DNA from: Rhizobium sp. ACO-34A
Lineage (GTDB): Bacteria > Pseudomonadota > Alphaproteobacteria > Rhizobiales > Rhizobiaceae
Length of the DNA: 64,000 nt
Assembly: GCA_002600635.1 (NCBI GenBank)
Contig: CP021371.1
Coordinates: forward strand, 1,057,001 to 1,121,000
Reading direction: 5' to 3'
The position numbers were made by a program, and so were the translations under genes. Every line of letters begins with the position of its first letter. Within the stretch, counting starts at the first letter, position 1. Positions 1 through 64,000 of this stretch are shown piece by piece. The notes beneath the pieces are model-generated. The model saw only the letters and a program-made list of their open reading frames with translations. It was not told the origin of the DNA and searched no databases.

Positions 1-225
1 GCCGATTTCCTGGATTTCATTGCTGCGGAAACGGCGGATAAAAAGGTCGCCTGGATGAACGAGGACACGGCTTTGGATTGGATTGCAGCCAAGTCGCATT
101 TGCGACTGGAAAAAAGCCCTTCCGGCTTTAGCCAGACTGCTGGGGCGGCCGAAGTCGAAGACTATGCCTTTGCCGTGCGTTTCCAGGGTGCTCGAAAAGC
201 CCTGACCGAGCTCCTGCATGACTGA
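1..225 (+). CDS. C-terminal part of a polysaccharide-locus protein (5' end outside window)
   Basis: An open frame enters from the left edge and runs 74 codons to a TGA at 223-225. Its codon use matches the genes that follow. The stop overlaps the start of wecB by 8 bp, so it is the upstream member of the same operon. The tail contains FLDFIAAETADKKVAWM followed by a short acidic and helical end. This is reminiscent of the C-terminus of polysaccharide deacetylase-family proteins, but the piece has no catalytic motif, so that is only a guess. The reading frame is well supported; the function is not. Confidence 0.6.
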   Translation, partial: ADFLDFIAAETADKKVAWMNEDTALDWIAAKSHLRLEKSPSGFSQTAGAAEVEDYAFAVRFQGARKALTELLHD

Positions 226-1354
226 GAACATTCGACGACACGTAATGGTGGTTGCGGGGACGCGTCCGGAAGCGGTCAAGATGGCGCCCGTGGTGGCGGA
301 GCTGCGGCGGCGGCCGGAGCAGTTCCGTTGCACGCTGGTGTCGACCGGACAGCACCGTGAAATGTTGCAGCAGGCGATGGATAGCTTTGGCCTGACAGTG
401 GACATCGACCTTGCCATCATGCAGCCCAACCAGACGCTGGCTGGCCTGACGGGTGCGGCTGTGATGGCCTGCGACACCGTGATCAAAGACATCCGTCCAG
501 ATGTCGTGCTTGTACAAGGCGATACGACGACGGTGCTGGCGGCGTCGCTTGCGGCTTACTACAACAAGATCGCTGTCGGCCACATTGAAGCGGGGTTAAG
601 GACCCACGATCGCTACAATCCCTTTCCGGAGGAAATGAATCGCTCGCTGCTGGGGCCGCTTGCGACCTACCATTTTGCTCCGACGGATCGCGCGGCGCGC
701 AGCTTGCGCCGCGAGGGAGTTCCGGCAAAAAGCATTTTTGTGACCGGAAACACCGTTGTCGATGCCTTGCAGATCCTGCTTTCAGGTTTGCGCGAAGAGA
801 TAGTCTCCCCCCATGTGCGGGCCGCTGTTGCCCGCGGCAATGGGCGCTTCGTGCTCGTGACCTGTCATCGTCGTGAGAGCTTCGGAAATGATCTGGAAAT
901 CATCGTCAGTGCCCTGAAGAGCCTCGCTGAGCGCTTTCCCGACAGGGTTTTCTTTTTCCCCGTGCATCTCAATCCGAACGTGCGGCAACAGGTCATGCCG
1001 CGGCTTGCGTCCGTGAATAACATCGTCCTCAGCGACCCGGTGCCTTATCAGGATATCCTGTATTGCCTGTCTCAGGCTGAGTTGGTGCTGACCGATTCAG
1101 GGGGGCTTCAGGAAGAGGCGCCGTCTTTCCATGTTCCCGTCATCGTGCTTCGCCGTACGACGGAGCGGCCGGAGGGTATTCGGGCAGGGTTCTCCCGCCT
1201 GGTAGCATTGGAGCACGACGCCATCGTGCGGCTAGGTGAGTCCTGGCTCAGGACGCAGCGGCGAGAGAAGCTTGTCGGTCGTAGCAATCCTTATGGGGAT
1301 GGGGCAGCAGCTCGGCGCATCGCGGACATTCTTGCCGGGGAAGACTCCAGGTGA
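218..1354 (+). CDS. wecB: UDP-N-acetylglucosamine 2-epimerase (non-hydrolysing)
   Basis: Cytoplasmic enzyme interconverting UDP-GlcNAc and UDP-ManNAc, supplying ManNAc for surface polysaccharide. The 378-residue length is normal for the family. The N-terminal GTRPEAVKMAPV (14-25) is the signature nucleotide-sugar-binding loop, VQGDTTT (99-105) and GHIEAGLRT (121-129) follow, and TDSGGLQEE near residue 295 is the C-terminal UDP-binding motif. The ATG overlaps the stop of the preceding gene, and its own TGA overlaps the GTG start of the next glycosyltransferase, so the three are translationally coupled. The family assignment is firm. Which polymer receives the ManNAc is unknown. Confidence 0.93.
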   Translation: MTENIRRHVMVVAGTRPEAVKMAPVVAELRRRPEQFRCTLVSTGQHREMLQQAMDSFGLTVDIDLAIMQPNQTLAGLTGAAVMACDTVIKDIRPDVVLVQGDTTTVLAASLAAYYNKIAVGHIEAGLRTHDRYNPFPEEMNRSLLGPLATYHFAPTDRAARSLRREGVPAKSIFVTGNTVVDALQILLSGLREEIVSPHVRAAVARGNGRFVLVTCHRRESFGNDLEIIVSALKSLAERFPDRVFFFPVHLNPNVRQQVMPRLASVNNIVLSDPVPYQDILYCLSQAELVLTDSGGLQEEAPSFHVPVIVLRRTTERPEGIRAGFSRLVALEHDAIVRLGESWLRTQRREKLVGRSNPYGDGAAARRIADILAGEDSR

Positions 1355-2553
1355 GCGAGAAATTCCCGCCGTCCACCTTTATACTGTTTTCTACCGCAGA
1401 TTGGGCCGCTCCATACTGGACGAACAAGCAACATGTTGCTGACCGCTTGGCCAAGGCGGGCCATCGTGTGCTTTACATCGAGTCTCCGGGCATCCGTCCC
1501 CCGCAGGGAAACGCACGGGATATCCTGCGAATTGCCAATCGCCTGAAGCGGGCCTGGACACCGCCGAAGCCCATCAACGACAACCTCTGGGTGTTCGCCC
1601 CGCTGACCATTCCGCTTGGCCACCGCTTCGCGCTGGTAAAGCGGTTCAATGCGTGGTTGATGCGCTCTGTTGTTGGTCGTTGGCTCGATAGCCATCGCCA
1701 GGGCGACGTAATCGTCTGGACTTACCACCCCTACATCGAAGGGGTGACGGAAGGTCTGTCGACCGGTTCGCTGGTTTACCATTGTGTCGATGATCTGGCG
1801 GCGATTCCAGGAGTGGATGCTGCCACGTTTCGAGCGGCGGAAGGCAAACTCGTTCGCCAGGCGGCTGTTGTTTTTACGACTAGTCCGTATTTGCGCCGGC
1901 ATTGTCTCGAACTCGGAGCTCAGAACTGCGTGTTCGAAAGGAACGTGGCGGATATCGAGCATTTTTCCGCAGCGCGCCAGTCGGGTCGATTGCCCGAGGA
2001 TATCGCGTCCATAGCGGGGCCGAAGCTTTGCTACCTCGGTGTTCTGTCGGACTACAAACTCGATCTTGATTTGATCGAGGCGTGTGGTCGTGCCAGACCC
2101 GACCTGAGCTGGATTTTCATCGGTGACGAGCCGGAACGGCAGGCCAATGCTACGATCGCAAGGCTGAAGACTTTGCCAAATATGCATTTCATCGGTTACA
2201 GGCCATATTCCGAACTTCCGGACTACCTTCGTGCAATCGATATAGCCGTTTTGCCCAATCGCACAGACGGATACATGAGGGGTGTTTTCCCGATGAAGTT
2301 CTATGAATACCTTGCTGCAGGCAAGCCCGTAATCTCAACACCGATAGATGCATTGGTCGACGTATCGAATCTGGTCGCTACTGCTGAAGGGCGCGATCAA
2401 TGGTTGGCTGCGATCGACGAGTGCCTGTCCTCACCGCCTGGAGAGCTTTCACTTGACGACAGTCGGCTTGCGCAATTTGGTTGGGACCCCCGGCTTGAAC
2501 GTATGTTGGCGACAGTAGGGGATGTACAGGCTGATCGATCGGTATCTATCTGA
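1351..2553 (+). CDS. glycosyltransferase, GT-B fold, family 1/4-like
   Basis: A 400-residue protein starting with GTG inside the wecB stop (GTGA overlap). It opens with an STADWAAPYWTNKQHVADRLAKAG-type helix, seen in glycosyltransferases annotated as teichuronic acid TuaH-like. It ends with the donor-binding region FYEYLAAGKPVIST (about residues 315-328), typical of GT-B enzymes. No signal peptide or membrane segment is apparent, so it probably acts at the cytoplasmic face on a lipid-linked glycan. Coupling to wecB suggests a ManNAc- or GlcNAc-containing surface polysaccharide. Donor and acceptor cannot be read from the sequence. It is the last gene of the operon. Confidence 0.8.
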   Translation: MSEKFPPSTFILFSTADWAAPYWTNKQHVADRLAKAGHRVLYIESPGIRPPQGNARDILRIANRLKRAWTPPKPINDNLWVFAPLTIPLGHRFALVKRFNAWLMRSVVGRWLDSHRQGDVIVWTYHPYIEGVTEGLSTGSLVYHCVDDLAAIPGVDAATFRAAEGKLVRQAAVVFTTSPYLRRHCLELGAQNCVFERNVADIEHFSAARQSGRLPEDIASIAGPKLCYLGVLSDYKLDLDLIEACGRARPDLSWIFIGDEPERQANATIARLKTLPNMHFIGYRPYSELPDYLRAIDIAVLPNRTDGYMRGVFPMKFYEYLAAGKPVISTPIDALVDVSNLVATAEGRDQWLAAIDECLSSPPGELSLDDSRLAQFGWDPRLERMLATVGDVQADRSVSI

Positions 2554-2810
2554 CTGCTCCATGCTTCTTCGGGGAAACCATAGCAGAACAACTTACTACC
2601 GCTTTGTCTCGGATTTCGGGAAAAAGCGATATGCAACTGCGCCAGGGGATCACCCTGTGTGAGACGGTCCAAGAGTCTTCCTGCCTTTTGATATGACAGG
2701 AATGAGGTCACCGATTTGGTAGGGGCATCGTCTGAAAACGCCGCTAGCTGGAGAAGCTCAAATATACCCTAACCTGCCAAGCGCAGGTGGAGTACTTGCC
2801 TCCTTCGCCA

Positions 2811-3098
2811 TCAGGCCTTCTTCAGCACTTTGTTGATGATAAGGCCGGCAACAATCTGGACAACTGCTCCTGCGACGCCGCCACCGACAAGCTGCCCGGC
2901 TAAAGCCGCAAGATCAACGCCGCCTGCTGCTGCGCCGCCTAGCCCGAGAATGGAACTCAACACCGTTCCGCCACCGACACCACCAATCGCGCCGGCAATC
3001 AGGTTGCCGATATTGCCAAGGTCGGCATCCTTCACAAGCTTGCCACCGGCCGCCCCTCCTGCAAGTCCACCGACCAGTTCCGCTATTAAAGCTTCCAT
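2811..3098 (-). CDS. small glycine/alanine-rich protein of unknown function
   Basis: A 95-residue protein built almost entirely from G, A, V, L and I, with glycine-zipper-like stretches (LVGGLAGGAAGGK, LIAGAIGGVGGGT, LAGQLVGGGVAGAV) ending NKVLKKA. Three in-frame ATGs are possible. The chosen one (3098) has a purine-rich GGAGGGAAGAG upstream at proper spacing, whereas ATGs at 3116 and 3125 would overlap that ribosome-binding site. The composition suggests membrane-associating amphipathic helices. Similar small proteins are common hypothetical genes in rhizobia, but I recognise no named family. It stands alone, facing the polysaccharide operon. Confidence 0.65.
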   Translation of the reverse strand: MEALIAELVGGLAGGAAGGKLVKDADLGNIGNLIAGAIGGVGGGTVLSSILGLGGAAAGGVDLAALAGQLVGGGVAGAVVQIVAGLIINKVLKKA

Positions 3099-3483
3099 AG
3101 CTTCTCTTCCCTCCATGGTTCCCATTCAATCACAGTTTCCCGTATAGGGTGACATGATCCGGATTGGAGTCAAGCATGTGTGTATCAGGCGCGGTGAGCC
3201 TGAAACGCATTGCTCTTAATGGGTGCCGGTGGTGTGCGGATTAGAACTGAAGTTCCAACAGGCGTTAATCGAGCCGATGGATGGCAGCACCAAACTCGAT
3301 TCGGCAGCCGAAGCGTCTGCCGTCTCTCAATTGCTTCTTGGCAACCGCGCAACGCCGCTATCTAATACCCCGAGCGGCGCTAACTGGCGGGCGGCAATGA
3401 TGTGTGTCAATCGCCCGTAAGGCGCCAATTCTTGGCGTTGGTAGCTCGAACGATCTATTTCAATTACCGGGGAAGAAGAATTT
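3099..3483. other. gene-free spacer
   Basis: No convincing gene or RNA. A 65-codon open frame at 3223-3420 lacks a ribosome-binding site and resembles nothing I know. The stretch holds the promoter region of the small glycine-rich gene and the 3' flank of tRNA-Gln. Confidence 0.4.
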
Positions 3484-3557
3484 TGGCTGGGGAACCTGGA
3501 TTCGAACCAAGATCGACGGAGTCAGAGTCCGCTGTTCTACCATTGAACTATTCCCCA
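3484..3557 (-). tRNA. tRNA-Gln (anticodon CTG)
   Basis: On the minus strand the sequence folds as a cloverleaf. The acceptor 5' arm TGGGGAA pairs with TTCCCCA, the D-arm holds AGTTCAATGGTAGAA, and the anticodon arm GCGGA-loop-TCCGT has the loop CTCTGAC, giving anticodon CTG. The T-arm carries the TTCGAAT core, followed by a G discriminator and an encoded CCA (3484-3486). It reads CAG glutamine codons. The gene stands alone between two protein genes. Confidence 0.93.
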
Positions 3558-3808
3558 ACGGAGCGAAGCGCTGTGGGGCGTCCGTCGGTGAGCGGGCTTA
3601 TAACCAAAAAGATTGCGGCTTGCAAATACCCGTTTTGAAAAAACTTTGCAAAAAATGACATCGCCGGGGGTGTTGGAGGCAAGGTGTTCGAAACAGTGGT
3701 AAAAACAGTTTGGCTAACAGGCCGCTCGCTGATATCATTTTGCCAACGAAAATCGAAAAGACGCCTGCAGCATGACTTCGGCCAAGGCTGAAGCCTTTGC
3801 GCGGCGCG

Positions 3809-5407
3809 ATGGGCAAGACAGTGACAGACCCCGATCGCGGCCAGAGGCCGCCAAGCGACGGGGCGTCGACGGGTAAGCGCAAAGGTGGGGGTTCCCGCCG
3901 GCGCGGCAAGGCCAAGAGGGGTGCAGCGCCGCAGGCGGGTGCTGTCTCTCAGGCTTTGGAGCATGCTGCGAATCAGGCGGCTGCTACGCGACGTTCCGAT
4001 ATCGACGCGGCCGATGGCCCCGTTCGCAAGCGCAAGAAGCGTCGGCGAAATCGTTCGGGCCATAAGGGCTCCGAGGCGATTGCCGCGCAAGCGGTCGAGA
4101 AGACCTCTTCCGACAAGATCGTGACCCATGATGCACCCGCCGCCGATGGCCGTGCGGGGAAGAAGCGTCGTCGAAGCCGCAACCGCCGTGGTCCGCATGT
4201 GCGGCCGCTGGCCCCGGCCGGTGCGCAGCCACAGGATGCGTCCGCCCGGCAGGCGACGCCGGAAACGGCGCCTGCCCAGCCGCATCATCATCCCCGTCCG
4301 CATCACTCCAGCGATCACCACCACCATGGCGGCCGTCGAAATCCGCAGCACCAGACGGAGCGGGGAAGGGGAGCGTCGGGTCATGACCAATGGCCGGATG
4401 ATCTCTATGCCGCTCTCGATCTCGGCACCAACAATTGCCGCCTGCTGATCGCCCAGCCCACACGTCCGGGCCAGTTTCGCGTGGTCGATGCCTTCTCGCG
4501 CATTGTGCGCCTCGGGGAAGGGCTTGCGGCCCATGGCCGGCTTTCCGCGGAAGCGATGGATCGCGCCGTCGAGGCGCTGCGCGTCTGCGCCGGAAAGCTT
4601 GCTGGCCGTCAGATCAGGCGGATGCGGCTGATTGCGACCGAAGCCTGCCGCGCGGCGGAAAATGGCGAGGAGTTCCTGGCGCGCGTCACCGTCGAGACCG
4701 GGCTTGAGCTCGAAATCATCAATCGCGAGACGGAAGCGCGTCTTGCCGTATCCGGCTGCTCGTCGCTGGTCGGCCGCGAAGCGCGTTCGGTCGTGCTCTT
4801 CGATATCGGTGGCGGCTCGTCCGAGATCGCGGTCATCCGCATCGGCGAGAACCGTTCAAGCCGTCTTGCCAATCATATCACCCACTGGACATCGCTGCCC
4901 GTCGGCGTGGTTACCCTGTCGGAGCGCCATGGCGGAAAGGATGTCACGCCTGTCGTCTTCGAAGCGATGATACAGGAAGTGCAGGGTATGCTGGAGCGGT
5001 TCGACTGCCCGCCGGCGTCGGGATCGAACGCAAGCGACGAGGGTTTTCACCTGATCGGCACGTCCGGAACGGTGACGACGCTTGCGGGCGTCCATCTCGA
5101 TCTTCCCCGTTATGACCGCCGCAAGGTGGATGGCCTGTGGCTCTCGGATTCCGAGGTTTCGGCCATGCAGGCAAAGCTCCTGTCCTGGGACTATGCGGGG
5201 CGTGCCGCCAACCCCTGCATCGGCCCGGACCGTGCCGATCTGGTGCTGGCCGGCTGCGCCATCCTGGAGGCTATCCGCCGTCGCTGGCCATCGAGCCGCA
5301 TGCGCGTTGCCGACCGGGGCTTGAGGGAAGGACTGCTGACAGACATGATGGCCGATGACGGGGTGTGGCGGCGCGGCCGTCCGCGCCGGCCCCACAAGGA
5401 GCGCTGA
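3809..5407 (+). CDS. Ppx/GppA phosphatase family protein with long basic N-terminal extension
   Basis: The C-terminal two thirds form an ASKHA-fold exopolyphosphatase/pppGpp phosphatase. [17 protein letters not shown] begins near residue 199, [14 protein letters not shown] is the second phosphate loop, and [14 protein letters not shown] follows. Predicted role: hydrolysis of polyphosphate and/or guanosine pentaphosphate. The first ~198 residues are low-complexity, rich in R, K and H ([20 protein letters not shown], a histidine cluster [17 protein letters not shown]), and probably disordered and nucleic-acid or polyphosphate binding. The start is uncertain: ATG at 3809 is used here, a TTG at 3797 is in frame, and later starts are possible. 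rlmE begins 4 bp after the stop, suggesting an operon. Confidence 0.85.
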
Positions 5408-5411
5408 CGCA

Positions 5412-6140
5412 ATGACCAAACCGCCTGTGGGCCGCAAACTCGGCCAGAAGGTCAAGAAGGGCAAGCTCAAGGCCTCGTCCCGCCGTTGGCTCGAACGCCA
5501 TATCAACGATCCCTATGTGCAGCGGGCAAAGCTCGAGGGTTACCGTGCGCGCGCCGCCTTCAAGCTGCTGGAGATCGACGAGAAGCATCAGATCCTCAAG
5601 GGCGCGAGGCGCGTTATCGACCTGGGTGCCGCTCCCGGAAGCTGGTCGCAGATCGCAGCCAATGTTACCGGCTCGACCGATGAAGACATCCGCGTCGCTG
5701 CGATCGACTTCCTCGAAATGGCGCCCCTTCCGGGCGTCAAGGTTCTGCAACTCGACTTTCTCGATCCCGATGCGCCGCAGAAGCTGATCGAGGCCGTTGG
5801 CGGCACGCCCAACCTCGTCATTTCGGACATGGCGGCCCCGACGACCGGCCACCAGAAGACGGACCATCTGCGTACCATGCATCTCTGCGAGGTCGCGGCC
5901 CATTTCGCCGTCGAGGTTCTGGCCGAAGGTGGTCATTTCCTGGCGAAGACCTTCCAGGGTGGCACGGAAAAGGAACTGCTCACCATGCTGAAGCAGAATT
6001 TCCGTCAGGTCGTTCATGTGAAGCCGGGGTCGTCGCGCGCCGAGTCGGTGGAAATGTTCCTGCTGGCCAAGGGCTTCAAGGGCCGCCGTGCGTCCGAAAC
6101 GCAGGATGCGGAAGACGAGACAGCCGAAGCCGAGGAATGA
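5412..6140 (+). CDS. rlmE: 23S rRNA (uridine-2'-O)-methyltransferase RlmE
   Basis: FtsJ/RrmJ-family enzyme that 2'-O-methylates U2552 of the 23S rRNA A-loop late in 50S assembly. The 242-residue protein begins [11 protein letters not shown], and its basic N-terminus fits RNA binding. The K-D-K-E catalytic set is visible: K51 in AAFKLLE, SAM-binding motif [13 protein letters not shown] (68-79), [15 protein letters not shown] and AESVEMFLL. The acidic tail [11 protein letters not shown] is an alphaproteobacterial extra. The start at 5412 was chosen because it lies just after the phosphatase stop and matches the family N-terminus. Confidence 0.95.
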
Positions 6141-6149
6141 GCCGCCGAT

Positions 6150-6533
6150 ATGCTGCTCTACGTCACGATTGGCACCAATGATCTCGCCCGCGCCATTCCC
6201 TTTTACGACGCCGCACTTGCCCCGCTTGGCCTGAAGCGCCAGCGGACGGATGCGGTCGAGGCGGGTTACGGCGCGGATGACGATGTGCGCTGCCGTCTCT
6301 GGGTAACAAAACCCTTCGACCGGAAGCCCGCGACCCGTGGCAACGGCTCCATGGTCGCGCTGGAAGCGATGACCCGCTCAGCGGTCGATGCATTTCATGC
6401 GGCAGCCCTAGCCAATGGCGGCACGGATGACGGCCCGCCGGGTCTCAGGCCTTTTCATGCGCATTTCTACGCCGCCTATGTGTGCGATCCCGATGGCAAC
6501 AAGCTTTCCGCCGTCTGCGAGCGACCGGAATAA
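6150..6533 (+). CDS. VOC (glyoxalase/bleomycin-resistance) family protein
   Basis: A 127-residue single-domain vicinal-oxygen-chelate protein. It begins LLYVTIGTNDLARAIPFYDAAL, the usual first beta-alpha module, and ends with FYAAYVCDPDGNKLSAVCE, the second module with the metal-facing glutamate. Such proteins act as dimeric lyases, dioxygenases or drug-binding proteins; the substrate cannot be told from the sequence. It starts 9 bp after rlmE, so it is probably the distal gene of the phosphatase-rlmE operon. Confidence 0.85.
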   Translation: MLLYVTIGTNDLARAIPFYDAALAPLGLKRQRTDAVEAGYGADDDVRCRLWVTKPFDRKPATRGNGSMVALEAMTRSAVDAFHAAALANGGTDDGPPGLRPFHAHFYAAYVCDPDGNKLSAVCERPE

Positions 6534-6546
6534 TCCGGCCTGAGTC

Positions 6547-7956
6547 TCACTTTACGGGTATGTTCTCGCTGGCGTCCGGCGGCCTGCGATGGCCTGATAC
6601 GGCGGAGCCAGCATCACGCGCCAGCCCGATGAAGGGTATCACTGCCAGAAGCGAGAGTGCTGCGACCACCGCGAAGGCGAGGTGGAAGTCCGCAAGCGAC
6701 AATTCCCGGCCGTGAAGCGCGATATTGGCCTCAAGGATCGCGGCGGCAACTGCGACGCCCAGCGCAAGGCTGACCTGCTGCATGACCGAGCTCATCGACG
6801 TTGCCTGGCTGGCCTGCTCGTCCTCGATATCGGCATAACCCAGCGAATTCACACCGGTGAAGAAGAACGAGCGGCAGAAGCCTGCGACGAGCAGGAAGGC
6901 CATGATCACGTAATGGGGCGTGCCGGGCGAGAAGAAGGAATTGGCCGCCGTCATCGTGGCGCCGCCGAGTGCCGCGATGATCAGCACGCTGCGGAAACCG
7001 GCGGCGGCAAAGACGCGTCGTGCCATGAACTTGGTGGTGATCGCACCGATGGCTCCGATGAAGGTGATGAGGCCGGACTGGAACGGCGTCATGCCGAAAC
7101 CGAGCTGCAGCATAAGCGGCATCAGGAAGGGCACGGCGCCGGTCGAGATGCGGAAGATCGTGCCGCCGGTGATCGAGGCGCGGAAGGCCCTGTTGCGGAA
7201 GAGCCCGAGATTGAGCAGCGGCGCGGGATGACGCCTGGCGTGGCGCACGTAGAGAATGCCGCTGATGATCCCGATGGCGACGGCACCGAAGCCGATCTGC
7301 AGCGGCAGCGCCGGCAGGCTGACGACCGAAAGGCCGAACACCACACCCGATGTGGCGAGAGCCATGTAGAAGAACCCCTTGAGGTCTATGCCCGCGGTCG
7401 AGGTCGGCGGCACCTCTGGAAGGTAGATGGTGGAAAGCCACACACCGACAAAGCCGATCGGCACATTGATCAGGAAGATCCACTGCCAGCTGAAATAGGT
7501 GGTGATGAAACCGCCGATCGGTGGCCCCGTCAAAGGTCCGACAAGGGCCGGAATGGTCAGGAGCGCCATGGCGGAGACGAGTTCGCTACGCTTGGTGGTT
7601 CGAAGCAGCACGAGACGTCCGACGGGCGTCATCATCGCGCCGCCCATGCCCTGCAGGAAGCGGGCGCCGACGAAGGCGATAAGCGACTGGGAGGTCGCGC
7701 AGAGAATGGAGCCGGCGATGAAGACGAGGATGGCCGCGCGGAAAATCTTCTTCGCCCCGTAGCGGTCCGCCATCCATCCACTGACGGGAATGAAGATCGC
7801 AAGCGCCACCATGTAGGAGGTAAGCGCCAGCTTCAGCGTGATCGGGCCGACGCCGAGGTCGGTCGCGATCGCCGGCAGCGCCGTGGAAATCACCGTCGAG
7901 TCCATCTGCTCCATGAAGAGCGCAACGGCGAGAATGAGCGGGGTGATGCGGTTCAT
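6547..7956 (-). CDS. MFS transporter, DHA2 (EmrB/QacA-like) family
   Basis: A 469-residue integral membrane protein with about 14 predicted hydrophobic segments, the DHA2 layout of proton-driven multidrug exporters. The N-terminus has FMEQMDSTVISTALPAI (the acidic motif D1 of TM1) and the loop GWMADRYGAKKIF is motif A between TM2 and TM3. LQGMGGAMMTPVGR and PLTGPPIGGFI (motif C, antiporter-type) follow. No EmrA partner lies nearby. It diverges from the metallo-hydrolase at 8166 across a 209-bp gap, and no dedicated regulator is adjacent. The substrate is unknown. Confidence 0.9.
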   Translation of the reverse strand: MNRITPLILAVALFMEQMDSTVISTALPAIATDLGVGPITLKLALTSYMVALAIFIPVSGWMADRYGAKKIFRAAILVFIAGSILCATSQSLIAFVGARFLQGMGGAMMTPVGRLVLLRTTKRSELVSAMALLTIPALVGPLTGPPIGGFITTYFSWQWIFLINVPIGFVGVWLSTIYLPEVPPTSTAGIDLKGFFYMALATSGVVFGLSVVSLPALPLQIGFGAVAIGIISGILYVRHARRHPAPLLNLGLFRNRAFRASITGGTIFRISTGAVPFLMPLMLQLGFGMTPFQSGLITFIGAIGAITTKFMARRVFAAAGFRSVLIIAALGGATMTAANSFFSPGTPHYVIMAFLLVAGFCRSFFFTGVNSLGYADIEDEQASQATSMSSVMQQVSLALGVAVAAAILEANIALHGRELSLADFHLAFAVVAALSLLAVIPFIGLARDAGSAVSGHRRPPDASENIPVK

Positions 7957-8165
7957 CAGGTGGGGATCCTGCGCGGCGGGGGAGGGCCAAGCGATGCTCT
8001 TTTAGCCGGAGCGGAGGCGTCTGCCAATGGTGTTGCTGCACGTCGGATCACGTCTGCGTGAGGCCGGTTTCCTGAACGACAGGATTGCCTATCTTGCCCG
8101 AATGGCCGTCATCCGGCGGCTCCATGGATCGTTTGAAAACGGATCGCTTGAAAGAGGAGTAGGCA

Positions 8166-9149
8166 ATGACGGCAATGAACAGGCGCGTATTGCTTGGTAG
8201 CGCAGGGTTCGCGGCTCTGGCTGCCCCGATGGTCATGACCCGCGCGGCGGTGGCGCAGACCGAAACGCCGGCGAAGGCCGACCATGCGTTGTCTCCGGAC
8301 ACCCATGGGTTCAAGCTCGGCGGCTTCGAGGTCGTCGTGGTCAAGGACGGCGCAATGCCCTCCGGAGCACCCGGAGAAACCTTCGGCACGGATCAGTCCC
8401 CGGAGACTGTCGAAGAGCTGCTCGACCGGAATTTCCTGCCGAAGGACCGGTTCGTCAACAGCTTCTCGCCCGTACTCGTCAATACCGGCTCGGATGTCGT
8501 CCTGTTCGACACCGGCCTCGGGGAGGGCGCCCGCGCCAAGGGCGGCGGACGCCTGATCGACGGGCTGGCTTCTGCCGGTTACAAGCCGGAAGACGTCTCC
8601 ATCGTCGTGCTTACCCATATGCATGGCGATCACATCGGTGGCCTGGTGGAGAGCGGCAAGCCGGCCTTCCCGAATGCGCGCTATGTGACGGGACGGACGG
8701 AATATGACTTCTGGGTGGATCCGGCCCGGGTCGGAACACCTGCTGAAAACGGCCACAAGGGTGTGCTCGTCAATGTGCAGCCGCTTGCCGAGAAGACGAC
8801 ATTCGTGGAGGGCGGGGCCTCCGTCGTCACGGGCATCACCGCCGAGGCTGCCTTCGGCCATTCACCGGGCCACATGATCTACAGGCTCGAATCGGAAGGC
8901 CGCCAGTTGCTTCTGGCAGCCGATACAGCGAACCATTTCGTGCTGTCGCTCCAGCGTCCGGATTGGGAGGTCAAGTTTGACATGGACAAGGCTGCGGCCG
9001 CCGCAACCCGCAAGCGGGTGTTCGACATGGTGGCGACGGATCGATTGGCATTCCTGGGCTATCACATGCCTTTCCCTGCCGTCGGTTATGTCGAGAAACT
9101 CGATACGGGTTACCGTTTCGTGCCCAAGGCCTATCAGTTCGACATCTGA
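8166..9149 (+). CDS. Tat-exported MBL-fold metallo-hydrolase
   Basis: A 327-residue protein with a twin-arginine signal (NRRVLLGSAGFAALAAP, residues 5-21, cleavage probably after AVA near 30), so a folded metal-loaded periplasmic enzyme is expected. The dizinc motif HMHGDHIGG is at 151-159, with further ligands in AFGHSPGH, LLAADTANH and GYHMPFP. The architecture resembles the AHL lactonase/quinoprotein-type branch of the superfamily. An AHL lactonase or aryl-hydrolase role is possible but not shown. GAGGAG lies 7 bases before the ATG. Confidence 0.88.
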   Translation: MTAMNRRVLLGSAGFAALAAPMVMTRAAVAQTETPAKADHALSPDTHGFKLGGFEVVVVKDGAMPSGAPGETFGTDQSPETVEELLDRNFLPKDRFVNSFSPVLVNTGSDVVLFDTGLGEGARAKGGGRLIDGLASAGYKPEDVSIVVLTHMHGDHIGGLVESGKPAFPNARYVTGRTEYDFWVDPARVGTPAENGHKGVLVNVQPLAEKTTFVEGGASVVTGITAEAAFGHSPGHMIYRLESEGRQLLLAADTANHFVLSLQRPDWEVKFDMDKAAAAATRKRVFDMVATDRLAFLGYHMPFPAVGYVEKLDTGYRFVPKAYQFDI

Positions 9150-9160
9150 GTAAACGATCA

Positions 9161-9191
9161 GGTTCCGGCCGGGTTTGATCCGGCCGGAACC
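9161..9191. terminator. bidirectional hairpin between convergent genes
   Basis: A perfect 12-bp stem GGTTCCGGCCGG with its complement encloses a 7-nt loop. It lies between the ends of the metallo-hydrolase (+) and the zeta subunit gene (-). No T-run follows on either strand, so it may be a Rho-assisted or RNA-stabilising hairpin. Confidence 0.65.
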
Positions 9192-9215
9192 ATCGAACGG
9201 GCCTGTCTGGAGGGC

Positions 9216-9527
9216 TCAGCCGTTGCTGTGCAGCTCTTCGGCAGCGCGGTGAAGCATGTCGAGCATCCGGCTCTGGATGTCTTCTTCCTTCACCTCGACG
9301 CCAGCTGCTTCGAAATCGCGGCGCAGGCGCTCCAGCAGACGGTGCGGTTCGTTCACCTGGGTCAGCGCCAGTTCCCGGGCATAGGCCTCGCCATCGGTGC
9401 GGCCCATGGCTTCCGCAGCCCACTTGCCGATCAGAACGTTACGGCGGACTTCCGCCTTGAACAGCATTTCCTGCTGGTGGGCATACTGGTCTTCGAATGC
9501 GCGGGCGCGCTGCTGCAGGTTGTTCAT
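9216..9527 (-). CDS. F1-ATPase inhibitor zeta subunit (DUF1476 family)
   Basis: A 103-residue protein matching the alphaproteobacterial zeta subunit, which binds F1 and blocks ATP hydrolysis by the ATP synthase. Family features are visible: an N-terminal inhibitory helix region (RARAFEDQYAHQQEMLFKAEVRRN), then LIGKWAAEAMG, and a C-terminal four-helix body with LRRDFEAAGVEVKEEDIQSRMLDML. The frame stays open upstream to 9680, but the ATG at 9527 gives the family-length protein and is used here. The gene is monocistronic and convergent with the upstream hydrolase. In Paracoccus this subunit is the functional analogue of mitochondrial IF1. Confidence 0.88.
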   Translation of the reverse strand: MNNLQQRARAFEDQYAHQQEMLFKAEVRRNVLIGKWAAEAMGRTDGEAYARELALTQVNEPHRLLERLRRDFEAAGVEVKEEDIQSRMLDMLHRAAEELHSNG

Positions 9528-9826
9528 CGTACTTACCCCTTGTTTCCCCAGACCCGTTCTTGAGCCTGCGATGACCTTACGGGCAGACCTTTCAAGGTCG
9601 GTTTGGAAAATCGGTAAAATCTTTTGCAATGCACAAAAATGCTCTTCCGATGCTGCATTTGCGGTTTTGCAAGTCTGCAATGCGTGTCCGTCGAGGTTTT
9701 CCTATTCCCTTCCTGTCATGAACGTGTTACCAGCCCTCGCCAACTTCCAAGCATTTCATGCAGGAGCGTCCGGGGGAGATACCCCTTTCCCGGAGGATTC
9801 TGCCTATTCAACCGAAGGAATTGGCA

Positions 9827-11317
9827 ATGGCACGCATCGTAACCTCGGCAACCGGAGCGGAAGCGCTCACCTTCGACGACGTCCTGCTGCAGCCCGGGCA
9901 CTCCGAGATCATGCCGGGACAGACCAACATCGCAACCCGGATCGCAAAGGACATCGACCTTTCGCTGCCGATCCTTTCCTCCGCTATGGACACGGTCACG
10001 GAAAGCCGCCTCGCCATCGCCATGGCCCAGGCTGGCGGTCTTGGCGTCATTCACCGTAACCTGACCCCGATCGAACAGGCCGAGGAAGTCCGTCAGGTCA
10101 AGAAGTTCGAAAGCGGTATGGTCGTCAATCCGGTGACGATCGGTCCCGACGCGACGCTTGCAGAAGCGCTGGCGCTGATGAAGGCTCACGGCATTTCCGG
10201 CATCCCGGTCGTTGAAAATGGTGGCCGTCCCGGCCGTCTCGTCGGCATCCTGACCAACCGCGACGTACGCTTTGCTTCCGATCACTCCCAGAAGATCCAC
10301 GAGCTGATGACGAAGGAAAACCTCGTCACCGTGCGGGACGGCGTCGAGCAGAGCGAAGCCAAGCGCCTGCTGCATTCCCACCGCATCGAAAAGCTGCTGG
10401 TGGTCGACAATGACGGTCGCTGCATCGGCCTCATCACCGTCAAGGACATCGAGAAGTCTCAGCTCAACCCGAATGCCGCCAAGGACCTTCATGGTCGCCT
10501 GCGCGTCGCCGCCGCGATCTCGACCGGTGACGATGGTCGCGAACGCGCCGAACGGCTGATCGATGCAGGCGTCGACGTCATCGTCGTCGATACCGCCCAT
10601 GGCCATTCCCAGAAGGTTCTGGATGCCGTTTCGATCGTCAAGAAGATGTCGAACTCGGTCCGCATCATCGCCGGCAACGTCGCGACCGGCGCCGGCACTC
10701 GCGCGCTCATCGACGCCGGTGCCGATGGCATCAAGGTCGGCATCGGCCCGGGCTCGATCTGCACCACGCGCGTCGTCGCCGGCGTCGGCGTGCCGCAGCT
10801 TGCAGCGGTGATGGCCTCGGTCGAGGAAGCAGAAAAGCACGGCATCCCGGTCATTGCCGACGGTGGTATCAAGTTCTCCGGCGATCTGGCCAAGGCGATT
10901 GCCGCCGGTGCTTCGGCGGTCATGGTGGGCTCGCTGCTTGCCGGCACGGATGAAAGCCCGGGCGAGGTCTATCTCTATCAGGGCCGCTCCTTCAAGGCGT
11001 ATCGCGGCATGGGTTCCGTCGGCGCCATGGCGCGCGGTTCGGCTGACCGTTACTTCCAGGCGGAAGTGCGCGACACGCTGAAGCTCGTTCCGGAAGGCAT
11101 CGAGGGGCAGGTTCCCTACAAGGGACCGGTTTCGGCCGTGCTGCACCAGCTCGCAGGCGGCCTGAAGGCTGCCATGGGTTATGTCGGCGGTCACGACATC
11201 AAGGACTTCCAGGAGAAGGCGACCTTCGTGCGCATCTCCGGCGCCGGTCTTCGCGAAAGCCATCCGCACGGCGTCACCATCACCCGCGAAAGCCCGAACT
11301 ATCCGGGCGCTGCCTGA
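9827..11317 (+). CDS. guaB: inosine-5'-monophosphate dehydrogenase
   Basis: Catalyses NAD-dependent oxidation of IMP to XMP, the committed step of GMP synthesis. The 496-residue protein has the usual layout: TIM-barrel start [10 protein letters not shown], two CBS domains inserted around residues 95-215, then [17 protein letters not shown] with the catalytic cysteine. The flap region [16 protein letters not shown] and C-terminal potassium site complete it. An upstream extension to 9758 is open, but GAAGGAATTGGCA just before the ATG at 9827 fixes the start. A terminator follows. Codon use is strongly biased, as for a highly expressed gene. Confidence 0.97.
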
Positions 11318-11333
11318 TCGTTTCCGTTTCATG

Positions 11334-11360
11334 GACGGCCGGATAACTCCGGCCGTCTTT
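11334..11360 (+). terminator. guaB terminator
   Basis: A 9-bp stem GACGGCCGG with its complement encloses a 6-nt loop, followed by TTTCCC, 16 bases after the guaB stop. Confidence 0.75.
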
Positions 11361-11406
11361 CCCTATTCATGTTTTATGCATTTTGCTGCGGACGGAGATG
11401 TCTTCG

Positions 11407-11823
11407 ATGACAGGTTTCCAGATTTTCTGGCCCATTTTCGCCCAGGTCTTCCTTGTTTACGGTCTTTACGGATTGCTTCGCCTGCGCCGTCAGCGGTTGC
11501 GGCGGGAAGGTCGTCTCGACGAAGAGACGATGCGCTGGGGCCGTAACGATCCGCCGGAAACGCTGTCGGTCCGCAATTGCATCGCCAACCAGTTCGAACT
11601 GCCGGTTCTCTTCTATATCTGCTGCATTCTTCTGTTCATCGCCGAGGCGGACAATCTGGTCTCGGTCGTCCTGGCCTGGATCTTCGTTGCCACGCGCTAT
11701 GCCCATGCGGCCGTGCATGTGACCAGCAATCGCATGGCGCTGCGTTTTCCCGCGTTCATGGCCGGCTTTCTTGCACTTGGCGGAATGTGGATCTGGCTCG
11801 CCGTCTGGATGGCGACTTCCTAA
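11407..11823 (+). CDS. MAPEG family membrane protein
   Basis: A 138-residue protein with four hydrophobic helices, matching the MAPEG family (membrane-associated proteins in eicosanoid and glutathione metabolism). The family segment NQFELPVLFYICCILLF and the following RYAHAAVHVTSN are recognisable. Bacterial members are mostly uncharacterised; some have glutathione transferase or peroxidase activity. GGAG sits 9 bases before the ATG at 11407, and an alternative ATG at 11398 would overlap it. It lies downstream of guaB, past a terminator, so it is probably expressed separately. Confidence 0.85.
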   Translation: MTGFQIFWPIFAQVFLVYGLYGLLRLRRQRLRREGRLDEETMRWGRNDPPETLSVRNCIANQFELPVLFYICCILLFIAEADNLVSVVLAWIFVATRYAHAAVHVTSNRMALRFPAFMAGFLALGGMWIWLAVWMATS

Positions 11824-11905
11824 AGCATGATACGCTCCTAAAAGTGACCGGCGCTCACGCGCATGTGTCTTGGCGCGTCGTACGGGGCTCCTATCATTCA
11901 TTGAG

Positions 11906-11921
11906 GCACGAGAACTCGTGC
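11906..11921. promoter_or_regulatory. palindrome before dienelactone hydrolase gene, possible operator
   Basis: GCACGAG and its exact complement CTCGTGC are separated by AA. The site lies 27 bases before the start codon and just before the strong AAGGAGGAGAT ribosome-binding site. Its position fits a repressor site or a leader hairpin. The factor is unknown. Confidence 0.4.
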
Positions 11922-11947
11922 ATTGATATGATCAAGGAGGAGATCCC

Positions 11948-12823
11948 ATGAATACGCCGAAGATCACGCAGGCGATGATCGACGCCTATGACGAATACAC
12001 CCACCTGACGCTCGACCGGCGCCGGTTCATGGAAAAGCTGACCATGCTTGCCGGATCCGGTGCTGCCGCGGTGGCGATTGCCCCCATGCTCGCCGCCAGC
12101 AAGGCCAACGCGGCCATGGTTGCGGACGATGACGCGAGACTGGTGACGGAGGATATCACCTATCCCGGGGCCGCTGGCGAGATGAAGGGCTATCTGGCGA
12201 TCCCGAAGGATGCCGCGGGCAAACTGCCTGCAGTCATCGTCATCCATGAAAACCGCGGTCTCAATCCGCATATTCGCGATATCGCCCGCCGAATGGCGCT
12301 CGAAGGCTTCGTGGCGCTGGCTCCCGATTTTCTCTCGCCGCAGGGCGGCACGCCGGAAAACGAGGATCAGGCGCGCGAGATGTTTTCCAAGCTGGACATG
12401 GCGGCAACCGTCGCCAATGCCGAGGCGACACGCGCATTTCTCTCGGGTCATGACAAGGTCAACGGCAAGGTCGGCGCCATCGGCTTCTGCTGGGGTGGGG
12501 GGCTGGTCAACCGGCTGGCCGCCGCCTCGCCGGAACTCGGGGCAGGGGTCGCCTATTATGGCATGCAGCCGCCGGCGGAAGACGTTGCGAAGATCAAGGC
12601 TCCTCTTCTGCTGCACTATGCGGGCCTTGATGAACGCGTCAATGCCGGTATCGAGGCCTACAAGGCTGCGCTGGAAAAGGACGGCAAGACCTTCGAGATC
12701 CATGTCTATGACGGCGTCAATCACGCCTTCAACAATGATTCCTCGGCTGCCCGTTACGACAAGGCGGCGGCCGATCTCGCATGGTCGCGGACCGTGACGT
12801 TCCTGAAAAAATACCTCGTCTGA
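11948..12823 (+). CDS. dienelactone hydrolase family protein with Tat-type leader
   Basis: A 291-residue alpha/beta hydrolase. The catalytic triad is C181 in IGFCWGGG, D228 in YAGLDER and H259 in GVNHAFNND, the Cys-Asp-His set of carboxymethylenebutenolidase-like enzymes. HENRGLNPHIRD (100-111) is also characteristic. The N-terminus is unusual: about 23 polar residues precede DRRRFMEKL and a hydrophobic AGSGAAAVAIAPMLAAS segment, a long-n-region twin-arginine signal found in the YghX-like group of this family, so export is likely. A very strong AAGGAGGAG ribosome-binding site precedes the ATG. The physiological substrate is unknown. Confidence 0.88.
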   Translation: MNTPKITQAMIDAYDEYTHLTLDRRRFMEKLTMLAGSGAAAVAIAPMLAASKANAAMVADDDARLVTEDITYPGAAGEMKGYLAIPKDAAGKLPAVIVIHENRGLNPHIRDIARRMALEGFVALAPDFLSPQGGTPENEDQAREMFSKLDMAATVANAEATRAFLSGHDKVNGKVGAIGFCWGGGLVNRLAAASPELGAGVAYYGMQPPAEDVAKIKAPLLLHYAGLDERVNAGIEAYKAALEKDGKTFEIHVYDGVNHAFNNDSSAARYDKAAADLAWSRTVTFLKKYLV

Positions 12824-12901
12824 GCGTTGCAGTGCAGCATGGTTTGCCGCTCCCGGCTGTCGCAGATGTGCGACGCTGGGTTTTCGTTTTCGGCCTTTGG
12901 C

Positions 12902-12915
12902 TTGATGCGGATCAA
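12902..12915. promoter_or_regulatory. FNR/FixK-type anaerobox upstream of adhP
   Basis: TTGATGCGGATCAA is an exact match to the TTGAT-N4-ATCAA consensus recognised by FNR, FixK and FnrN. Its centre lies about 113 bases before the alcohol dehydrogenase start, in the 198-bp gap, and no other gene could use it in that orientation. Confidence 0.65.
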
Positions 12916-13021
12916 GAAATGACCGGGTGCTTTGGGGTAGGTTGCGTTCGAATTCGCGTTACCGTCACGATAGGCGAATTAAGGTGAGTTTGATCCTAAG
13001 TCATTTACCAGGGAGATAGTT

Positions 13022-14047
13022 ATGGCATCTGTGATGAAGGCCGCCGTAGTGCGGGAGTTCGGCAAGCCGCTGGTGATCGAGGAGGTCGCCATTCCCGAAC
13101 CGGGTCCTGGGCAGATCCTTGTCAAATACGAGGCGACCGGCGTTTGCCACACCGACCTGCATGCCGCCAACGGCGACTGGCCGGTCAAGCCCAATCCGCC
13201 CTTTATTCCGGGTCATGAAGGCGTCGGTTACGTTGCCAAGCTCGGTGCCGGCGTCACCCGCATCAAGGAAGGCGATCGTGTCGGCGTTCCGTGGCTCCAC
13301 ACGGCCTGCGGTTGCTGCACACCTTGCCGCACCGGTTGGGAAACCCTTTGCGGCAGCCAGCAGAACACCGGCTATTCCGTCAATGGCACGTTTGCCCAGT
13401 ACGGCCTTGCCGATCCTGATTTCGTCGGTACGCTTCCGGCCAATCTGGAATTCGGCCCGGCTGCCCCGGTCCTTTGCGCCGGCGTCACAGTCTACAAGGG
13501 CCTGAAGGAAACCGAGGTTCGCCCCGGCGAATGGGTGGTCATCTCCGGTATCGGCGGCCTCGGCCACATGGCCGTTCAGTACGCCAAGGCCATGGGTATG
13601 CACGTCGTTGCCGCCGATATCTTCGATGAGAAGCTGAAGCTCGCCAAGGAACTCGGCGCCGATGTGACGGTCAACGGCCGCGATGCCGATGCCATCGAAC
13701 AGGTGCAGAAGGCAACTGGCGGCGTGCATGGCGCGCTCGTCACCGCCGTCTCTCCCAAGGCAATGGAACAGGCCTATGGCTTCCTGCGCTCCAAGGGCAC
13801 CATGGCGCTGGTCGGCCTGCCGCCGGGCTTCATCTCGCTGCCGGTCTTCGACACCGTTCTGAAACGCATCACGGTGCGCGGCTCGATCGTCGGCACCCGT
13901 CAGGATCTCGAGGAATCCCTGGTCTTCGCCGGCGAAGGCAAGGTGAAGTCGCATTTCTCCTGGGACAAGATCGAAAACATCAACGACATCTTCCATCGCA
14001 TGGAAGAAGGCAAGATCGACGGACGCATCGTCCTCGATCTCGCCTGA
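13022..14047 (+). CDS. adhP: zinc-dependent alcohol dehydrogenase, AdhP-like
   Basis: A 341-residue medium-chain dehydrogenase interconverting primary alcohols and aldehydes with NAD(H). Catalytic zinc ligands are C42 (GVCHTDLHA), H65-E66 (GHEGVGYV) and C152. The structural zinc is held by C96, C99, C102 and C110 in ACGCCTPCRTGWETLC. The Rossmann motif GIGGLG is at 176-181. The FixK-type box upstream suggests induction under low oxygen, where it would regenerate NAD by reducing acetaldehyde. A terminator-like hairpin downstream lies inside the convergent oxyR coding sequence. Confidence 0.92.
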   Translation: MASVMKAAVVREFGKPLVIEEVAIPEPGPGQILVKYEATGVCHTDLHAANGDWPVKPNPPFIPGHEGVGYVAKLGAGVTRIKEGDRVGVPWLHTACGCCTPCRTGWETLCGSQQNTGYSVNGTFAQYGLADPDFVGTLPANLEFGPAAPVLCAGVTVYKGLKETEVRPGEWVVISGIGGLGHMAVQYAKAMGMHVVAADIFDEKLKLAKELGADVTVNGRDADAIEQVQKATGGVHGALVTAVSPKAMEQAYGFLRSKGTMALVGLPPGFISLPVFDTVLKRITVRGSIVGTRQDLEESLVFAGEGKVKSHFSWDKIENINDIFHRMEEGKIDGRIVLDLA

Positions 14048-14055
14048 TCGTTCAT

Positions 14056-14128
14056 GGCGCTCTAACGTCCTGAAGCTACATATCGAGCTTTCCGAAAATC
14101 GATTCCGGTTTTCGGGCCGATTCGTTAG
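14056..14128. repeat. partial copy of palindromic intergenic repeat (shared with 51050-51154)
   Basis: About 70 bp nearly identical to the right half of the element at 51050. It contains GCTCTAACGTC, then TATCGAGCTTTCCGAAAATC, a 10-bp stem (CCGAAAATCG / CGGTTTTCGG, loop ATTC) and ends GGCCGATTCGTTAG. It lies between adhP and oxyR and encodes the last residues of OxyR on the minus strand. Confidence 0.75.
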
Positions 14129-15049
14129 GGGAAGGGGCCGTGTTCTGAACGCGGCCCTTTTCATTTTTGCGGCTCGCCACGATAGCCTCCGCCAGTGCCT
14201 CCATGTCGGCCCTTCGCGGACTGGAGCGGCGCCAGATCAGGCCGATCTCACGGGATGGCTGTGGATCGGCGAAGGGCACGATGCGGATGGCATTGCGGGC
14301 GGTCTCCGTTTCGATTGCCATTTCCGGGATCAGGGTCAGGCCCATGTCGTGCGACACCATCTGCAGAAGCGTCGTCATCGACGTCGCGCCGAAATTGACG
14401 AGGCTGCGCTTGTTGGCCGCCTTGCAGACGGAAAGCGCCTGATCGCGCAGGCAGTGGCCTTCCTCCAGCAGCAGCAGCCGTTCCGGATCGACTTCCGTTT
14501 CGGTCATCGGAGACAGGAGTACGTCGCTCTCGTTGTCGGCCATGGCCATGTAGAAGCGGTCGGTGAAGAGCGATTTGCTGACGACGTTATCGGCCTCGAT
14601 CGGCAGCGCCGCGATGATGGCGTCGAGCTTGCCTTCCGAGAGGTCGTTCACCAGTCTGCCCGTTACCGCTTCCTTCAGCTCCAGTTCGATAAGCGGATGC
14701 GCCCGCCTCAGGAACGGCACGAGTTTCGGCACCAGATAGGGCGCGACTGTCGGAATAATGCCGAGCCTGAGCAGTCCGTCGAGGGTTCCTGAGCCATATC
14801 GCGCCGCTTCCTCCAGCCGGTCGACGCCTGCCAGTATCGAGCGGACATGGCCGAGAACCTCAAGCCCCTTCCGTGTCAGCAGCGTGCCGGACCGGGTGCG
14901 CTCGATCAGCGTTACGCCCAGATGCTTTTCCATTTCCATGATCTGTGCCGATAACGCCGGCTGGCTGACATGCACCATTTCGGCCGCCCGGCCGAAGTGC
15001 AGGGTGGTGGCGAGAGCTTCGAAATAGCGCATTTGTCGGATGGTCAACA

Positions 15050-15050
<1 letters not shown>
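14076..15050 (-). CDS. oxyR: hydrogen peroxide-sensing LysR regulator OxyR
   Basis: A 324-residue LysR protein. The N-terminal winged helix-turn-helix is RYFEALATTLHFGRAAEMVHVSQPALSAQI. The redox cysteines are C200 in LLEEGHCLRDQ and C209 in ALSVCK, the same spacing and context as the C199/C208 pair of enterobacterial OxyR, which forms a disulfide on peroxide exposure. It is divergent from katG across 104 bp, the standard rhizobial arrangement. The C-terminus is odd: about 16 residues ending ESIFGKLDM are encoded by an intergenic repeat, so the ancestral protein probably ended earlier. Confidence 0.95.
14135..14163 (+). terminator. probable adhP terminator inside oxyR 3' end
   Basis: GGGCCGTGTTC pairs with GAACGCGGCCC (one G-T wobble), followed by TTTTC. 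It lies about 90 bases after the adhP stop, within codons near the end of convergent oxyR. Confidence 0.55.
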
Positions 15051-17326
<2,276 letters not shown>

Positions 17327-17450
17327 TGAATATCCGTTGACCGGTTGACCGTGTCGCAAGGATACGGGGTTCGAAGGCGTGCCGGCTCATGGCTACGAAG
17401 CCGGCACTGCCCGCCAGACCGCCAAGCTGGCCTCGTATCTGTGACATCCG

Positions 17451-17492
17451 GAGCCGCAGCGACACAGTTGCTGCGGCTCTGGGTTGTTTTTT
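17451..17492 (+). terminator. katG terminator
   Basis: A 10-bp perfect stem GAGCCGCAGC with its complement encloses a 9-nt loop, followed by TGGGTTGTTTTTT. It lies about 125 bases after the katG stop. Confidence 0.8.
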
Positions 17493-17611
17493 CCGTTATG
17501 GTTAAACTGCGTTCTTTTCTTTTAGGGAAAAGCGGATAGAACCTCGTCTATGTGACCTGATACCGGTTCAAGCATCACTGCATTGTCCGGAAGAGGGTCT
17601 GGGACGGAAAG

Positions 17612-18244
17612 ATGACTTCGAAGAAAATCAGCAGCCGGCTTCAGTTACGCAAGAAGCCGCAACAGGAGCGTAGTATCCAGCGTCTGGATGCGATCATGGA
17701 AGCTGCTGTCGATCTCATTGCCGTGCATGGGGTCGCCGATCTCAGGATGACCGATATCGCTGCCCGCGCCGGGGTGCCGATCGGATCCCTTTACCAGTTC
17801 TTTCCGGAGAAGGCCGCGATCATCAGGGCCTTTCATGATCGTCACACGGCGATCGTGCAGGAGCGGGCCGAAGCGGCGTTTCCCGATGTGAAGTCGACCG
17901 GGCAGGCTATCGAAATGCTGTCGCGGCTCTTCGATGAGTTCTATCAGCTCTATCGCGCCGACCGCACCTATCTGCCCGTCTGGATGGCGGGCATGACCGA
18001 CCGGGACTTCAAGGACCTCAACCTCGCCCATCTCGAGCGCCTGACCGATATCATTTACGGTGCCCTCAGGCATCTTGTGGCCGACAATCATCAGTCAACC
18101 TTCCGCCTGCGCGTCCATATGGTGCTCTATCTCAGCGGTGCGCTCGCCCGCTTCGCCATGGTGCGCGACGAGGCAAGCGCGCAGGAATATCTTGCCGAAT
18201 GGAAATCCATGGGCGCCCGCACGCTTTTCGAGTTCAACGACTAG
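17612..18244 (+). CDS. TetR family transcriptional regulator
   Basis: A 210-residue repressor-type protein. After a basic N-terminus (QLRKKPQQERSIQRLDAI) comes the TetR helix-turn-helix: AAVDLIAVHGVADLRMTDIAARAGVPIGSLYQFFPEKAAII (about residues 29-70). The C-terminal ligand-binding half has a YRADRTYLPVWMAGM stretch and no recognisable ligand signature. No obvious target is adjacent: katG is upstream past a terminator and the LysR gene downstream is convergent, so autoregulation or a distant target is likely. Confidence 0.88.
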   Translation: MTSKKISSRLQLRKKPQQERSIQRLDAIMEAAVDLIAVHGVADLRMTDIAARAGVPIGSLYQFFPEKAAIIRAFHDRHTAIVQERAEAAFPDVKSTGQAIEMLSRLFDEFYQLYRADRTYLPVWMAGMTDRDFKDLNLAHLERLTDIIYGALRHLVADNHQSTFRLRVHMVLYLSGALARFAMVRDEASAQEYLAEWKSMGARTLFEFND

Positions 18245-18292
18245 ATAGCGATCCTGACGCCCCACTGTCAGGCGGTGGGTGGCCTCCCAGGC

Positions 18293-19246
18293 CTACCAGC
18301 CCGGGATCATGTGGCCGGCGCGCAGCCGCGGATAATAGCGCGGATAGGTCTTCACATCGCCGTCGAGATCGTCTTCGACATTGGCGGGCGTGATGTTGTC
18401 GAGGCAAGCCGTGATGTGATCGGTGATCGCATTCATCAGCGAGCTTGAAAGGCCGGGCCGCTTCATGATGCCGATCTGAACAGGGGGAAGCGGCGGAAAG
18501 CCGTCTGCCTGGGTCAACACCTTCATTCCGGTGCGAAGTGCCGATTCCGGCAGTATGGAAACCGCCATGCCGGCAAGGACGGCCGCCGCAACGACGGTCG
18601 ATGACCAGCTGGTGAACAGGATCTGGTACTCGCGTCCATCCGCATCGAGCGCCGAGCAGGCAAGCTGGCGCCACTGGCAGTCGCGCCGACCGACCGCAAG
18701 CGGTACAGGCGCATCGTCCTTCAGCGGATGGTTGGCCGAGGCGACCCAGCAGAGCGGTTCCGTCCGCACCACGTCGGACTGGCGCAGCTGCGGATTATGG
18801 GTAACCAGCGCGATATCGAGTTCGCCCTTCGACATTTTCTCCGACAGATCCACCGACGGTTCGCAGACGATATAGAGCTCGACATTGGGATGGGTCTTGG
18901 CGAAACGGCCGATGATTTCCGGCATGTAGCGGTCGGCATAGTCGTCCGGCGTGCCGATCCTCAGCGTTCCCTCGAGCCGGTTGTCGTCGAAGGCGGCGAT
19001 CGCCTCGCTGTTCAGCCGGATGATCCGCCGTGCGTAGTTCAGGAGCTTGTCGCCCTCCGCCGATAACCGGTTGCCGCGACCATCCTTGATGAAGAGCTGT
19101 TTGCCGATCCGTTCTTCCAGTCGACGCATCTGCATCGAGACCGCCGATTGCGTCTTGAAGACACGCGCGGCGGCCTTGGTGAAGCTGCCCGTATCCACGA
19201 TCGCAATGAAGGTCTGAAGCTGGTCGATATCGAGGGGCGCCGACAT
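18293..19246 (-). CDS. LysR family transcriptional regulator
   Basis: A 317-residue regulator with N-terminal DNA-binding helices DIDQLQTFIAIVDTGSFTKAAARVFKTQSAVSMQMRRLE and a periplasmic-binding-protein-type effector domain (LRIGTPDDYADRYMPEIIGRF onwards). The open frame extends upstream to 19705, but MSAPLDIDQLQ at 19246 is the family start. It diverges from the DUF1127 gene at 19446, which it may control. The effector is unknown. Confidence 0.88.
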   Translation of the reverse strand: MSAPLDIDQLQTFIAIVDTGSFTKAAARVFKTQSAVSMQMRRLEERIGKQLFIKDGRGNRLSAEGDKLLNYARRIIRLNSEAIAAFDDNRLEGTLRIGTPDDYADRYMPEIIGRFAKTHPNVELYIVCEPSVDLSEKMSKGELDIALVTHNPQLRQSDVVRTEPLCWVASANHPLKDDAPVPLAVGRRDCQWRQLACSALDADGREYQILFTSWSSTVVAAAVLAGMAVSILPESALRTGMKVLTQADGFPPLPPVQIGIMKRPGLSSSLMNAITDHITACLDNITPANVEDDLDGDVKTYPRYYPRLRAGHMIPGW

Positions 19247-19445
19247 GGGAACGATCCATAAGATGAGTTGATGATAACTATTAGAAACATTCGTTGGACT
19301 GATCAATAGTCTTTCGGCATCTTCACGCTGCAAATCAATGCTTGTCGGAGAAGGGCTCAAAGCCTCTCCAATGGTTCTGGTTGACCTCCACTGCGGGTGC
19401 AGTCGGAGGATGCCTTTTCTCGTGCGAAACGAAAGGAAGACTGTC

Positions 19446-19745
19446 ATGAGCACGACCGAACGGATGATCGAACTCGATATCGCGCCGCCGCGGCCGACGC
19501 CCATCCAGCGTCTGGTTGCCGTCCTTGCAACGATGCGATCCGTTTGGCGCGCCATGCGCAACCGCCGTGCTGCGAACTGCCTTGCCGAACTTGACGATTT
19601 CCAGTTGCGCGACATCGGGCTCACCCGATCCGAAGTCAACCGGATCCTCGGCATGTCCGGCATCGCGGACGATCCTTCGCAGCAGCTTTCCCGCGCCGCC
19701 CGCAATCACGCCCGGCGCGCTCTGCAAGGTCTGCCTGTCGATTGA
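19446..19745 (+). CDS. DUF1127 (YjiS-like) small protein
   Basis: A 99-residue arginine-rich protein with the conserved DUF1127 C-terminal module LAELDDFQLRDIGLTRSEVNRIL. In alphaproteobacteria, proteins with this module have been linked to RNA turnover, phosphate/carbon storage and stress regulation. The N-terminal half (MSTTERMIELDIAPPRPTPIQRL) is less conserved. It lies divergent to the LysR regulator and is followed by two hairpins, so it is probably a short monocistronic message. Confidence 0.85.
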   Translation: MSTTERMIELDIAPPRPTPIQRLVAVLATMRSVWRAMRNRRAANCLAELDDFQLRDIGLTRSEVNRILGMSGIADDPSQQLSRAARNHARRALQGLPVD

Positions 19746-19757
19746 GGACATGATTCT

Positions 19758-19778
19758 GCCGGGTGAATTTCACCCGGC
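19758..19778 (+). terminator. first hairpin after DUF1127 gene
   Basis: An 8-bp stem GCCGGGTG with its complement encloses loop AATTT, 12 bases after the stop. It lacks a strong T-run, so it may protect the RNA end rather than terminate. Confidence 0.5.
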
Positions 19779-19823
19779 CTTACTGATCCCCGCAGGGTGA
19801 TAGCCAATAAACCCTGCTTACTT

Positions 19824-19858
19824 GCCCGGCGACGGAAGTTCCTCGCCGGGCTTTTTTT
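19824..19858 (+). terminator. rho-independent terminator
   Basis: A 9-bp stem GCCCGGCGA with its complement encloses a 10-nt loop and is followed by seven T residues. It is a strong intrinsic terminator for the DUF1127 transcript, separating it from the chemoreceptor gene. Confidence 0.85.
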
Positions 19859-19978
19859 GTGTGGATAGCGCTGCGAAATGCCGAAGTTTTAGGCGGAAGT
19901 AACGGCTTGCTAACGTTGATATGGCAGCCATAGACGAATTGTGTCGGTCTATGCCCGCCTTGTCACGGAGCCTTTCAG

Positions 19979-22450
19979 ATGCGCATTTCCCGGAAGCTGC
20001 CTGTTGCTGCCGCTCTCTTTACCCTGGTGAGCCTTTCGGCCTCCATGGCCATCAATCTTTATCTCGAAAATCGCTCCCTGACGGCTCAGGTCTATCAGAA
20101 GCTGGAAGCTACCGCCGACGGTCGCCGTAACGAGGCGCGAGGCTATCTCGATGGCGTCCGCCTCGACCTCTCGGCTATTTCGACCAGCTTCACCACGCAG
20201 CAGTCGCTGTTTGCGTTCAGCGGTGGCATGAACTTCCTCGGCGACGATCCGGCCAAGGAACTGCAGACGCGCTACATTGATGAGAATCCCAATCCGGCCG
20301 GCGAGAAGTACAAGCTCGACACCGCCAAGAAGGATGCCTACGACCGCGCCCACAAGCAATATCACCCGGGCTTCCTCAAGCATCTTCAGGATCAGGGCTA
20401 TTACGATCTCTTTGTGATCAACCCTGCCGGCACCATCGTCTATACGGTGATGAAGGAACGTGATTTCGGCACCAACCTGCTGACGGGGCCTTACAAGGAT
20501 ACCGGCCTTGCAGCCGTCTTCCAGAAGGCCTTGAAGTCGAAGGGCAATGAAGTCGCCATCTCGGAATTCGAAGCCTACGGCCCTTCCGGTGGCACCGCCG
20601 CGTCCTTCGTGGCAACCCCGATCTTGCAGAATGGCCGCGCTATCGGCGTTCTCGCCTACCAGCTTCCGAATGCCCGTTTCAACACGATGTATTCGAACAA
20701 GAAGGGTCTGGGCGAGACCGGTGAGACGATCCTCGTCAGCACCAGGGGTGAGGTCATCAACGACAGCGTTCATACTCCGGCAAACGATGCGCTGAGCGTC
20801 GTGGTGAACTCGCCGCTGGTCAAGGCTGCCGTCGAAGGGCAGGAAATGACCGGCAAGGTCGAAGGCTACCGCGACATGACGAGCTATGCGGCGGCCTCTC
20901 CGCTGGAGTTTGCCGGCACGCACTGGGCCGTCATCGCCCTGATCGGCGAGGATGAAATCGCCGCGAACCTCAGGATGACCACACTGGTTTCCGTCGCCTT
21001 CGGCGGCCTGCTCATCCTGATCGGCTCCATCGTTGCGATCCTCTATTCGCGCACGCTGACCCGTCCGATTTCCGCCCTGGTGAAGTCCATGGAAGATCTT
21101 GCCGGCGGCAATACCGACATCGATCTTCCGGGCGAAGATCGTAAGGACGAGATCGGCGACATGGTGCGCTCGGTTGCCGTTTTCCGACGCGCCGAAATCG
21201 AGAAGCGGGAGCTGGAAAGCGATGCCGAACGTCGCCGGATGGCGGGCGATCAGGAACGCCGTACCCGCGATGCGGAGAAGGCTGCGGAACAGGCCGAACT
21301 CACGGAAGCGATCGATGTGCTTGGCGCGGCGCTCCAGAAACTGGCGAGCGGCGATCTGACTGCCGTCATTCACAAGCCGCTGTCGAGCAATCTCGATCGT
21401 CTTCGCGTGGATTTCAACGCCTCGCTGCAACGGCTGTCGCACACAGTTTCCGCCGTTCATTCCAACGTCAACGAGATCAACCGCAAGAGCGGCAAGGTCG
21501 GCTCCTCCACGGCGGATCTTTCCCGCCGCACGGAACAGCAGGCCGCCGCACTCGAGCAGACTTCCGCCTCGATCCGCCAGATCATGGAAGCGATCCGTCA
21601 GTCGTCCGACCGCGCCGAAAACGCTTCGCAGCTCGCAAGCCAGGCTCGCGCCAATTCCGACCGTTCCAGCCAGATCGTCAGCGGCGCCGTCAATGCGATG
21701 GAACGCATCGAGAATGCCTCGAGCGAGATTTCCAAGATCATCAACGTCATTGATGAGATCGCCTTCCAGACCAACCTTCTTGCGCTGAACGCCGGCGTCG
21801 AGGCGGCCCGCGCGGGCGAGGCTGGCAAGGGCTTTGCGGTCGTCGCACAGGAAGTGCGTGAACTCGCCCAGCGTTCGGCAAATGCTGCCAAGGACATCAA
21901 GGCGCTGATCACCAAATCCGGTGAGGAAGTATCAAGCGGCGTAGGTCTCGTCCGCGATGCCGGCGGCGTTCTGTCCGACATTGCCGGCCAGGTGGTCGAG
22001 ATCGGCGATCACATCCATTCGATTGCCGGCGCCGCCCGCGAGCAGTCGACCAGTCTGAAGGAAATCAACTCCGCCGTAGGCCGCATGGAGGACGTTACCC
22101 AGCAGAATGCCCGCGCGGCCGAGCAGACCAATGCCGAAATGACCGGCCTGTCGCGCGATGCGGAAATGCTGATGGGTCTCGTCGGTCAGTTCACGGTCGA
22201 AAAGGGCGCGATCCCCTCGGAACAGCGTTTCGCGGACCTGCGGGAAACCGGCTTCAGTCGAACGGAAACGGTGGCTCCGGCACCTGCCGCAAAGCCGGTC
22301 ACCAAGCTGCGACTTGCATCGGCGAACACTCCGGCTCCCGCCCGCACCGTGGCTTCGCCGGCGCGTGCGCTGATGGACAAGCTGTCCTCGGGCATGGGCA
22401 AGGCAAGCTCTGCGTCGAAGGGCAAGGACGAGAGCTGGGAAGAGTTCTGA
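19979..22450 (+). CDS. methyl-accepting chemotaxis protein with C-terminal SWEEF tether
   Basis: An 823-residue transmembrane chemoreceptor. TM1 is near residues 8-27 and a large periplasmic sensor of about 300 residues follows, ending in a Cache-like region ([22 protein letters not shown]). TM2 is near 337-357 ([19 protein letters not shown]), then HAMP. The signalling helical hairpin has its conserved tip at about 593-640 ([22 protein letters not shown]). The last five residues, SWEEF, fit the xWxxF pentapeptide that docks CheR/CheB methylation enzymes. A strong ATG start follows GGAGCC. The ligand is unknown and no che gene is adjacent. Confidence 0.93.
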
Positions 22451-22522
22451 GCCAGCGCGGGTGGGACGAAGGGCTAGCTCCCGTCCATGCGTACGGGCTG
22501 AGATTCCTTACCGAATATCTTG

Positions 22523-22554
22523 CAAAGGCCGCATGGATGCGGCCTTTGTCGTTT
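22523..22554 (+). terminator. chemoreceptor gene terminator
   Basis: A 10-bp stem CAAAGGCCGC with its complement encloses a 6-nt loop, followed by TCGTTTCG, about 75 bases after the stop. Confidence 0.65.
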
Positions 22555-22707
22555 CGTCCACGTGGACGCTGCTCGGCCGACGGCAGGAATCGATCGCCTC
22601 GAAAATACGCTAAAGCCGGTTGATGGTGTTTTGGGCCTTGCACTCCCGGCTCCACACTTTAGCATTGCTGCGGAAACCGATGCCGTGATCCGCGAGTGCC
22701 TGCCGCC

Positions 22708-23568
22708 ATGACCGTGCCGTTGATAAATCTGGAAAGCTACGATCTCCTGCAGACAGAGATGAAGGCCGAGCATCTTGATGGGCTGCATGCCCTTTCGGCC
22801 AGCATCGGCTGGCCGCACAGGAAGGCTGACTGGGCCGTAAACCTCGCTGCCGGAAAGGGTATCGTTGCGGTCGACGAGAGCGGCCGCATTCACGGCTCCG
22901 CCATGTACTTCACTCTCGGTGGCGATGTGTCTGCCGTCGGCATGGTGATTGCTCATCCGCGCCTGAAGCTGGAGGGGCTGGCGACCTGCCTCATGGCCAA
23001 TATCGTCGAGCGAACCGAAGATCGTCCGGCCTTCCTCAATGCATGTAATGATGTGGTGCCGTTCTATCGGTCGCTTGGCGCGCTCCCTGTCGGCCCGGTG
23101 TTTCAGCATCAGGGTATCGTTGGTCCGGTATCTATCTCGAAGGGCAGATGCCGCGTCGCTGAGGCCCCGGATTTGCCGCAACTTATTGCCTGTGACGCTG
23201 ATGCCCATGGGGTGGATCGCAGCACCTTGATCCTCGAACTCTGGCGTGTGTCCGAGACGGTGGTGATCGAACGAAGGGGCAGGATCCGTGGCTTTGCCAT
23301 GCGCCGCCAATTCGGTCGCGGCCATCTGATTGGCCCGATCATTGCGGAAAAGGAAGTTGACGCGATTGCACTCGTGGAAGCTTTCGTGGCGAACCTTCCG
23401 GGCAGTTTTGTCCGGGTGGATACGCGCGTGAAGCACGGTCCCTTCCGTCAGTATCTTGAAAACAGCGGTCTTGTGCCGGTCATGAATGTGGTCAACATGA
23501 CGTTCGGCCAGCTTCCGTCGCGTGGTTCCAACGCGGTGTTTGGCCTTTCCAGCCATTCGACAGGCTAG
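22708..23568 (+). CDS. GNAT family N-acetyltransferase (tandem domains)
   Basis: A 286-residue protein with an N-terminal GNAT acetyl-CoA-binding region (GIVAVDESGRIHGSAMYF, then VGMVIAHPRLKLEGLATCLM, the usual beta4-alpha3 loop with R/Q-x-x-G-x-A character). The C-terminal half is a second, degenerate GNAT-like domain (RIRGFAMRRQFGRGHLIGPIIAE). The family includes many small-molecule acetyltransferases; the substrate is unknown. Start ATG 22708 is preferred over in-frame GTG 22696. The stop TAG at 23566-23568 is the left target site of the IS630 element, yet the protein is not altered by it. Confidence 0.82.
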   Translation: MTVPLINLESYDLLQTEMKAEHLDGLHALSASIGWPHRKADWAVNLAAGKGIVAVDESGRIHGSAMYFTLGGDVSAVGMVIAHPRLKLEGLATCLMANIVERTEDRPAFLNACNDVVPFYRSLGALPVGPVFQHQGIVGPVSISKGRCRVAEAPDLPQLIACDADAHGVDRSTLILELWRVSETVVIERRGRIRGFAMRRQFGRGHLIGPIIAEKEVDAIALVEAFVANLPGSFVRVDTRVKHGPFRQYLENSGLVPVMNVVNMTFGQLPSRGSNAVFGLSSHSTG

Positions 23569-23574
23569 AGCGTT

Positions 23575-24180
23575 TCATGTTTTGTTTGAAGCGTAGCCAG
23601 CGTTGACAAGGTAGTTGGCACACTCGTCTGGGCTGATGGTTTGGACGAGTGAGCCAAGATGGCGCCAAGTGTCGTCGATAGTCCGCATTTGTGCTTTTCG
23701 CATCCAATGCTTGATCTTGGCAAAGGCCTGTTCGATCGGATTGAGGTCTGGTGAATAGGGCGGCAAGAACCAGAGCCTTGCGCCGGCGGCCTTGATCAAC
23801 TGGCGTATCTGCCCGGATTTGTGGCTGCCCAGATTGTCCATGATGACGATGTCGCCTGGCCGCAGCGTCGGGACGAGTTGTTGCTCGACATAAGCCTTGA
23901 AGCATTGGCCATTGATCGGGCCGTCGAAGACGCAAGGGGCGGTGAGACGATCGGCCCGGAGCGCGCCGACGAAGGTCAACGTGCGCCAATGGCCATGCGG
24001 AGCAAAGCCACGCAGGCGTTTGCCCTTGACACCCCAGCCGTAGAGCGGGGCCATATTGGTTTTGATCCAGGTTTCGTCGATGAACACGAGCCTTTGAGGA
24101 TCGAGCGACCTCTGCCATGACTGCCAGCGCTTGCGCCGACGAGCAATGTCAGTGCGTGCCTGTTCAAGGGCAAACATCGT
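23575..24180 (-). CDS. IS630 transposase OrfB (DDE catalytic part), reached by slippage at A8
   Basis: The catalytic DDE domain. The first Asp is in VFIDETWIKTN, the second in IVIMDNLGSHKS, and the Glu in SPDLNPIEQAFAKIKHW, the IS630 signature. It is read in a different frame from OrfA. A +1 (or equivalent transcriptional) slip on eight A residues (24180-24187) fuses 114 residues of OrfA to 201 residues here, giving a 315-residue transposase. This is normal expression for several IS630 members, not a disabling mutation. Confidence 0.88.
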   Translation of the reverse strand, partial: TMFALEQARTDIARRRKRWQSWQRSLDPQRLVFIDETWIKTNMAPLYGWGVKGKRLRGFAPHGHWRTLTFVGALRADRLTAPCVFDGPINGQCFKAYVEQQLVPTLRPGDIVIMDNLGSHKSGQIRQLIKAAGARLWFLPPYSPDLNPIEQAFAKIKHWMRKAQMRTIDDTWRHLGSLVQTISPDECANYLVNAGYASNKT

Positions 24181-24523
24181 TTTTTTTGAAGCGCAGCCCC
24201 TCGCGGCGCAGGAAACGCCAAACGGCGTCATGCGAGACAATCACGCCTCTCACCGCCAATTCGTCCTTGAGGCCGTGCAGGCTGATCTGCGGCGTCTGAA
24301 CAATCCGCTCGGCTATGAAAGCACGATGCGGTTCCAAAAGGCGTTTGCGATGCCCTCCCATCTGACCGGGTGCGACGGAGCCGCTGCGGCGATACCGCTG
24401 CGACCACTTCACAACAGATGACACCGAGACACCGAACCGCGCCGCCACCGAGCGGCAGCTCTCTCCCGCCGCAACAGCGCCCACAACTCGTTCACGCAGA
24501 TCATTCGAAAGAGGTGCGACCAT
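24164..24523 (-). CDS. IS630 transposase OrfA (helix-turn-helix part)
   Basis: The N-terminal DNA-binding region: LSNDLRERVVGAVAAGESCRSVAARFGVSVSSVVKWSQRYR is a homeodomain-like helix-turn-helix, followed by a second such unit (LKDELAVRGVIVSHDAVWRFLRREG). The start ATG 24523 follows AGGAGGTCAGCATTG. Alone it ends shortly after the A8 run (KKNDVCP). About 114 codons are used before slippage into OrfB. Confidence 0.88.
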   Translation of the reverse strand: MVAPLSNDLRERVVGAVAAGESCRSVAARFGVSVSSVVKWSQRYRRSGSVAPGQMGGHRKRLLEPHRAFIAERIVQTPQISLHGLKDELAVRGVIVSHDAVWRFLRREGLRFKKNDVCP

Positions 24524-24654
24524 CAATGCTGACCTCCTCTCAGCCAGCATCTTGAATCACATTCGATCCCAAAAGGGAATCCGCGATTCAAACAAAGTCA
24601 GAAACGCTCTAGAGGACTGTATCCCGGCTTTCCGGAGACAGGAATGAGACGGCG

Positions 24655-25563
24655 TCAGCCCTTCGGCGCATCCGGAGCCGCTTCGGGCGCGGCCGTCTTC
24701 GATGCTGCAAGATAGCTGTCGAATATCTGCTCCATGCTTTTCTGGTAGTTCTTCTGCACTTCCAGCCCGCTGTCGAACATGACGTTGATCATGTCGTTGA
24801 GGTTGGCTCCTGCCTGGGACGCCGCCTGCGGCTGCTCTTCCTGAGGTTTGGCGTCTGCCGCCTGCGGCTTGGCTGCGGGCGCATCAGTCTGCATGCCCGC
24901 CATCATATCCTGAAACGCCTTGGCGAAAGGGTTGTCGAAGAAGGGATTGGTGGCGGCCGGAGCCGGCTGCGGCTTCGGTGCTGCGGCTCCCATCATCTCC
25001 TGAAAGGCGCGGGTAAAGGGATTGTCGAAGAAATTCAGCTCGGGCTTGGGCGGCGCCTTCGGTTGAAAGCCGGTGCTTTCAAGCCATTGCTGCATCATCG
25101 CGCCCATCGGCGTTCCGGCAAAGACGTTGGTTTCCGGAAATTGCCCCGTGGTCTGCTTGAACAGTCCGCCCATGATGGTATCGGCCATCGCCGGCATCAT
25201 CTTTTTCAGGATGTCCTGCCCGATGCCGGTGAACTGCGCTGCCTGCGCCGCGATAGCCCGGGACACTTCCTTGGAGCCGAAAAGCTTTTCCAGCACCTGA
25301 TTGCCGTCATTGATGCCCTGCGGCGTGAAGGCCTTGCTCATGTCCTCGAAATACTTGGCGTAATTGCCCGAAGCCATGGCGGCGAGAAGGGTGGAGAAGT
25401 CGTAGGGGTTGGTGACGTTGCGCTTGAAGCCGGAGGAAAAGGCGGGCATCAGGGCCGCGACGGCCTTGGCTGCCTGCTCCTGCGCAAGGTTGAACTGCTT
25501 GGCCATGGCATCCATCGCCATGCCGTTCTGCGCCTGCAGCATCATATCGAAAAGTGGCAACAT
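24655..25563 (-). CDS. DUF937 domain protein with duplicated FFDNPF motif
   Basis: A 302-residue protein whose N-terminal ~150 residues form a helical DUF937-type domain (QAAKAVAALMPAFSSGFKRN, VLEKLFGSKEVSRAIAAQAAQFTGI, KMMPAMADTIMGGL). A Pro/Ala-rich linker carries two near-copies of FFDNPF-x-x-AF-x-x-MM separated by about 35 residues, and a final helix YQKSMEQIFDSYL ends it. DUF937 has no agreed function. The start ATG 25563 has GGGGGGA at good spacing; ATG 25572 is also in frame. It lies downstream of gshA with a 170-bp gap. I cannot assign a role. Confidence 0.8.
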   Translation of the reverse strand: MLPLFDMMLQAQNGMAMDAMAKQFNLAQEQAAKAVAALMPAFSSGFKRNVTNPYDFSTLLAAMASGNYAKYFEDMSKAFTPQGINDGNQVLEKLFGSKEVSRAIAAQAAQFTGIGQDILKKMMPAMADTIMGGLFKQTTGQFPETNVFAGTPMGAMMQQWLESTGFQPKAPPKPELNFFDNPFTRAFQEMMGAAAPKPQPAPAATNPFFDNPFAKAFQDMMAGMQTDAPAAKPQAADAKPQEEQPQAASQAGANLNDMINVMFDSGLEVQKNYQKSMEQIFDSYLAASKTAAPEAAPDAPKG

Positions 25564-25734
25564 CGTCGTCATTCCCCCCGTGCTTGCAACGCATTGAAGC
25601 CACTATAGCGGGAAAATGACAGGCGAAAACCGGTTTTTACGACGGGGTGAAGACGGCAACAGCTATTTTCGCTGTAAACACCTTCGGTTACGGGCGCTGA
25701 TGGTGCCGCCGTCACGGGAACGGCGGCGAACCCG

Positions 25735-27108
25735 TCAGTACTGGAATTCGTCGAAGACGGGATCGATCTCGCCGTTCCAGCGGCCGTGATAGAGCGCCAG
25801 AAGATCCTCCGCGAGTGTCGTCTTCTTGGCCAGAACCTCTTCGAGGGAGGCGAGGAAGATGCTCTCGTCCTGGCCTTCGCGGTTGAGACGCGCGCGGGCC
25901 TTGAGGCCGCGGCTCGAAAGGTCGACCACATCGCGTGCGACATCGAAAAGGCTGCGTCCGGCGACCTCCGCCTTTAGGCCCTGAACCGGAACGGCATCGC
26001 GAAGCGCATTGGCGTCCGCGAAGCTCCAGTTGCGTGTCAGTTCGTCGGCCGCCTCGAGCGCCTCGTCGTTATAGAGCAAACCGACCCAGAAGGCGGGGAG
26101 CGCACAGATACGACGCCACGGGCCGCCATCGGCGCCGCGCATTTCGAGGAAGCGCTTCAGCCGCACGTCCGGGAAAAGCGTCGAGAGATGGTTCGTCCAG
26201 TCGCCGAGTGTCGGTTCCCAGTCCTTGAGCTCGTTCTTCAGCGCACCGGCCATGAACTGGCGGAAGGTGATGTGGGTGCAATCGTGATAGCACCCGTCGC
26301 GCACCACGAAATACATCGGCACGTCGAGCGCCCATTCCACATAGTCGCCGAAGCTGAAATCGTCGGAGAGCGAGAAGGGCAGGATGCCCGAGCGGGCATT
26401 GTCGGTGTCGCGCCAGATTTCGCCGCGCCAGGATTGCAGGCCGTTGGGCCTGCCTTCGGTAAAGGGCGAGGAGGCAAACAGCGCGGTCGCCAGTGGCTGC
26501 AGCTTCATGCCGACGCGCATCTTGCGGCGCATGTCGGCTTCCGAGGAGAAGTCGAGGTTCACCTGGATGGTGCAGGTGCGATACATCATGTCGAGGCCGT
26601 GACTGCCGACCTTCGGCATGTAGCGCGTCATGATGTCGTAGCGCGACTTGGGCATGCGCGGTGTTTCGGCAAGGGTCCACTTCGGGCTGCCGCCGATGCC
26701 GAGAAATCGGATGCCCATCGGCTCCGCGACCTCGCGCAGGGTGGCGAGATGCTGGTTCGATTCGGCGCAGGTCTGGTGGATCGTTTCGAGCGGCGCGCCG
26801 GACAGTTCGAACTGTCCGCCGGGTTCGATGGAGATCGCGCCCATGCCTGTAGGCTCGCCAAGCCCGATGATGTTCTCTCCATCCATGATCGGATCCCAGC
26901 CGAGCTTTTCCTGCATGCCCTTCAACAGGGCGGAAATGCTGGCGTCGCCGAAATAGGGAACGGGGGAATTGTCGGCCCGGAAGAAGACGAATTTCTCGTG
27001 TTCCGTTCCGATCCGGAACGCTTCCTCCGGCTTGCTGCCGGAAGCAAGATATTCGGCCATTTCCTCAACGGAGGTGAGGGGAGTATGGTCGGTGGTATCA
27101 CGAGCCAT
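25735..27108 (-). CDS. gshA: glutamate-cysteine ligase
   Basis: Catalyses ATP-dependent joining of glutamate and cysteine, the first step of glutathione synthesis. At 457 residues it belongs to the proteobacterial/plant-type branch. Recognisable segments are FRIGTEHEKFVF, DGENIIGLGEPTGMGAISIEPGGQFELSG (nucleotide and glutamate site), GIGGSPKW and MTRYMPKVGSHGLDMMYRTCTIQVNLDF. The frame is open to 27159, but the ATG at 27108 starts the family N-terminus MARDTTDHTPL. It follows pit and rsmE on the same strand; rsmE ends 157 bases upstream. Confidence 0.95.
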   Translation of the reverse strand: MARDTTDHTPLTSVEEMAEYLASGSKPEEAFRIGTEHEKFVFFRADNSPVPYFGDASISALLKGMQEKLGWDPIMDGENIIGLGEPTGMGAISIEPGGQFELSGAPLETIHQTCAESNQHLATLREVAEPMGIRFLGIGGSPKWTLAETPRMPKSRYDIMTRYMPKVGSHGLDMMYRTCTIQVNLDFSSEADMRRKMRVGMKLQPLATALFASSPFTEGRPNGLQSWRGEIWRDTDNARSGILPFSLSDDFSFGDYVEWALDVPMYFVVRDGCYHDCTHITFRQFMAGALKNELKDWEPTLGDWTNHLSTLFPDVRLKRFLEMRGADGGPWRRICALPAFWVGLLYNDEALEAADELTRNWSFADANALRDAVPVQGLKAEVAGRSLFDVARDVVDLSSRGLKARARLNREGQDESIFLASLEEVLAKKTTLAEDLLALYHGRWNGEIDPVFDEFQY

Positions 27109-27265
27109 TGAGTATACCTTATCGGGTCTTGCCGGTGCGCGCACCGGTCCATTGGGCAAGGTGATTGGACTGGATTTCAGGACGGTGCAAGAAAAAACCT
27201 TTCAACGGCCGGTCAAAAAAATCCATCCGCGGCATGGAAATCCATCACGTTTGCGTTTCGTCATC

Positions 27266-28003
27266 TTATTGCCAGTCGCCGATGGCGGCCTGCACGACGG
27301 CGAGTGCCGCGACCGCTGCCGTATCGGCCCTGAGGATACGGGGACCAAGCGGAATGGCGGTGACGAAAGGCAGGCTGCGCAGCAGCCCCCGTTCTTCATC
27401 CGAAAAGCCGCCCTCCGGCCCCACCAGCACGGCCAGATGCTTCTCGCTGATCGAGGCAAGACCCCGCAGCGGATTCTGGGTTGAGCTATCCTCGTCGCAG
27501 TAGATGATCCGGCGGTCAGCCGGCCAGCGTTCCAGCAGGTCTTTCAGTTTCTGCGGGGAAAGCACCTGCGGGATGGCGAGGATGCCGCATTGCTCGGCTG
27601 CCTCGATGGCATTGGCCTGCAGCCGCTCGATGCTGGTGATCTTGCCCTGCACATGCTGCGTCATCACCGGCTGCAGCACGCCGGCCCCCATCTCGACGGC
27701 CTTCTGGATCAGGTAGTCCATTCGCCCGACCTTGAGCGGCGCAAACAGGAAGCTGAGATCGCAATCCGCCGGCTGCGGACGGGTCTGTTCGACGGGAAGA
27801 AGAACGATCTTCTTGCGCGAGGGAAAGGTAAGCTTCGCCTTCCATTCCCCGTCGCGGCCGTTGAACACCAGGATTTCTGCGCCCTCGGTCAGCCGCAGGA
27901 CGTTGGCGAGATAGTTGAACTGCTCGGATGTCGTCTCGAAGCCCTGGTCGGGCCTGATGTCGTTTTCGACGTACAGTCGTTGCATCCGGTAATTCGCGCG
28001 CAT
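27266..28003 (-). CDS. rsmE: 16S rRNA (uracil-N3)-methyltransferase RsmE
   Basis: SPOUT-fold enzyme methylating U1498 of 16S rRNA at N3. It is 245 residues with an N-terminal PUA-like domain ([10 protein letters not shown] to VEQTRPQP) and a C-terminal knotted SAM-binding domain: [43 protein letters not shown] and [16 protein letters not shown] are diagnostic. GGAACGAGAA precedes the ATG. It ends 157 bp before gshA and begins 15 bp after pit, so pit-rsmE may be cotranscribed. Confidence 0.95.
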
Positions 28004-28018
28004 TTCTCGTTCCAGAGG

Positions 28019-29524
28019 TTACAGGAAGAGCTGGAACATAACCCAGTAGATCAGGGCTGCAAGTAGCGCGGATGCGGGAACCGTAATGCTCCACGCGGCA
28101 ATGATGCTGAGAAAATGCGAACGGCGCACCAGACGGCGTCGGCGGGTTTCGACGGGATCGTGCTCGCGCGTATCCTCGATCTCCCAGTAGTCGGCCTTGA
28201 TCTTCATGTATTCGATGCGTCGCCGCGAATGACGCGTATACCACTCGCGAAAGAAGCCCACGCCGAAGACCGCACCAACGGCGATGTGGGTCGAACTCAC
28301 GGGAAGGCCGAACCAGGAAGCAAGAATGACGGTGATTGCGGCCGACAGCGACACGCAATAGGCCCGCATCGGATTGAGCTTGGTGATCTGCTCGCCGACG
28401 AGCCGGATGAGCCGCGGACCATAAAGAAGAAGACCCATCGAGATGCCGAAGGCACCTATGGCTGTCACCCAGATCGGGGGGATGAGCGCGGTGGCGATTT
28501 CCTGCACCCGGGTGGCATGGACGACAGCGACGACCGGCCCGATCGCGTTGGCCACGTCATTGGCGCCGTGCGCGAAGGAAAGCAGTGCTGCGGAAAAGAC
28601 CAGCGGAAGGCGGAAGAGCTTGCGCAGCGACTGGTTCCGGTTTTCCAGGCCTGCCGATTGGCGCATTATCAGCGGAATGCTGCCGAGCCAGGCCAGAAGC
28701 CCGAAGCCGAGGCCGAGAAACATTGCCTGCATGCTGCCGACGCGAAAGACCTGACCTATGCCCTTGATCGTCAGATAAGTGGCGAAAGCACCGGTCATCA
28801 CGCCGATCAGCACAGGCACCCAGCGCTGGGCGGCAGCGATCTTGTTCTCGCGATAGGTGATGAACTCCTCGATGAAGTAGAGGATCAGCGCGGCGATTGC
28901 TCCACCGAGAACGGGTGACAGCATCCAGCTCACGGTGATGCCGACCAACGCGCTCCAGCTTACGGCGGAGACCCCGCCGGCCGCCACGCCCGCGCCCATG
29001 ACTGCGCCGACGATGGAGTGGGTGGTCGAAATCGGGGCCTTCGCCCAGGTGGCGATGTTGACCCAGAGCGCCGCAGCCAGCAGGGCCGACATCATGGCGA
29101 AGGAGAAGGCTTCGGGCACCTCGATCCTGTCGGGGGCGAGGATACCCTCCGAGATGGTCGATATGACGTCGCCGCCCGCAATCATCGCGCCGGCAATCTC
29201 GAAGACCGCAGCAAGCGCCAAAGCGCCGGCGAGCGAAATGGCGCGTGCACCGACCGCAGCGCCAACATTGTTGGTAACATCGTTCGCGCCGATGTTCATC
29301 GCCATGTAAGCGCCGATCACAGATGCTGCGATCACCAGTGCCGCCCCCGGCTGGCCGGTCACGTAGATACCTGAAAAGATGGTGACGACGACGAGAAAGA
29401 GAAGGCCGATGCCGAAGGGAATGATGCGCCGGGAAACCTGCTGCGCGGCTTGTTCGACGTAGGTGACCTTGTCGAGGTCCTTGTCGAGCGTTGGCTTGAC
29501 GAGCGTTGGCGGAGGCTTGGCCAT
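28019..29524 (-). CDS. pit: low-affinity inorganic phosphate transporter, PiT family
   Basis: A 501-residue membrane protein with 10-12 hydrophobic segments and the duplicated PiT signature: GANDVTNNVGAAVGARA in the N-terminal half and GANDVANAIGPV in the C-terminal half. It symports metal-phosphate with protons. The N-terminal tail of about 40 residues (KPPPTLVKPTLDKDLDKVT) and a basic cytoplasmic loop near the end are cytosolic. No DUF47 PhoU-like partner is adjacent. rsmE starts 15 bp after its stop. Confidence 0.93.
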   Translation of the reverse strand: MAKPPPTLVKPTLDKDLDKVTYVEQAAQQVSRRIIPFGIGLLFLVVVTIFSGIYVTGQPGAALVIAASVIGAYMAMNIGANDVTNNVGAAVGARAISLAGALALAAVFEIAGAMIAGGDVISTISEGILAPDRIEVPEAFSFAMMSALLAAALWVNIATWAKAPISTTHSIVGAVMGAGVAAGGVSAVSWSALVGITVSWMLSPVLGGAIAALILYFIEEFITYRENKIAAAQRWVPVLIGVMTGAFATYLTIKGIGQVFRVGSMQAMFLGLGFGLLAWLGSIPLIMRQSAGLENRNQSLRKLFRLPLVFSAALLSFAHGANDVANAIGPVVAVVHATRVQEIATALIPPIWVTAIGAFGISMGLLLYGPRLIRLVGEQITKLNPMRAYCVSLSAAITVILASWFGLPVSSTHIAVGAVFGVGFFREWYTRHSRRRIEYMKIKADYWEIEDTREHDPVETRRRRLVRRSHFLSIIAAWSITVPASALLAALIYWVMFQLFL

Positions 29525-29723
29525 CGGTCTGTTCGGTTCCTCTTTGTTGCGGGCCTGTTTGCGCGCGTCCGGCGGGCATGGCCGTCAGCCAGTCCCGCTC
29601 CTCGCGTCGCGCCCTTATCATTCCCCGGGAAGGTTCTTCTTCGGTGCATCGACGGCACCGTTATTGCCGTTTGCTATTAGCAAAGGCAGGATAATTCAAT
29701 ATGATGTTTTAGTGACAGTCTTA

Positions 29724-30191
29724 TTATTCGCCGGCTTCCGGAATCGGATCGGGCTGGATGCCGGAATACTTCTGGGCGAATTTGTGGAACAGAACCTTGA
29801 GTTCGGGTTCCTGCACGCGGGCGGCCGCTTCTTCGCAGTTCACCCATTCGCTGCGTCGCATGCCCTTTTCAGGGAAATCCTTCAGCTCGTTCCTGACTTC
29901 AAGCGTGTGCACCTGAACCCGGCAATGAATCTTCAGGCCACCGTCCATGCCCTTGAGGTAGTCGTAATGACCGATCGGTTTCTCGGCAACCTTGCCCTTT
30001 ACGCCAGCTTCTTCATAAGCTTCGCGTTCCGCAACCGCATAACCTTTCTTCCCTGACATCGGCCAGCCCTTGGGAATGACCCATCGTCCGGTGTCGCGAC
30101 TGGTCAGAAGCAACACCTCGGGCTCCGCCTGCTTCTTGCGCAAACGGTAGCAAATGGCTGCATATTGCTGTCTCGGAGGACGACGCAGCAT
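29724..30191 (-). CDS. Nudix hydrolase
   Basis: A 155-residue Nudix protein. The box is recognisable as GKKGYAVAEREAYEEAGVKG with the metal-binding REAYEEAG core, preceded by WVIPKGWPM, which is typical of the diphosphoinositol-polyphosphate/diadenosine polyphosphate hydrolase type. It probably cleaves a nucleoside diphosphate derivative; the substrate is not identifiable. The start ATG 30191 has GAGG 8 bases upstream and begins MLRRPPRQQYAA; an in-frame GTG at 30242 is less likely. It is monocistronic. Confidence 0.87.
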   Translation of the reverse strand: MLRRPPRQQYAAICYRLRKKQAEPEVLLLTSRDTGRWVIPKGWPMSGKKGYAVAEREAYEEAGVKGKVAEKPIGHYDYLKGMDGGLKIHCRVQVHTLEVRNELKDFPEKGMRRSEWVNCEEAAARVQEPELKVLFHKFAQKYSGIQPDPIPEAGE

Positions 30192-30386
30192 AAGCTGGAC
30201 CTCATTGGCTATTCGGCTGACAAGGGTCAATGAAAGGGGCACCTCGATTCGTCATTCACTTTCGGATTTTGTCGGCTTCGAAAATGTCACCTTTTTGACA
30301 ATCAGGAGAATCGTTGCGACAAAACATGCTCCCATTAGGTGGGGGTGATGTCTCCTTCGTCAAGCGGTTGCTCGGGTGCGGTCTGG

Positions 30387-31187
30387 CTAAAACTGGACAA
30401 ATCTGTTGAGATTGGCCGCTTCCGTGTCTTTATGTCCGCCTGACCAGTGCGCAAGGCCTTCGATCACGCCATCGGCGGTCTTGGCTTGCGCCCGGAAAAT
30501 GGCCACGTTGCCTTCCTTTGCAAGGCTTGTGAGCTCCGCCAGTCCGTTTGCCGGAATGATGCCGCGTACGCCTTCCATCAGGAACATGCTGCGATCGTTG
30601 CCGCTGTCACCCGCCACGATCACCTCGTCCGGAGCCACGTCGACCCTCTCGCAGAGCCAGGCGAGGGCGGCTCCCTTGTCGGCATTGGCAGGCAGGATGT
30701 CGAGGTCGCGATTGCTTGAATAGACGATGCGCACGGAAAGTCCTTCATCGTTCAGCCTGGAGAGCAGGTTGTCGAGTTCCTGCGCGCTGGCGTCATGCAG
30801 GTACCAGCTGGATTTGAAACGATGTTGATAGCGCTCCGGCTGGCGCGCGATGCCGCGCTCGGCCCCGACCAGAGCCTCGATTCGACTAGCGTCGTAACCG
30901 GTCTCGGAGAGCGCTCGGTCGTAGTCCTCGCGGATATCGGGCAGCGAATTGGAAAGCAGCATGGTACCGACCCCCCCGATCAGCGCGTCTGCCCAGGGTA
31001 GCTCTTCTTCCTCCGTGAAGGCAAGGATGTCGTCGATCAGCCGGCCGCTATTGTAGACCAGCAGCGGCCGCTCGATCGGGTCTAGGCTTTGCCAGTAACG
31101 GCTGAACCGGCGAGAGGCTTCCCTGTCGCCGGCGAGTGTTCCGTCCAGATCAGCGGATAACAGACGAAAGGGCATCTCAGTCGCCAT
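30387..31187 (-). CDS. mfppA: mannosylfructose-phosphate phosphatase (HAD-IIB, sucrose-phosphatase-like)
   Basis: A 266-residue HAD hydrolase of the sucrose-6F-phosphate phosphatase group: motif I LLSADLDGTLAG with the nucleophile Asp, LLVYNSGR as motif II, and VIVAGDSGNDRSMF as motif IV with metal-binding aspartates. It overlaps the upstream glycosyltransferase gene by 11 bp, so the two are coupled. This pair matches the Agrobacterium mfpsA-mfppA genes, where the phosphatase releases mannosylfructose from its 6-phosphate. A sucrose-phosphate role cannot be excluded from sequence alone. Confidence 0.83.
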   Translation of the reverse strand: MATEMPFRLLSADLDGTLAGDREASRRFSRYWQSLDPIERPLLVYNSGRLIDDILAFTEEEELPWADALIGGVGTMLLSNSLPDIREDYDRALSETGYDASRIEALVGAERGIARQPERYQHRFKSSWYLHDASAQELDNLLSRLNDEGLSVRIVYSSNRDLDILPANADKGAALAWLCERVDVAPDEVIVAGDSGNDRSMFLMEGVRGIIPANGLAELTSLAKEGNVAIFRAQAKTADGVIEGLAHWSGGHKDTEAANLNRFVQF

Positions 31188-32508
31188 CGTTCCAGGGCTC
31201 GGCCCAGTCCGCCTCGTCGAGCGCCTGCGCGACGGGACGTCCTTCCACCAGCGCCACCAGCTGTTGCGCGATGCCGGTCCAGGTGAAGAGGCTGCGGGCC
31301 TTGTGCGCGCCCATGCGCGAAAGTCGCCCGTAGAGCCGCGCGTGCTTGAACGGCTTCATCATGGTGATGCCGAGATCCTCACGGTCGAACGGATCGGCAA
31401 ACAGCGCGTGACGACCGTAGCTCACCGCCCGGAAAAGTCCGCCATGAATGGTGACGACGGTCGGCGTGCCACTCGCCATCGCCTCGACGGCGGTCATGCC
31501 GAAGGGTTCGTAGCGGCTCGACAGCACGAAGAGATCGGCCGCACGATAGTAATCGGGCAGATCCTCGTCCGGGATGAAGCTGGAGAATTCCACCCGCTCG
31601 GAAAGACCGAGTTCCGCGACCTGATCCTTCAGCTTCTGCAGGATGGCCGCTTCCTGCGCATCCATGTTCTCGCCGCCGAGCGCCAGCCGGAGCCGCGCCT
31701 CCGGCACGCGTTCCGCCAGCACCGAGAAGCCGTCGATCAACAGGTCGTAGCCCTTGTTGGTCGCAAGCCGCCCGAGCGCCAGCACGGTCTTGCCGGTAAA
31801 GCCGAGCCGGTTGCGGATCATCTGGCGGGAGGATTCGGACACGGGGTAGAAGCGGTTGTCGTCATATCCCGGCGGGATCATGTGCACCCGGTTCCGGTTC
31901 AACCCGTAATCCTCGATCAGCATGTCGAGCTGGATCGGCGTGGTCGCGATCACCAGCTGGCAGCTGCGATAGATGATCAGTTCGTGCTGGATGCGTTCCT
32001 TGAAGTTGAACTCCAGTTCGAACTTGTCGGCCCGTTCCGGATAGTCCGTCTCCATCTGCCGCTTCTTCCACAGGCCGAGCGAATGCGGTGTGTGGACGTG
32101 GGGAATGTTTAGCGCCTCGGAAAGCCGCTGGCCGGCGACGCCCGCATCCCAGTAATGGCTGTTGATGAAGAGATAGGACAGGCCCTCCCGGCGGATGAAG
32201 CGCAGGGCCTTCTCGTTCCATTCGTTGAGGTGGCGGTGGAGATATTCCTTGGGAATGAAGTCGCGCCCGCCGCAGGGGATGCGGATGACCCGCACGTCGT
32301 CGTCCACCGCGTCGATTTCCGGCTGGTCCTCGAAGCGGCGGGTGTAGATATCGACCTTGTGACCGAGCTGCGCGAGCTTCTTGGCAAGCTCCAGCACATA
32401 AACGACCTGACCGCCGGTGTCGGCGGCGCCGAGCGGCGGATGGGCGGCTACGTAGCCATGTGTGGAGACCAGCGCAATGCGCGGCGTCTCGTGAACGTCC
32501 AGCACCAT
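31177..32508 (-). CDS. mfpsA: mannosylfructose-phosphate synthase (GT4, sucrose-phosphate-synthase-like)
   Basis: A 443-residue GT-B glycosyltransferase. The N-terminal ALVSTHGYVAAHPPLGAADTGGQVVYVLELAKKL is the sucrose/mannosylfructose-phosphate synthase acceptor-side loop, and SRYEPFGMTAVEAMASGTPTVVT is the GT4 donor motif with E-x7-E. In Agrobacterium the orthologue transfers mannose from GDP-mannose to fructose-6-phosphate, making an osmotically induced compatible solute. AGGGG precedes the ATG by a normal distance. Its stop lies inside the start region of the phosphatase gene. Confidence 0.83.
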   Translation of the reverse strand: MVLDVHETPRIALVSTHGYVAAHPPLGAADTGGQVVYVLELAKKLAQLGHKVDIYTRRFEDQPEIDAVDDDVRVIRIPCGGRDFIPKEYLHRHLNEWNEKALRFIRREGLSYLFINSHYWDAGVAGQRLSEALNIPHVHTPHSLGLWKKRQMETDYPERADKFELEFNFKERIQHELIIYRSCQLVIATTPIQLDMLIEDYGLNRNRVHMIPPGYDDNRFYPVSESSRQMIRNRLGFTGKTVLALGRLATNKGYDLLIDGFSVLAERVPEARLRLALGGENMDAQEAAILQKLKDQVAELGLSERVEFSSFIPDEDLPDYYRAADLFVLSSRYEPFGMTAVEAMASGTPTVVTIHGGLFRAVSYGRHALFADPFDREDLGITMMKPFKHARLYGRLSRMGAHKARSLFTWTGIAQQLVALVEGRPVAQALDEADWAEPWNDGD

Positions 32509-33243
32509 ATCAAACCCCTATTGAGCAATTACGTTTCGCAAGAACGCAAAACGAACGCCTCAAAACGGGATTTGTTCCTTTGAGCGCGAAAAAATCTTCG
32601 CGTCCTGCCTGTCAATGACGCAAGCAGGCCAGTTGGGGAAAGCGCGTCCTTACAGTTGCAATCCTGATTGATGTCTCAATCCATGGGTCACCATACGGAG
32701 AACATGATGGCAGGATTGGGGATGAAACAACCCTTGAATGCCGACCCTGAAGTGCGAATGCGAACCTTGTTCACGCAGGAATGTTGCACGGTTTCGGCCG
32801 ACCGGTTTCCTCATGGCCTCCTTGGCGAGGAATGCCCCAAGACCGGATGCCGGCGGTGATTGCCATCAGATTATCCTCAACACCACGCCGCAGACTTTTT
32901 CAACAGCCTGCCAGATCTGCCCTGTTTGCCGCCATCACGCGAAAACTCACCGTGCGGGCGAACGCCTTGCTGCATGACGAGTGGAAACGGCCGCCAAACA
33001 CGCCTGACCAAAACGGATCCTCCAAAATCGTTCGAAGACGGACAGCGATATTGTCAATTATATATACGTTCTGTATGTTAAATTAATTGTGAAGACTCTT
33101 TTAAGGAAAGGCCAACTGCGACCAACTCCGACTTCATTCGGTCCATCAGCCATGAGCCGAACAAGCACATGCGCAACTACGAAATGGGGTTCATGCCCGC
33201 ATTGACTGTTTTCGTCGCGGGGGAGGTGCAATCGAGAGCGATA
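32509..33243. other. gene-free divergent promoter region
   Basis: 735 bp between mfpsA and the CDP-glycerol transferase-like gene. No convincing gene: short open frames (for example 32668-32859) lack family resemblance and good ribosome sites. It contains a CGCGAA/TTCGCG hairpin at 32585-32602 and an AT-rich stretch at 33040-33110 holding a promoter candidate. Confidence 0.5.
33051..33079 (+). promoter_or_regulatory. candidate sigma-70-type promoter
   Basis: TTGTCA and TATGTT are separated by 17 bases within a strongly AT-rich patch (33040-33110) that contrasts with the surrounding GC-rich DNA. It would give a leader of about 160 bases for the gene at 33244. Confidence 0.4.
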
Positions 33244-34275
33244 ATGACCAAGCACTACCTTCTCTATGGTTCCGAACGCTATGCACTGGCGATCCTGCGC
33301 CCGATCCAGGCGGCCATTCGTGCGCGCGGCGATAAAGTGGCCTGGTTTTTCGATGGCCCCGGTGCGGAAGAGCTGACCGCCGACGAAACGCTGTTGACGG
33401 TGGCACAGGTGCGCGCCTGGAAGCCATATGCGGTGATCACTTCGAGCAATGCGGTGCCGCATTTCTTCCCCGGGGTGAAGGTCGAGACCTTTCATGGTTT
33501 CGACGCCGGCAAGCCGAGACACATCTACGTGCGCGGCTTCTTCGACCTTTACTGCACCACCGGCCCACGCGACACTACCGCGTTCTCGGAGCTGTCCAGG
33601 CAACTGGGGCACTTCAAGGTCGTCGAAACCGGGTTCCCGAAAATCGACCCGTTCATGACGCAACTGGGCAACGCTTCGGAACCGGTGCGTAAACCGCCGC
33701 TGATCCTCTATCACTCCACGTTTTCACCATCCTGGAGCGCCGCGCCCGTCCTCTACGACGAAATCCAGCGGCTCTCGCAAAGTGGCGAGTTCCGCTGGGT
33801 CGTCAGCTTCCATCCGAAGATGGATCCGGTCATCGTGGCCAGATACAAAACCCTGCAGAACGAGTACCTGAGCTTCGCCGAAAACGACAACATCCTGGAA
33901 CTGTTTTCGCAGGTTGATCTGATGTGCTCGGACACCTCATCAGCGCTCAACGAGTTCCTGCTAACCTACAAGCCTGTAGTGACATTCAGGAATCGCCGCC
34001 CGGGTCCGCATCTGATCGACATTGACGATCCGGCGCAGTTCGAGCCGGCGATCCGTCGCGCGCTGTCGCGGCCACCGGAACTGATGTCGGCGGTGCGCGA
34101 ATTCGCCGATCAGCTGCATCCCTATCGTGACGGCTGCTCCAGCGAGCGCGTGCTGGAAGCGATCGACGCTTATGTCGCCGCTGGCGCGCGCACTCCCCGG
34201 CCCAAGCCGGCCAATCTCTGGCGCAAGTTCAAGATCCGCAAGCGGATCGGCTACTGGGGGCCAGCTGGCATCTAG
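33244..34275 (+). CDS. CDP-glycerol glycerophosphotransferase-like protein
   Basis: A 343-residue protein resembling the TagB/TagF-type CDP-glycerol:polyol phosphotransferase fold. SSNAVPHFFPGVKVETFHGFDAGKPRH holds the conserved HG-x-x-x-GK-like motif, then VETGFPKIDPF, WVVSFHPKMDP, and the carboxyl-side SQVDLMCSDTSSALNEFLL, where the SDTSS loop is the nucleotide-binding signature. Gram-negative members transfer glycerol-phosphate or related groups to surface glycans. The ATG at 33244 starts the conserved region; an earlier in-frame ATG at 33169 lacks a ribosome site. It stands alone, without other capsule genes. Its TAG stop lies on a repeat element. Confidence 0.75.
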   Translation: MTKHYLLYGSERYALAILRPIQAAIRARGDKVAWFFDGPGAEELTADETLLTVAQVRAWKPYAVITSSNAVPHFFPGVKVETFHGFDAGKPRHIYVRGFFDLYCTTGPRDTTAFSELSRQLGHFKVVETGFPKIDPFMTQLGNASEPVRKPPLILYHSTFSPSWSAAPVLYDEIQRLSQSGEFRWVVSFHPKMDPVIVARYKTLQNEYLSFAENDNILELFSQVDLMCSDTSSALNEFLLTYKPVVTFRNRRPGPHLIDIDDPAQFEPAIRRALSRPPELMSAVREFADQLHPYRDGCSSERVLEAIDAYVAAGARTPRPKPANLWRKFKIRKRIGYWGPAGI

Positions 34276-34377
34276 GGAATTGCCAGCAAAAGTGGGAACC
34301 GGTTTTGCGTCTGGAATTAAGTCGAAACAAGGAGATGGAGAATTGAAGGCGATCCCGTTTTCGCCGGAAATGGTCTA
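34273..34377. repeat. MITE-like palindromic repeat, copy A
   Basis: About 100 bp between TA (34273-34274) and TA (34376-34377), both of which belong to stop codons of the two convergent genes. It contains CCAGCAAAAGTGGGAACCGG, TTTTGCGTCTGGAATT, AAACAAGGAGATGGAG and a final GTTTTCGCCGGAAATGGTC. The order of blocks matches copy B at 43817 read in reverse, and its first block matches copy C at 48944. Confidence 0.75.
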
Positions 34378-35649
34378 GTGACCTTCGGAGTGGCTCTTGC
34401 GGATACGCCGGACCACCCACCAGACGCCGAGGACGGCAATCGGCACCGACACCCCGGTGATGACGGCCGGATCGACCGGCAGCACGTCATGGCTGACGGC
34501 CTTTGATGCGTAGCCCACAAGGCCGACGATGTAATAGGAGATCGCCGCCACCGAGAGGCCTTCGACGGTCTGCTGCAGGCGAAGCTGCATTTCCGCGCGC
34601 CGGTTCATCGTGTTCAGAAGGTCGGAGTTCTGGCGCTCCAGTTCCACGTCGATCCAGCTTCTGACGAGGCCGGTTGCTCGCGACAGCTTGCGCGACAGGT
34701 TGGCCTGCCGCTCCTCGACCGACTGACAGGTCCGCATGGCGGGCGCAAGACGGCGTTCCAGGAAGGAACCGAGCGTTTCATAGCCGGGCACTGGAGCCTC
34801 ATCGAGCGTCTTGATGCGCTCGCCGACGATGCCGTCATAGGCGCGGCTCGCGCCGAAGCGGTAGAGGCTGAGCGCCGCATTGGCCTCGAGTTCGGCCGCG
34901 AGACGGGTGATCTCGGCCAGAATGCCGTCGGCCTCTGCGCGCGCATGCATCTTCATCTGCTGTGTGACGCCGGTCAGGCCATCCTCGATCCGCCGGATCT
35001 CGGGCGAAAGCGTCTGGGCCAGCGGCAGGCCGAGCATGGCGAGCGTGCGGTAGGTCTCGATGTCGAGCAGGCGCTGCACCAGCGCACCGCGCCCTGCCTC
35101 CGTCAGGCTCCGGTCGATCAGGAGAATGCGGGTCAGGCCGTCACCGTCCTGCCGGAAGTCTGTCAGCACCGAGGCCTGCCCGTTCTTCAGGTGGCTATAA
35201 CAGAGGCTCGCGGGGTCGAACATGGCCATGGCTTCGTCGGTCTCCGGGCCTTCCGGCCGGATTTCCAGCCGGATGCCGGACATCAGCGGGCCGGGCGGCG
35301 AGAAACCGTCGCCAAACGGATGCGAGCTGACTTCGCCGCCGAATTTCTCCGGCAACGGCCCATCCCAGAACCAGGTCGAAAACTCGGTGTGGCGCTCCCA
35401 GCGCAGCGTTCCCTGACCCCAGGGCATGGCGTGGTGACGGGCGTTCTTGTCCGGCGGCGCGACGCCACGGGCGCGCGAAACTTCCGTCAGAACGCTATGG
35501 TGCACCGCCGAACCGCCATCCATTGTGAAGGCGAGCTGGAAGATGACGCGCGAGGATTTGACCAGCGCATAAGGCCGCGCGTGAATCTCTCCGAGCGCCA
35601 GCGCCCGTTCCGGCGCGACCGGAAATGCGAAGTTCCCCTTTGACATCAA
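34375..35649 (-). CDS. DUF3422 family membrane-anchored protein
   Basis: A 424-residue alphaproteobacterial protein of the DUF3422 family. The N-terminal signature is ALALGEIHARPYALVKSSRVIFQLAF, a central coiled-coil-like region follows (EADGILAEITRLAAELEANAALSLYRFGASRAY), and two closely spaced C-terminal transmembrane helices (AISYYIVGLVGYAS; VITGVSVPIAVLGVWWVVRRI) end it. The function is unknown; the layout suggests a cytoplasmic body anchored to the inner membrane. Its TAG stop coincides with the right edge of a repeat, facing the CDP-glycerol transferase-like gene. Confidence 0.88.
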   Translation of the reverse strand: MMSKGNFAFPVAPERALALGEIHARPYALVKSSRVIFQLAFTMDGGSAVHHSVLTEVSRARGVAPPDKNARHHAMPWGQGTLRWERHTEFSTWFWDGPLPEKFGGEVSSHPFGDGFSPPGPLMSGIRLEIRPEGPETDEAMAMFDPASLCYSHLKNGQASVLTDFRQDGDGLTRILLIDRSLTEAGRGALVQRLLDIETYRTLAMLGLPLAQTLSPEIRRIEDGLTGVTQQMKMHARAEADGILAEITRLAAELEANAALSLYRFGASRAYDGIVGERIKTLDEAPVPGYETLGSFLERRLAPAMRTCQSVEERQANLSRKLSRATGLVRSWIDVELERQNSDLLNTMNRRAEMQLRLQQTVEGLSVAAISYYIVGLVGYASKAVSHDVLPVDPAVITGVSVPIAVLGVWWVVRRIRKSHSEGH

Positions 35650-35780
35650 TTGCCTCCATGCGCCGACAGTCCCGATCTCCTTAGCAAATGTCAGATGGAG
35701 ATGTCAGCGGTCTGTTTGCCGCACCGCAACAGAATGATGCGGTAATGGTCATTGCAACATTCTGTTCGGCTCTCGGGAAG

Positions 35781-35799
35781 TGGCCAAATAATTTGACCA
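35781..35799. promoter_or_regulatory. candidate GntR operator
   Basis: TGGCCAAATAATTTGACCA is a palindrome with arms TGGCCAAAT/ATTTGACCA around a central A, with one mismatched pair. It lies about 46 bases before the GntR start. TGGT-type inverted half-sites are typical of FadR/LldR-branch GntR regulators, so autoregulation or control of the downstream lutA-like gene is likely. Confidence 0.5.
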
Positions 35800-35844
35800 A
35801 TTCGTTGTCCGGTTGCTAGATAGCGCATCCGAGGAGGACGCGGG

Positions 35845-36699
35845 TTGAGCGAGAAGGACGAAGGGCTTTTTGCCCAGATCAGCCATAGCCGGACGGCCGG
35901 CGAAGTGGTTCACCAGATCGAGAGCCTGATCCTTGACGGGGTCTTGCGCGATGGCGACCGGCTGCCCGGAGAGCGCGACATGGCGCAGGCCTTCGACGTT
36001 TCCCGGCCGATCCTGCGTGAAGCGTTGAAGGAGCTGGAAACACGCGGTCTCGTCGTCAGCCATCATGGCGGCGGCACCTATATCGCCGACATCATCGGTC
36101 AGGTGTTTTCCAAGCCGATCACCGAACTCATTTCCCGGCATGCGCGGGCAACGCGCGACTATCTCGAATATCGTCGCGAACTCGAAGGGCTGACGGCGGA
36201 ACTTGCCGCGCGCCGCGCCAGCGATACGGACCGGGCGCTTCTGTCGCGCATCGTCGATGACATGAAGCGGGCGCATGAAAGCGGCAATGCGGAAGACGAG
36301 CTTGCCGCCGATGTCGAGTTTCACAACGCCATCGGTGAGGCCGCGCACAATATCATCCTGCTGCACACCATGCGGGCATGCTATCGCCTGCTTTCCGAAG
36401 GCATCTTCTTCAATCGCAAGGCCGTGTTCGCGCTGTCCAATGCCCGCGAACGCCTGCTCGAACAGCACCTCGCGATCTACAACGCCATCGTCGGTGGTCA
36501 GGCGGACGAGGCCAAGAAGGCGGCCCAGTCACACATAGATTTCGTCATGCAGGTGGTCGATGAAGCCGCCCGCGCCGACGAGTGGGGGCGTGTCGCAAAG
36601 CTTCGCCTGATCCGCCGCGACGGCAATTCCGCTCAGGGCCGTGCGTCTCGCAGCAACACCCAGCCCAGGGCAAACGACAAGCCCGAGGCTTCATCATGA
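35845..36699 (+). CDS. GntR family regulator, FadR/LldR branch
   Basis: A 284-residue regulator. The N-terminal winged helix is GEVVHQIESLILDGVLRDGDRLPGERDMAQAFDVSRPILREALKELETRGLV, and the C-terminal all-helical FCD effector domain follows (DVEFHNAIGEAAHN and MQVVDEAA carry metal-binding His/Asp type residues). Start TTG 35845 is supported by GAGGAGGACGCGGG just before it. Its TGA overlaps the start of the LutA-like gene, so both form an operon. Relatives sense lactate, glycolate or related acids, in keeping with the glc genes nearby. Confidence 0.88.
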   Translation: MSEKDEGLFAQISHSRTAGEVVHQIESLILDGVLRDGDRLPGERDMAQAFDVSRPILREALKELETRGLVVSHHGGGTYIADIIGQVFSKPITELISRHARATRDYLEYRRELEGLTAELAARRASDTDRALLSRIVDDMKRAHESGNAEDELAADVEFHNAIGEAAHNIILLHTMRACYRLLSEGIFFNRKAVFALSNARERLLEQHLAIYNAIVGGQADEAKKAAQSHIDFVMQVVDEAARADEWGRVAKLRLIRRDGNSAQGRASRSNTQPRANDKPEASS

Positions 36700-37475
36700 T
36701 CCCGGAAAACCAGCTGGCGAGGCCGCGTGTCGGTCTTTTCGCCACCTGTCTGGTCGATCTCTTCCGCCCGAGTGTCGGATTTTCTGCCGCGAAGCTGATC
36801 GAAGACGCGGGCTGTGAGGTGCATGTGCCGATGGCGCAGACCTGTTGCGGCCAACCGGCCTATAATTCCGGTGACCGCAGGGATGCGCGGGATCTGGCGA
36901 TCCAGGTGATCGAACTGTTCGAAGGCTACGACTATGTGGTCGCGCCCTCCGGCTCCTGCGGCGCCATGCTGAAGCATCACTATCCCGCGCTCTTCAAGGG
37001 CGACGTGAAATGGGAGGAGCGCTGTCGGCGCTTCTCGAACAGGGTGTTCGAACTCGTTTCATTCCTGACCGATGTCCGCGGCATCACCGGCGTCGAAGCC
37101 CGTCTTTCCGGCAGCGTCACCTATCATGATGGCTGTGCGGGCCTGCGCGAACTCGGTGTGCAGAAGCAGCCGCGCAGGTTGCTGACTTCCGTCGAGGGGC
37201 TGGAGCTGAGGGAAATGGCCGGCAGCGACGTTTGCTGCGGTGTCGGTGGCACCTTCTGCGTCAGGTATTCCGATATCTCCGGCACTATCGTCGGCAAGAA
37301 GACCGCGACAATCGAGGCGACGGGAGCGGACATGCTGCTTGCCGGAGACATGGGCTGTCTGATGAACATGGCCGGCAAGCTGAAGCGCGAGGGCTCCAAA
37401 GTCGAAGTTCGCCACGTGGCGGAGGTGCTGGCAGGCATGACGAACACTGCGCCGATCGCCGGGACGGGCCGGTAA
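36696..37475 (+). CDS. (Fe-S)-binding protein, LutA/YkgE-like (CCG domain)
   Basis: A 259-residue protein with two cysteine-rich CCG domains: QTCCGQPAYN and YHDGCAGLRELG with DVCCGVGGTFC, the layout of LutA/YkgE, a subunit of the L-lactate oxidation complex LutABC. It may bind a 4Fe-4S or noncubane cluster and pass electrons toward quinone. ATGA overlap with the GntR gene sets the start. No lutB or lutC follows; the next gene is a convergent LysR. It could work with another flavoprotein such as GlcD. Confidence 0.85.
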   Translation: MIPENQLARPRVGLFATCLVDLFRPSVGFSAAKLIEDAGCEVHVPMAQTCCGQPAYNSGDRRDARDLAIQVIELFEGYDYVVAPSGSCGAMLKHHYPALFKGDVKWEERCRRFSNRVFELVSFLTDVRGITGVEARLSGSVTYHDGCAGLRELGVQKQPRRLLTSVEGLELREMAGSDVCCGVGGTFCVRYSDISGTIVGKKTATIEATGADMLLAGDMGCLMNMAGKLKREGSKVEVRHVAEVLAGMTNTAPIAGTGR

Positions 37476-37591
37476 TACCGGGGATCGATCCTTGGCATGC
37501 GGGGAGGGAGCCGCCCATGCAGATCAAAGAAAATGCCGCCCGAGCACTGCACAGCGTCATCCCTGGACAGGCTGCAATAAAACGAAGTGTT

Positions 37592-38488
37592 TTACCGTTC
37601 CCAATAAGGCACGGGGCCGTAGAGTTCGGCGAGATAATCGATGAACAGCCTTACCTTGGCTGGCAGGAACTGCCGGCTGGGGTAGACGGCCGAAAGGGCA
37701 ACATTGTGCGAGCCCTCATAGGCTGGCAAGACCTGCACGAGCCGGCCGCTCTTCAGTTCCTCGCCGATGTCCCAGGTGGAGCGTAATGCGATGCCGAGCC
37801 CGGCGATCACCGCCTCGCGGATCACCTCGCTGGAATTGGTGATCAGCATGCCCTCCGGCCGGATGTTGAGCGTGCCCTGCGGTCCCTCCAGTCGCCAGAC
37901 GTCGTGGTTGTGGGCGGGCAGGCAGCGATGCCGTTTCAGGTCGTCGATGTTGCGAGGCATGCCGTGCGCCGCGATGTAATCCGGCGAGGCACAGAGCAGC
38001 CGCCGGACGGGGGCGAGCCGCTTTGCCACCAGCGTCGAGTCGGTCAGCTCCGCGATGCGGATCGCCAGATCGAAACCGCCGCCGACGATGTCGGTGAATT
38101 CGTCAGACAGCACCAGCTGGATGGCAAGATCCGGATGGGCATCCATGAAAGCCTTGAGATGCGGCGCGATATGCATGCGACCGAAAGACGTGGGAGCCGA
38201 AATCTTCAGCGTGCCCGAGACCTCCGACGAGCGTCCGGAAGCATAGGTCTCCGCCTCTTCGATGCCCGCAAGGACGGCGAGGATGCGCTGGTGAAAGCCC
38301 TGTCCCGCCTCCGTCAGCGAGATCTGCCGGGTGGTGCGCTGCAGGAGCCGCGTCCCCAGCCGATCTTCGAGCCGCTTGATGCGCTTCGAGACAACGGCAG
38401 GTGAAAGCCCCAGATCGCGCGCCGCCATCGACATGCTGCCGGTCGCGATAACCCTGGCGAAGACTTCGAGGTCGCCGAGATTCGTCAT
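37592..38488 (-). CDS. LysR family transcriptional regulator
   Basis: A 298-residue regulator of the common alphaproteobacterial type: DLEVFARVIATGSMSMAARDLGLSPAVVSKRIKRLEDRLGTRLLQRTTRQISLTE is the DNA-binding half, and GTLKISAPTSFGRMHIAPHL begins the effector domain. It diverges from glcD across a 139-bp gap and is therefore a candidate controller of glycolate oxidase genes. The last residues YLAELYGPVPYWER are typical. Confidence 0.9.
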   Translation of the reverse strand: MTNLGDLEVFARVIATGSMSMAARDLGLSPAVVSKRIKRLEDRLGTRLLQRTTRQISLTEAGQGFHQRILAVLAGIEEAETYASGRSSEVSGTLKISAPTSFGRMHIAPHLKAFMDAHPDLAIQLVLSDEFTDIVGGGFDLAIRIAELTDSTLVAKRLAPVRRLLCASPDYIAAHGMPRNIDDLKRHRCLPAHNHDVWRLEGPQGTLNIRPEGMLITNSSEVIREAVIAGLGIALRSTWDIGEELKSGRLVQVLPAYEGSHNVALSAVYPSRQFLPAKVRLFIDYLAELYGPVPYWER

Positions 38489-38627
38489 GAGTATTCCGTA
38501 CTGTTTCTATTTTTGTCATAAGTGCATAGCATTTGCGCGACTTTGGTTGAAGTGGTAAAGAAACAATACCAGTTGAAGAGGCGACTGGGCGGATGTATCT
38601 CTGAAACGTCCGCACTTGGGGGGAGAC

Positions 38628-40061
38628 ATGACCGAGGCGATTGCATTTTTGCAGCCGAATGCCGCCATTCTCGCGCGGCGCAAGGAGATCGTGGCCGATC
38701 TCGCTGAACTCGTTCCCGCCGAGCGGCTGGTGCATGAGCCGGTCGAACTCGTTCCCTTCGAAACCGATGGCTTTCTCGCCTATCGCCGTCGCCCTCTGGC
38801 GGTGGTGTTGCCCGAGACGACAGCGCAGGTCGCCGCCGTGATGAAATACTGTCATCGCTATGGCATTCCGGTCGTGCCGCGCGGCGCCGGCACCTCTCTT
38901 TCGGGCGGCGCCATTCCGCAGGAGGATGCGGTGGTACTTGGCCTTTCGGCGATGACGCGCATTCTCGAGGTCGATTATGCCAACAGATGCGCCATCGTGC
39001 AGGCGGGCGTCACCAACCTCTCCATTTCCGATGCCGTCGGTGCCGACGGCTTCTTCTATGCGCCCGATCCCAGTTCGCAACTTGCCTGTACGATTGGCGG
39101 CAATATCGCCATGAACTCGGGCGGCGCGCACTGTCTGAAATACGGCGTCACCACCAACAACCTGCTCGGGGTGAAGATGGTGCTCGTCGATGGCACGATA
39201 ATCGAGCTCGGCGGCAAGGCGCTGGACGCGGCGGGTTATGATCTGCTTGGTCTCGTCTGCGGTTCCGAAGGCCAGCTCGGCATCGTCACCGAGGCGACGG
39301 TGCGGCTGCTCGCCAAGCCGGAAGGCGCGCGGCCAGTCCTGTTCGGTTTCGACAGTGCCGAAGCCGCCGGTTCCTGTGTCGCCGATGTCATTGGTGCAGG
39401 CATCGTTCCGGTGGCCATCGAATTCATGGACAAGCCGGCAATCGGCATCTGTGAGGCTTTCGCCAAGGCCGGATATCCGCTCGATGTCGAGGCGCTGCTG
39501 ATCGTGGAGGTGGAAGGTTCCGAAGCGGAGATGGACGCCATGCTGGCCGATATCTGCGATATCGCCCGCAAGCACGGGGTCAAGACCGTGCGCGAAAGCC
39601 AGTCGGCGACGGAAGCAGCACTGATCTGGAAGGGTCGCAAGTCCGCCTTCGGTGCGACTGGTCGCATAGCCGACTATATCTGCATGGATGGCACGGTGCC
39701 GCTCAGCCAGCTTGCCGATGTGCTGCGGAAAACCTCCGAGATCACCGACCGCTACGGTCTGCGCGTCGCCAACGTCTTTCATGCCGGCGACGGCAACATG
39801 CATCCGCTGATCCTCTACAATATCAACGATCCTGAAGACGCGGCCCGCGCCGAGGCGGCGGGCATGGAGATCCTCAAGCTCTGCGTCGATGCCGGCGGCT
39901 GTCTCACCGGCGAGCATGGCGTGGGCATCGAGAAGCGCGATCTCATGCGCCACCAGTATGCCGAGGCTGATCTTGCCCAGCAGATGGCCGCACGCGCTGC
40001 CTTCGACCCGGCCTGGATCCTCAACCCGTCCAAGGTCTTTCCGCTGGAGGGCCGGGGGTGA
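38628..40061 (+). CDS. glcD: glycolate oxidase, FAD-linked subunit GlcD
   Basis: A 477-residue vanillyl-alcohol-oxidase-type flavoprotein that oxidises glycolate (and D-lactate) to glyoxylate. The FAD-binding PP-loop is VPRGAGTSLSGGAIPQEDAVVLGL, with SSQLACTIGGNIAMNSGGAHCLKYG and GLVCGSEGQLGIVTEATVRLL completing the site. The C-terminal cap ends with NVFHAGDGNMHPLILYN and GGCLTGEHGVGIEKR, the conserved active-site histidine motifs. GGGGGAGAC precedes ATG 38628. glcE follows after a repeat-containing gap of 256 bp, and glcF after that. Confidence 0.95.
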   Translation: MTEAIAFLQPNAAILARRKEIVADLAELVPAERLVHEPVELVPFETDGFLAYRRRPLAVVLPETTAQVAAVMKYCHRYGIPVVPRGAGTSLSGGAIPQEDAVVLGLSAMTRILEVDYANRCAIVQAGVTNLSISDAVGADGFFYAPDPSSQLACTIGGNIAMNSGGAHCLKYGVTTNNLLGVKMVLVDGTIIELGGKALDAAGYDLLGLVCGSEGQLGIVTEATVRLLAKPEGARPVLFGFDSAEAAGSCVADVIGAGIVPVAIEFMDKPAIGICEAFAKAGYPLDVEALLIVEVEGSEAEMDAMLADICDIARKHGVKTVRESQSATEAALIWKGRKSAFGATGRIADYICMDGTVPLSQLADVLRKTSEITDRYGLRVANVFHAGDGNMHPLILYNINDPEDAARAEAAGMEILKLCVDAGGCLTGEHGVGIEKRDLMRHQYAEADLAQQMAARAAFDPAWILNPSKVFPLEGRG

Positions 40062-40104
40062 AATTGGCCAAGGTGCATTCTTCGATCAAACGACACGCAG
40101 TATT

Positions 40105-40268
40105 TGCCCCTCACCCTGCCCCTCTCCCCGCAAGCGGGGCGAGGGAACGGAGAGCCCTCGGCTTGTTTCTGGCGCCATCTATCAGGATGAGTAACGCCGT
40201 TTGCGGCGGGATTCCTTCCCCCCGCTTGCGGGGAGAAGGGTCCGCAGGACGCAGCCGGATGAGGGGCA
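40105..40268. repeat. RIME-type double-hairpin repeat between glcD and glcE
   Basis: Arms TGCCCCTCACCC and GGATGAGGGGCA bound the element. Inside are two GC-rich palindromes, CTCCCCGCAAGCGGGG and CCCCGCTTGCGGGGAGAAGG, separated by about 70 bp unique to this copy. It is the same family as copies at 47343 and 55149. The name is by resemblance to Rhizobium intergenic mosaic elements, from memory. Confidence 0.8.
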
Positions 40269-40317
40269 GCATGGTTGCCGCGGAGGGGGTTTGCGTGGCA
40301 GGTCCCGGAGGCATTGC

Positions 40318-41526
40318 ATGCTGATCCCGCAGTCGGAAATCGAGGCTGCGGCGATGATACGCGCTCATGCCGAAAAGGCCGTGCCGCTTGCCATCTCGGG
40401 CGGCGGAACGCGGGCATGTCTAGGCAACGCCGTTTCCGGTGCTGCCGAGCTGCGCTCGGTCGGGCTTGAGGGGATCGTCACCTACAATCCGGCGGAGATG
40501 GTCCTGACCGCGCGAGCCGGAACACCGCTCGCCTATATCGAATCGGCAATATCGGTCCACGGCCAGTCGTTGGCCTTCGAACCGGCCGATCATAGGGGCA
40601 TGATGGGGACCATGGGCCAGCCGACGGTTGGCGGCGTCTTCGCCACCAATACCTCCGGTCCCCGCCGGTTCACCGCCGGCGCCGCGCGCGACCATCTGCT
40701 CGGTGTCCGTTTCATCAATGGCCACGGGGAAGTCATCAAGGCCGGCGGCCGGGTGATGAAGAATGTCACCGGTCTGGATCTGGTCAAGCTGATGGCCGGC
40801 TCCCACGGCACGCTCGGCCTGCTGACGGAAGTGACCTTCAAGGTGCTGCCACAGCCGAAGACGGCCGTGACCATCGTGCTGTCAGGTCTCGAAGACGAAC
40901 AGGCGGTAAAGGCGATGGCGGAAGCGATGGCGCTCTCCGTCGAGGTAACGGGTGCCGCCCACCTGCCGGAAACCGTCCGCAGCCGCTTTATCGGCGGCGC
41001 GCTGAAGGACGGTCCGGCCACCGTCCTCAGGCTGGAAGGCATTGAGGCCTCCGTTGCCGTCAGGGCCGACAAGCTCGCGACGGCACTCGCATCGCACGGT
41101 CCCGTATCGCGGCTCGATCCGGAACAGACGGCCTGGCTCTGGCGCGAGATCCGTGACGTCCATCCTTATGCCGATGGCACGGAGCGGCCGCTCTGGCGCG
41201 TGTCGGTCGCCCCCTCCGAGGGCTGGAAGCTCGTTGCCGCACTCCGGCTGGAAGCGGGCATCGATGCCTTCTACGACTGGCAGGGTGGCCTTGTGTGGAT
41301 GCGCATGGAGGCCGATCCCGAGGCGGATCTGTTGCGGCGTTACGTGAAGGCCGCCGGCGGCGGTCACGCAACGCTGATGAGAGCCCGCCCCTCGGCCCGT
41401 GCCGGTGTGTCCGCCTTCGAGCCGCTATCACCTGCGGTTGCCTTGCTTTCGGAGCGGGTCCGGGAGAAGTTCGATCCGCGCGGCATCTTCAATCCCGGCC
41501 GCATGGTCAAAGGAGACACGAAATGA
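40318..41526 (+). CDS. glcE: glycolate oxidase, FAD-binding subunit GlcE
   Basis: A 402-residue FAD-binding subunit, shorter than GlcD. Recognisable parts are LAISGGGTRACLGNAV, GMMGTMGQPTVGGVFATNTSGPRRFTAGAARDHLLGVRFI, and GRVMKNVTGLDLVKLMAGSHGTLGLLTEVTFKVLPQP. The start ATG 40318 follows CCCGGAGGCATTGC; longer frames through the repeat are artefacts. Its TGA overlaps the start of the small membrane protein gene, and glcF follows, so glcE to glcF is one transcription unit. Confidence 0.94.
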   Translation: MLIPQSEIEAAAMIRAHAEKAVPLAISGGGTRACLGNAVSGAAELRSVGLEGIVTYNPAEMVLTARAGTPLAYIESAISVHGQSLAFEPADHRGMMGTMGQPTVGGVFATNTSGPRRFTAGAARDHLLGVRFINGHGEVIKAGGRVMKNVTGLDLVKLMAGSHGTLGLLTEVTFKVLPQPKTAVTIVLSGLEDEQAVKAMAEAMALSVEVTGAAHLPETVRSRFIGGALKDGPATVLRLEGIEASVAVRADKLATALASHGPVSRLDPEQTAWLWREIRDVHPYADGTERPLWRVSVAPSEGWKLVAALRLEAGIDAFYDWQGGLVWMRMEADPEADLLRRYVKAAGGGHATLMRARPSARAGVSAFEPLSPAVALLSERVREKFDPRGIFNPGRMVKGDTK

Positions 41527-41903
41527 CGGATCCGATCTCGCCACTTCCCGGCTCTGGGCGTCCCGACGGCTGGCTGGAACCCGGCAAGCTCAATGTCCAG
41601 CTTGTCTATGCCCTTTATCTTCTCGGTTTCGTCATCGGCATCAGCACCATCATTGGCGTGATCTTCGCCTATCTCAACCGTGGCAAGACCGGCGGATGGG
41701 TCGACACGCATTACACCTGGGCCATCCGCACCTTCTGGATCGGCCTGCTTTACGGTGTGATTTCCATACTGCTGACCATCGCCGTGATCGGCGTTCTGCT
41801 TGGCATCGCCACGGTCGTCTGGGTCGTCGTCCGCTGCATCATTGGCCTTCAGAAAGCCTCGGCCGGCCAGCCGATCGACAAGCCGCAGAGCTGGTGGATC
41901 TGA
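41523..41903 (+). CDS. DUF4870-like small membrane protein in the glc operon
   Basis: A 126-residue protein with three hydrophobic segments (VYALYLLGFVIGISTIIGVIFAYL; TFWIGLLYGVISILLTIAVIG; GVLLGIATVVWVVVRCIIGL), matching the DUF4870/COG3671 family. The region GWVDTHYTWAIRTFWIG with conserved His is the family hallmark. Its ATG overlaps the glcE stop and glcF starts 64 bp after it, so it is translated with the glycolate oxidase subunits. A membrane anchor or quinone-interface role for the GlcDEF complex is my inference; no function is known for the family. Confidence 0.82.
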   Translation: MTDPISPLPGSGRPDGWLEPGKLNVQLVYALYLLGFVIGISTIIGVIFAYLNRGKTGGWVDTHYTWAIRTFWIGLLYGVISILLTIAVIGVLLGIATVVWVVVRCIIGLQKASAGQPIDKPQSWWI

Positions 41904-41967
41904 CGCTCGATACACAGGAACACGCGGGAGCAAGGCGAGGGAGCCGCCGCCCGCCGGGAGGCAGGAC

Positions 41968-43266
41968 GTGCAAACCAATTTCACCGCAGAACAGCTGACG
42001 GATCCGCATATCGCCGAGGCGGAAAGCATTCTGCGCAAATGCGTCCATTGCGGGTTCTGCACGGCCACCTGTCCCACCTATGTGACGCTCGGCAACGAGC
42101 TGGACAGCCCTCGCGGCCGTATCTACCTCATCAAGGACATGCTGGAAAACGGCAGGCCGGCCGACAAGGATCTGGTGACCCATATCGACCGCTGTCTTTC
42201 CTGCCTTGCCTGCACGACGACCTGTCCCTCCGGCGTCGACTACATGCATCTGGTCGATCATGCCCGCATTCACATCGAAAAGACCTATCGCCGCCCGCTG
42301 GTGAACCGGCTGACCCGCGCCGTGCTGGCGATGACCCTTCCTTATCCCGCACGCTTCCGCGCCGCTCTCCGGCTTGCGCGGCTCGGGCGTCCGTTCTCCG
42401 GTCTCCTGAAACGGGTGCCGGCATTGCGGCCGCTCGGCGCCATGCTGGACCTCGCCCCGGCCTCTGTTTCCTCGGCTTCCGCGATCGTCCGGCCGGCGGT
42501 GCATCCGGCAGCGGGAGAGCGCCACGGCCGTGTTGCGATCCTCACCGGCTGCGCCCAGGGCGTCCTCGACCCGGGCATCAACGCCGCGACGGTTCGTCTA
42601 CTGACGCGCCTCGGCATCGAGGTCGTCGTGCCGGAAGGGGAGGGTTGTTGCGGCGCGCTCGTCCATCACATGGGGCGCGAGGAGCAGGCTCTTGCCAGCG
42701 CAAGGCGCAATGTCGACGTCTGGATCCGCGAAATCGAGGATGACGGGCTGGACGCCATCGTCATCACCGCGTCCGGCTGCGGCACGACGATCAAGGATTA
42801 CGGCCACATGCTGCGCCTCGATCCGCACTATGCGGGGAAGGCCGAGCGCGTCTCTGCCCTGGCAAAGGACGTAACCGAATATCTCTCGACACTCGAGCTG
42901 CCGGCGCAGGAGCGGAAGAACCTGACGGTGGCCTATCACTCCGCCTGTTCGCTGCAGCACGGGCAGAAGGTGACCATGGCGCCGAAGACGCTTCTCAAGA
43001 ATGCCGGCTTCACGGTGCGTGATCCGGCCGAAGGCCATCTCTGTTGTGGTTCCGCCGGCACCTATAACATCATGCAGTCGGAGATTTCGGCCAAACTCAA
43101 GGCCCGCAAGGTCAAGAACCTGGAAGCGACGAAGCCCGACGTGATCGCTGCCGGCAATATCGGCTGTCTCACCCAGATCGCCTCGGGAACCTCGATCCCG
43201 ATCGTGCATACGGTCGAGCTTCTGGATTGGGCCTATGGCGGGGAGAGACCCCCAGGATTGGCCTGA
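41968..43266 (+). CDS. glcF: glycolate oxidase, iron-sulfur subunit GlcF
   Basis: A 432-residue protein with two N-terminal 4Fe-4S ferredoxin motifs, CVHCGFCTATCPTY (about residues 22-35) and CLSCLACTTTCPSGVDY (about 75-91). Two C-terminal CCG domains follow (EGEGCCGALVHHMG, SAGTYN after LCCG). It carries electrons from the GlcD/GlcE flavins to the quinone pool. The GTG start 41968 has GGGAGGCAGGAC upstream; longer in-frame starts lie in noncoding sequence. It is the last gene of the unit. Confidence 0.94.
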   Translation: MQTNFTAEQLTDPHIAEAESILRKCVHCGFCTATCPTYVTLGNELDSPRGRIYLIKDMLENGRPADKDLVTHIDRCLSCLACTTTCPSGVDYMHLVDHARIHIEKTYRRPLVNRLTRAVLAMTLPYPARFRAALRLARLGRPFSGLLKRVPALRPLGAMLDLAPASVSSASAIVRPAVHPAAGERHGRVAILTGCAQGVLDPGINAATVRLLTRLGIEVVVPEGEGCCGALVHHMGREEQALASARRNVDVWIREIEDDGLDAIVITASGCGTTIKDYGHMLRLDPHYAGKAERVSALAKDVTEYLSTLELPAQERKNLTVAYHSACSLQHGQKVTMAPKTLLKNAGFTVRDPAEGHLCCGSAGTYNIMQSEISAKLKARKVKNLEATKPDVIAAGNIGCLTQIASGTSIPIVHTVELLDWAYGGERPPGLA

Positions 43267-43357
43267 GGCTTGGGCCTCACCATTCATGCTTTTGAAGGCA
43301 ATAGCGATGCAGATTTCTTCCGTGGGGGCTTGATTGTCGACCGGAAGGAAAGATCGA

Positions 43358-43819
43358 ATGCGCGTCGTGACTGCTGGCCTTGCCACTCTGCTGTTTGTCG
43401 CATGCTGTCCGGCCTACGCGGCCGAACGTCTCTATTGTGCCGCCGCTGACGAGGTCTTGAAACTGTCGATCGAAAGCGACATCAGCAAGCGCGACAAGGG
43501 CAAGCTGGTAAATTTCCGGGGCGTGGTCGGTATCCGGGATGAAAAGGTTCCACCGGCCTTTCGCCACCTGCGTTTCGATACGCCCGTTCTCGCAGAGCAA
43601 TCGCTGAACAATCGGCAGCTTCGTTTGCAGGTATCGTCCGGTCTGCAGGACAAGAAATTGCTCGGCAGTTTCGAGTTGACGATCCTCACCACGCCCACCC
43701 AGAAGGCGGAACGCTTCCAGGGCAATTACGCCATCCGGATATCGATATCACCGGATAACAAAACCCCGCGTGACGTTGTGCTGTCACACGGGGCTTCGGT
43801 CGTCTGTTATCTGCGCTAG
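43358..43819 (+). CDS. small secreted protein of unknown function
   Basis: A 153-residue protein with a clear Sec signal, MRVVTAGLATLLFVACCPAYAA, cleaved before ERLYCAA. The mature part is beta-rich with a pair of cysteines (near the start and in VVCYLR at the end) that could form a disulfide joining both ends. No known domain was recognised. GGAAGGAAAGATCGA precedes ATG 43358; an upstream TTG at 43334 is less likely. Its stop codon TAG is the left boundary of a MITE-like repeat. Confidence 0.75.
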   Translation: MRVVTAGLATLLFVACCPAYAAERLYCAAADEVLKLSIESDISKRDKGKLVNFRGVVGIRDEKVPPAFRHLRFDTPVLAEQSLNNRQLRLQVSSGLQDKKLLGSFELTILTTPTQKAERFQGNYAIRISISPDNKTPRDVVLSHGASVVCYLR

Positions 43820-43919
43820 AGCGTTTCCGTTTTTCTCGGAAACGTGAAAACGCTCTATCTCTTTGTTTTAACGCATTCCCGGACGCAAAACCGCTTCGCA
43901 CTTTTGCTGGAAATGCTCT
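43817..43919. repeat. MITE-like palindromic repeat, copy B
   Basis: Starts TAGAGCGTTTCCG inside the stop codon of the secreted-protein gene and ends GGAAATGCTCT, whose complement AGAGCATTTCC matches the start at 10 of 11 positions. Internally there are hairpin arms GAGCGTTT and AAACGCTC flanking a TTTCC/GGAAA pair, then TCTCTTTGTTTTAACGC and CGCAAAACCGCTTCGCAC. Block order is that of copy A reversed. Confidence 0.78.
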
Positions 43920-43947
43920 TGGCCTCGCGCGGCGAGGCCTCAGCGTC

Positions 43948-44610
43948 TCAGAAGTGGAAGGTGATACCGGCGTTGATCGCGTTGGTCATCACATCGGTCT
44001 TCAGAGAAGCGCCGCTGTCGATGTCGACGTCAACCCACGAATAGTTGCCCTTGTATTCGACAAAGCCCGACCAGCGGTCGGTGAACTGGTAGGCCACGCC
44101 GGCCTGCGCCTGAACAGTTGCCCCGCCGACCTGGAATTCGGCAGTCTTGCCCGAAGGACGGGTAACTTCGACGTGCGGGATGTTGATACCGGCACCGGCG
44201 CCGACATAAGGCACGAACTTGGTGCCTTCGATCGGGAAGCGGTAGAGAGCGTTCAGCGTCAGCAGGTTCAGGCCGTCGGTGAATTCGAAGTGGCTCCAGC
44301 CTGCTTCAGCGCGGGTGCTGTCGTTGCTGTAGACCTTGGCGTGGCTGTAGTCGATCGAGACGCCGAGGTTCGGCTGACCGAGATCTTCCATCCACCAGGT
44401 ACCACGGAAGCCGTAGTAGGGAGGCATGGAGAAGGACTTGCCTTCCCAGCCAGCGGTGAAGTCCGGCTGGTCGGAAACTTCAACGTCGCTATGAGGTGCG
44501 GACTGGGCGCCACCGTAAGCGGAGATCGTCATTTCTGCGTGGGCAAGCGAAGCAGACAAAGCGACGGCGGCAGCCGACGCACAGAGCAGGAAACGAAGTT
44601 TGATGTTCAT
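43948..44610 (-). CDS. outer membrane beta-barrel protein
   Basis: A 220-residue protein with Sec signal MNIKLRFLLCASAAAVALSASLAHA and mature start EMTISAYGGAQSAPHSDV. It is rich in alternating hydrophobic/polar beta strands (LTLNALYRFPI, FVPYVGAGAGINIP, RWSGFVEYKGNYSW) and ends with a terminal phenylalanine, AGITFHF, the usual BAM recognition signal. The size suggests an 8-stranded barrel. Rhizobial lipid A-modifying proteins such as LpxQ have this size and shape, but I see no specific signature, so the function is open. Confidence 0.83.
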   Translation of the reverse strand: MNIKLRFLLCASAAAVALSASLAHAEMTISAYGGAQSAPHSDVEVSDQPDFTAGWEGKSFSMPPYYGFRGTWWMEDLGQPNLGVSIDYSHAKVYSNDSTRAEAGWSHFEFTDGLNLLTLNALYRFPIEGTKFVPYVGAGAGINIPHVEVTRPSGKTAEFQVGGATVQAQAGVAYQFTDRWSGFVEYKGNYSWVDVDIDSGASLKTDVMTNAINAGITFHF

Positions 44611-44796
44611 GGTGGCGACCCGGAGAATCTAGTTATGACTGACAATTTTTATATGGGAATTTCGGCGGCAAGTCTGTTTCCATTTTGCATCACCAATCCG
44701 TGAAAGCGGCGGCTGACGCCGGGCATGCAGCTTTTTGTCAAGGTGCGCTGCGCGCTCCACGGATGATGAAGCCAGAATTGGCCGCTGCAATCCGTG

Positions 44797-44832
44797 ACGG
44801 CAGGCGGGATGGGGGACCCCATCGCCTGCCGT
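44797..44832 (-). terminator. strong hairpin after L,D-transpeptidase gene
   Basis: A 10-bp stem ACGGCAGGCG with its complement is extended inside by ATGGGG/CCCCAT. It starts 21 bases past the stop on the minus strand. There is no T-run, so the terminator call is tentative. Confidence 0.45.
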
Positions 44833-44852
44833 GATTCGGGCTGTCGTCGGCC

Positions 44853-45539
44853 TCAGCCGCCGAGAATGGTGCGCAGGATGTCGATGCCGCGATCTTCGAA
44901 GCTCACATCGCCCTGCTTGTTGCCGGGGCCGACCACGATGACCTTCGCGCCGATATCCGCACGATCGTAGAGGTGCTCGACATCCTTGTTCATCATGCGG
45001 ATGCAGCCGGACGACATGTTCAGGCCGATGGTCCAGGGCTGGTTGGTGCCGTGAATACGGAAGATCGTGTCGCGACCGCCCTTGAAGAGATACATGGCGC
45101 GCGCGCCGAGCGGGTTGTCGACGCCGCCTTCCTGAACGACCGGCAGCATATGGCCCTTCTTGGCCTCGCGGGCGCGCATCTCAGCCGGCGGACGCCAGCT
45201 CGGCCATTCTTCCTTGCGGCCGATCTTGACCACGCCCGACCAGCCGAAGCCGTCGCGGCCGACGCCCACGCCGTAGCGGGTCGCGCGGTTGTTGCCTTCG
45301 ACGTGGTAGAGGAACTTGTTGTTGGTATCGATGATGATCGTGCCGGGCTTTTCGTCGGTCACGAGACGGACGACGCGCCTCTTGAACTTTTCGGCCACCT
45401 GCTTCGGTTGAGCCGCTGCCAGCGTCACGTCGCTGGTTGTCGCCGGACGATTGCCGCTGAAGGCCTGTGCCTCGATCGGAGCCAGCGCGCTGGTCGCCAT
45501 CATCGCCGCCGCCGCAAGCACATTCACGTATTTCTGCAT
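44853..45539 (-). CDS. L,D-transpeptidase (YkuD domain), first of two
   Basis: A 228-residue periplasmic enzyme with signal MQKYVNVLAAAAMMATSALAPIEAQA. The YkuD domain spans about residues 60-220: PGTIIIDTNNKFLYHVEGNNRATRYGVGVG starts it and HGTNQPWTIGLNMSSGCIRM holds the catalytic His and Cys. Such enzymes form 3-3 peptidoglycan cross-links or attach proteins to peptidoglycan, both prominent in Rhizobiales polar growth. GGGGGA precedes ATG 45539; a TTG at 45554 is in frame but less likely. A paralogue lies immediately upstream. Confidence 0.92.
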   Translation of the reverse strand: MQKYVNVLAAAAMMATSALAPIEAQAFSGNRPATTSDVTLAAAQPKQVAEKFKRRVVRLVTDEKPGTIIIDTNNKFLYHVEGNNRATRYGVGVGRDGFGWSGVVKIGRKEEWPSWRPPAEMRAREAKKGHMLPVVQEGGVDNPLGARAMYLFKGGRDTIFRIHGTNQPWTIGLNMSSGCIRMMNKDVEHLYDRADIGAKVIVVGPGNKQGDVSFEDRGIDILRTILGG

Positions 45540-45671
45540 GATCAAATCCCCCAAATCACGGAAACGGGAGCCTATCCGACTCCCGTTTCAATGCAAGCCT
45601 TTCAGCATTTGCTCATAAGAAATAACCGCAATGCAAGGCCATATGCAGGACTATCAGGCATGCTGTGTGAT

Positions 45672-46460
45672 TTACATCACGATGACCTTCGTGCCCACGC
45701 CGACCCGCTCATAGAGATCGACGACGTCTTCATTGCGCATGCGGATGCAGCCGGAGGATACGCCGTTGCCGATCGTCCAGGGGGCGTTGGTGCCGTGAAT
45801 GCGGTAGAGCGTGGAGCCGAGGTACATGGCGCGGGCGCCGAGCGGGTTTTCCGGTCCACCGTCCATGCGGGCCGGCAGATAGTGGCCCTTGGCGGCTTCG
45901 CGGGCGATCATTTCCTTCGGCGGCGTCCAGTCCGGCCATTCCTTCTTGGCGGTGATCTTGTGGGTGCCGGCCCATTCGAAGCCCGGCTTGCCGACACCGA
46001 CGCCATAGCGCTTTGCCTGGCCGTTGCCGGTCACGAGATAGAGGAAACGGTTGTTGGTATCGATGACGATGGTGCCTGCCTTGTGCGGGGTGTCGTAGGC
46101 GACCATCTGCGGCAGGAACACCGGATCGATCTGCGTCTTCACCGGCTGGTTGGGGCGCATGGCGGCCGGCTGCACCATCTGCGGCTGGGCGACCTGCGGC
46201 ATCGGCGTCCGACGCTGGGCGACGGGGCGCTGCTGGACCGGACGTTGCTGATAGGTGCGGACCTGCTGGCGCGGCTGCTGTGCCGGGTTCGGCGCATAGA
46301 CGACCGGGCGCGTGGCGCCGCCAAGCTGCATCACCCAGGGAGCCGAAAGATCGGGGCTGACGATCACCGGAGGACGCGTCTGGTACCGGTCATCGGCAAG
46401 GGAGGGCGTTGCGGCAATCAGGCCGGCACAGGCGGCCAGGAATATCGACTTCTTCAACAT
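45672..46460 (-). CDS. L,D-transpeptidase (YkuD domain), second of two
   Basis: A 262-residue paralogue of the neighbour. Signal MLKKSIFLAACAGLIAATPSLA is followed by a Gln/Arg/Pro-rich linker (QQRPVQQRPVAQRR, MRPNQPVKTQIDP) of about 75 residues, probably spanning or binding cell wall. The YkuD domain then has PHKAGTIVIDTNNRFLYLV and HGTNAPWTIGNGVSSGCIRM with the catalytic His and Cys. The two genes are 132 bp apart and probably expressed separately. Longer frames upstream to 46649 lack a signal peptide and are rejected. Confidence 0.92.
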   Translation of the reverse strand: MLKKSIFLAACAGLIAATPSLADDRYQTRPPVIVSPDLSAPWVMQLGGATRPVVYAPNPAQQPRQQVRTYQQRPVQQRPVAQRRTPMPQVAQPQMVQPAAMRPNQPVKTQIDPVFLPQMVAYDTPHKAGTIVIDTNNRFLYLVTGNGQAKRYGVGVGKPGFEWAGTHKITAKKEWPDWTPPKEMIAREAAKGHYLPARMDGGPENPLGARAMYLGSTLYRIHGTNAPWTIGNGVSSGCIRMRNEDVVDLYERVGVGTKVIVM

Positions 46461-46666
46461 CGGACGACTCGCTACATTTTTCCGAAAACAGGGGCCGAGT
46501 GGCCTCGTTGACGCGATCGTGCCAGCGGCGTCGCCACAATTGGTAAATGCCCGTTCATTAAAAGGCCGCCTGTGCCGTAAACCTTTCGTCAGGGTTAGCA
46601 GCCGGTTTGGAAAACTAGTGAACAAATGGTAAACGTTTGGCCGATTCAATCGGAAAACGGAAAAAG

Positions 46667-47299
46667 ATGGAAAAGACGGGACTGATTACGGGCGAAGACG
46701 GGCTGACGCGCTGCTTCTGGCATGGCGGCCTCGAGGACTACCGGCGTTATCACGACGAGGAATGGGGCAGGCCGGTCACCGACGATTTCCGCCTGTTCGA
46801 GAAGATCTGCCTCGAAGGCTTCCAGTCCGGTCTCTCCTGGCTCACCATCCTCCGGAAGCGGGAGAACTTCCGCGCCGGTTTTGCCGGTTTCGATTTTCAC
46901 AAGGTGGCGCTGTTCGATGATGGCGACATCGCTCGCCTGCTCGCCGATGCCGGCATCATCCGCCATCGCGGCAAGATCGTCTCCACCATCAACAATGCCC
47001 GCCATGCCGTCGATCTCAAGGCGGAGTTCGGCAGCCTTGCCCGCTATTTCTGGAGCTTCGAGCCCGGCCCCGAGGAGCGCCCTGCAAGCATGGACTACGA
47101 GACGCTTCGTGCCAATCCGACCTCGCCGACATCGGTGCGCCTGTCGAAAGACCTGAAGAAGCGCGGCTGGAGCTTTGTCGGCCCGACCACCGTCTACGCC
47201 TTCATGCAGGCCATGGGCATGGTCAATGATCACATCGAGGGTTGCTGCTGCCGGCCACAGGTGGAGCAATTGAGGGCGGAATTCGTCAGACCTGTTTGA
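46667..47299 (+). CDS. tag: DNA-3-methyladenine glycosylase I
   Basis: A 210-residue HhH-type glycosylase removing 3-methyladenine from DNA. Conserved parts include LTRCFWHGGLEDYRRYHDEEWG, EGFQSGLSWLTILRKRENFRAGFAGFD and MGMVNDHIEGCCCRPQ, where the N-terminal Cys/His and the C-terminal His and Cys form the zinc site of Tag. The start ATG 46667 follows ACGGAAAAAG; a TTG at 46637 is in frame. It is divergent from the L,D-transpeptidase and convergent with its diverged paralogue at 47521. Confidence 0.94.
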   Translation: MEKTGLITGEDGLTRCFWHGGLEDYRRYHDEEWGRPVTDDFRLFEKICLEGFQSGLSWLTILRKRENFRAGFAGFDFHKVALFDDGDIARLLADAGIIRHRGKIVSTINNARHAVDLKAEFGSLARYFWSFEPGPEERPASMDYETLRANPTSPTSVRLSKDLKKRGWSFVGPTTVYAFMQAMGMVNDHIEGCCCRPQVEQLRAEFVRPV

Positions 47300-47342
47300 G
47301 GGGACGTGTACCGAAATGATATTCGGGTCTTGAAGCTCGGCT

Positions 47343-47477
47343 TGCCCCTCACCCTAGCCTCTCCCCGCTAGCGGGGAGAGGGAAATCCCTGCCCCATTTT
47401 GATGGGTGAGCACGCACTTCCGCTTGTCTCTTCTCCCCGCAAGCGGGGAGAAGGTCCCGGCAGGGGGATGAGGGGCA
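47343..47477. repeat. RIME-type double-hairpin repeat between tag and tag-like gene
   Basis: Bounded by TGCCCCTCACCC and GGATGAGGGGCA. Contains CTCTCCCCGCTAGCGGGGAG and TTCTCCCCGCAAGCGGGGAG palindromes with about 50 bp between. It separates two convergent genes, the classic location. Confidence 0.85.
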
Positions 47478-47520
47478 GACCCACGTCCCCGTTTGCGAAA
47501 GAGAGCGGAACATCACGCCT

Positions 47521-48189
47521 TCAGTCGATGCTGATCCCGAGCACGCGGCTGATCTCGGTCAGCGAACGCCCGGATTCGGTTCGCCAGGTGTTGAAGGCTG
47601 CCTGCACGGCGGCCTTTTCCTTGGCCGAGGAAGGAGCCTTGTCGACGATGCCTTCCGCAATCAGGCGGTTCACCACGCTCCGGGAGAGGATGAAGCCGTC
47701 GACGCCGGAAAAACGCAGGAAATACTGGCCGGTATTGCCGCCGAGCCGCGACCCCCGCTTTTTCAGGATGTCGGTGAGGCCGAGATAGTTGTCCGCGGGC
47801 CAGTCGGCGAAGAAGCGGCCGGCGCTGCCATGTTCCCTTGCCAGGTCGGAGAGGAAGACGGCGTTCTCCTGTACCGAGCGGATCTTCGGCCCATGCCGCA
47901 CGATCCGGCTGTCGGAGACCAGCCGTTCGAAATCCTCGTCATGCAGCATGGCGCAGCGTGCAATGTCGAAGCCTTCGAAGGCGGCCTCGAAGCCGGGCCA
48001 CATGGCGTCCACGACCTTCCAGTTGAAGCCCGACTGGAAGATACACCTGGTCATCATCGACAGGAGCCGGTCGTCGAGCGTTGCAGCGATTTCGTCGCGC
48101 GTCTTCGGATAGCGCAGAACGGCCTCCACCGCTTCGTCTCCTCCCTTGCGCCCGGCCGCAATCGCCCAGATTTCATCGAAGCTGTGCAT
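47521..48189 (-). CDS. Tag-like DNA glycosylase family protein lacking zinc ligands
   Basis: A 222-residue protein of the 3-methyladenine glycosylase I superfamily. It matches Tag across the helix-hairpin-helix core: LLSMMTRCIFQSGFNWKVVDAMWPGFEAAFEGFD, then RIVRHGPKIRSVQENA and LKKRGSRLGGNTGQYFLRFSGVDGF. The C-terminal His-Cys pair that binds zinc in Tag is absent, and so is the N-terminal Cys-His. Base specificity may therefore differ. Members annotated this way occur in many rhizobia. It precedes the HAD hydrolase on the same strand order (HAD gene ends 16 bp before it starts), forming a likely operon. Confidence 0.82.
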   Translation of the reverse strand: MHSFDEIWAIAAGRKGGDEAVEAVLRYPKTRDEIAATLDDRLLSMMTRCIFQSGFNWKVVDAMWPGFEAAFEGFDIARCAMLHDEDFERLVSDSRIVRHGPKIRSVQENAVFLSDLAREHGSAGRFFADWPADNYLGLTDILKKRGSRLGGNTGQYFLRFSGVDGFILSRSVVNRLIAEGIVDKAPSSAKEKAAVQAAFNTWRTESGRSLTEISRVLGISID

Positions 48190-48205
48190 CCCTGCCTCCG
48201 CTTTG

Positions 48206-48910
48206 TCAGCCGATATCCGTGATGAGTTTCGGCAGTTCGCCGAGATGGGCGATTTCGCGGAAGCGCGGCGCCTGTTCCGGCTTGTCCACCTGTTCCAGAA
48301 CCCATGTCAGCTGGTGCGGGATGAACACGCCCCAGGCACCGGCGGCTATGGCCGGCACGACATCGGACTTCAGCGAATTGCCGATCATCATCGCCCGTTC
48401 CGGTCCGTCGGGCGTCTTGCCGAAGATGCGCCGATAGGTGGTCGCGGTCTTGTCGGAGACGATCTCCACGGCATCGAAATAGTCGCCGAGACCGGATTGA
48501 GCGAGTTTGCGCTCCTGGTCGAACAGGTCGCCCTTGGTGATCATCACCAGATAATACTCGCCCGCCAGCGCCTCCAGCACATCGCGGGCATGCGGCATGG
48601 TCTCGACGGGATGGCTGAGCAGGTTGCGCCCGATGGAAAGGATTTCGCTGATCACCGTTCCCGGAGCCCGCCCCTCGGTGATCTCCAGCGCGGTCTCGAT
48701 CATCGACAGCGTGAAACCCTTGATGCCGAAGCCGTATTGGGCAAGGTTACGCCGCTCCGCCTCCAGCAGGCGCTCGGAGACATGTTCGCCCTCGGCGAAA
48801 TCGGCGAGCAAGTCGCGGAAATGCTCCTCCGTCAGCCGGTAATATTGTTCGTTCTGCCAGAGCGTGTCGTCGGCATCGAAGCCGATGACGGCGAGGGAGC
48901 GCGTATTCAT
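48206..48910 (-). CDS. HAD family hydrolase
   Basis: A 234-residue HAD phosphatase of the YjjG/haloacid dehalogenase-like class: motif I VIGFDADDTLWQNEQYY (nucleophile Asp at DADD), motif II YYLVMITKGD, motif III/IV SDKTATTYRRIF and RAMMIGNSLKSDVVPAIAAGAW. The central cap is helical. It is probably a small-molecule phosphatase with unknown substrate. ATG 48910 was chosen for the family N-terminus; upstream frame is noncoding. The tag-like gene starts 16 bp downstream, so they are likely cotranscribed. Confidence 0.88.
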   Translation of the reverse strand: MNTRSLAVIGFDADDTLWQNEQYYRLTEEHFRDLLADFAEGEHVSERLLEAERRNLAQYGFGIKGFTLSMIETALEITEGRAPGTVISEILSIGRNLLSHPVETMPHARDVLEALAGEYYLVMITKGDLFDQERKLAQSGLGDYFDAVEIVSDKTATTYRRIFGKTPDGPERAMMIGNSLKSDVVPAIAAGAWGVFIPHQLTWVLEQVDKPEQAPRFREIAHLGELPKLITDIG

Positions 48911-48943
48911 CGTGATGTCTCTTCCTGCGATTGGCCACCAGAA

Positions 48944-48998
48944 TAGAGCAATTCCAGCAGAAGTGGGAACCGGTTTTGCGTCCGCAATTGCGCGTAGA
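48944..48998. repeat. MITE-like palindromic repeat, partial copy C
   Basis: Begins TAGAGCAATTCCAGC and runs through GAAGTGGGAACCGGTTTTGC and GTCCGCAATTGCGTAGAC before degrading. It matches one half of copies A and B. The other half is absent or too diverged to see. Confidence 0.7.
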
Positions 48999-49049
48999 CA
49001 ATGCTCCGGCGTCGTCTTCGGTTTTTGACGAGGCCGTGGCAGGACGAGT

Positions 49050-50057
49050 TCACATGATGCCGACGGCAAGGATCATCGTCATGCTGATCCCGCAAAGCGC
49101 CATCAGCGAGGCGAAGGCCGCCATCACCACCCGACCGCCGGATTTCCTCAAGGACCGGATGTCGACGGAAAGCCCGAGCCCGGCCATGGCGACCGTCGTG
49201 CAGATGGCGGAAAGGTCGGAAAGACGGGCAAGCACCGGCTCGCCAAGGATACCTGCGGACCTGAGCATCACCATGATGGCGAAGCCGACGATGAACCACG
49301 GCAGCATGTGGCGAAGCGAGATACGCTGCCCCGAAGCGCCCCGCACCAGCCCGACGACAAAGAGAAGCGGCCCGAGCATCAGCACCCGGATGAGCTTGAC
49401 CAGCGTTCCCGTCTGCAGGCTGATGACGCCGATCGGGGCGGTGGCCGCCAGCACCTGCGGCACGGCATAGACCGTCAGGCCGGCGAACACGCCGTATTGC
49501 ACGGCGCTGAGATTGAGCGCGATGCTGAGAAGTGGCATGACCAGCACGGCTGCGACCCCGAGTACAGCGGTGAAGGCGATGGACGCGGCGACATCTTCCG
49601 GGTCGGCCCCCACCACCGGAGCGGAAGAGGCGATTGCGGAGTTACCGCAGATCGAATTGCCGAAGGCGACGAGAAAGGCGAGCTTCGGAGAGAGGCCGAA
49701 GAGCCGTCCGATGGTGAAACTGACGGCGATCGACAGCAGGACGACGGATGCGATGGCCGCTACCAGCAGCGGTCCGGCAGCGCCTATGGCTTCCATGCTG
49801 ATCGAGGCACCAAGCAGTACGATCGCGCATTCCAGAACGAAGTGAGCGGAAAACGTGATGCCGGCGTCGAAAGAGGCTGGTAACCTGATGCTGGACCGCA
49901 GCGCGACCCCGATCAGGATGGCGAAGACGAGGCTTTCCAGCGGCCGTGCGCCGATCAGCAGGACTTCCACATGCTCCAGCGCAAGGCCGGATGCGGCGAC
50001 GGCAAGACAGAGGGCGAGGCCCGGAAGGATAGCGGCTGGAGCTGGAAGCGATTTCAT
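49050..50057 (-). CDS. YeiH family putative sulfate exporter
   Basis: A 335-residue membrane protein with about ten hydrophobic segments, the YeiH/UPF0324 family. Conserved pieces are FAILIGVALRSSIRLPASFDAGITF, ECAIVLLGASISM, FGNSICGNSAIASSAPVVGAD and TVYAVPQVLAATAPIG. The family is proposed to export sulfite/sulfate or related anions. ATG 50057 has AGGTG at proper spacing; an in-frame GTG at 50069 is the alternative. It diverges from a LysR regulator, the common yeiH-yeiE arrangement. Confidence 0.88.
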   Translation of the reverse strand: MKSLPAPAAILPGLALCLAVAASGLALEHVEVLLIGARPLESLVFAILIGVALRSSIRLPASFDAGITFSAHFVLECAIVLLGASISMEAIGAAGPLLVAAIASVVLLSIAVSFTIGRLFGLSPKLAFLVAFGNSICGNSAIASSAPVVGADPEDVAASIAFTAVLGVAAVLVMPLLSIALNLSAVQYGVFAGLTVYAVPQVLAATAPIGVISLQTGTLVKLIRVLMLGPLLFVVGLVRGASGQRISLRHMLPWFIVGFAIMVMLRSAGILGEPVLARLSDLSAICTTVAMAGLGLSVDIRSLRKSGGRVVMAAFASLMALCGISMTMILAVGIM

Positions 50058-50135
50058 CACGGCGGACACCTGTAGCTGACAGGAAAATTATCGGCCGCTT
50101 GATTGTCGACTTCCATCGCATAATAGGTCATGTTT

Positions 50136-50154
50136 CGTTCGATAAAAACGAACG
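50136..50154. promoter_or_regulatory. palindrome between yeiH-like and lysR genes
   Basis: CGTTCG and CGAACG are separated by ATAAAAA in the 104-bp divergent intergenic region. It lies 8 bases before the LysR start and is a candidate LysR operator. Confidence 0.45.
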
Positions 50155-50161
50155 TTCAGCC

Positions 50162-51052
50162 ATGACCTTCGAACAGCTTTCCATCTTCGTCGCCGTTGCC
50201 GAGCGCGAGCATCTGACACGGGCTGCCGAGGCCATCGGTCTCACGCCTTCGGCCGTCAGTGCCGCGATCCGCAATCTGGAGGCCTATTACCGCGTGGCTC
50301 TGTTCAACCGGGTCGGGCGACGCATCGAACTCACTATGGAAGGTCGTCTCTTTCTCGATGAGGCACGCGCCACGCTCGCCCGCGCCCGCTCCGCCGAACT
50401 GATGCTGTCGGAGCTCGGAGGGCTGTCACGCGGCCGGCTTGCGGTTCAGGCCAGCCAGACGGTTGCGAGCTATTGGCTGCCCTCCCTGCTGATGCGGTTT
50501 CATGCGGAATATCCCGGCATCGAGCTGGAGTTCACCATTGGCAACACCCGGTCCGTGGCGCAGGCGGTGAATGCGGGCACCGCCGATATCGGCTTTGTCG
50601 AAGGATCGGTCGATGATCCCGCGCTTGCGGTTATGAAGGTGGCGGACGACGCGCTTCTGGCAGTGGTCGCGCCCGGGCATCCCTTCTCCGATGGCCAGCC
50701 GCTTTCCGCCAGTCAACTGGTCGAGGAAACTGGCTGGATCATGCGCGAGAAGGGATCGGGCACACGCGCCGCCTTCGAGGATACGCTTCGCGGTCTCGGC
50801 GTCGATCCGGCTCTCCTGAGAAATGTGCTGACCTTGCCCTCCAACGAGGCCGTGCTGTCGGCTGTTGTCGTCGGCCCCTGCGCGGCCGTTGTGTCAAGTA
50901 TCGCCGCGGCGGGCCGGCTGGCAAGTGGAGAACTGGTGGCCGTGAACTTCTCGCTGCCGGTCCGGCAGTTTTCCATCCTGCGACACAAGGAGCGCCGCCC
51001 CAGCCGGTCGGCGTCCGTGCTGGAAAGGATGAGCCTCGATCAGGCGGGCTAG
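50162..51052 (+). CDS. LysR family transcriptional regulator (YeiE/CbbR-like)
   Basis: A 296-residue regulator: MTFEQLSIFVAVAEREHLTRAAEAIGLTPSAVSAAIRNLEAYY is the helix-turn-helix half, and RLAVQASQTVASYWLPSLL begins the effector domain, a form common in CbbR/YeiE regulators that sense sulfur or carbon status. It is divergent from the YeiH-family exporter, its probable target. The start ATG 50162 was preferred over an upstream in-frame GTG/ATG. The stop codon TAG is the left boundary of a palindromic repeat. Confidence 0.9.
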   Translation: MTFEQLSIFVAVAEREHLTRAAEAIGLTPSAVSAAIRNLEAYYRVALFNRVGRRIELTMEGRLFLDEARATLARARSAELMLSELGGLSRGRLAVQASQTVASYWLPSLLMRFHAEYPGIELEFTIGNTRSVAQAVNAGTADIGFVEGSVDDPALAVMKVADDALLAVVAPGHPFSDGQPLSASQLVEETGWIMREKGSGTRAAFEDTLRGLGVDPALLRNVLTLPSNEAVLSAVVVGPCAAVVSSIAAAGRLASGELVAVNFSLPVRQFSILRHKERRPSRSASVLERMSLDQAG

Positions 51053-51154
51053 AGCGCCGTGCGTCCATTCGGACGCACAAAGGACGCTCTAACATCTTGA
51101 ATCTACGCATCGAGCTTTCCGAAAATCGATTCCGATTTTCGGGCCGATGCGCTA
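51050..51154. repeat. palindromic intergenic repeat with two ATTC-loop hairpins
   Basis: Runs from TA in the LysR stop codon to TA in GCGCTAG. The first hairpin is GTGCGTCC/GGACGCAC with loop ATTC; the second is CCGAAAATCG/CGATTTTCGG, also with loop ATTC. Between them is GCTCTAACATCTTGAATC. The right half recurs at 14056-14128 with about 85-90% identity by eye. Confidence 0.8.
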
Positions 51155-51172
51155 GCCCGAGGCCTCCCTGTT

Positions 51173-51571
51173 TTACTGGCCGTGCTTGGCGAGCCATTCC
51201 TTCATCATGGCGATCTCGCCTTCCTGGGCCTTGATGACCTCTTCGGCGAGTTTGCGGATTTCAGGATCCTTGCCGTATTGCAGCTCGATCTTCGCCATGT
51301 CGATTGCGCCCTGATGATGCGGGATCATGCCGCGAACGAAGTCGACATCGGCATTGCCGGTGAATTCGAGTGCCATGTCGCCATGCATCCTGGCGTTTGC
51401 ATCCGTAAATGCCTGGCTGGAAGGCGACTGGTCGCCCGTGGGCTGGTCCCCCGCCGGCTGATCCATTGTCATGCCGCTCATGTTCATGTGGTCATGGGAC
51501 ATGGTTTCCTGGGTGTAGGCGGAGCCTGCGAGAAGAACGGCGGATGCCGTGAAGAGTGCCTTGAATAGCAT
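51173..51571 (-). CDS. DUF305 family Met/His-rich exported protein
   Basis: A 132-residue protein with signal [20 protein letters not shown], a Met/His-rich stretch ([14 protein letters not shown]) and a helical DUF305 domain: [23 protein letters not shown], with the paired histidines characteristic of the family. DUF305 proteins bind copper or other metals and often sit near copper-handling genes. The acidic/Gln-rich linker joins the two parts. It is convergent with the LysR gene across a repeat and precedes the DUF2946-like gene in strand order. Confidence 0.87.
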
Positions 51572-51643
51572 TGGGGTTTTCCTTGTCGTTCAGACGGAAT
51601 TCTGTTTCGGCCTTGGGCCGTTATCGGTTCGAAGAATTCGTCT

Positions 51644-52033
51644 TCAGGCGCGGGGAGGGGGAGTAAGCGACGCCGATGGCTGCGAATGCAGAGCCGTGAC
51701 AAGAGAGGGAGCCTCGGCGGAACGAGCCGGCGAGCCCGCATCGGCAATGACGAGGCTGGCGGGCAGCGTCAGGCAGGCGGAACAGTGGGCGGAGCGGTCG
51801 GTCTTGCCCGGATGCGGACAATCGGTGTCTGTGCTTGCCGTTTCGGCGTGCTTAGCCTTGGCCGTGTCGTGCTTCATGCTCCCATGCATGGCATGGGCGG
51901 GTTCGTCTGCCTGTGTCGCCGTTGCAGCAGTCATCTGCATGGTTGCAGCAACGGGCATCGCCATGCCGGTAAAGGGCATGGCGCCATAAGCCAGCGCGGC
52001 AAGCAGCAGAAAGGCGCGAAGCAGCAACGTCAT
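51644..52033 (-). CDS. DUF2946-like exported protein with His/Cys cluster
   Basis: A 129-residue protein with a hydrophobic leader MTLLLRAFLLLAALAYGAMPFTGMA, then Met and His residues (AMHGSMKHDTAKAKHAE) and a Cys cluster DCPHPGKTDRSAHCSACLTLPASLV. The C-x2-C near PASLV and position before a Ser/Pro-rich tail resemble DUF2946, linked to copper handling. The upstream frame to 52219 is not supported; ATG 52033 starts the leader. It neighbours a DUF305 protein, which supports a metal role. Confidence 0.7.
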   Translation of the reverse strand: MTLLLRAFLLLAALAYGAMPFTGMAMPVAATMQMTAATATQADEPAHAMHGSMKHDTAKAKHAETASTDTDCPHPGKTDRSAHCSACLTLPASLVIADAGSPARSAEAPSLVTALHSQPSASLTPPPRA

Positions 52034-52115
52034 GGCATGGAAGGTAGGGGCGATTTCGTCGAAAGGAAGGCCGTTGTCGGGAGCGGCCGGCCGACGGTGG
52101 AAATGAGACGCACCA

Positions 52116-52868
52116 TCAGGCGATGACCCTGTGCACGATGCGGTAATCCTTGCTTTCTTCGCCCTGCGGCACCACCAGCCACTCCCATTCGGCGCGATGA
52201 GCGGGCACGTCGACGCCATGCAGCAGGTCGAATGCCTCGTGCCGTTTGCCGGTCTGGTCGATCACTTCATAGGAAATGTCGGTGACGAGAAGGCTTCTGC
52301 AGGGCAGGCCGGAGAGGCCGTCGATATGTGCCCGGATCAAGCGGGGCAGCGTATCTTCCGGCATCGATCCCGGAGGTTCCCGTTCCAGCCGTTTCATGGC
52401 CCCGGTGCCGATCTGCGACAGGAGATTGGCCGAGACGACGAAATCGAGGAAAGGCACCTGCCGCAGGAATGCGAGCGGCTCTGGTTCCTGTCCGGCTTTC
52501 AGCGCATCGTAGCCGCCAAGATCGCGAGCGATCAGCCGCACATTCTTCAGGCCCTTGAGCATCAGCCAGCCGCGAACGCTGGCAAGATGCACCAGATCGA
52601 CCAGCACCACGGTATCGAAGGCCCGCGAAAGCTCGATCATCGGGACATCGCGCAGCAGGCCGGAGCCGAGCACGACGGCGGTGCGGCGCTGGTTGAGCGA
52701 GCCCATGGCCGCGATAATGGCCGCCTTGCTGTTTTCCTCATGCTCCCGCCATGCCCCGGCGCAGCGTCCCGCCCGCGACCACAGATTGACCGAATAGCGG
52801 ATGGCCTCTCGATGGGCCGGCGTCGTCAACGGCCATGCGGCGGCATAGTTCAGGGCTTCGAGGATCAT
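52116..52868 (-). CDS. uncharacterised protein with Rossmann/SAM-like fold
   Basis: A 250-residue protein. A central segment, AVVLGSGLLRDVPMIELSRAFDTVVLVDLVHLASVRG, looks like a Rossmann loop followed by an acidic strand end, as in class I methyltransferases, but canonical SAM motifs are not complete. SANLLSQIGTGAMKRLERE follows. The beginning (ALNYAAAWPLTTPAHREAIRYSVNLWSRAGRC) is conserved in rhizobial hypothetical proteins. It follows the GyrI-like gene by 26 bp on the same strand, so they form an operon. The function is unknown. Confidence 0.75.
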   Translation of the reverse strand: MILEALNYAAAWPLTTPAHREAIRYSVNLWSRAGRCAGAWREHEENSKAAIIAAMGSLNQRRTAVVLGSGLLRDVPMIELSRAFDTVVLVDLVHLASVRGWLMLKGLKNVRLIARDLGGYDALKAGQEPEPLAFLRQVPFLDFVVSANLLSQIGTGAMKRLEREPPGSMPEDTLPRLIRAHIDGLSGLPCRSLLVTDISYEVIDQTGKRHEAFDLLHGVDVPAHRAEWEWLVVPQGEESKDYRIVHRVIA

Positions 52869-52894
52869 CGCCGGGTGGTCTCCATGGCCTCGCC

Positions 52895-53338
52895 TCAGCC
52901 GAGCAGAAGCGGCTGCGGTTCCAGCGCGACGTGGAGTTCGTGGCGGGTATCGGTGAGGCCGGGCGTGTAGCCGAAGTCCAGCTTCAGATCGCCGGTTCTC
53001 TGACCGGTCGCCGCCGCGTGGTCGTGGATGCGCTGGAAACCGGAGGCGATGCCGGAAAGCGGCCCTTCATGGACGAGACGCAGGTAACGCCGAGCCGGCA
53101 GCACAAGCTTCGTCATGCCGTCGGGTATCTCGGTCGATCGTGCCGCGAGAAAGCCCACCAGTTTCCGTGAAAGACCTTCCTTCGGTTCGTCGGATACTTT
53201 GAGAAAAGACGTCGCGCCCGTATCGGCGGCAAACAGACGCTTCCAAAGCTCGGGCATGAGAACGGGCAGATCCTTCGGGTCTGCTTCGATCTCGTAGCCG
53301 ATGCAGACGAGTTCCGGCAGTTCCACGATTTCGATCAT
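52895..53338 (-). CDS. GyrI-like effector-binding domain protein
   Basis: A 147-residue stand-alone SHS2/GyrI-like domain: IEIVELPELVCIGYEIEADPKDLP, ..., LVLPARRYLRLVHEGPLSGIASGFQRIHDH. This fold binds small hydrophobic or cationic ligands in AraC/BmrR-type regulators, and as a separate protein may bind or hydrolyse toxic compounds. AGGAGAGCCG lies directly before ATG 53338. It is divergent from hisS and first in a two-gene unit with the Rossmann-like protein. Confidence 0.8.
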   Translation of the reverse strand: MIEIVELPELVCIGYEIEADPKDLPVLMPELWKRLFAADTGATSFLKVSDEPKEGLSRKLVGFLAARSTEIPDGMTKLVLPARRYLRLVHEGPLSGIASGFQRIHDHAAATGQRTGDLKLDFGYTPGLTDTRHELHVALEPQPLLLG

Positions 53339-53517
53339 CGGCTCTCCTCGCATCCTTCGGCATGCTTCATTCGCTGCCGAACTAGCCGCAGAAGGGCAAA
53401 AAACGCAAGCGCGGCAAGCATGAAGGCAGTTGGCCGACGATCAATATACTTGCCGCCCAAACCTTGATCCTCTAAGACACCGGCAACCTGAAAACACAAG
53501 AATTCCCGGTTCCCACC

Positions 53518-55137
53518 ATGAGCGACAAGTCCAAGAAACCGCAGAAACTCAAAGCCCGCCTGCCGCGCGGCTTTGTCGATCGCGAGGCTGCCGATATCCG
53601 CGCCGTCAACGAGATGATCGCGAAGATCCGTGAAGTGTATGAGCGCTATGGTTTCGACCCGGTGGAAACCCCGCTCTTCGAATACACCGATGCGCTCGGC
53701 AAGTTCCTGCCGGATAGCGACCGCCCGAACGAAGGCGTCTTCTCGCTGCAGGACGACGATGAACAATGGATGTCGCTGCGCTACGACCTGACCGCGCCGC
53801 TGGCCCGCCATGTCGCGGAAAATTTCAACGAGATCCAGCTTCCCTACCGGACCTACCGCGCCGGTTATGTGTTCCGCAACGAGAAGCCCGGCCCGGGCCG
53901 CTTCCGTCAGTTCATGCAGTTCGATGCGGACTCGGTCGGCGCGCCGGGCGTCCAGGCCGACGCCGAAATGTGCATGATGATGGCCGACACGCTGGAGGCG
54001 CTCGGCATCAAGCGTGGTGACTATGTGATCCGAGTCAACAACCGCAAGGTTCTCGACGGTGTGATGGAAGCGATCGGCGTCGGTGGCGAGGAGAATGCGG
54101 GGCGTCGTCTGAGCGTGCTGCGCGCCATCGACAAGTTTGACAAGTTCGGTATTGAAGGCGTGAAGTTGCTGCTCGGGGCCGGACGCAAGGACGAATCCGG
54201 TGACTTTACCAAGGGCGCTGGCTTGGACGAGCAGCAAATTGATACAATCATGCAAGCCTTCTTTCGCGATGATTGGAGCAATCCAAATACCACAACTCCC
54301 GAAGCAGAGACTGACACCATTGATGATGACGTTCGGTCAGCTTTCGGCAAAGGCCCTCGCTATGACAATCTGTATTTCCTGAAACTGCTTAAGGGGAAAA
54401 TGGATGAGAAGGGGTACTTCGATGCTGGTTTGCAGGAGCTAATCGATATCGAAAGAATGGTTCGTGCTGCAGGCTATGGTACTAGGCGCATCAAGATCGA
54501 CCCCTCCGTCGTGCGCGGTCTCGAATACTATACCGGCCCCGTCTACGAAGCCGAACTGACCTTCGACGTGACCAACGAAAAGGGTGAAAAGGTCGTTTTC
54601 GGTTCCGTCGGTGGCGGCGGCCGCTATGACGGTCTTGTGTCGCGCTTCATGGGCCAGCCGGTGCCGGCCACCGGCTTCTCCATCGGCGTCTCGCGCCTGA
54701 TGACGGCGCTCAAGAACCTCGGCAAGCTCGGTCAGGACGATGTGATCGCGCCGGTTCTGGTGACCGTCATGGACGGCGATGTCGAAAGCATGAGCCGCTA
54801 CCAGAAGTTCACGCAGCAGCTGCGCGCCGCCGGTGTCCGCGCCGAAATGTACCAGGGTAACTGGAAGAAGTTCGGCAACCAGCTGAAATATGCCGACCGT
54901 CGCGGCTCCCCCGTCGCCATCATTCAGGGCGGCGACGAGCGCGCCGAGGGCGTGGTGCAGCTCAAGGATCTGATCGAGGGCAAGCGTCTCTCGGGCGAGA
55001 TCACCGACAATGCCGAATGGCGCGAGGCCCGCGTCGCCCAGGCCGTGGTGCCGGAGGGCGAGCTGGTCGAGAAGGTACTCGAAATTCTCGCAGCCCAGGC
55101 GGAAGACCGTCGTCGGGCGAAGCAGGCCGATGTCTAG
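53518..55137 (+). CDS. hisS: histidyl-tRNA synthetase, alphaproteobacterial long form
   Basis: Class II synthetase charging tRNA-His; 539 residues, longer than the usual ~420-residue enterobacterial form. Motif 2 is [26 protein letters not shown], the histidine-binding loop is [12 protein letters not shown], and motif 3 is [15 protein letters not shown] with [11 protein letters not shown]. The C-terminal anticodon domain begins [15 protein letters not shown] segment near residues 225-325 (bases about 54190-54490) is strikingly less GC-rich and uses other codons than the rest. It is the first gene of a his cluster. Confidence 0.95.
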
Positions 55138-55148
55138 CTATTCCAGAT

Positions 55149-55263
55149 TGCCCCTCACCCCAACCCTCTTCCCGCAGGCGGGGAGAGGGGGTGGAACGGC
55201 TGCGGTATGCGTCCTTCTCCCCGTCGCGACGGGGAGAAGGTGCCGGCAGGCGGATGAGGGGCT
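55149..55263. repeat. RIME-type double-hairpin repeat between hisS and hisZ
   Basis: TGCCCCTCACCC and GGATGAGGGGC bound a 115-bp element with palindromes CTCTTCCCGCAGGCGGGGAG and CTTCTCCCCGTCGCGACGGG. It lies in the 153-bp gap inside the his transcription unit. Confidence 0.85.
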
Positions 55264-55290
55264 CTCAAACGCAATTCACGGAGGCGGCAA

Positions 55291-56412
55291 GTGCCCCTGA
55301 TCAACATGCCGGATTTCGCCGGCACCATCCTTGAGGAATTTTCGGCGCGCTCGACCGTTCGGGTCGATACGCCCGTGATCCAGCCTGCCGGGCCTTTCCT
55401 CGACATGGCCGGCGAAGATCTGCGCCGGCGCATCTTCATGACGGAGAACGAGCGCGGCGAAAGCCTGTGCCTGCGCCCGGAATTCACGATTCCGGTCTGC
55501 CTGCGCCACATAGAGACCGCGACCGGCACGCCGAAACGTTATGCCTATCTCGGCGAGGTTTTCCGCCAGCGCCGCGACGGCGCCAACGAATTCTATCAGG
55601 CCGGCATCGAGGATCTCGGCAATACCGGGATTGCGGCAGCCGATGCCCGCGCGATCGGCGATGCCTATGCCATCCTTGCGCGTCTGCTGCCGGGCCGGAA
55701 ACTGACCGTCATGCTCGGTGACCAGGCGGTGTTCGAGGCCGTGGTCAAGGCGCTGGGCCTGCCGGCGGGCTGGCAGAAGCGCCTCATTCAGGCCTTCGGC
55801 AACGCCGATCAGATCGAGCAATTGCTGAAGCGTCTGGGCAGCCCGAATCCTGTCGAAGGATTGAACCCGATGGTGTCGGACCTGCTGGCCTCCGGCGACG
55901 ATGCGGCACTGGTTGCCCATATCGACGAAACCATGCAGGCGACGGGCTATTCCACCAATGCCAGCCGCTCGCCGGTCGAGATCGCAAGGCGGCTCAAGGA
56001 AAAGCAGGAACTGGCTGAAACCCGGCTCGATGGCGCAGCTCTCATTCTGCTCCGGGAGTTCCTGTCGCTGGAACTGCCGTTGCCGGATGCGACTTCGGCG
56101 CTCGCCGGTTTTGCCGATGCTGCCGGCCTGAAGCTCGGTGCCGCCATTTCCCGCTTCGACGAGCGGGTCGCGGCCCTTGCCAATGCCGGGCTCGATCTCG
56201 CAGGCATCACCTATCGTGCGGCCTTCGGCCGTCCTCTCGACTATTACACCGGCCTCGTCTTCGAAGTCGCGGTGAAGGACCATCCGGCTGTGCTTGCCGG
56301 CGGCGGTCGCTTCGATCACCTCCTGACCTTGCTGGGTGCCGAAAGCCGAATTCCGGCGGTCGGCTTTTCGCTCTGGCTCGACCGGATCGAGGCGGAAGGA
56401 AAACGTTCATGA
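55291..56412 (+). CDS. hisZ: ATP phosphoribosyltransferase regulatory subunit HisZ
   Basis: A 373-residue paralogue of the HisRS catalytic core without aminoacylation. It associates with short HisG to give active, histidine-sensitive ATP phosphoribosyltransferase. Recognisable pieces are [54 protein letters not shown] and [16 protein letters not shown]. Start GTG 55291 follows GGAGGCGGCAA. The stop overlaps the hisG ATG, which fits the two proteins being made together. Confidence 0.95.
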
Positions 56413-57107
56413 CGATTACCATCGGACTGCCCTCCAAGGGCCGGATGAAGGAAGACTCTTCCGCGGTGCTCGAACGCGCGGGCCTGAAGATCGTTGCCGT
56501 CGGCAACGACCGCTCCTATCGCGGCCGGGTCGAGGGCTTCGACGATGTCGAGATCGCTTTCCTCTCCGCCTCCGAGATTGCGCGCGAGATCGGTGCGGGA
56601 ACGGTGGACTTCGGCGTCACCGGTGAGGACCTGATCCGGGAAGGGCTGGCGGAAGCCGACAAGCGCGTCGAAATCTGCGCCCGCCTCGGCTTCGGCCACG
56701 CCGATGTCGTTGTCGCCGTGCCGGAAATCTGGCTGGATGTCGATACCATGGCCGATCTCGGCGACGTCGCTGCGGACTTCCGCAGCCGCCATGGCCGGCG
56801 TCTGGCGATCGCCACGAAATACTGGCGCCTCACCCAGCAGTTCTTCTCGGGTAGCCACGGTATCCAGCTTTATCGCATCGTCGAAAGCCTTGGCGCGACG
56901 GAGGGAGCGCCTGCGGCCGGGCAGGCGGATATCATCGTCGATATCACCTCGACCGGATCGACGCTGCGCGCCAATCATCTGAAGATCCTTTCCGATGGCG
57001 TTCTCCTGCGTTCCGAGGCCTGCCTTGTGCGTGCGCGCAAGCCGGAACACGAGGGTAATGCCCGGGTGGCCGAGATCGTTGCGGCCGTCCAGGCGGCGCT
57101 TCGATAA
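56409..57107 (+). CDS. hisG: ATP phosphoribosyltransferase catalytic subunit HisG (short form)
   Basis: Condenses ATP and PRPP, the first committed step of histidine synthesis. At 232 residues it is the short type that lacks the regulatory ACT-like domain and needs HisZ, whose gene is directly upstream with an ATGA overlap. [15 protein letters not shown] begins it, [11 protein letters not shown] follows, and [19 protein letters not shown] holds the PRPP-binding DxTSTG-type loop. Confidence 0.96.
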
Positions 57108-57111
57108 GGCC

Positions 57112-57711
57112 ATGAGCGAGGCGGATATCATCGTCGGCCTCTACGAGCGTCACGCGCATGCCTTCGACCGCCAGCGGTCGAAGCATTTGTTCGAAAGATC
57201 CTGGATCGACCGTTTCACCGGACAACTGGCGGAAGGTTCCCGCGTGCTGGACCTCGGCTGCGGCTCCGGCGAGCCCATGGCGGCATTTCTGATGGAGCGG
57301 GGAATGAAGGTGACGGGCATTGATTCGTCGCCGACATTGATCGAACTGTGCCGCGAACGGCTGCCGTCCGGTGATTGGCAGGTGGCTGACATGCGTGAGT
57401 TATCGCTCGGGCGCATTTTCGACGGCATTCTCGTCTGGCATAGCTTCTTTCACCTGACGCCGGATGCCCAGCGCGCCATGTTTCCTGTCTTCGCCGCCCA
57501 TGCTGAAGGGCATGCGGTGCTGATGTTCACGTCAGGGCCATCGGAGGGCGTGGCTATAGGAACCTTCGAGGGCGAACCGCTTTACCATGCAAGCCTTGCC
57601 CCGGACGAATATCGTCGGCTCCTTGCGGAAAACGGCTTCGAGGTAATCGCCCATATGGCGGAAGATCCGGAATGCGGTGGCGCCACCGTCTGGCTTGCCC
57701 GCAAGGTCTGA
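57112..57711 (+). CDS. class I SAM-dependent methyltransferase
   Basis: A 199-residue methyltransferase: motif I VLDLGCGSGEPMAAFLMERG (about residues 46-65), VTGIDSSPTLIEL as motif post I, and ILVWHSFFHLTPDAQRAMF as motif II region. The substrate is unidentified. The ATG at 57112 lies 4 bp after the hisG stop, so it is cotranscribed with the his genes, but a role in histidine metabolism is unproven. A strong terminator follows. Confidence 0.87.
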   Translation: MSEADIIVGLYERHAHAFDRQRSKHLFERSWIDRFTGQLAEGSRVLDLGCGSGEPMAAFLMERGMKVTGIDSSPTLIELCRERLPSGDWQVADMRELSLGRIFDGILVWHSFFHLTPDAQRAMFPVFAAHAEGHAVLMFTSGPSEGVAIGTFEGEPLYHASLAPDEYRRLLAENGFEVIAHMAEDPECGGATVWLARKV

Positions 57712-57747
57712 TTTCCAGGTCCGCTTTCTCAACATGATCTGCAAAAC

Positions 57748-57782
57748 AAAAGGCCCGGCGGAGCGATCCGCCGGGCCTTTTG
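57748..57782. terminator. strong bidirectional rho-independent terminator
   Basis: A 15-bp perfect stem (AAAAGGCCCGGCGGA with its complement) closes on the GNRA loop GCGA and has T/A runs at both ends. It lies between the methyltransferase gene (+) and the DoxX gene (-) and should stop both. Confidence 0.93.
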
Positions 57783-57803
57783 TTGCTTGGGAGCAGGGAA
57801 CTA

Positions 57804-58247
57804 TCAGGCCGTAGCGAGAACGCCGCGGCGTGCGTCGACCGAGTATGCGCCCGGGCCGAAGGTGGCGAGCAGGATGTAACCGCCGGCCAGCGTGATGTTC
57901 TTGATGAAGATGATGCCGTTCAGCGTGTTGATCCAGCCGAGTGCGCCTTCCGGCCAGCCTTCGATGGCAACGGTGCCGCTGTGGAAGACGAGAGCGGTGA
58001 ATACGCAGAACAGGGCGAGAGCCCAGCCGGCAATCTTCGTCTGGAAGCCGACGAGAACGGCAAGGCCGGAGACCAGTTCGAACAGGCCGGCGAGATAAGC
58101 CAGCGCGGTTGCGGCCGGCAGGCCGGCGCCGGTGATCATGCCGGCAGTGCCAGCCGGATCGACCAGCTTGCCGAAGCCGGAGGTGATGAAGAGGTAGGAA
58201 AGCAGAATGCGGGCGATCAGAACGATCACGCTGTTGATATTCGACAT
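57804..58247 (-). CDS. DoxX family membrane protein
   Basis: A 147-residue protein with four hydrophobic helices, DoxX family. LIARILLSYLFITSGFGKLVDPAGTAGMI and LAYLAGLFELVSGLAVLVGFQTKIAGWALALF are the conserved halves. Related MpmA/DoxX proteins take part in membrane-linked thiol or oxidative stress defence. AGGAGTTTCCG precedes the ATG. It is divergent from a glutathione S-transferase gene, a pairing that fits the same theme. Confidence 0.88.
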   Translation of the reverse strand: MSNINSVIVLIARILLSYLFITSGFGKLVDPAGTAGMITGAGLPAATALAYLAGLFELVSGLAVLVGFQTKIAGWALALFCVFTALVFHSGTVAIEGWPEGALGWINTLNGIIFIKNITLAGGYILLATFGPGAYSVDARRGVLATA

Positions 58248-58416
58248 CGGAAACTCCTATGTATCGTGTGGCCGGGCTCCGCAGACCGGCAAGGCGTTAA
58301 AACTTCCCCCTTTTAATGCCCTTTTTTGATTGTCCCGCATAGTTGGACGATGCTTGACTATTCGTTCGATAATTGAGAACGAAGCCCGGCTCGTCCTTCC
58401 CCCAAAGGAGAAAACG

Positions 58417-59124
58417 ATGGCTGATCTCTCCAGCTTCCCCATCACGAAGAAATGGCCTGCCAAGGACCCCTCCGTTATCCAGCTTTACTCGCTGCCGACG
58501 CCAAATGGCGTGAAGGTATCGATCGCATTGGAAGAGCTTGGGCTGCCTTATGAAGCGCATCTCGTTTCGTTCGGCACCAACGAGCAGAAGTCCCCGGAAT
58601 TCGTATCGCTGAACCCGAACGGCCGTATTCCCGCGATCATAGATCCGAATGGCCCGGATGGAAAGCCGATCGGCGTTTTCGAGTCTGGCGCGATCCTGAT
58701 CTATCTGGCGGAAAAGACCGGCAAGCTGCTGCCGAAGGACGGTGCGGGCCGCTATGCGGTGCTGCAGTGGCTGATGTTCCAGATGGGTGGCGTTGGCCCG
58801 ATGTTCGGCCAGTTCGGCCATTTCTATAAATATGCCGCTGACAAGGTCGCGAACAATCCCTATCCGACGGAGCGCTACCGCGATGAGGCGCGCCGTCTGC
58901 TGGGCGTTCTGGAAGGTGAGCTTGCCACCCGTCCGTGGCTGGCCGGCGAAGAATACACCATCGCCGATATCGCCACCTTCCCGTGGGTGCGTGGCCTGAA
59001 GGTCGGCTACGAAGCCGCCGACGCGATCGGTCTGGAAAACTACCCGAAGGTCATGGAGTGGGTTGCCCGGGCTGAAAGCCGTCCGGCCAGCCAGAAGGGA
59101 CTCAACATTCCGCCGCGCCCCTGA
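58417..59124 (+). CDS. glutathione S-transferase family protein (YghU/YfcG-like)
   Basis: A 235-residue GST. The thioredoxin-fold half is IQLYSLPTPNGVKVSIALEELGLPYEAHLV with TPNG in the active-site position of the Nu-class YfcG/YghU type, then PNGRIPAIIDPNGPDGKP and VFESGAILIYLAEKTGKLLP (the glutathione-binding ES pair). The helical half contains NNPYPTERYRDEARRLLGVLEGEL and ends with EEYTIADIATFPW. Such enzymes act as glutathione-dependent disulfide reductases. AAAGGAG precedes the ATG at 58417. Confidence 0.92.
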   Translation: MADLSSFPITKKWPAKDPSVIQLYSLPTPNGVKVSIALEELGLPYEAHLVSFGTNEQKSPEFVSLNPNGRIPAIIDPNGPDGKPIGVFESGAILIYLAEKTGKLLPKDGAGRYAVLQWLMFQMGGVGPMFGQFGHFYKYAADKVANNPYPTERYRDEARRLLGVLEGELATRPWLAGEEYTIADIATFPWVRGLKVGYEAADAIGLENYPKVMEWVARAESRPASQKGLNIPPRP

Positions 59125-59144
59125 GCCCGGTGTGTCCAAAAACG

Positions 59145-59169
59145 AAAGCGGCCGGAGCGGCCGCTTTTT
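59145..59169 (+). terminator. GST gene terminator
   Basis: A 9-bp stem AAAGCGGCC with its complement encloses a 5-nt loop and continues into a T-run, 20 bases after the GST stop. Confidence 0.85.
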
Positions 59170-59192
59170 CTGCTTCCCGATTGTGAAGAAGT

Positions 59193-59651
59193 TCAGCCGT
59201 AGCTGCGCAGATGCGCGCCCGGCGCCAGCTTGAAGCGCGGGAATACGAAGAGGCCGAGCATGCTGCCGGCACTGACCTGCTCCAGCCCCACGGATTCACC
59301 GATGCAGAACACCGGCTGGCGATGGCCGTCATTATGCAGGATGGTCGTCGAATAGCAGAAGCGGGACGAAGAGGTGGCCGCCTGTTCGAACAGTTCGAGA
59401 ATATGGGCGCGGTCGTGAGCCTCATAGCAGCGCATCATGCTGAGCAGGCCGCATTCCGGCGCTTCGAGACCATGCAGCATGGTCGCGCGCTCACCCAGTC
59501 TGATGACGCCGTTCGACAGATCGCCTTCCCAGCTTTCCGACACGGTAAACTGGGACAAGGAATAGGAATCGTCTTCACCTGCCTCAGGAAAGGCATGGGA
59601 GTAGGGGGCGACGGGATTGGCTCTGGCAATCTTAAACAAGGCTGTCCTCAA
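59193..59651 (-). CDS. uncharacterised PAS-like protein
   Basis: An open frame of 152 residues. The central part, MMRCYEAHDRAHILELFEQAATSSSRFCYSTTILHNDGHRQPVFCIGE, has the shape of the late helix and beta hairpin of a PAS domain, ending in LGLFVFPRFKLAPG. No effector domain is attached. The start is uncertain (TTG 59651, no clear ribosome-binding site). It lies downstream of the GST terminator on the opposite strand. Rhizobial hypothetical proteins look similar; the role is unknown. Confidence 0.6.
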   Translation of the reverse strand: MRTALFKIARANPVAPYSHAFPEAGEDDSYSLSQFTVSESWEGDLSNGVIRLGERATMLHGLEAPECGLLSMMRCYEAHDRAHILELFEQAATSSSRFCYSTTILHNDGHRQPVFCIGESVGLEQVSAGSMLGLFVFPRFKLAPGAHLRSYG

Positions 59652-60479
59652 GTCGAAAGCCGAATTGAAGCGTAGTGCTCTCGGAGTAGTTTCAGTATCG
59701 ACGGTCTACCGGGAACCCGGTGCTTTACTCAAACTTTTCTGCATTTCCTCGCGCGCCAGCAGACCTCGAAGGGTTGGTGGTCGCTCGAGACTATATAGTA
59801 TTACCAATTACTTATATTTTGCCGAAATACAAGTACGTGCTTCGCGCATAAGTTTCATTCGGCATTTTTGCCCAATGGCTTCGTTCTGCAGAATGGTTAC
59901 CGATGGTAGTATACCATTTCGCCGGACTCGGAGGCACACCAGTGGACTCGCGAAGGGTTATTAACTTTTTGTTTTCTTCGCAATGGATTTTTTTGAATGA
60001 TGTGCGGAATCTTGTAGTTGAATAAAGACGAAAATAAACATGCTGCATACCCCTATCGAATTAGGGATTATTGGAGTCGATATCATGTTTTTCGGGTGCT
60101 GAAAACGGTTTCTCCGTCTTGCGTTCTACGGATTTCGTCAGTCGACCTGTTTTTTCCAAAAAAAAGCAACCAGCCTCTGTGCCATTTTGAAGCAGTCATC
60201 TGATGGAATTGGTTGGTAAAAAAGAAAATCCAGAATTTAATTAGAATATTTTCATAAACAAACAGACGAAGAGCAGTAAGTGACGTGGGGTTGCATAAGG
60301 TCGCGCTTGACTTCCGTCTGGTCCGCGCAGACGCCGTCCCGTGAGAATGGCTATTTCTGTTGGATGGTTGAAGCGGCGGCCCTGAAGTGTCCCGCGGCCT
60401 TTCATCATGTCCGTCTTGCGGCTTGGGGACTGTTGCGGAGAGAGATCCACATGGCTAACCGTAGTCGGAGTTGCTCTCC
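59652..60479. other. AT-rich gene-free region
   Basis: About 830 bp without a credible gene. From 59780 to 60280 it is much richer in A and T than the rest of the window, with tracts such as AATTTAATTAGAATATT. Short open frames on both strands lack family resemblance and good starts. It may hold untranslated RNA, decayed genes or a promoter, but none can be shown. Confidence 0.5.
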
Positions 60480-60617
60480 TACCAACGAAAAAGGGCGATC
60501 CGTAGGTCGCTCTTTCCGAATTTTGAGTTGAGTGGCTCAGATATGCGACATCCACCTCGCATTATGTCTATATGCCGCCCGTTCAGCGCGCTCGATGCGC
60601 TGAACCACTCAAGATGA
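60480..60617 (-). repeat. decayed copy of groEL 3' end and terminator, unit III
   Basis: About 138 bp, aligned with 60640-60777. It carries a degraded terminator (60488-60512), GGCTCAGAT, an altered groEL tail (minus-strand GGCATATAGACATAATG in place of GGCATGGACATGATG) and the palindrome GTTCAGCGCG/TGCGCTGAAC at 60581-60605. Confidence 0.75.
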
Positions 60618-60639
60618 TGGGCGGCATTGGCGAACATGC

Positions 60640-60777
60640 TGCCACGAAAAAGGGCGACCCGAAGGCCGCCCTCTCGCAAGACTGAACCGGATGGCTCAGA
60701 TGTGCAGGCTTTCGCCTATCACATCATGTCCATGCCGCCCGTTCAGCGCGCTTGACGCGCTGAACCACTTAAAGTGC
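60640..60777 (-). repeat. copy of groEL 3' end and terminator, unit II
   Basis: About 138 bp. It includes an exact copy of the last groEL codons and stop (GGCATGGACATGATGTGA on the minus strand), the following GATAGGCGAAAGCC, a perfect palindrome GTTCAGCGCG/CGCGCTGAAC (60741-60765) and an intact terminator at 60647-60671. Confidence 0.82.
60647..60671 (-). terminator. probable groESL transcript terminator
   Basis: On the minus strand GGGCGGCC and GGTCGCCC pair (one G-T) around a UUCG tetraloop, followed by five T residues. It lies about 150 bases past the groEL stop, inside repeat unit II. Confidence 0.8.
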
Positions 60778-60805
60778 ATGGGCGAAGCTTTATGGTCATG
60801 GCTGC

Positions 60806-60821
60806 GATAGGCTTTCGCCTA

Positions 60822-60823
<2 letters not shown>
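60806..60823 (-). other. GNRA hairpin overlapping the groEL stop
   Basis: GATAGGC and GCCTATC pair around GAAA, a very stable tetraloop. The stem starts inside the groEL stop codon. It has no T-run, so it may protect the mRNA 3' side or act with the terminator further on. Confidence 0.6.
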
Positions 60824-62486
<1,663 letters not shown>

Positions 62487-62521
62487 TCAGCGATATGTCG
62501 ATGAAGGCAAAAGGCTGGAAA

Positions 62522-62818
62522 TCAGCCGATGATGCCCATGATGTCGGCTTCCTTCATGATCAGAAGGTCAACGCCGTCGAGCTTGACTTCGGTGCCCGAC
62601 CACTTGCCGAACAGGACGCGGTCGCCGACCTTGACGTCGAGAGCCACGGCCTTGCCGTTTTCGTCACGGGCGCCCGGGCCAACGGCAACGATTTCGCCTT
62701 CAGCAGGCTTTTCCTTGGCGGTGTCCGGAATGATGATGCCACCCTTGGTCTTTTCTTCAGACTCGACGCGCTTGACGACAACGCGGTCGTGCAGGGGGCG
62801 GAAAGATGTGCTTGCCAT
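62522..62818 (-). CDS. groES: co-chaperonin GroES, 10 kDa
   Basis: A 98-residue lid subunit of the GroEL chamber. [37 protein letters not shown] contains the mobile loop GGIIIPDTA that docks on GroEL, and [30 protein letters not shown] is the usual C-terminus. It is the first gene of the groESL operon. The CIRCE operator lies about 60 bp upstream of its start. Confidence 0.98.
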
Positions 62819-62876
62819 TGTCTAATCCCTCGATCAAATGACATTGACGGATCGCGACGGATCCGTACGGAAATTG

Positions 62877-62903
62877 TTAGCACTCCCGTTGGAAGAGTGC
62901 TAG
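62877..62903. promoter_or_regulatory. CIRCE element (HrcA operator)
   Basis: TTAGCACTC and GAGTGCTAG are separated by 9 bases, matching the CIRCE consensus TTAGCACTC-N9-GAGTGCTAA at 17 of 18 arm positions. It lies in the leader of groESL. Confidence 0.95.
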
Positions 62904-62910
62904 CGGGGTT

Positions 62911-62941
62911 GAGATAGGGGTGGCCTCCGGATGAGTCAAGC
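62911..62941 (-). promoter_or_regulatory. sigma-32-like heat-shock promoter of groESL
   Basis: On the minus strand GCTTGACT is followed after about 13-14 bases by CCCCTATCT, close to the RpoH consensus CTTGAAA and CCCCATNT. It lies just upstream of CIRCE, so heat-shock sigma and HrcA repression would act together. Confidence 0.65.
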
Positions 62942-63182
62942 GCGGCCCGCTGAAAATATTTCACCTCGCAACGTTAACATTGCTCCGTGACAGAATGTGT
63001 GACGGGTGCTTGTCTTGCACCCGGGGACGGCGATTTCATGGCCGGTCTTGCCAATCGGCAACAGGCCGTCCGGCATTGACAACCCTGCACATCAGCTATT
63101 TCGCCTGCGGGCAGCAAAGGCCCTTGCCATGGCGGCTATCCTTTGCAATGTCACCGCTGACATAAATTGAAACCGGGAAATC
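62942..63182. other. spacer between groESL promoter and HAD gene
   Basis: This 241-bp stretch contains no recognisable gene. It completes the 364-bp gap between groES and the HAD-IIA gene and holds the promoter region of that gene, without a clear motif. Confidence 0.4.
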
Positions 63183-64000
63183 ATGATGGCCGAACGCATC
63201 TCCAACCTGAGCGACGTCAGCAGGAATTACGACGTCATTCTCTGCGATGTCTGGGGCGTGCTGCACAACGGTATCGATGCATTCCCCTCAGCTTCGGAGG
63301 CGTTGACTGCGGCGCGGGAAGCCGGCACCACCGTGGTGCTCATCACCAATTCGCCACGCCCGTCGCCTGATGTCATCAGCCAGCTGAAGATGATCGGCGT
63401 TGCGGACACGGCCTTCGACGGTATCGTCAGCTCCGGCGACGTGACCCGCACGCTGATCGCCGCCGGCCCGAAGAAGATCTTCTTCCTCGGTCCCGATCGC
63501 GATTTCCCCTTGCTCAATGGACTCGGCGTCGAGAGAGTTTCTGCGGATGAAGCGGAGGCTATCGTCTGCACCGGCTTTTTCGACGACGAGACGGAAACGC
63601 CCGAAGACTATCACGACATGCTGGTCGCCTTTCAGAAGCGCGGCGTGCCGCTGATCTGCGCCAATCCCGACCTGATCGTCGAGCGCGGTTCGCGCATGAT
63701 CCCCTGCGCCGGCGCTGTCGCGGCCTATTACGAGCAACTGGGCGGCGAAACCCGGGTCGCCGGCAAGCCGTATCGCCCGATCTATGATGCGGCCATGGCC
63801 ACCGCCGGGAAGATCAGGGGCAGCGAGACTGCGAAAACCCGCGTGCTGGCCATCGGCGATGGCATGCCCACGGATGTCCGTGGCGCGCTCGATGCCGGTC
63901 TCGACCTTCTCTATATCTCCGGCGGCATTCATGCTGCGGAATATACCGTCAACGGCAAGCCCGACGAGGCGATCCTGAATGCCTATCTGAAGCGCGAGAA
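63183..64000 (+). CDS. HAD-IIA family hydrolase (TIGR01459-like), 3' end outside window
   Basis: The frame runs from ATG 63183 (or 63186) to the right edge, 272 codons. It is a class IIA HAD phosphatase: motif I DVILCDVWGVLHNG with nucleophile Asp, motif II VVLITNSPRPS, the cap domain, then VAGKPYRPIYDAAM (motif III Lys) and VLAIGDGMPTDVRGALDAG (motif IV). Members of this group are NagD-like sugar or nucleotide phosphatases of unknown substrate; in rhizobia the gene commonly lies by groESL. CGGGAAATC is a weak ribosome site. Confidence 0.88.
   Translation, partial: MMAERISNLSDVSRNYDVILCDVWGVLHNGIDAFPSASEALTAAREAGTTVVLITNSPRPSPDVISQLKMIGVADTAFDGIVSSGDVTRTLIAAGPKKIFFLGPDRDFPLLNGLGVERVSADEAEAIVCTGFFDDETETPEDYHDMLVAFQKRGVPLICANPDLIVERGSRMIPCAGAVAAYYEQLGGETRVAGKPYRPIYDAAMATAGKIRGSETAKTRVLAIGDGMPTDVRGALDAGLDLLYISGGIHAAEYTVNGKPDEAILNAYLKRE

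What the first reader, a model, noticed from the sequence alone, without database searches (positions are those of the whole stretch)
34273..34377. Candidate MITE family sharing termini with the resident IS630 element
Elements at 34273-34377, 43817-43919 and (partly) 48944-48998 share ordered blocks (AGCAAAAGTG, CCGGTTTTGCGTC or CCGCTTCGCAC, AAACAAGGAGAT). Their ends read TAGAGC[GA]WTTCC-like on both sides, so they have short terminal inverted repeats. Two are flanked by TA at one or both ends. The complete IS630 at 23566 has termini TAGAGCGTTTC. Non-coding elements of about 100 bp with TA flanks and matching ends are what a non-autonomous derivative mobilised by an IS630 transposase would look like. 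That the IS moves them is inference.
Basis: partly seen in the sequence, partly recalled or inferred. Interest (0 to 1): 0.75.

Follow-up and report, generated by a model that had tools for sequence, protein, structure and literature searches.

The report
IS630-driven mini-transposons in rhizobial genomes
Short two-hairpin repeats scattered through the genomes of soil bacteria look like tiny non-coding transposons that insert at TA and carry the end signal of one branch of IS630 insertion sequences, which suggests how a long-known class of unexplained bacterial repeats spreads.

Summary
The window has two full and one shortened copy of a ~101-bp two-hairpin element; the genome has at least 62. 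TA bounds 32/57 left and 33/58 right edges (background 1.8%). Of five filled/empty comparisons in Rhizobium plasmids, one shows a clean TA duplication, three are consistent, one is inconclusive.

Its ends point to one alphaproteobacterial IS630 clade. The tip TA|GAGCRTTTC is shared. The right end also resembles the IS end beside the transposase start over 26 bp (24/26 for the 43817 copy against a Brucella cytisi IS630; 19/26 against the resident IS), with an inner GAATC box 21 bases from the tip. The left end shares only the tip.

So it is most likely an IS630-type MITE, but the resident IS is not its best-matching partner. Mobilisation is inferred. Against it: five of twelve congeners with copies show no IS630 DDE domain, and G007, rich in near-identical copies, shows only a fragment of another kind.

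The architecture fits the published description of CIR repeats, whose mobility was listed as unresolved. It is not the repeat at the classical RIME locus. Some copies of two other families also have GAATC at position 21.

The parts
34275..34375 (+). Element copy 1 (101 bp); TA at 34273-34274 and 34376-34377
   Evidence: two convergent mechanical ORFs (33169-34275 and 34375-35649) end in TAG codons made of the element's own TA|G edges
34278..34320 (+). Hairpin 1 of copy 1 (left module, approximate)
   Evidence: consensus fold and compensatory changes across relatives; coordinates transferred by me
34338..34375 (+). Hairpin 2 of copy 1 (right module, approximate)
   Evidence: coordinates transferred by me
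43819..43918 (-). Element copy 2, subfamily B (100 bp); TA at 43817-43818, degenerate TT at 43919-43920
   Evidence: its right end matches an IS630 end at 24 of 26 bases
48946..49006 (+). Shortened copy (left module plus right tip; probably an internal deletion); TA at 48944-48945
   Evidence: the deletion reading is inference from sequence
23568..24609 (-). IS630-family insertion sequence, 1042 bp, TA at 23566-23567 and 24610-24611, tips GAGCGTTTC
23575..24240 (-). Transposase part with DDE_3 domain
24164..24550 (-). Upstream transposase part with helix-turn-helix domains, in another frame
51052..51152 (+). Second two-hairpin family (resembles the repeat at the presumed classical RIME locus); TA at 51050-51051 and 51153-51154; GAATC 21 bases from its right tip
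14058..14128 (+). Partial copy of the same second family
   Evidence: 89% to 51085-51155

Best explanation
The element is a non-autonomous mini-transposon (MITE). Its right end is a version of the 26-bp end of an alphaproteobacterial IS630 clade (outer box GAGCRTTTC at bases 1-9, inner box GAATCG at 21-26); its left end has only the outer tip. A clade transposase acting in trans is proposed to cut at the GAGC tips and insert the element at a TA, which becomes duplicated. The two hairpins are kept by selection or by the way it moves. Because the tip begins with G, insertion into the TA of a stop codon gives back a TAG stop, and copies are over-represented at ORF ends. Shown here: TA flanks, an absent/present difference of element plus 2 bp, end similarity, hairpin covariation. 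Inferred: that an IS630 transposase does the moving, and that the hairpins matter for it.
For: TA edges in own copies far above background. G007: ten single copies (L098-L107), L110 and a tandem pair run from TA to TA in unrelated flanks, 103-104 bp where measured. Filled/empty sites in Rhizobium plasmids: site 2 clean (empty CTCGGC-TA-GCACATC; filled TA-element-TA), sites 1, 4 and 5 consistent. IS630 clade: tip GAGC at 82 of 98 ends of 49 IS; GAGCRTTTC at 34 of 58 ends of those with at least 70% amino-acid identity and 0 of 40 of the more distant. Bases 10-26 of the element's right end match the transposase-start IS end better than at least 99 of 100 shuffles in 32 of 41 own copies, against 0 of 41 for the left end. 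Inner GAATC at base 21 in 50 of 54 IS, GAGTC in 2 more; GANTC at that base in 20 of 41 own elements. 11 of 23 hairpin pairs show changes on both sides. Both IS and element show recent activity in this genome (IS copies identical; four subfamily-B copies 94-98%).
Against: No transposition seen. All twelve congeners searched (G001-G012) have at least one element match, but five of them (G001, G002, G004, G010, G011) have no DDE_3 match and G007 only a contig-end fragment. The left end matches IS ends only at the tip. Right ends of G14 do not match (0 of 6) and those of G7 only partly (1 of 8 against the start end, 4 of 8 against the other); 9 of 41 own copies also fail. 42 of 58 places lack TA on one or both sides. 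Site 3 was inconclusive; site 1 (filled) and site 5 (empty) show TG in place of TA.
Confidence: 0.8

Rival explanations
1. An IS5/IS427-type transposase, which also targets TA (CTAG), moves the element.
For: G007 has 8 DUF4096 matches, 7 of them in loci cut off by a contig end, as a multicopy IS would give; the edge was read in 6 of those and meets TA each time. Brucella IS711 duplicates TA and inserts in a 103-bp Bru-RS1 palindrome (PMC3163539, passages).
Against: Where edges could be found the tips differ: TA|GGTCTTGTGG in G007; TA|GGCTGAATCGACATT, GGATCAATCGACATT and GGCTGTGGTGACA in the own genome; TA|GGCTCTGTTGACA in G009; none is GAGC. No pair was found for five other loci (L252-L256). 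IS711 uses such repeats as a target, which is a different relation.
Confidence: 0.07
2. A host-functional DNA or RNA structure (methylation, transcription or mRNA-end element) duplicated by another route, with IS-like ends by chance or capture.
For: Strong hairpin covariation; frequent position at ORF ends; GANTC in the loop fits a methylation-linked role speculated for CIR repeats (PMC2229807, passages).
Against: TA edges, 2-bp difference at empty sites, IS-like right end with fixed spacing. A host role is compatible with being mobile.
Confidence: 0.08
3. RAYT/IS200-like mobilisation of hairpins, as for REP elements.
For: Hairpins and mosaic modules, solo and tandem left modules.
Against: IS200-type insertion gives no TA duplication (general knowledge); the right end matches IS630. 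No RAYT search was made.
Confidence: 0.03

Closest known systems
CIR repeats (Chen and Shapiro 2003; read here only as described in PMC2229807 passages)
   Same: About 110 bp, two long inverted-repeat arms joined by a linker, TA at the termini, GANTC at the loop of one arm, alphaproteobacteria
   Different: CIR1-CIR4 sequences were not held, so homology was not tested. GANTC is in 22 of 46 own copies and in 0 of 8 G007 and 0 of 4 G004 copies. The review gives TSD as unknown and the mechanism of mobility as open; here a TA duplication and an IS630 end are proposed.
RUP of Streptococcus pneumoniae (PMC2229807 passages)
   Same: 107 bp, TA target, short TIR like an IS630 (IS630-Spn1), proposed trans-mobilisation
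   Different: Unrelated host; no two-arm hairpin architecture is described for RUP in the passages seen; here only one end extends beyond the tip
RIME (Osteras 1995; paper not held, cited in PMC2573895 and PMC2245857)
   Same: Rhizobial intergenic repeat; two palindromes (recalled)
   Different: In the presumed chvI-chvG interval of R. leguminosarum Vaf-46 a different repeat is found; the finding's element was not found in that region in any of 8 genomes examined
ISRm2011-2-type IS630 elements (PMC4496777 passages)
   Same: IS630 family of Sinorhizobium; a candidate relative of the autonomous partner
   Different: Its ends were not compared by name; the one S. meliloti IS630 locus examined (L248) has GAGT tips

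Membership tests
IS630-type MITE | Short, non-coding, multicopy | tested here: met
   about 98-103 bp in full copies, at least 62 places; far too short for a transposase
IS630-type MITE | 2-bp TA target duplication | tested here: met
   One clean, three consistent, one inconclusive site of five
IS630-type MITE | Both ends like those of an IS630 | tested here: inconclusive
   Tip shared at both ends; bases 10-26 match at the right end in 32 of 41 own copies and at the left in 0 of 41 (start end) or 1 of 41 (other end)
IS630-type MITE | Mobilised in trans by an IS630 transposase | not testable with these tools
   needs an experiment
CIR repeat | Two hairpin arms and linker, about 110 bp | tested here: met
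   1352 of 1403 cells paired in 61 elements
CIR repeat | TA at termini | tested here: met
CIR repeat | GANTC in the loop of one arm | tested here: inconclusive
   22 of 46 own copies; 0 of 8 G007, 0 of 4 G004, 1 of 2 R. leguminosarum, 1 of 6 G014
CIR repeat | Sequence homology to CIR1-CIR4 | not tested
   sequences not held
RIME | Is the repeat of the chvI-chvG region | tested here: not met
   best alignment scores 25-36 in 8 regions, shuffle maxima 26-32 (four regions 1-6 above their shuffles, far below a real copy); a different repeat lies there in L280. Gene identities inferred from order and ORF length.
Bru-RS1 | Sequence homology | not tested
   only its length and TA use were read

The most novel reading that the evidence does not exclude
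Most of the small palindromic intergenic repeats of rhizobia and relatives (this family, the RIME-like family, the GAGCATAATCC family, probably CIR) are MITEs of one IS630 clade, recognised by a TA|tip and an inner GAATC box fixed 21 bases inside. The GANTC site noted in CIR loops would then be a transposase box, which may double as a CcrM methylation site: the IS630 clade itself carries GANTC beside its transposase start in 49 of 49 elements examined, so its transposition may be tied to the cell cycle, as Dam methylation controls IS10 (recalled).
Probability: 0.3. Interest if true: 0.78.

Novelty: new variant of a known kind. Interest (0 to 1): 0.6.

Why it matters
Rhizobial intergenic repeats are described as sequences of unknown function (PMC2573895, passage) and the mobility mechanism of the similar CIR repeats as unresolved (PMC2229807, passages). 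Tying one such family to a transposase clade by a TA duplication and a two-box end makes the origin of alphaproteobacterial palindromic repeats directly testable, gives an alternative reading of the GANTC in CIR loops, and points to a way of inserting at stop codons that restores a stop.

Tried and rejected
I first took the element for RIME from memory. The chvI-chvG test did not support that: a different repeat sits there in L280. That this interval is the classical RIME locus is recall plus a paper title; the genes there were inferred from gene order and ORF length. Rfam gave no match for it at gathering scores (only a tRNA in the window). The idea that the IS630 merely sits inside a palindrome was rejected because its three copies share nothing beyond TA on the left and TAG on the right. 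The IS5/IS427 rival was checked and disfavoured on tips. A similarity between the AAACAAA linker and the resident IS subterminal stretch was seen but is not kept in other IS of the clade, so I set it aside. A co-variation lead in G014 (extra T in both IS tip and element left tip) rests on one IS, and its right ends do not match, so I do not count it. Assigning the short hairpin families to other IS630 subgroups by tip alone was not convincing. The stop-codon effect is partly expected, since 27 of 220 non-coding TAs in the window are already stop codons.

Rows dropped: TIR pairs were sought in 62 of the 80 loci (which kept 80 of 545); 13 of 62 fell below my score cut; one search took back 5 of those (54 of 62). 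One search used 61 distinct of 63 elements chosen for full length. One search used 46 of 58 copies. In one search three of 22 loci gave no left edge, and L118 repeats the site of L117.

Full report
What is there. The window lies in a 6.28-Mb genome of five contigs, by its relatives a member of the Rhizobiaceae (inference hits). Two full element copies (34275-34375 plus strand; 43819-43918 minus strand) and a shortened one (48946-49006) are present. Whole-genome searches with the two full copies gave 43 and 44 matches at E<=0.001, merged to 58 places. Three further places came with a consensus query (list cut) and the 48944 copy was in none of these lists, so at least 62; each search scored only 40 of 93-115 candidates in this genome. 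I read all 58 with flanks.

Anatomy. The consensus is GAGCAATTCC-AGCAAAAGTGGGAACCGGTTTTGCG-TCC-GGAATTGC (hairpin 1), a linker near GTGAAAACAAAGAGA, and TAGAGCATTGAAGGCGATTCCGTTTTCGCCGGAAATGCTC (hairpin 2). A subfamily B reads GAGCATTTCC... and ...GCGTTTTC...GAAACGCTC. In an alignment of 61 distinct elements (41 own, 8 G007, 4 G004, 2 R. leguminosarum, 6 G014) the consensus fold keeps both hairpins; 1352 of 1403 cells pair and 11 of 23 pairs show changes on both sides, 106 cells in all. Related sequences inflate such cell counts, and the structure was predicted from the same alignment. Left modules occur alone and as three tandem copies at C1:1488090-1488294.

TA edges. In 58 places the outer dinucleotide is TA at 32 of 57 left and 33 of 58 right edges, and at both in 16 of 58; TA background in the flanks is 1.8%. 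Of 14 G007 loci fetched, ten single copies (L098-L107) and L110 have TA at both ends, as has the tandem pair L097, whose members share one TA; L109 has TA on the left only and L108 holds left modules. Of six G004 loci, L112-L115 have TA at both ends; L111 has another right part and L116 is cut by the contig (right edge of L113 reads CCCTA). Lengths measured in G007 are 103-104 bp including the TAs. Eight G007 copies are 93-100% identical, mean 97.6%.

Empty sites. I examined five sites in named Rhizobium plasmids. Site 1 (SAM methyltransferase/DUF3095): filled in L119, L120, L121; empty in L123, L124, L128; empty GTGC-TA-ACACATG, filled GTCC-TG-element-TA-ACACATG. Site 2 (ROK/DMT): filled L117, L118; empty L126, L127 (L125 has a deletion); empty CTCGGC-TA-GCACATCTC, filled CTCGGC-TA-element-TA-GTACACCTC. 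Site 4 (EAL/ABC): filled L306; empty L316, L317, each with one TA, in flanks that have diverged. Site 5 (SDR/MFS): filled L308 has CC-TA-element-TA; empty L318, L319 have CC-TG. Site 3 (response regulator/hypothetical): filled L302; the empty alleles L315, L320 are unrelated next to the element on one side, inconclusive. Searches listed 60 of 152 and 60 of 138 records, searches listed 40 each of 153, 136, 205 and 202, so I did not count alleles over all strains. (L304) was a second view of site 1.

The resident IS. It is 1042 bp; three copies have 0 differences and different flanks beyond TA. Its transposase lies in two frames with DDE_3 and helix-turn-helix domains. In the plasmid collection 517 records have some match and 56 hold at least 80% of it; for the element the figures are 468 and 50.

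The IS clade. From one scan of species genomes (80 loci kept of 545) I gave 62 loci to a search for terminal inverted repeats that required only TA at both sides; 49 passed my score cut. Their tips: GAGC at 82 of 98 ends. GAGCRTTTC occurs at 34 of 58 ends of IS with at least 70% amino-acid identity to the resident transposase and at 0 of 40 ends of the rest. The resident IS and ten plasmid IS have GAGC at 21 of 22 ends. In 19 further IS630 loci of related genomes a scan for TAGAGC showed credible end pairs in L129, L138, L133, L089 and L146, single tips in a few others, and nothing in L135, L139, L141, L143 and L145.

The two-box end. Beside the transposase start, the IS end has GAATC at base 21 in 50 of 54 IS and GAGTC in 2 more; GATTC follows some 10 bases further in 47 of 54. 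The other end has GAAGC there in 36 of 54 (last figure counted by eye). GANTC is within 40 bases of the start end in 49 of 49 (6.5 expected by shuffling) and of the other end in 8 of 49 (6.6 expected). The element's right end has GANTC at base 21 in 20 of 41 own copies; in a wider set 22 of 46 have GANTC, each time in that loop. I compared bases 10-26 with 60 IS. For the right end against the start end, 32 of 41 own copies beat at least 99 of 100 shuffles; the eight labelled subfamily B by a simple motif rule all do, mean 14.25 of 17 against 7.3. Left ends: 0 of 41 against the start end and 1 of 41 against the other. Others, right end, start end/other end: G004 3/3 of 4, R. leguminosarum 1/2 of 2, G007 1/4 of 8, G014 0/0 of 6. 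The 43817 copy matches the Brucella cytisi IS L184 at 24 of 26 bases; L181 and L184 have different flanks, so those are true IS ends. Against the resident IS it is 19 of 26 (counted by eye).

Other families. The pattern TAGAGC-N18-48-GCTCTA occurs 34 times in the genome; by eye these belong to a few hairpin families. The reversed-pattern control gave 82, so the pattern alone is not rare and the case rests on the sequences. Thirteen were read with flanks. In a GAGCATAATCC family (5 copies, 4 measured) GAATC is at base 21 in two and at 17 in two with a shorter hairpin. In a RIME-like family six copies were tried; the search motif was found in four, and three of these (51050 copy, L299, L110 flank) have a TA that puts GAATC at base 21, the fourth (L297) does not.

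Stop codons. In 46 own copies, 15 of 49 TAG edges end a mechanical ORF of at least 100 aa, against 50 of 725 other TAGs in the same loci; 16 of 46 elements have this on some side. All three IS630 copies do (ORFs of 290, 311, 337 aa), and 9 of 18 sites in G007, G004 and R. leguminosarum. Among non-coding TAs of the window 27 of 220 are stop codons, so part of the excess is expected from selection against coding insertions.

Against the reading. All twelve congeners G001-G012 have at least one element match (16 of 21 genomes in all), but G001, G002, G004, G010 and G011 have no DDE_3 match, and G007, with many near-identical copies, has only a contig-end DDE_3 fragment with no TAGAGC in the 1694 bases held and no match to the resident transposase at E<=1e-10. 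Draft assemblies lose repeats, but this remains open. The IS5/IS427 elements in G007 also meet TA, but with other tips.

Literature. RIMEs, Sm repeats and A/B/C motifs are known in S. meliloti, and such rhizobial sequences are called of unknown function (PMC2573895, PMC2245857; passages). CIR repeats match in architecture, with mobility unresolved (PMC2229807; passages). A 2024 review of prokaryotic MITEs names CIR and RUP but holds neither 'IS630' nor 'rhizobi' (PMC10969869; term search). Ten searches of this library showed me, in listings and the passages read, no paper tying rhizobial repeats to IS630; most subscription papers are not held and I read none of the listed papers in full, so this is not proof of novelty.

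Noticed in passing
L172-L250 (49 IS630 elements): GANTC (CcrM-type) sites, usually a GAATC...GATTC pair some 10 bases apart, sit just inside the end beside the transposase start in 49 of 49 elements, while the other end is at chance level (8 of 49); could be an inverted-repeat operator or methylation control.
   Followed up: partly
51050-51155 and 14058-14128: A second two-hairpin family that resembles the repeat in the presumed chvI-chvG interval of R. leguminosarum; in the 51050 copy GAATC is 21 bases from its right tip.
   Followed up: partly
G000:C1:2611433-2611862 (L257) and G000:C2 near 386000 (L262): IS5-type elements abut the TA edge of an element copy and of an IS630 remnant; the CTAG made at such edges may be an IS5 target, as for IS711 in Bru-RS1.
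   Followed up: partly
L292-L296: A third family (GAGCATAATCC...TTCAAACAAAAGAGTT...GCGCTC) with similar linker and TA edges, present also beside a G007 copy (L106).
   Followed up: partly
40104-40145, 47341-47382, 55148-55189: Another short repeat family (CCCCTCACCCT..CTCTCCCCGCAAGCGGGG) in three places with inverted partners.
   Followed up: no
44934-46082: Two related stretches (264 nt at 70% and 136 nt at 74%) repeated at a spacing of 732-744 bases.
   Followed up: no
60485-60843: Local direct repeats of 35-62 nt.
   Followed up: no
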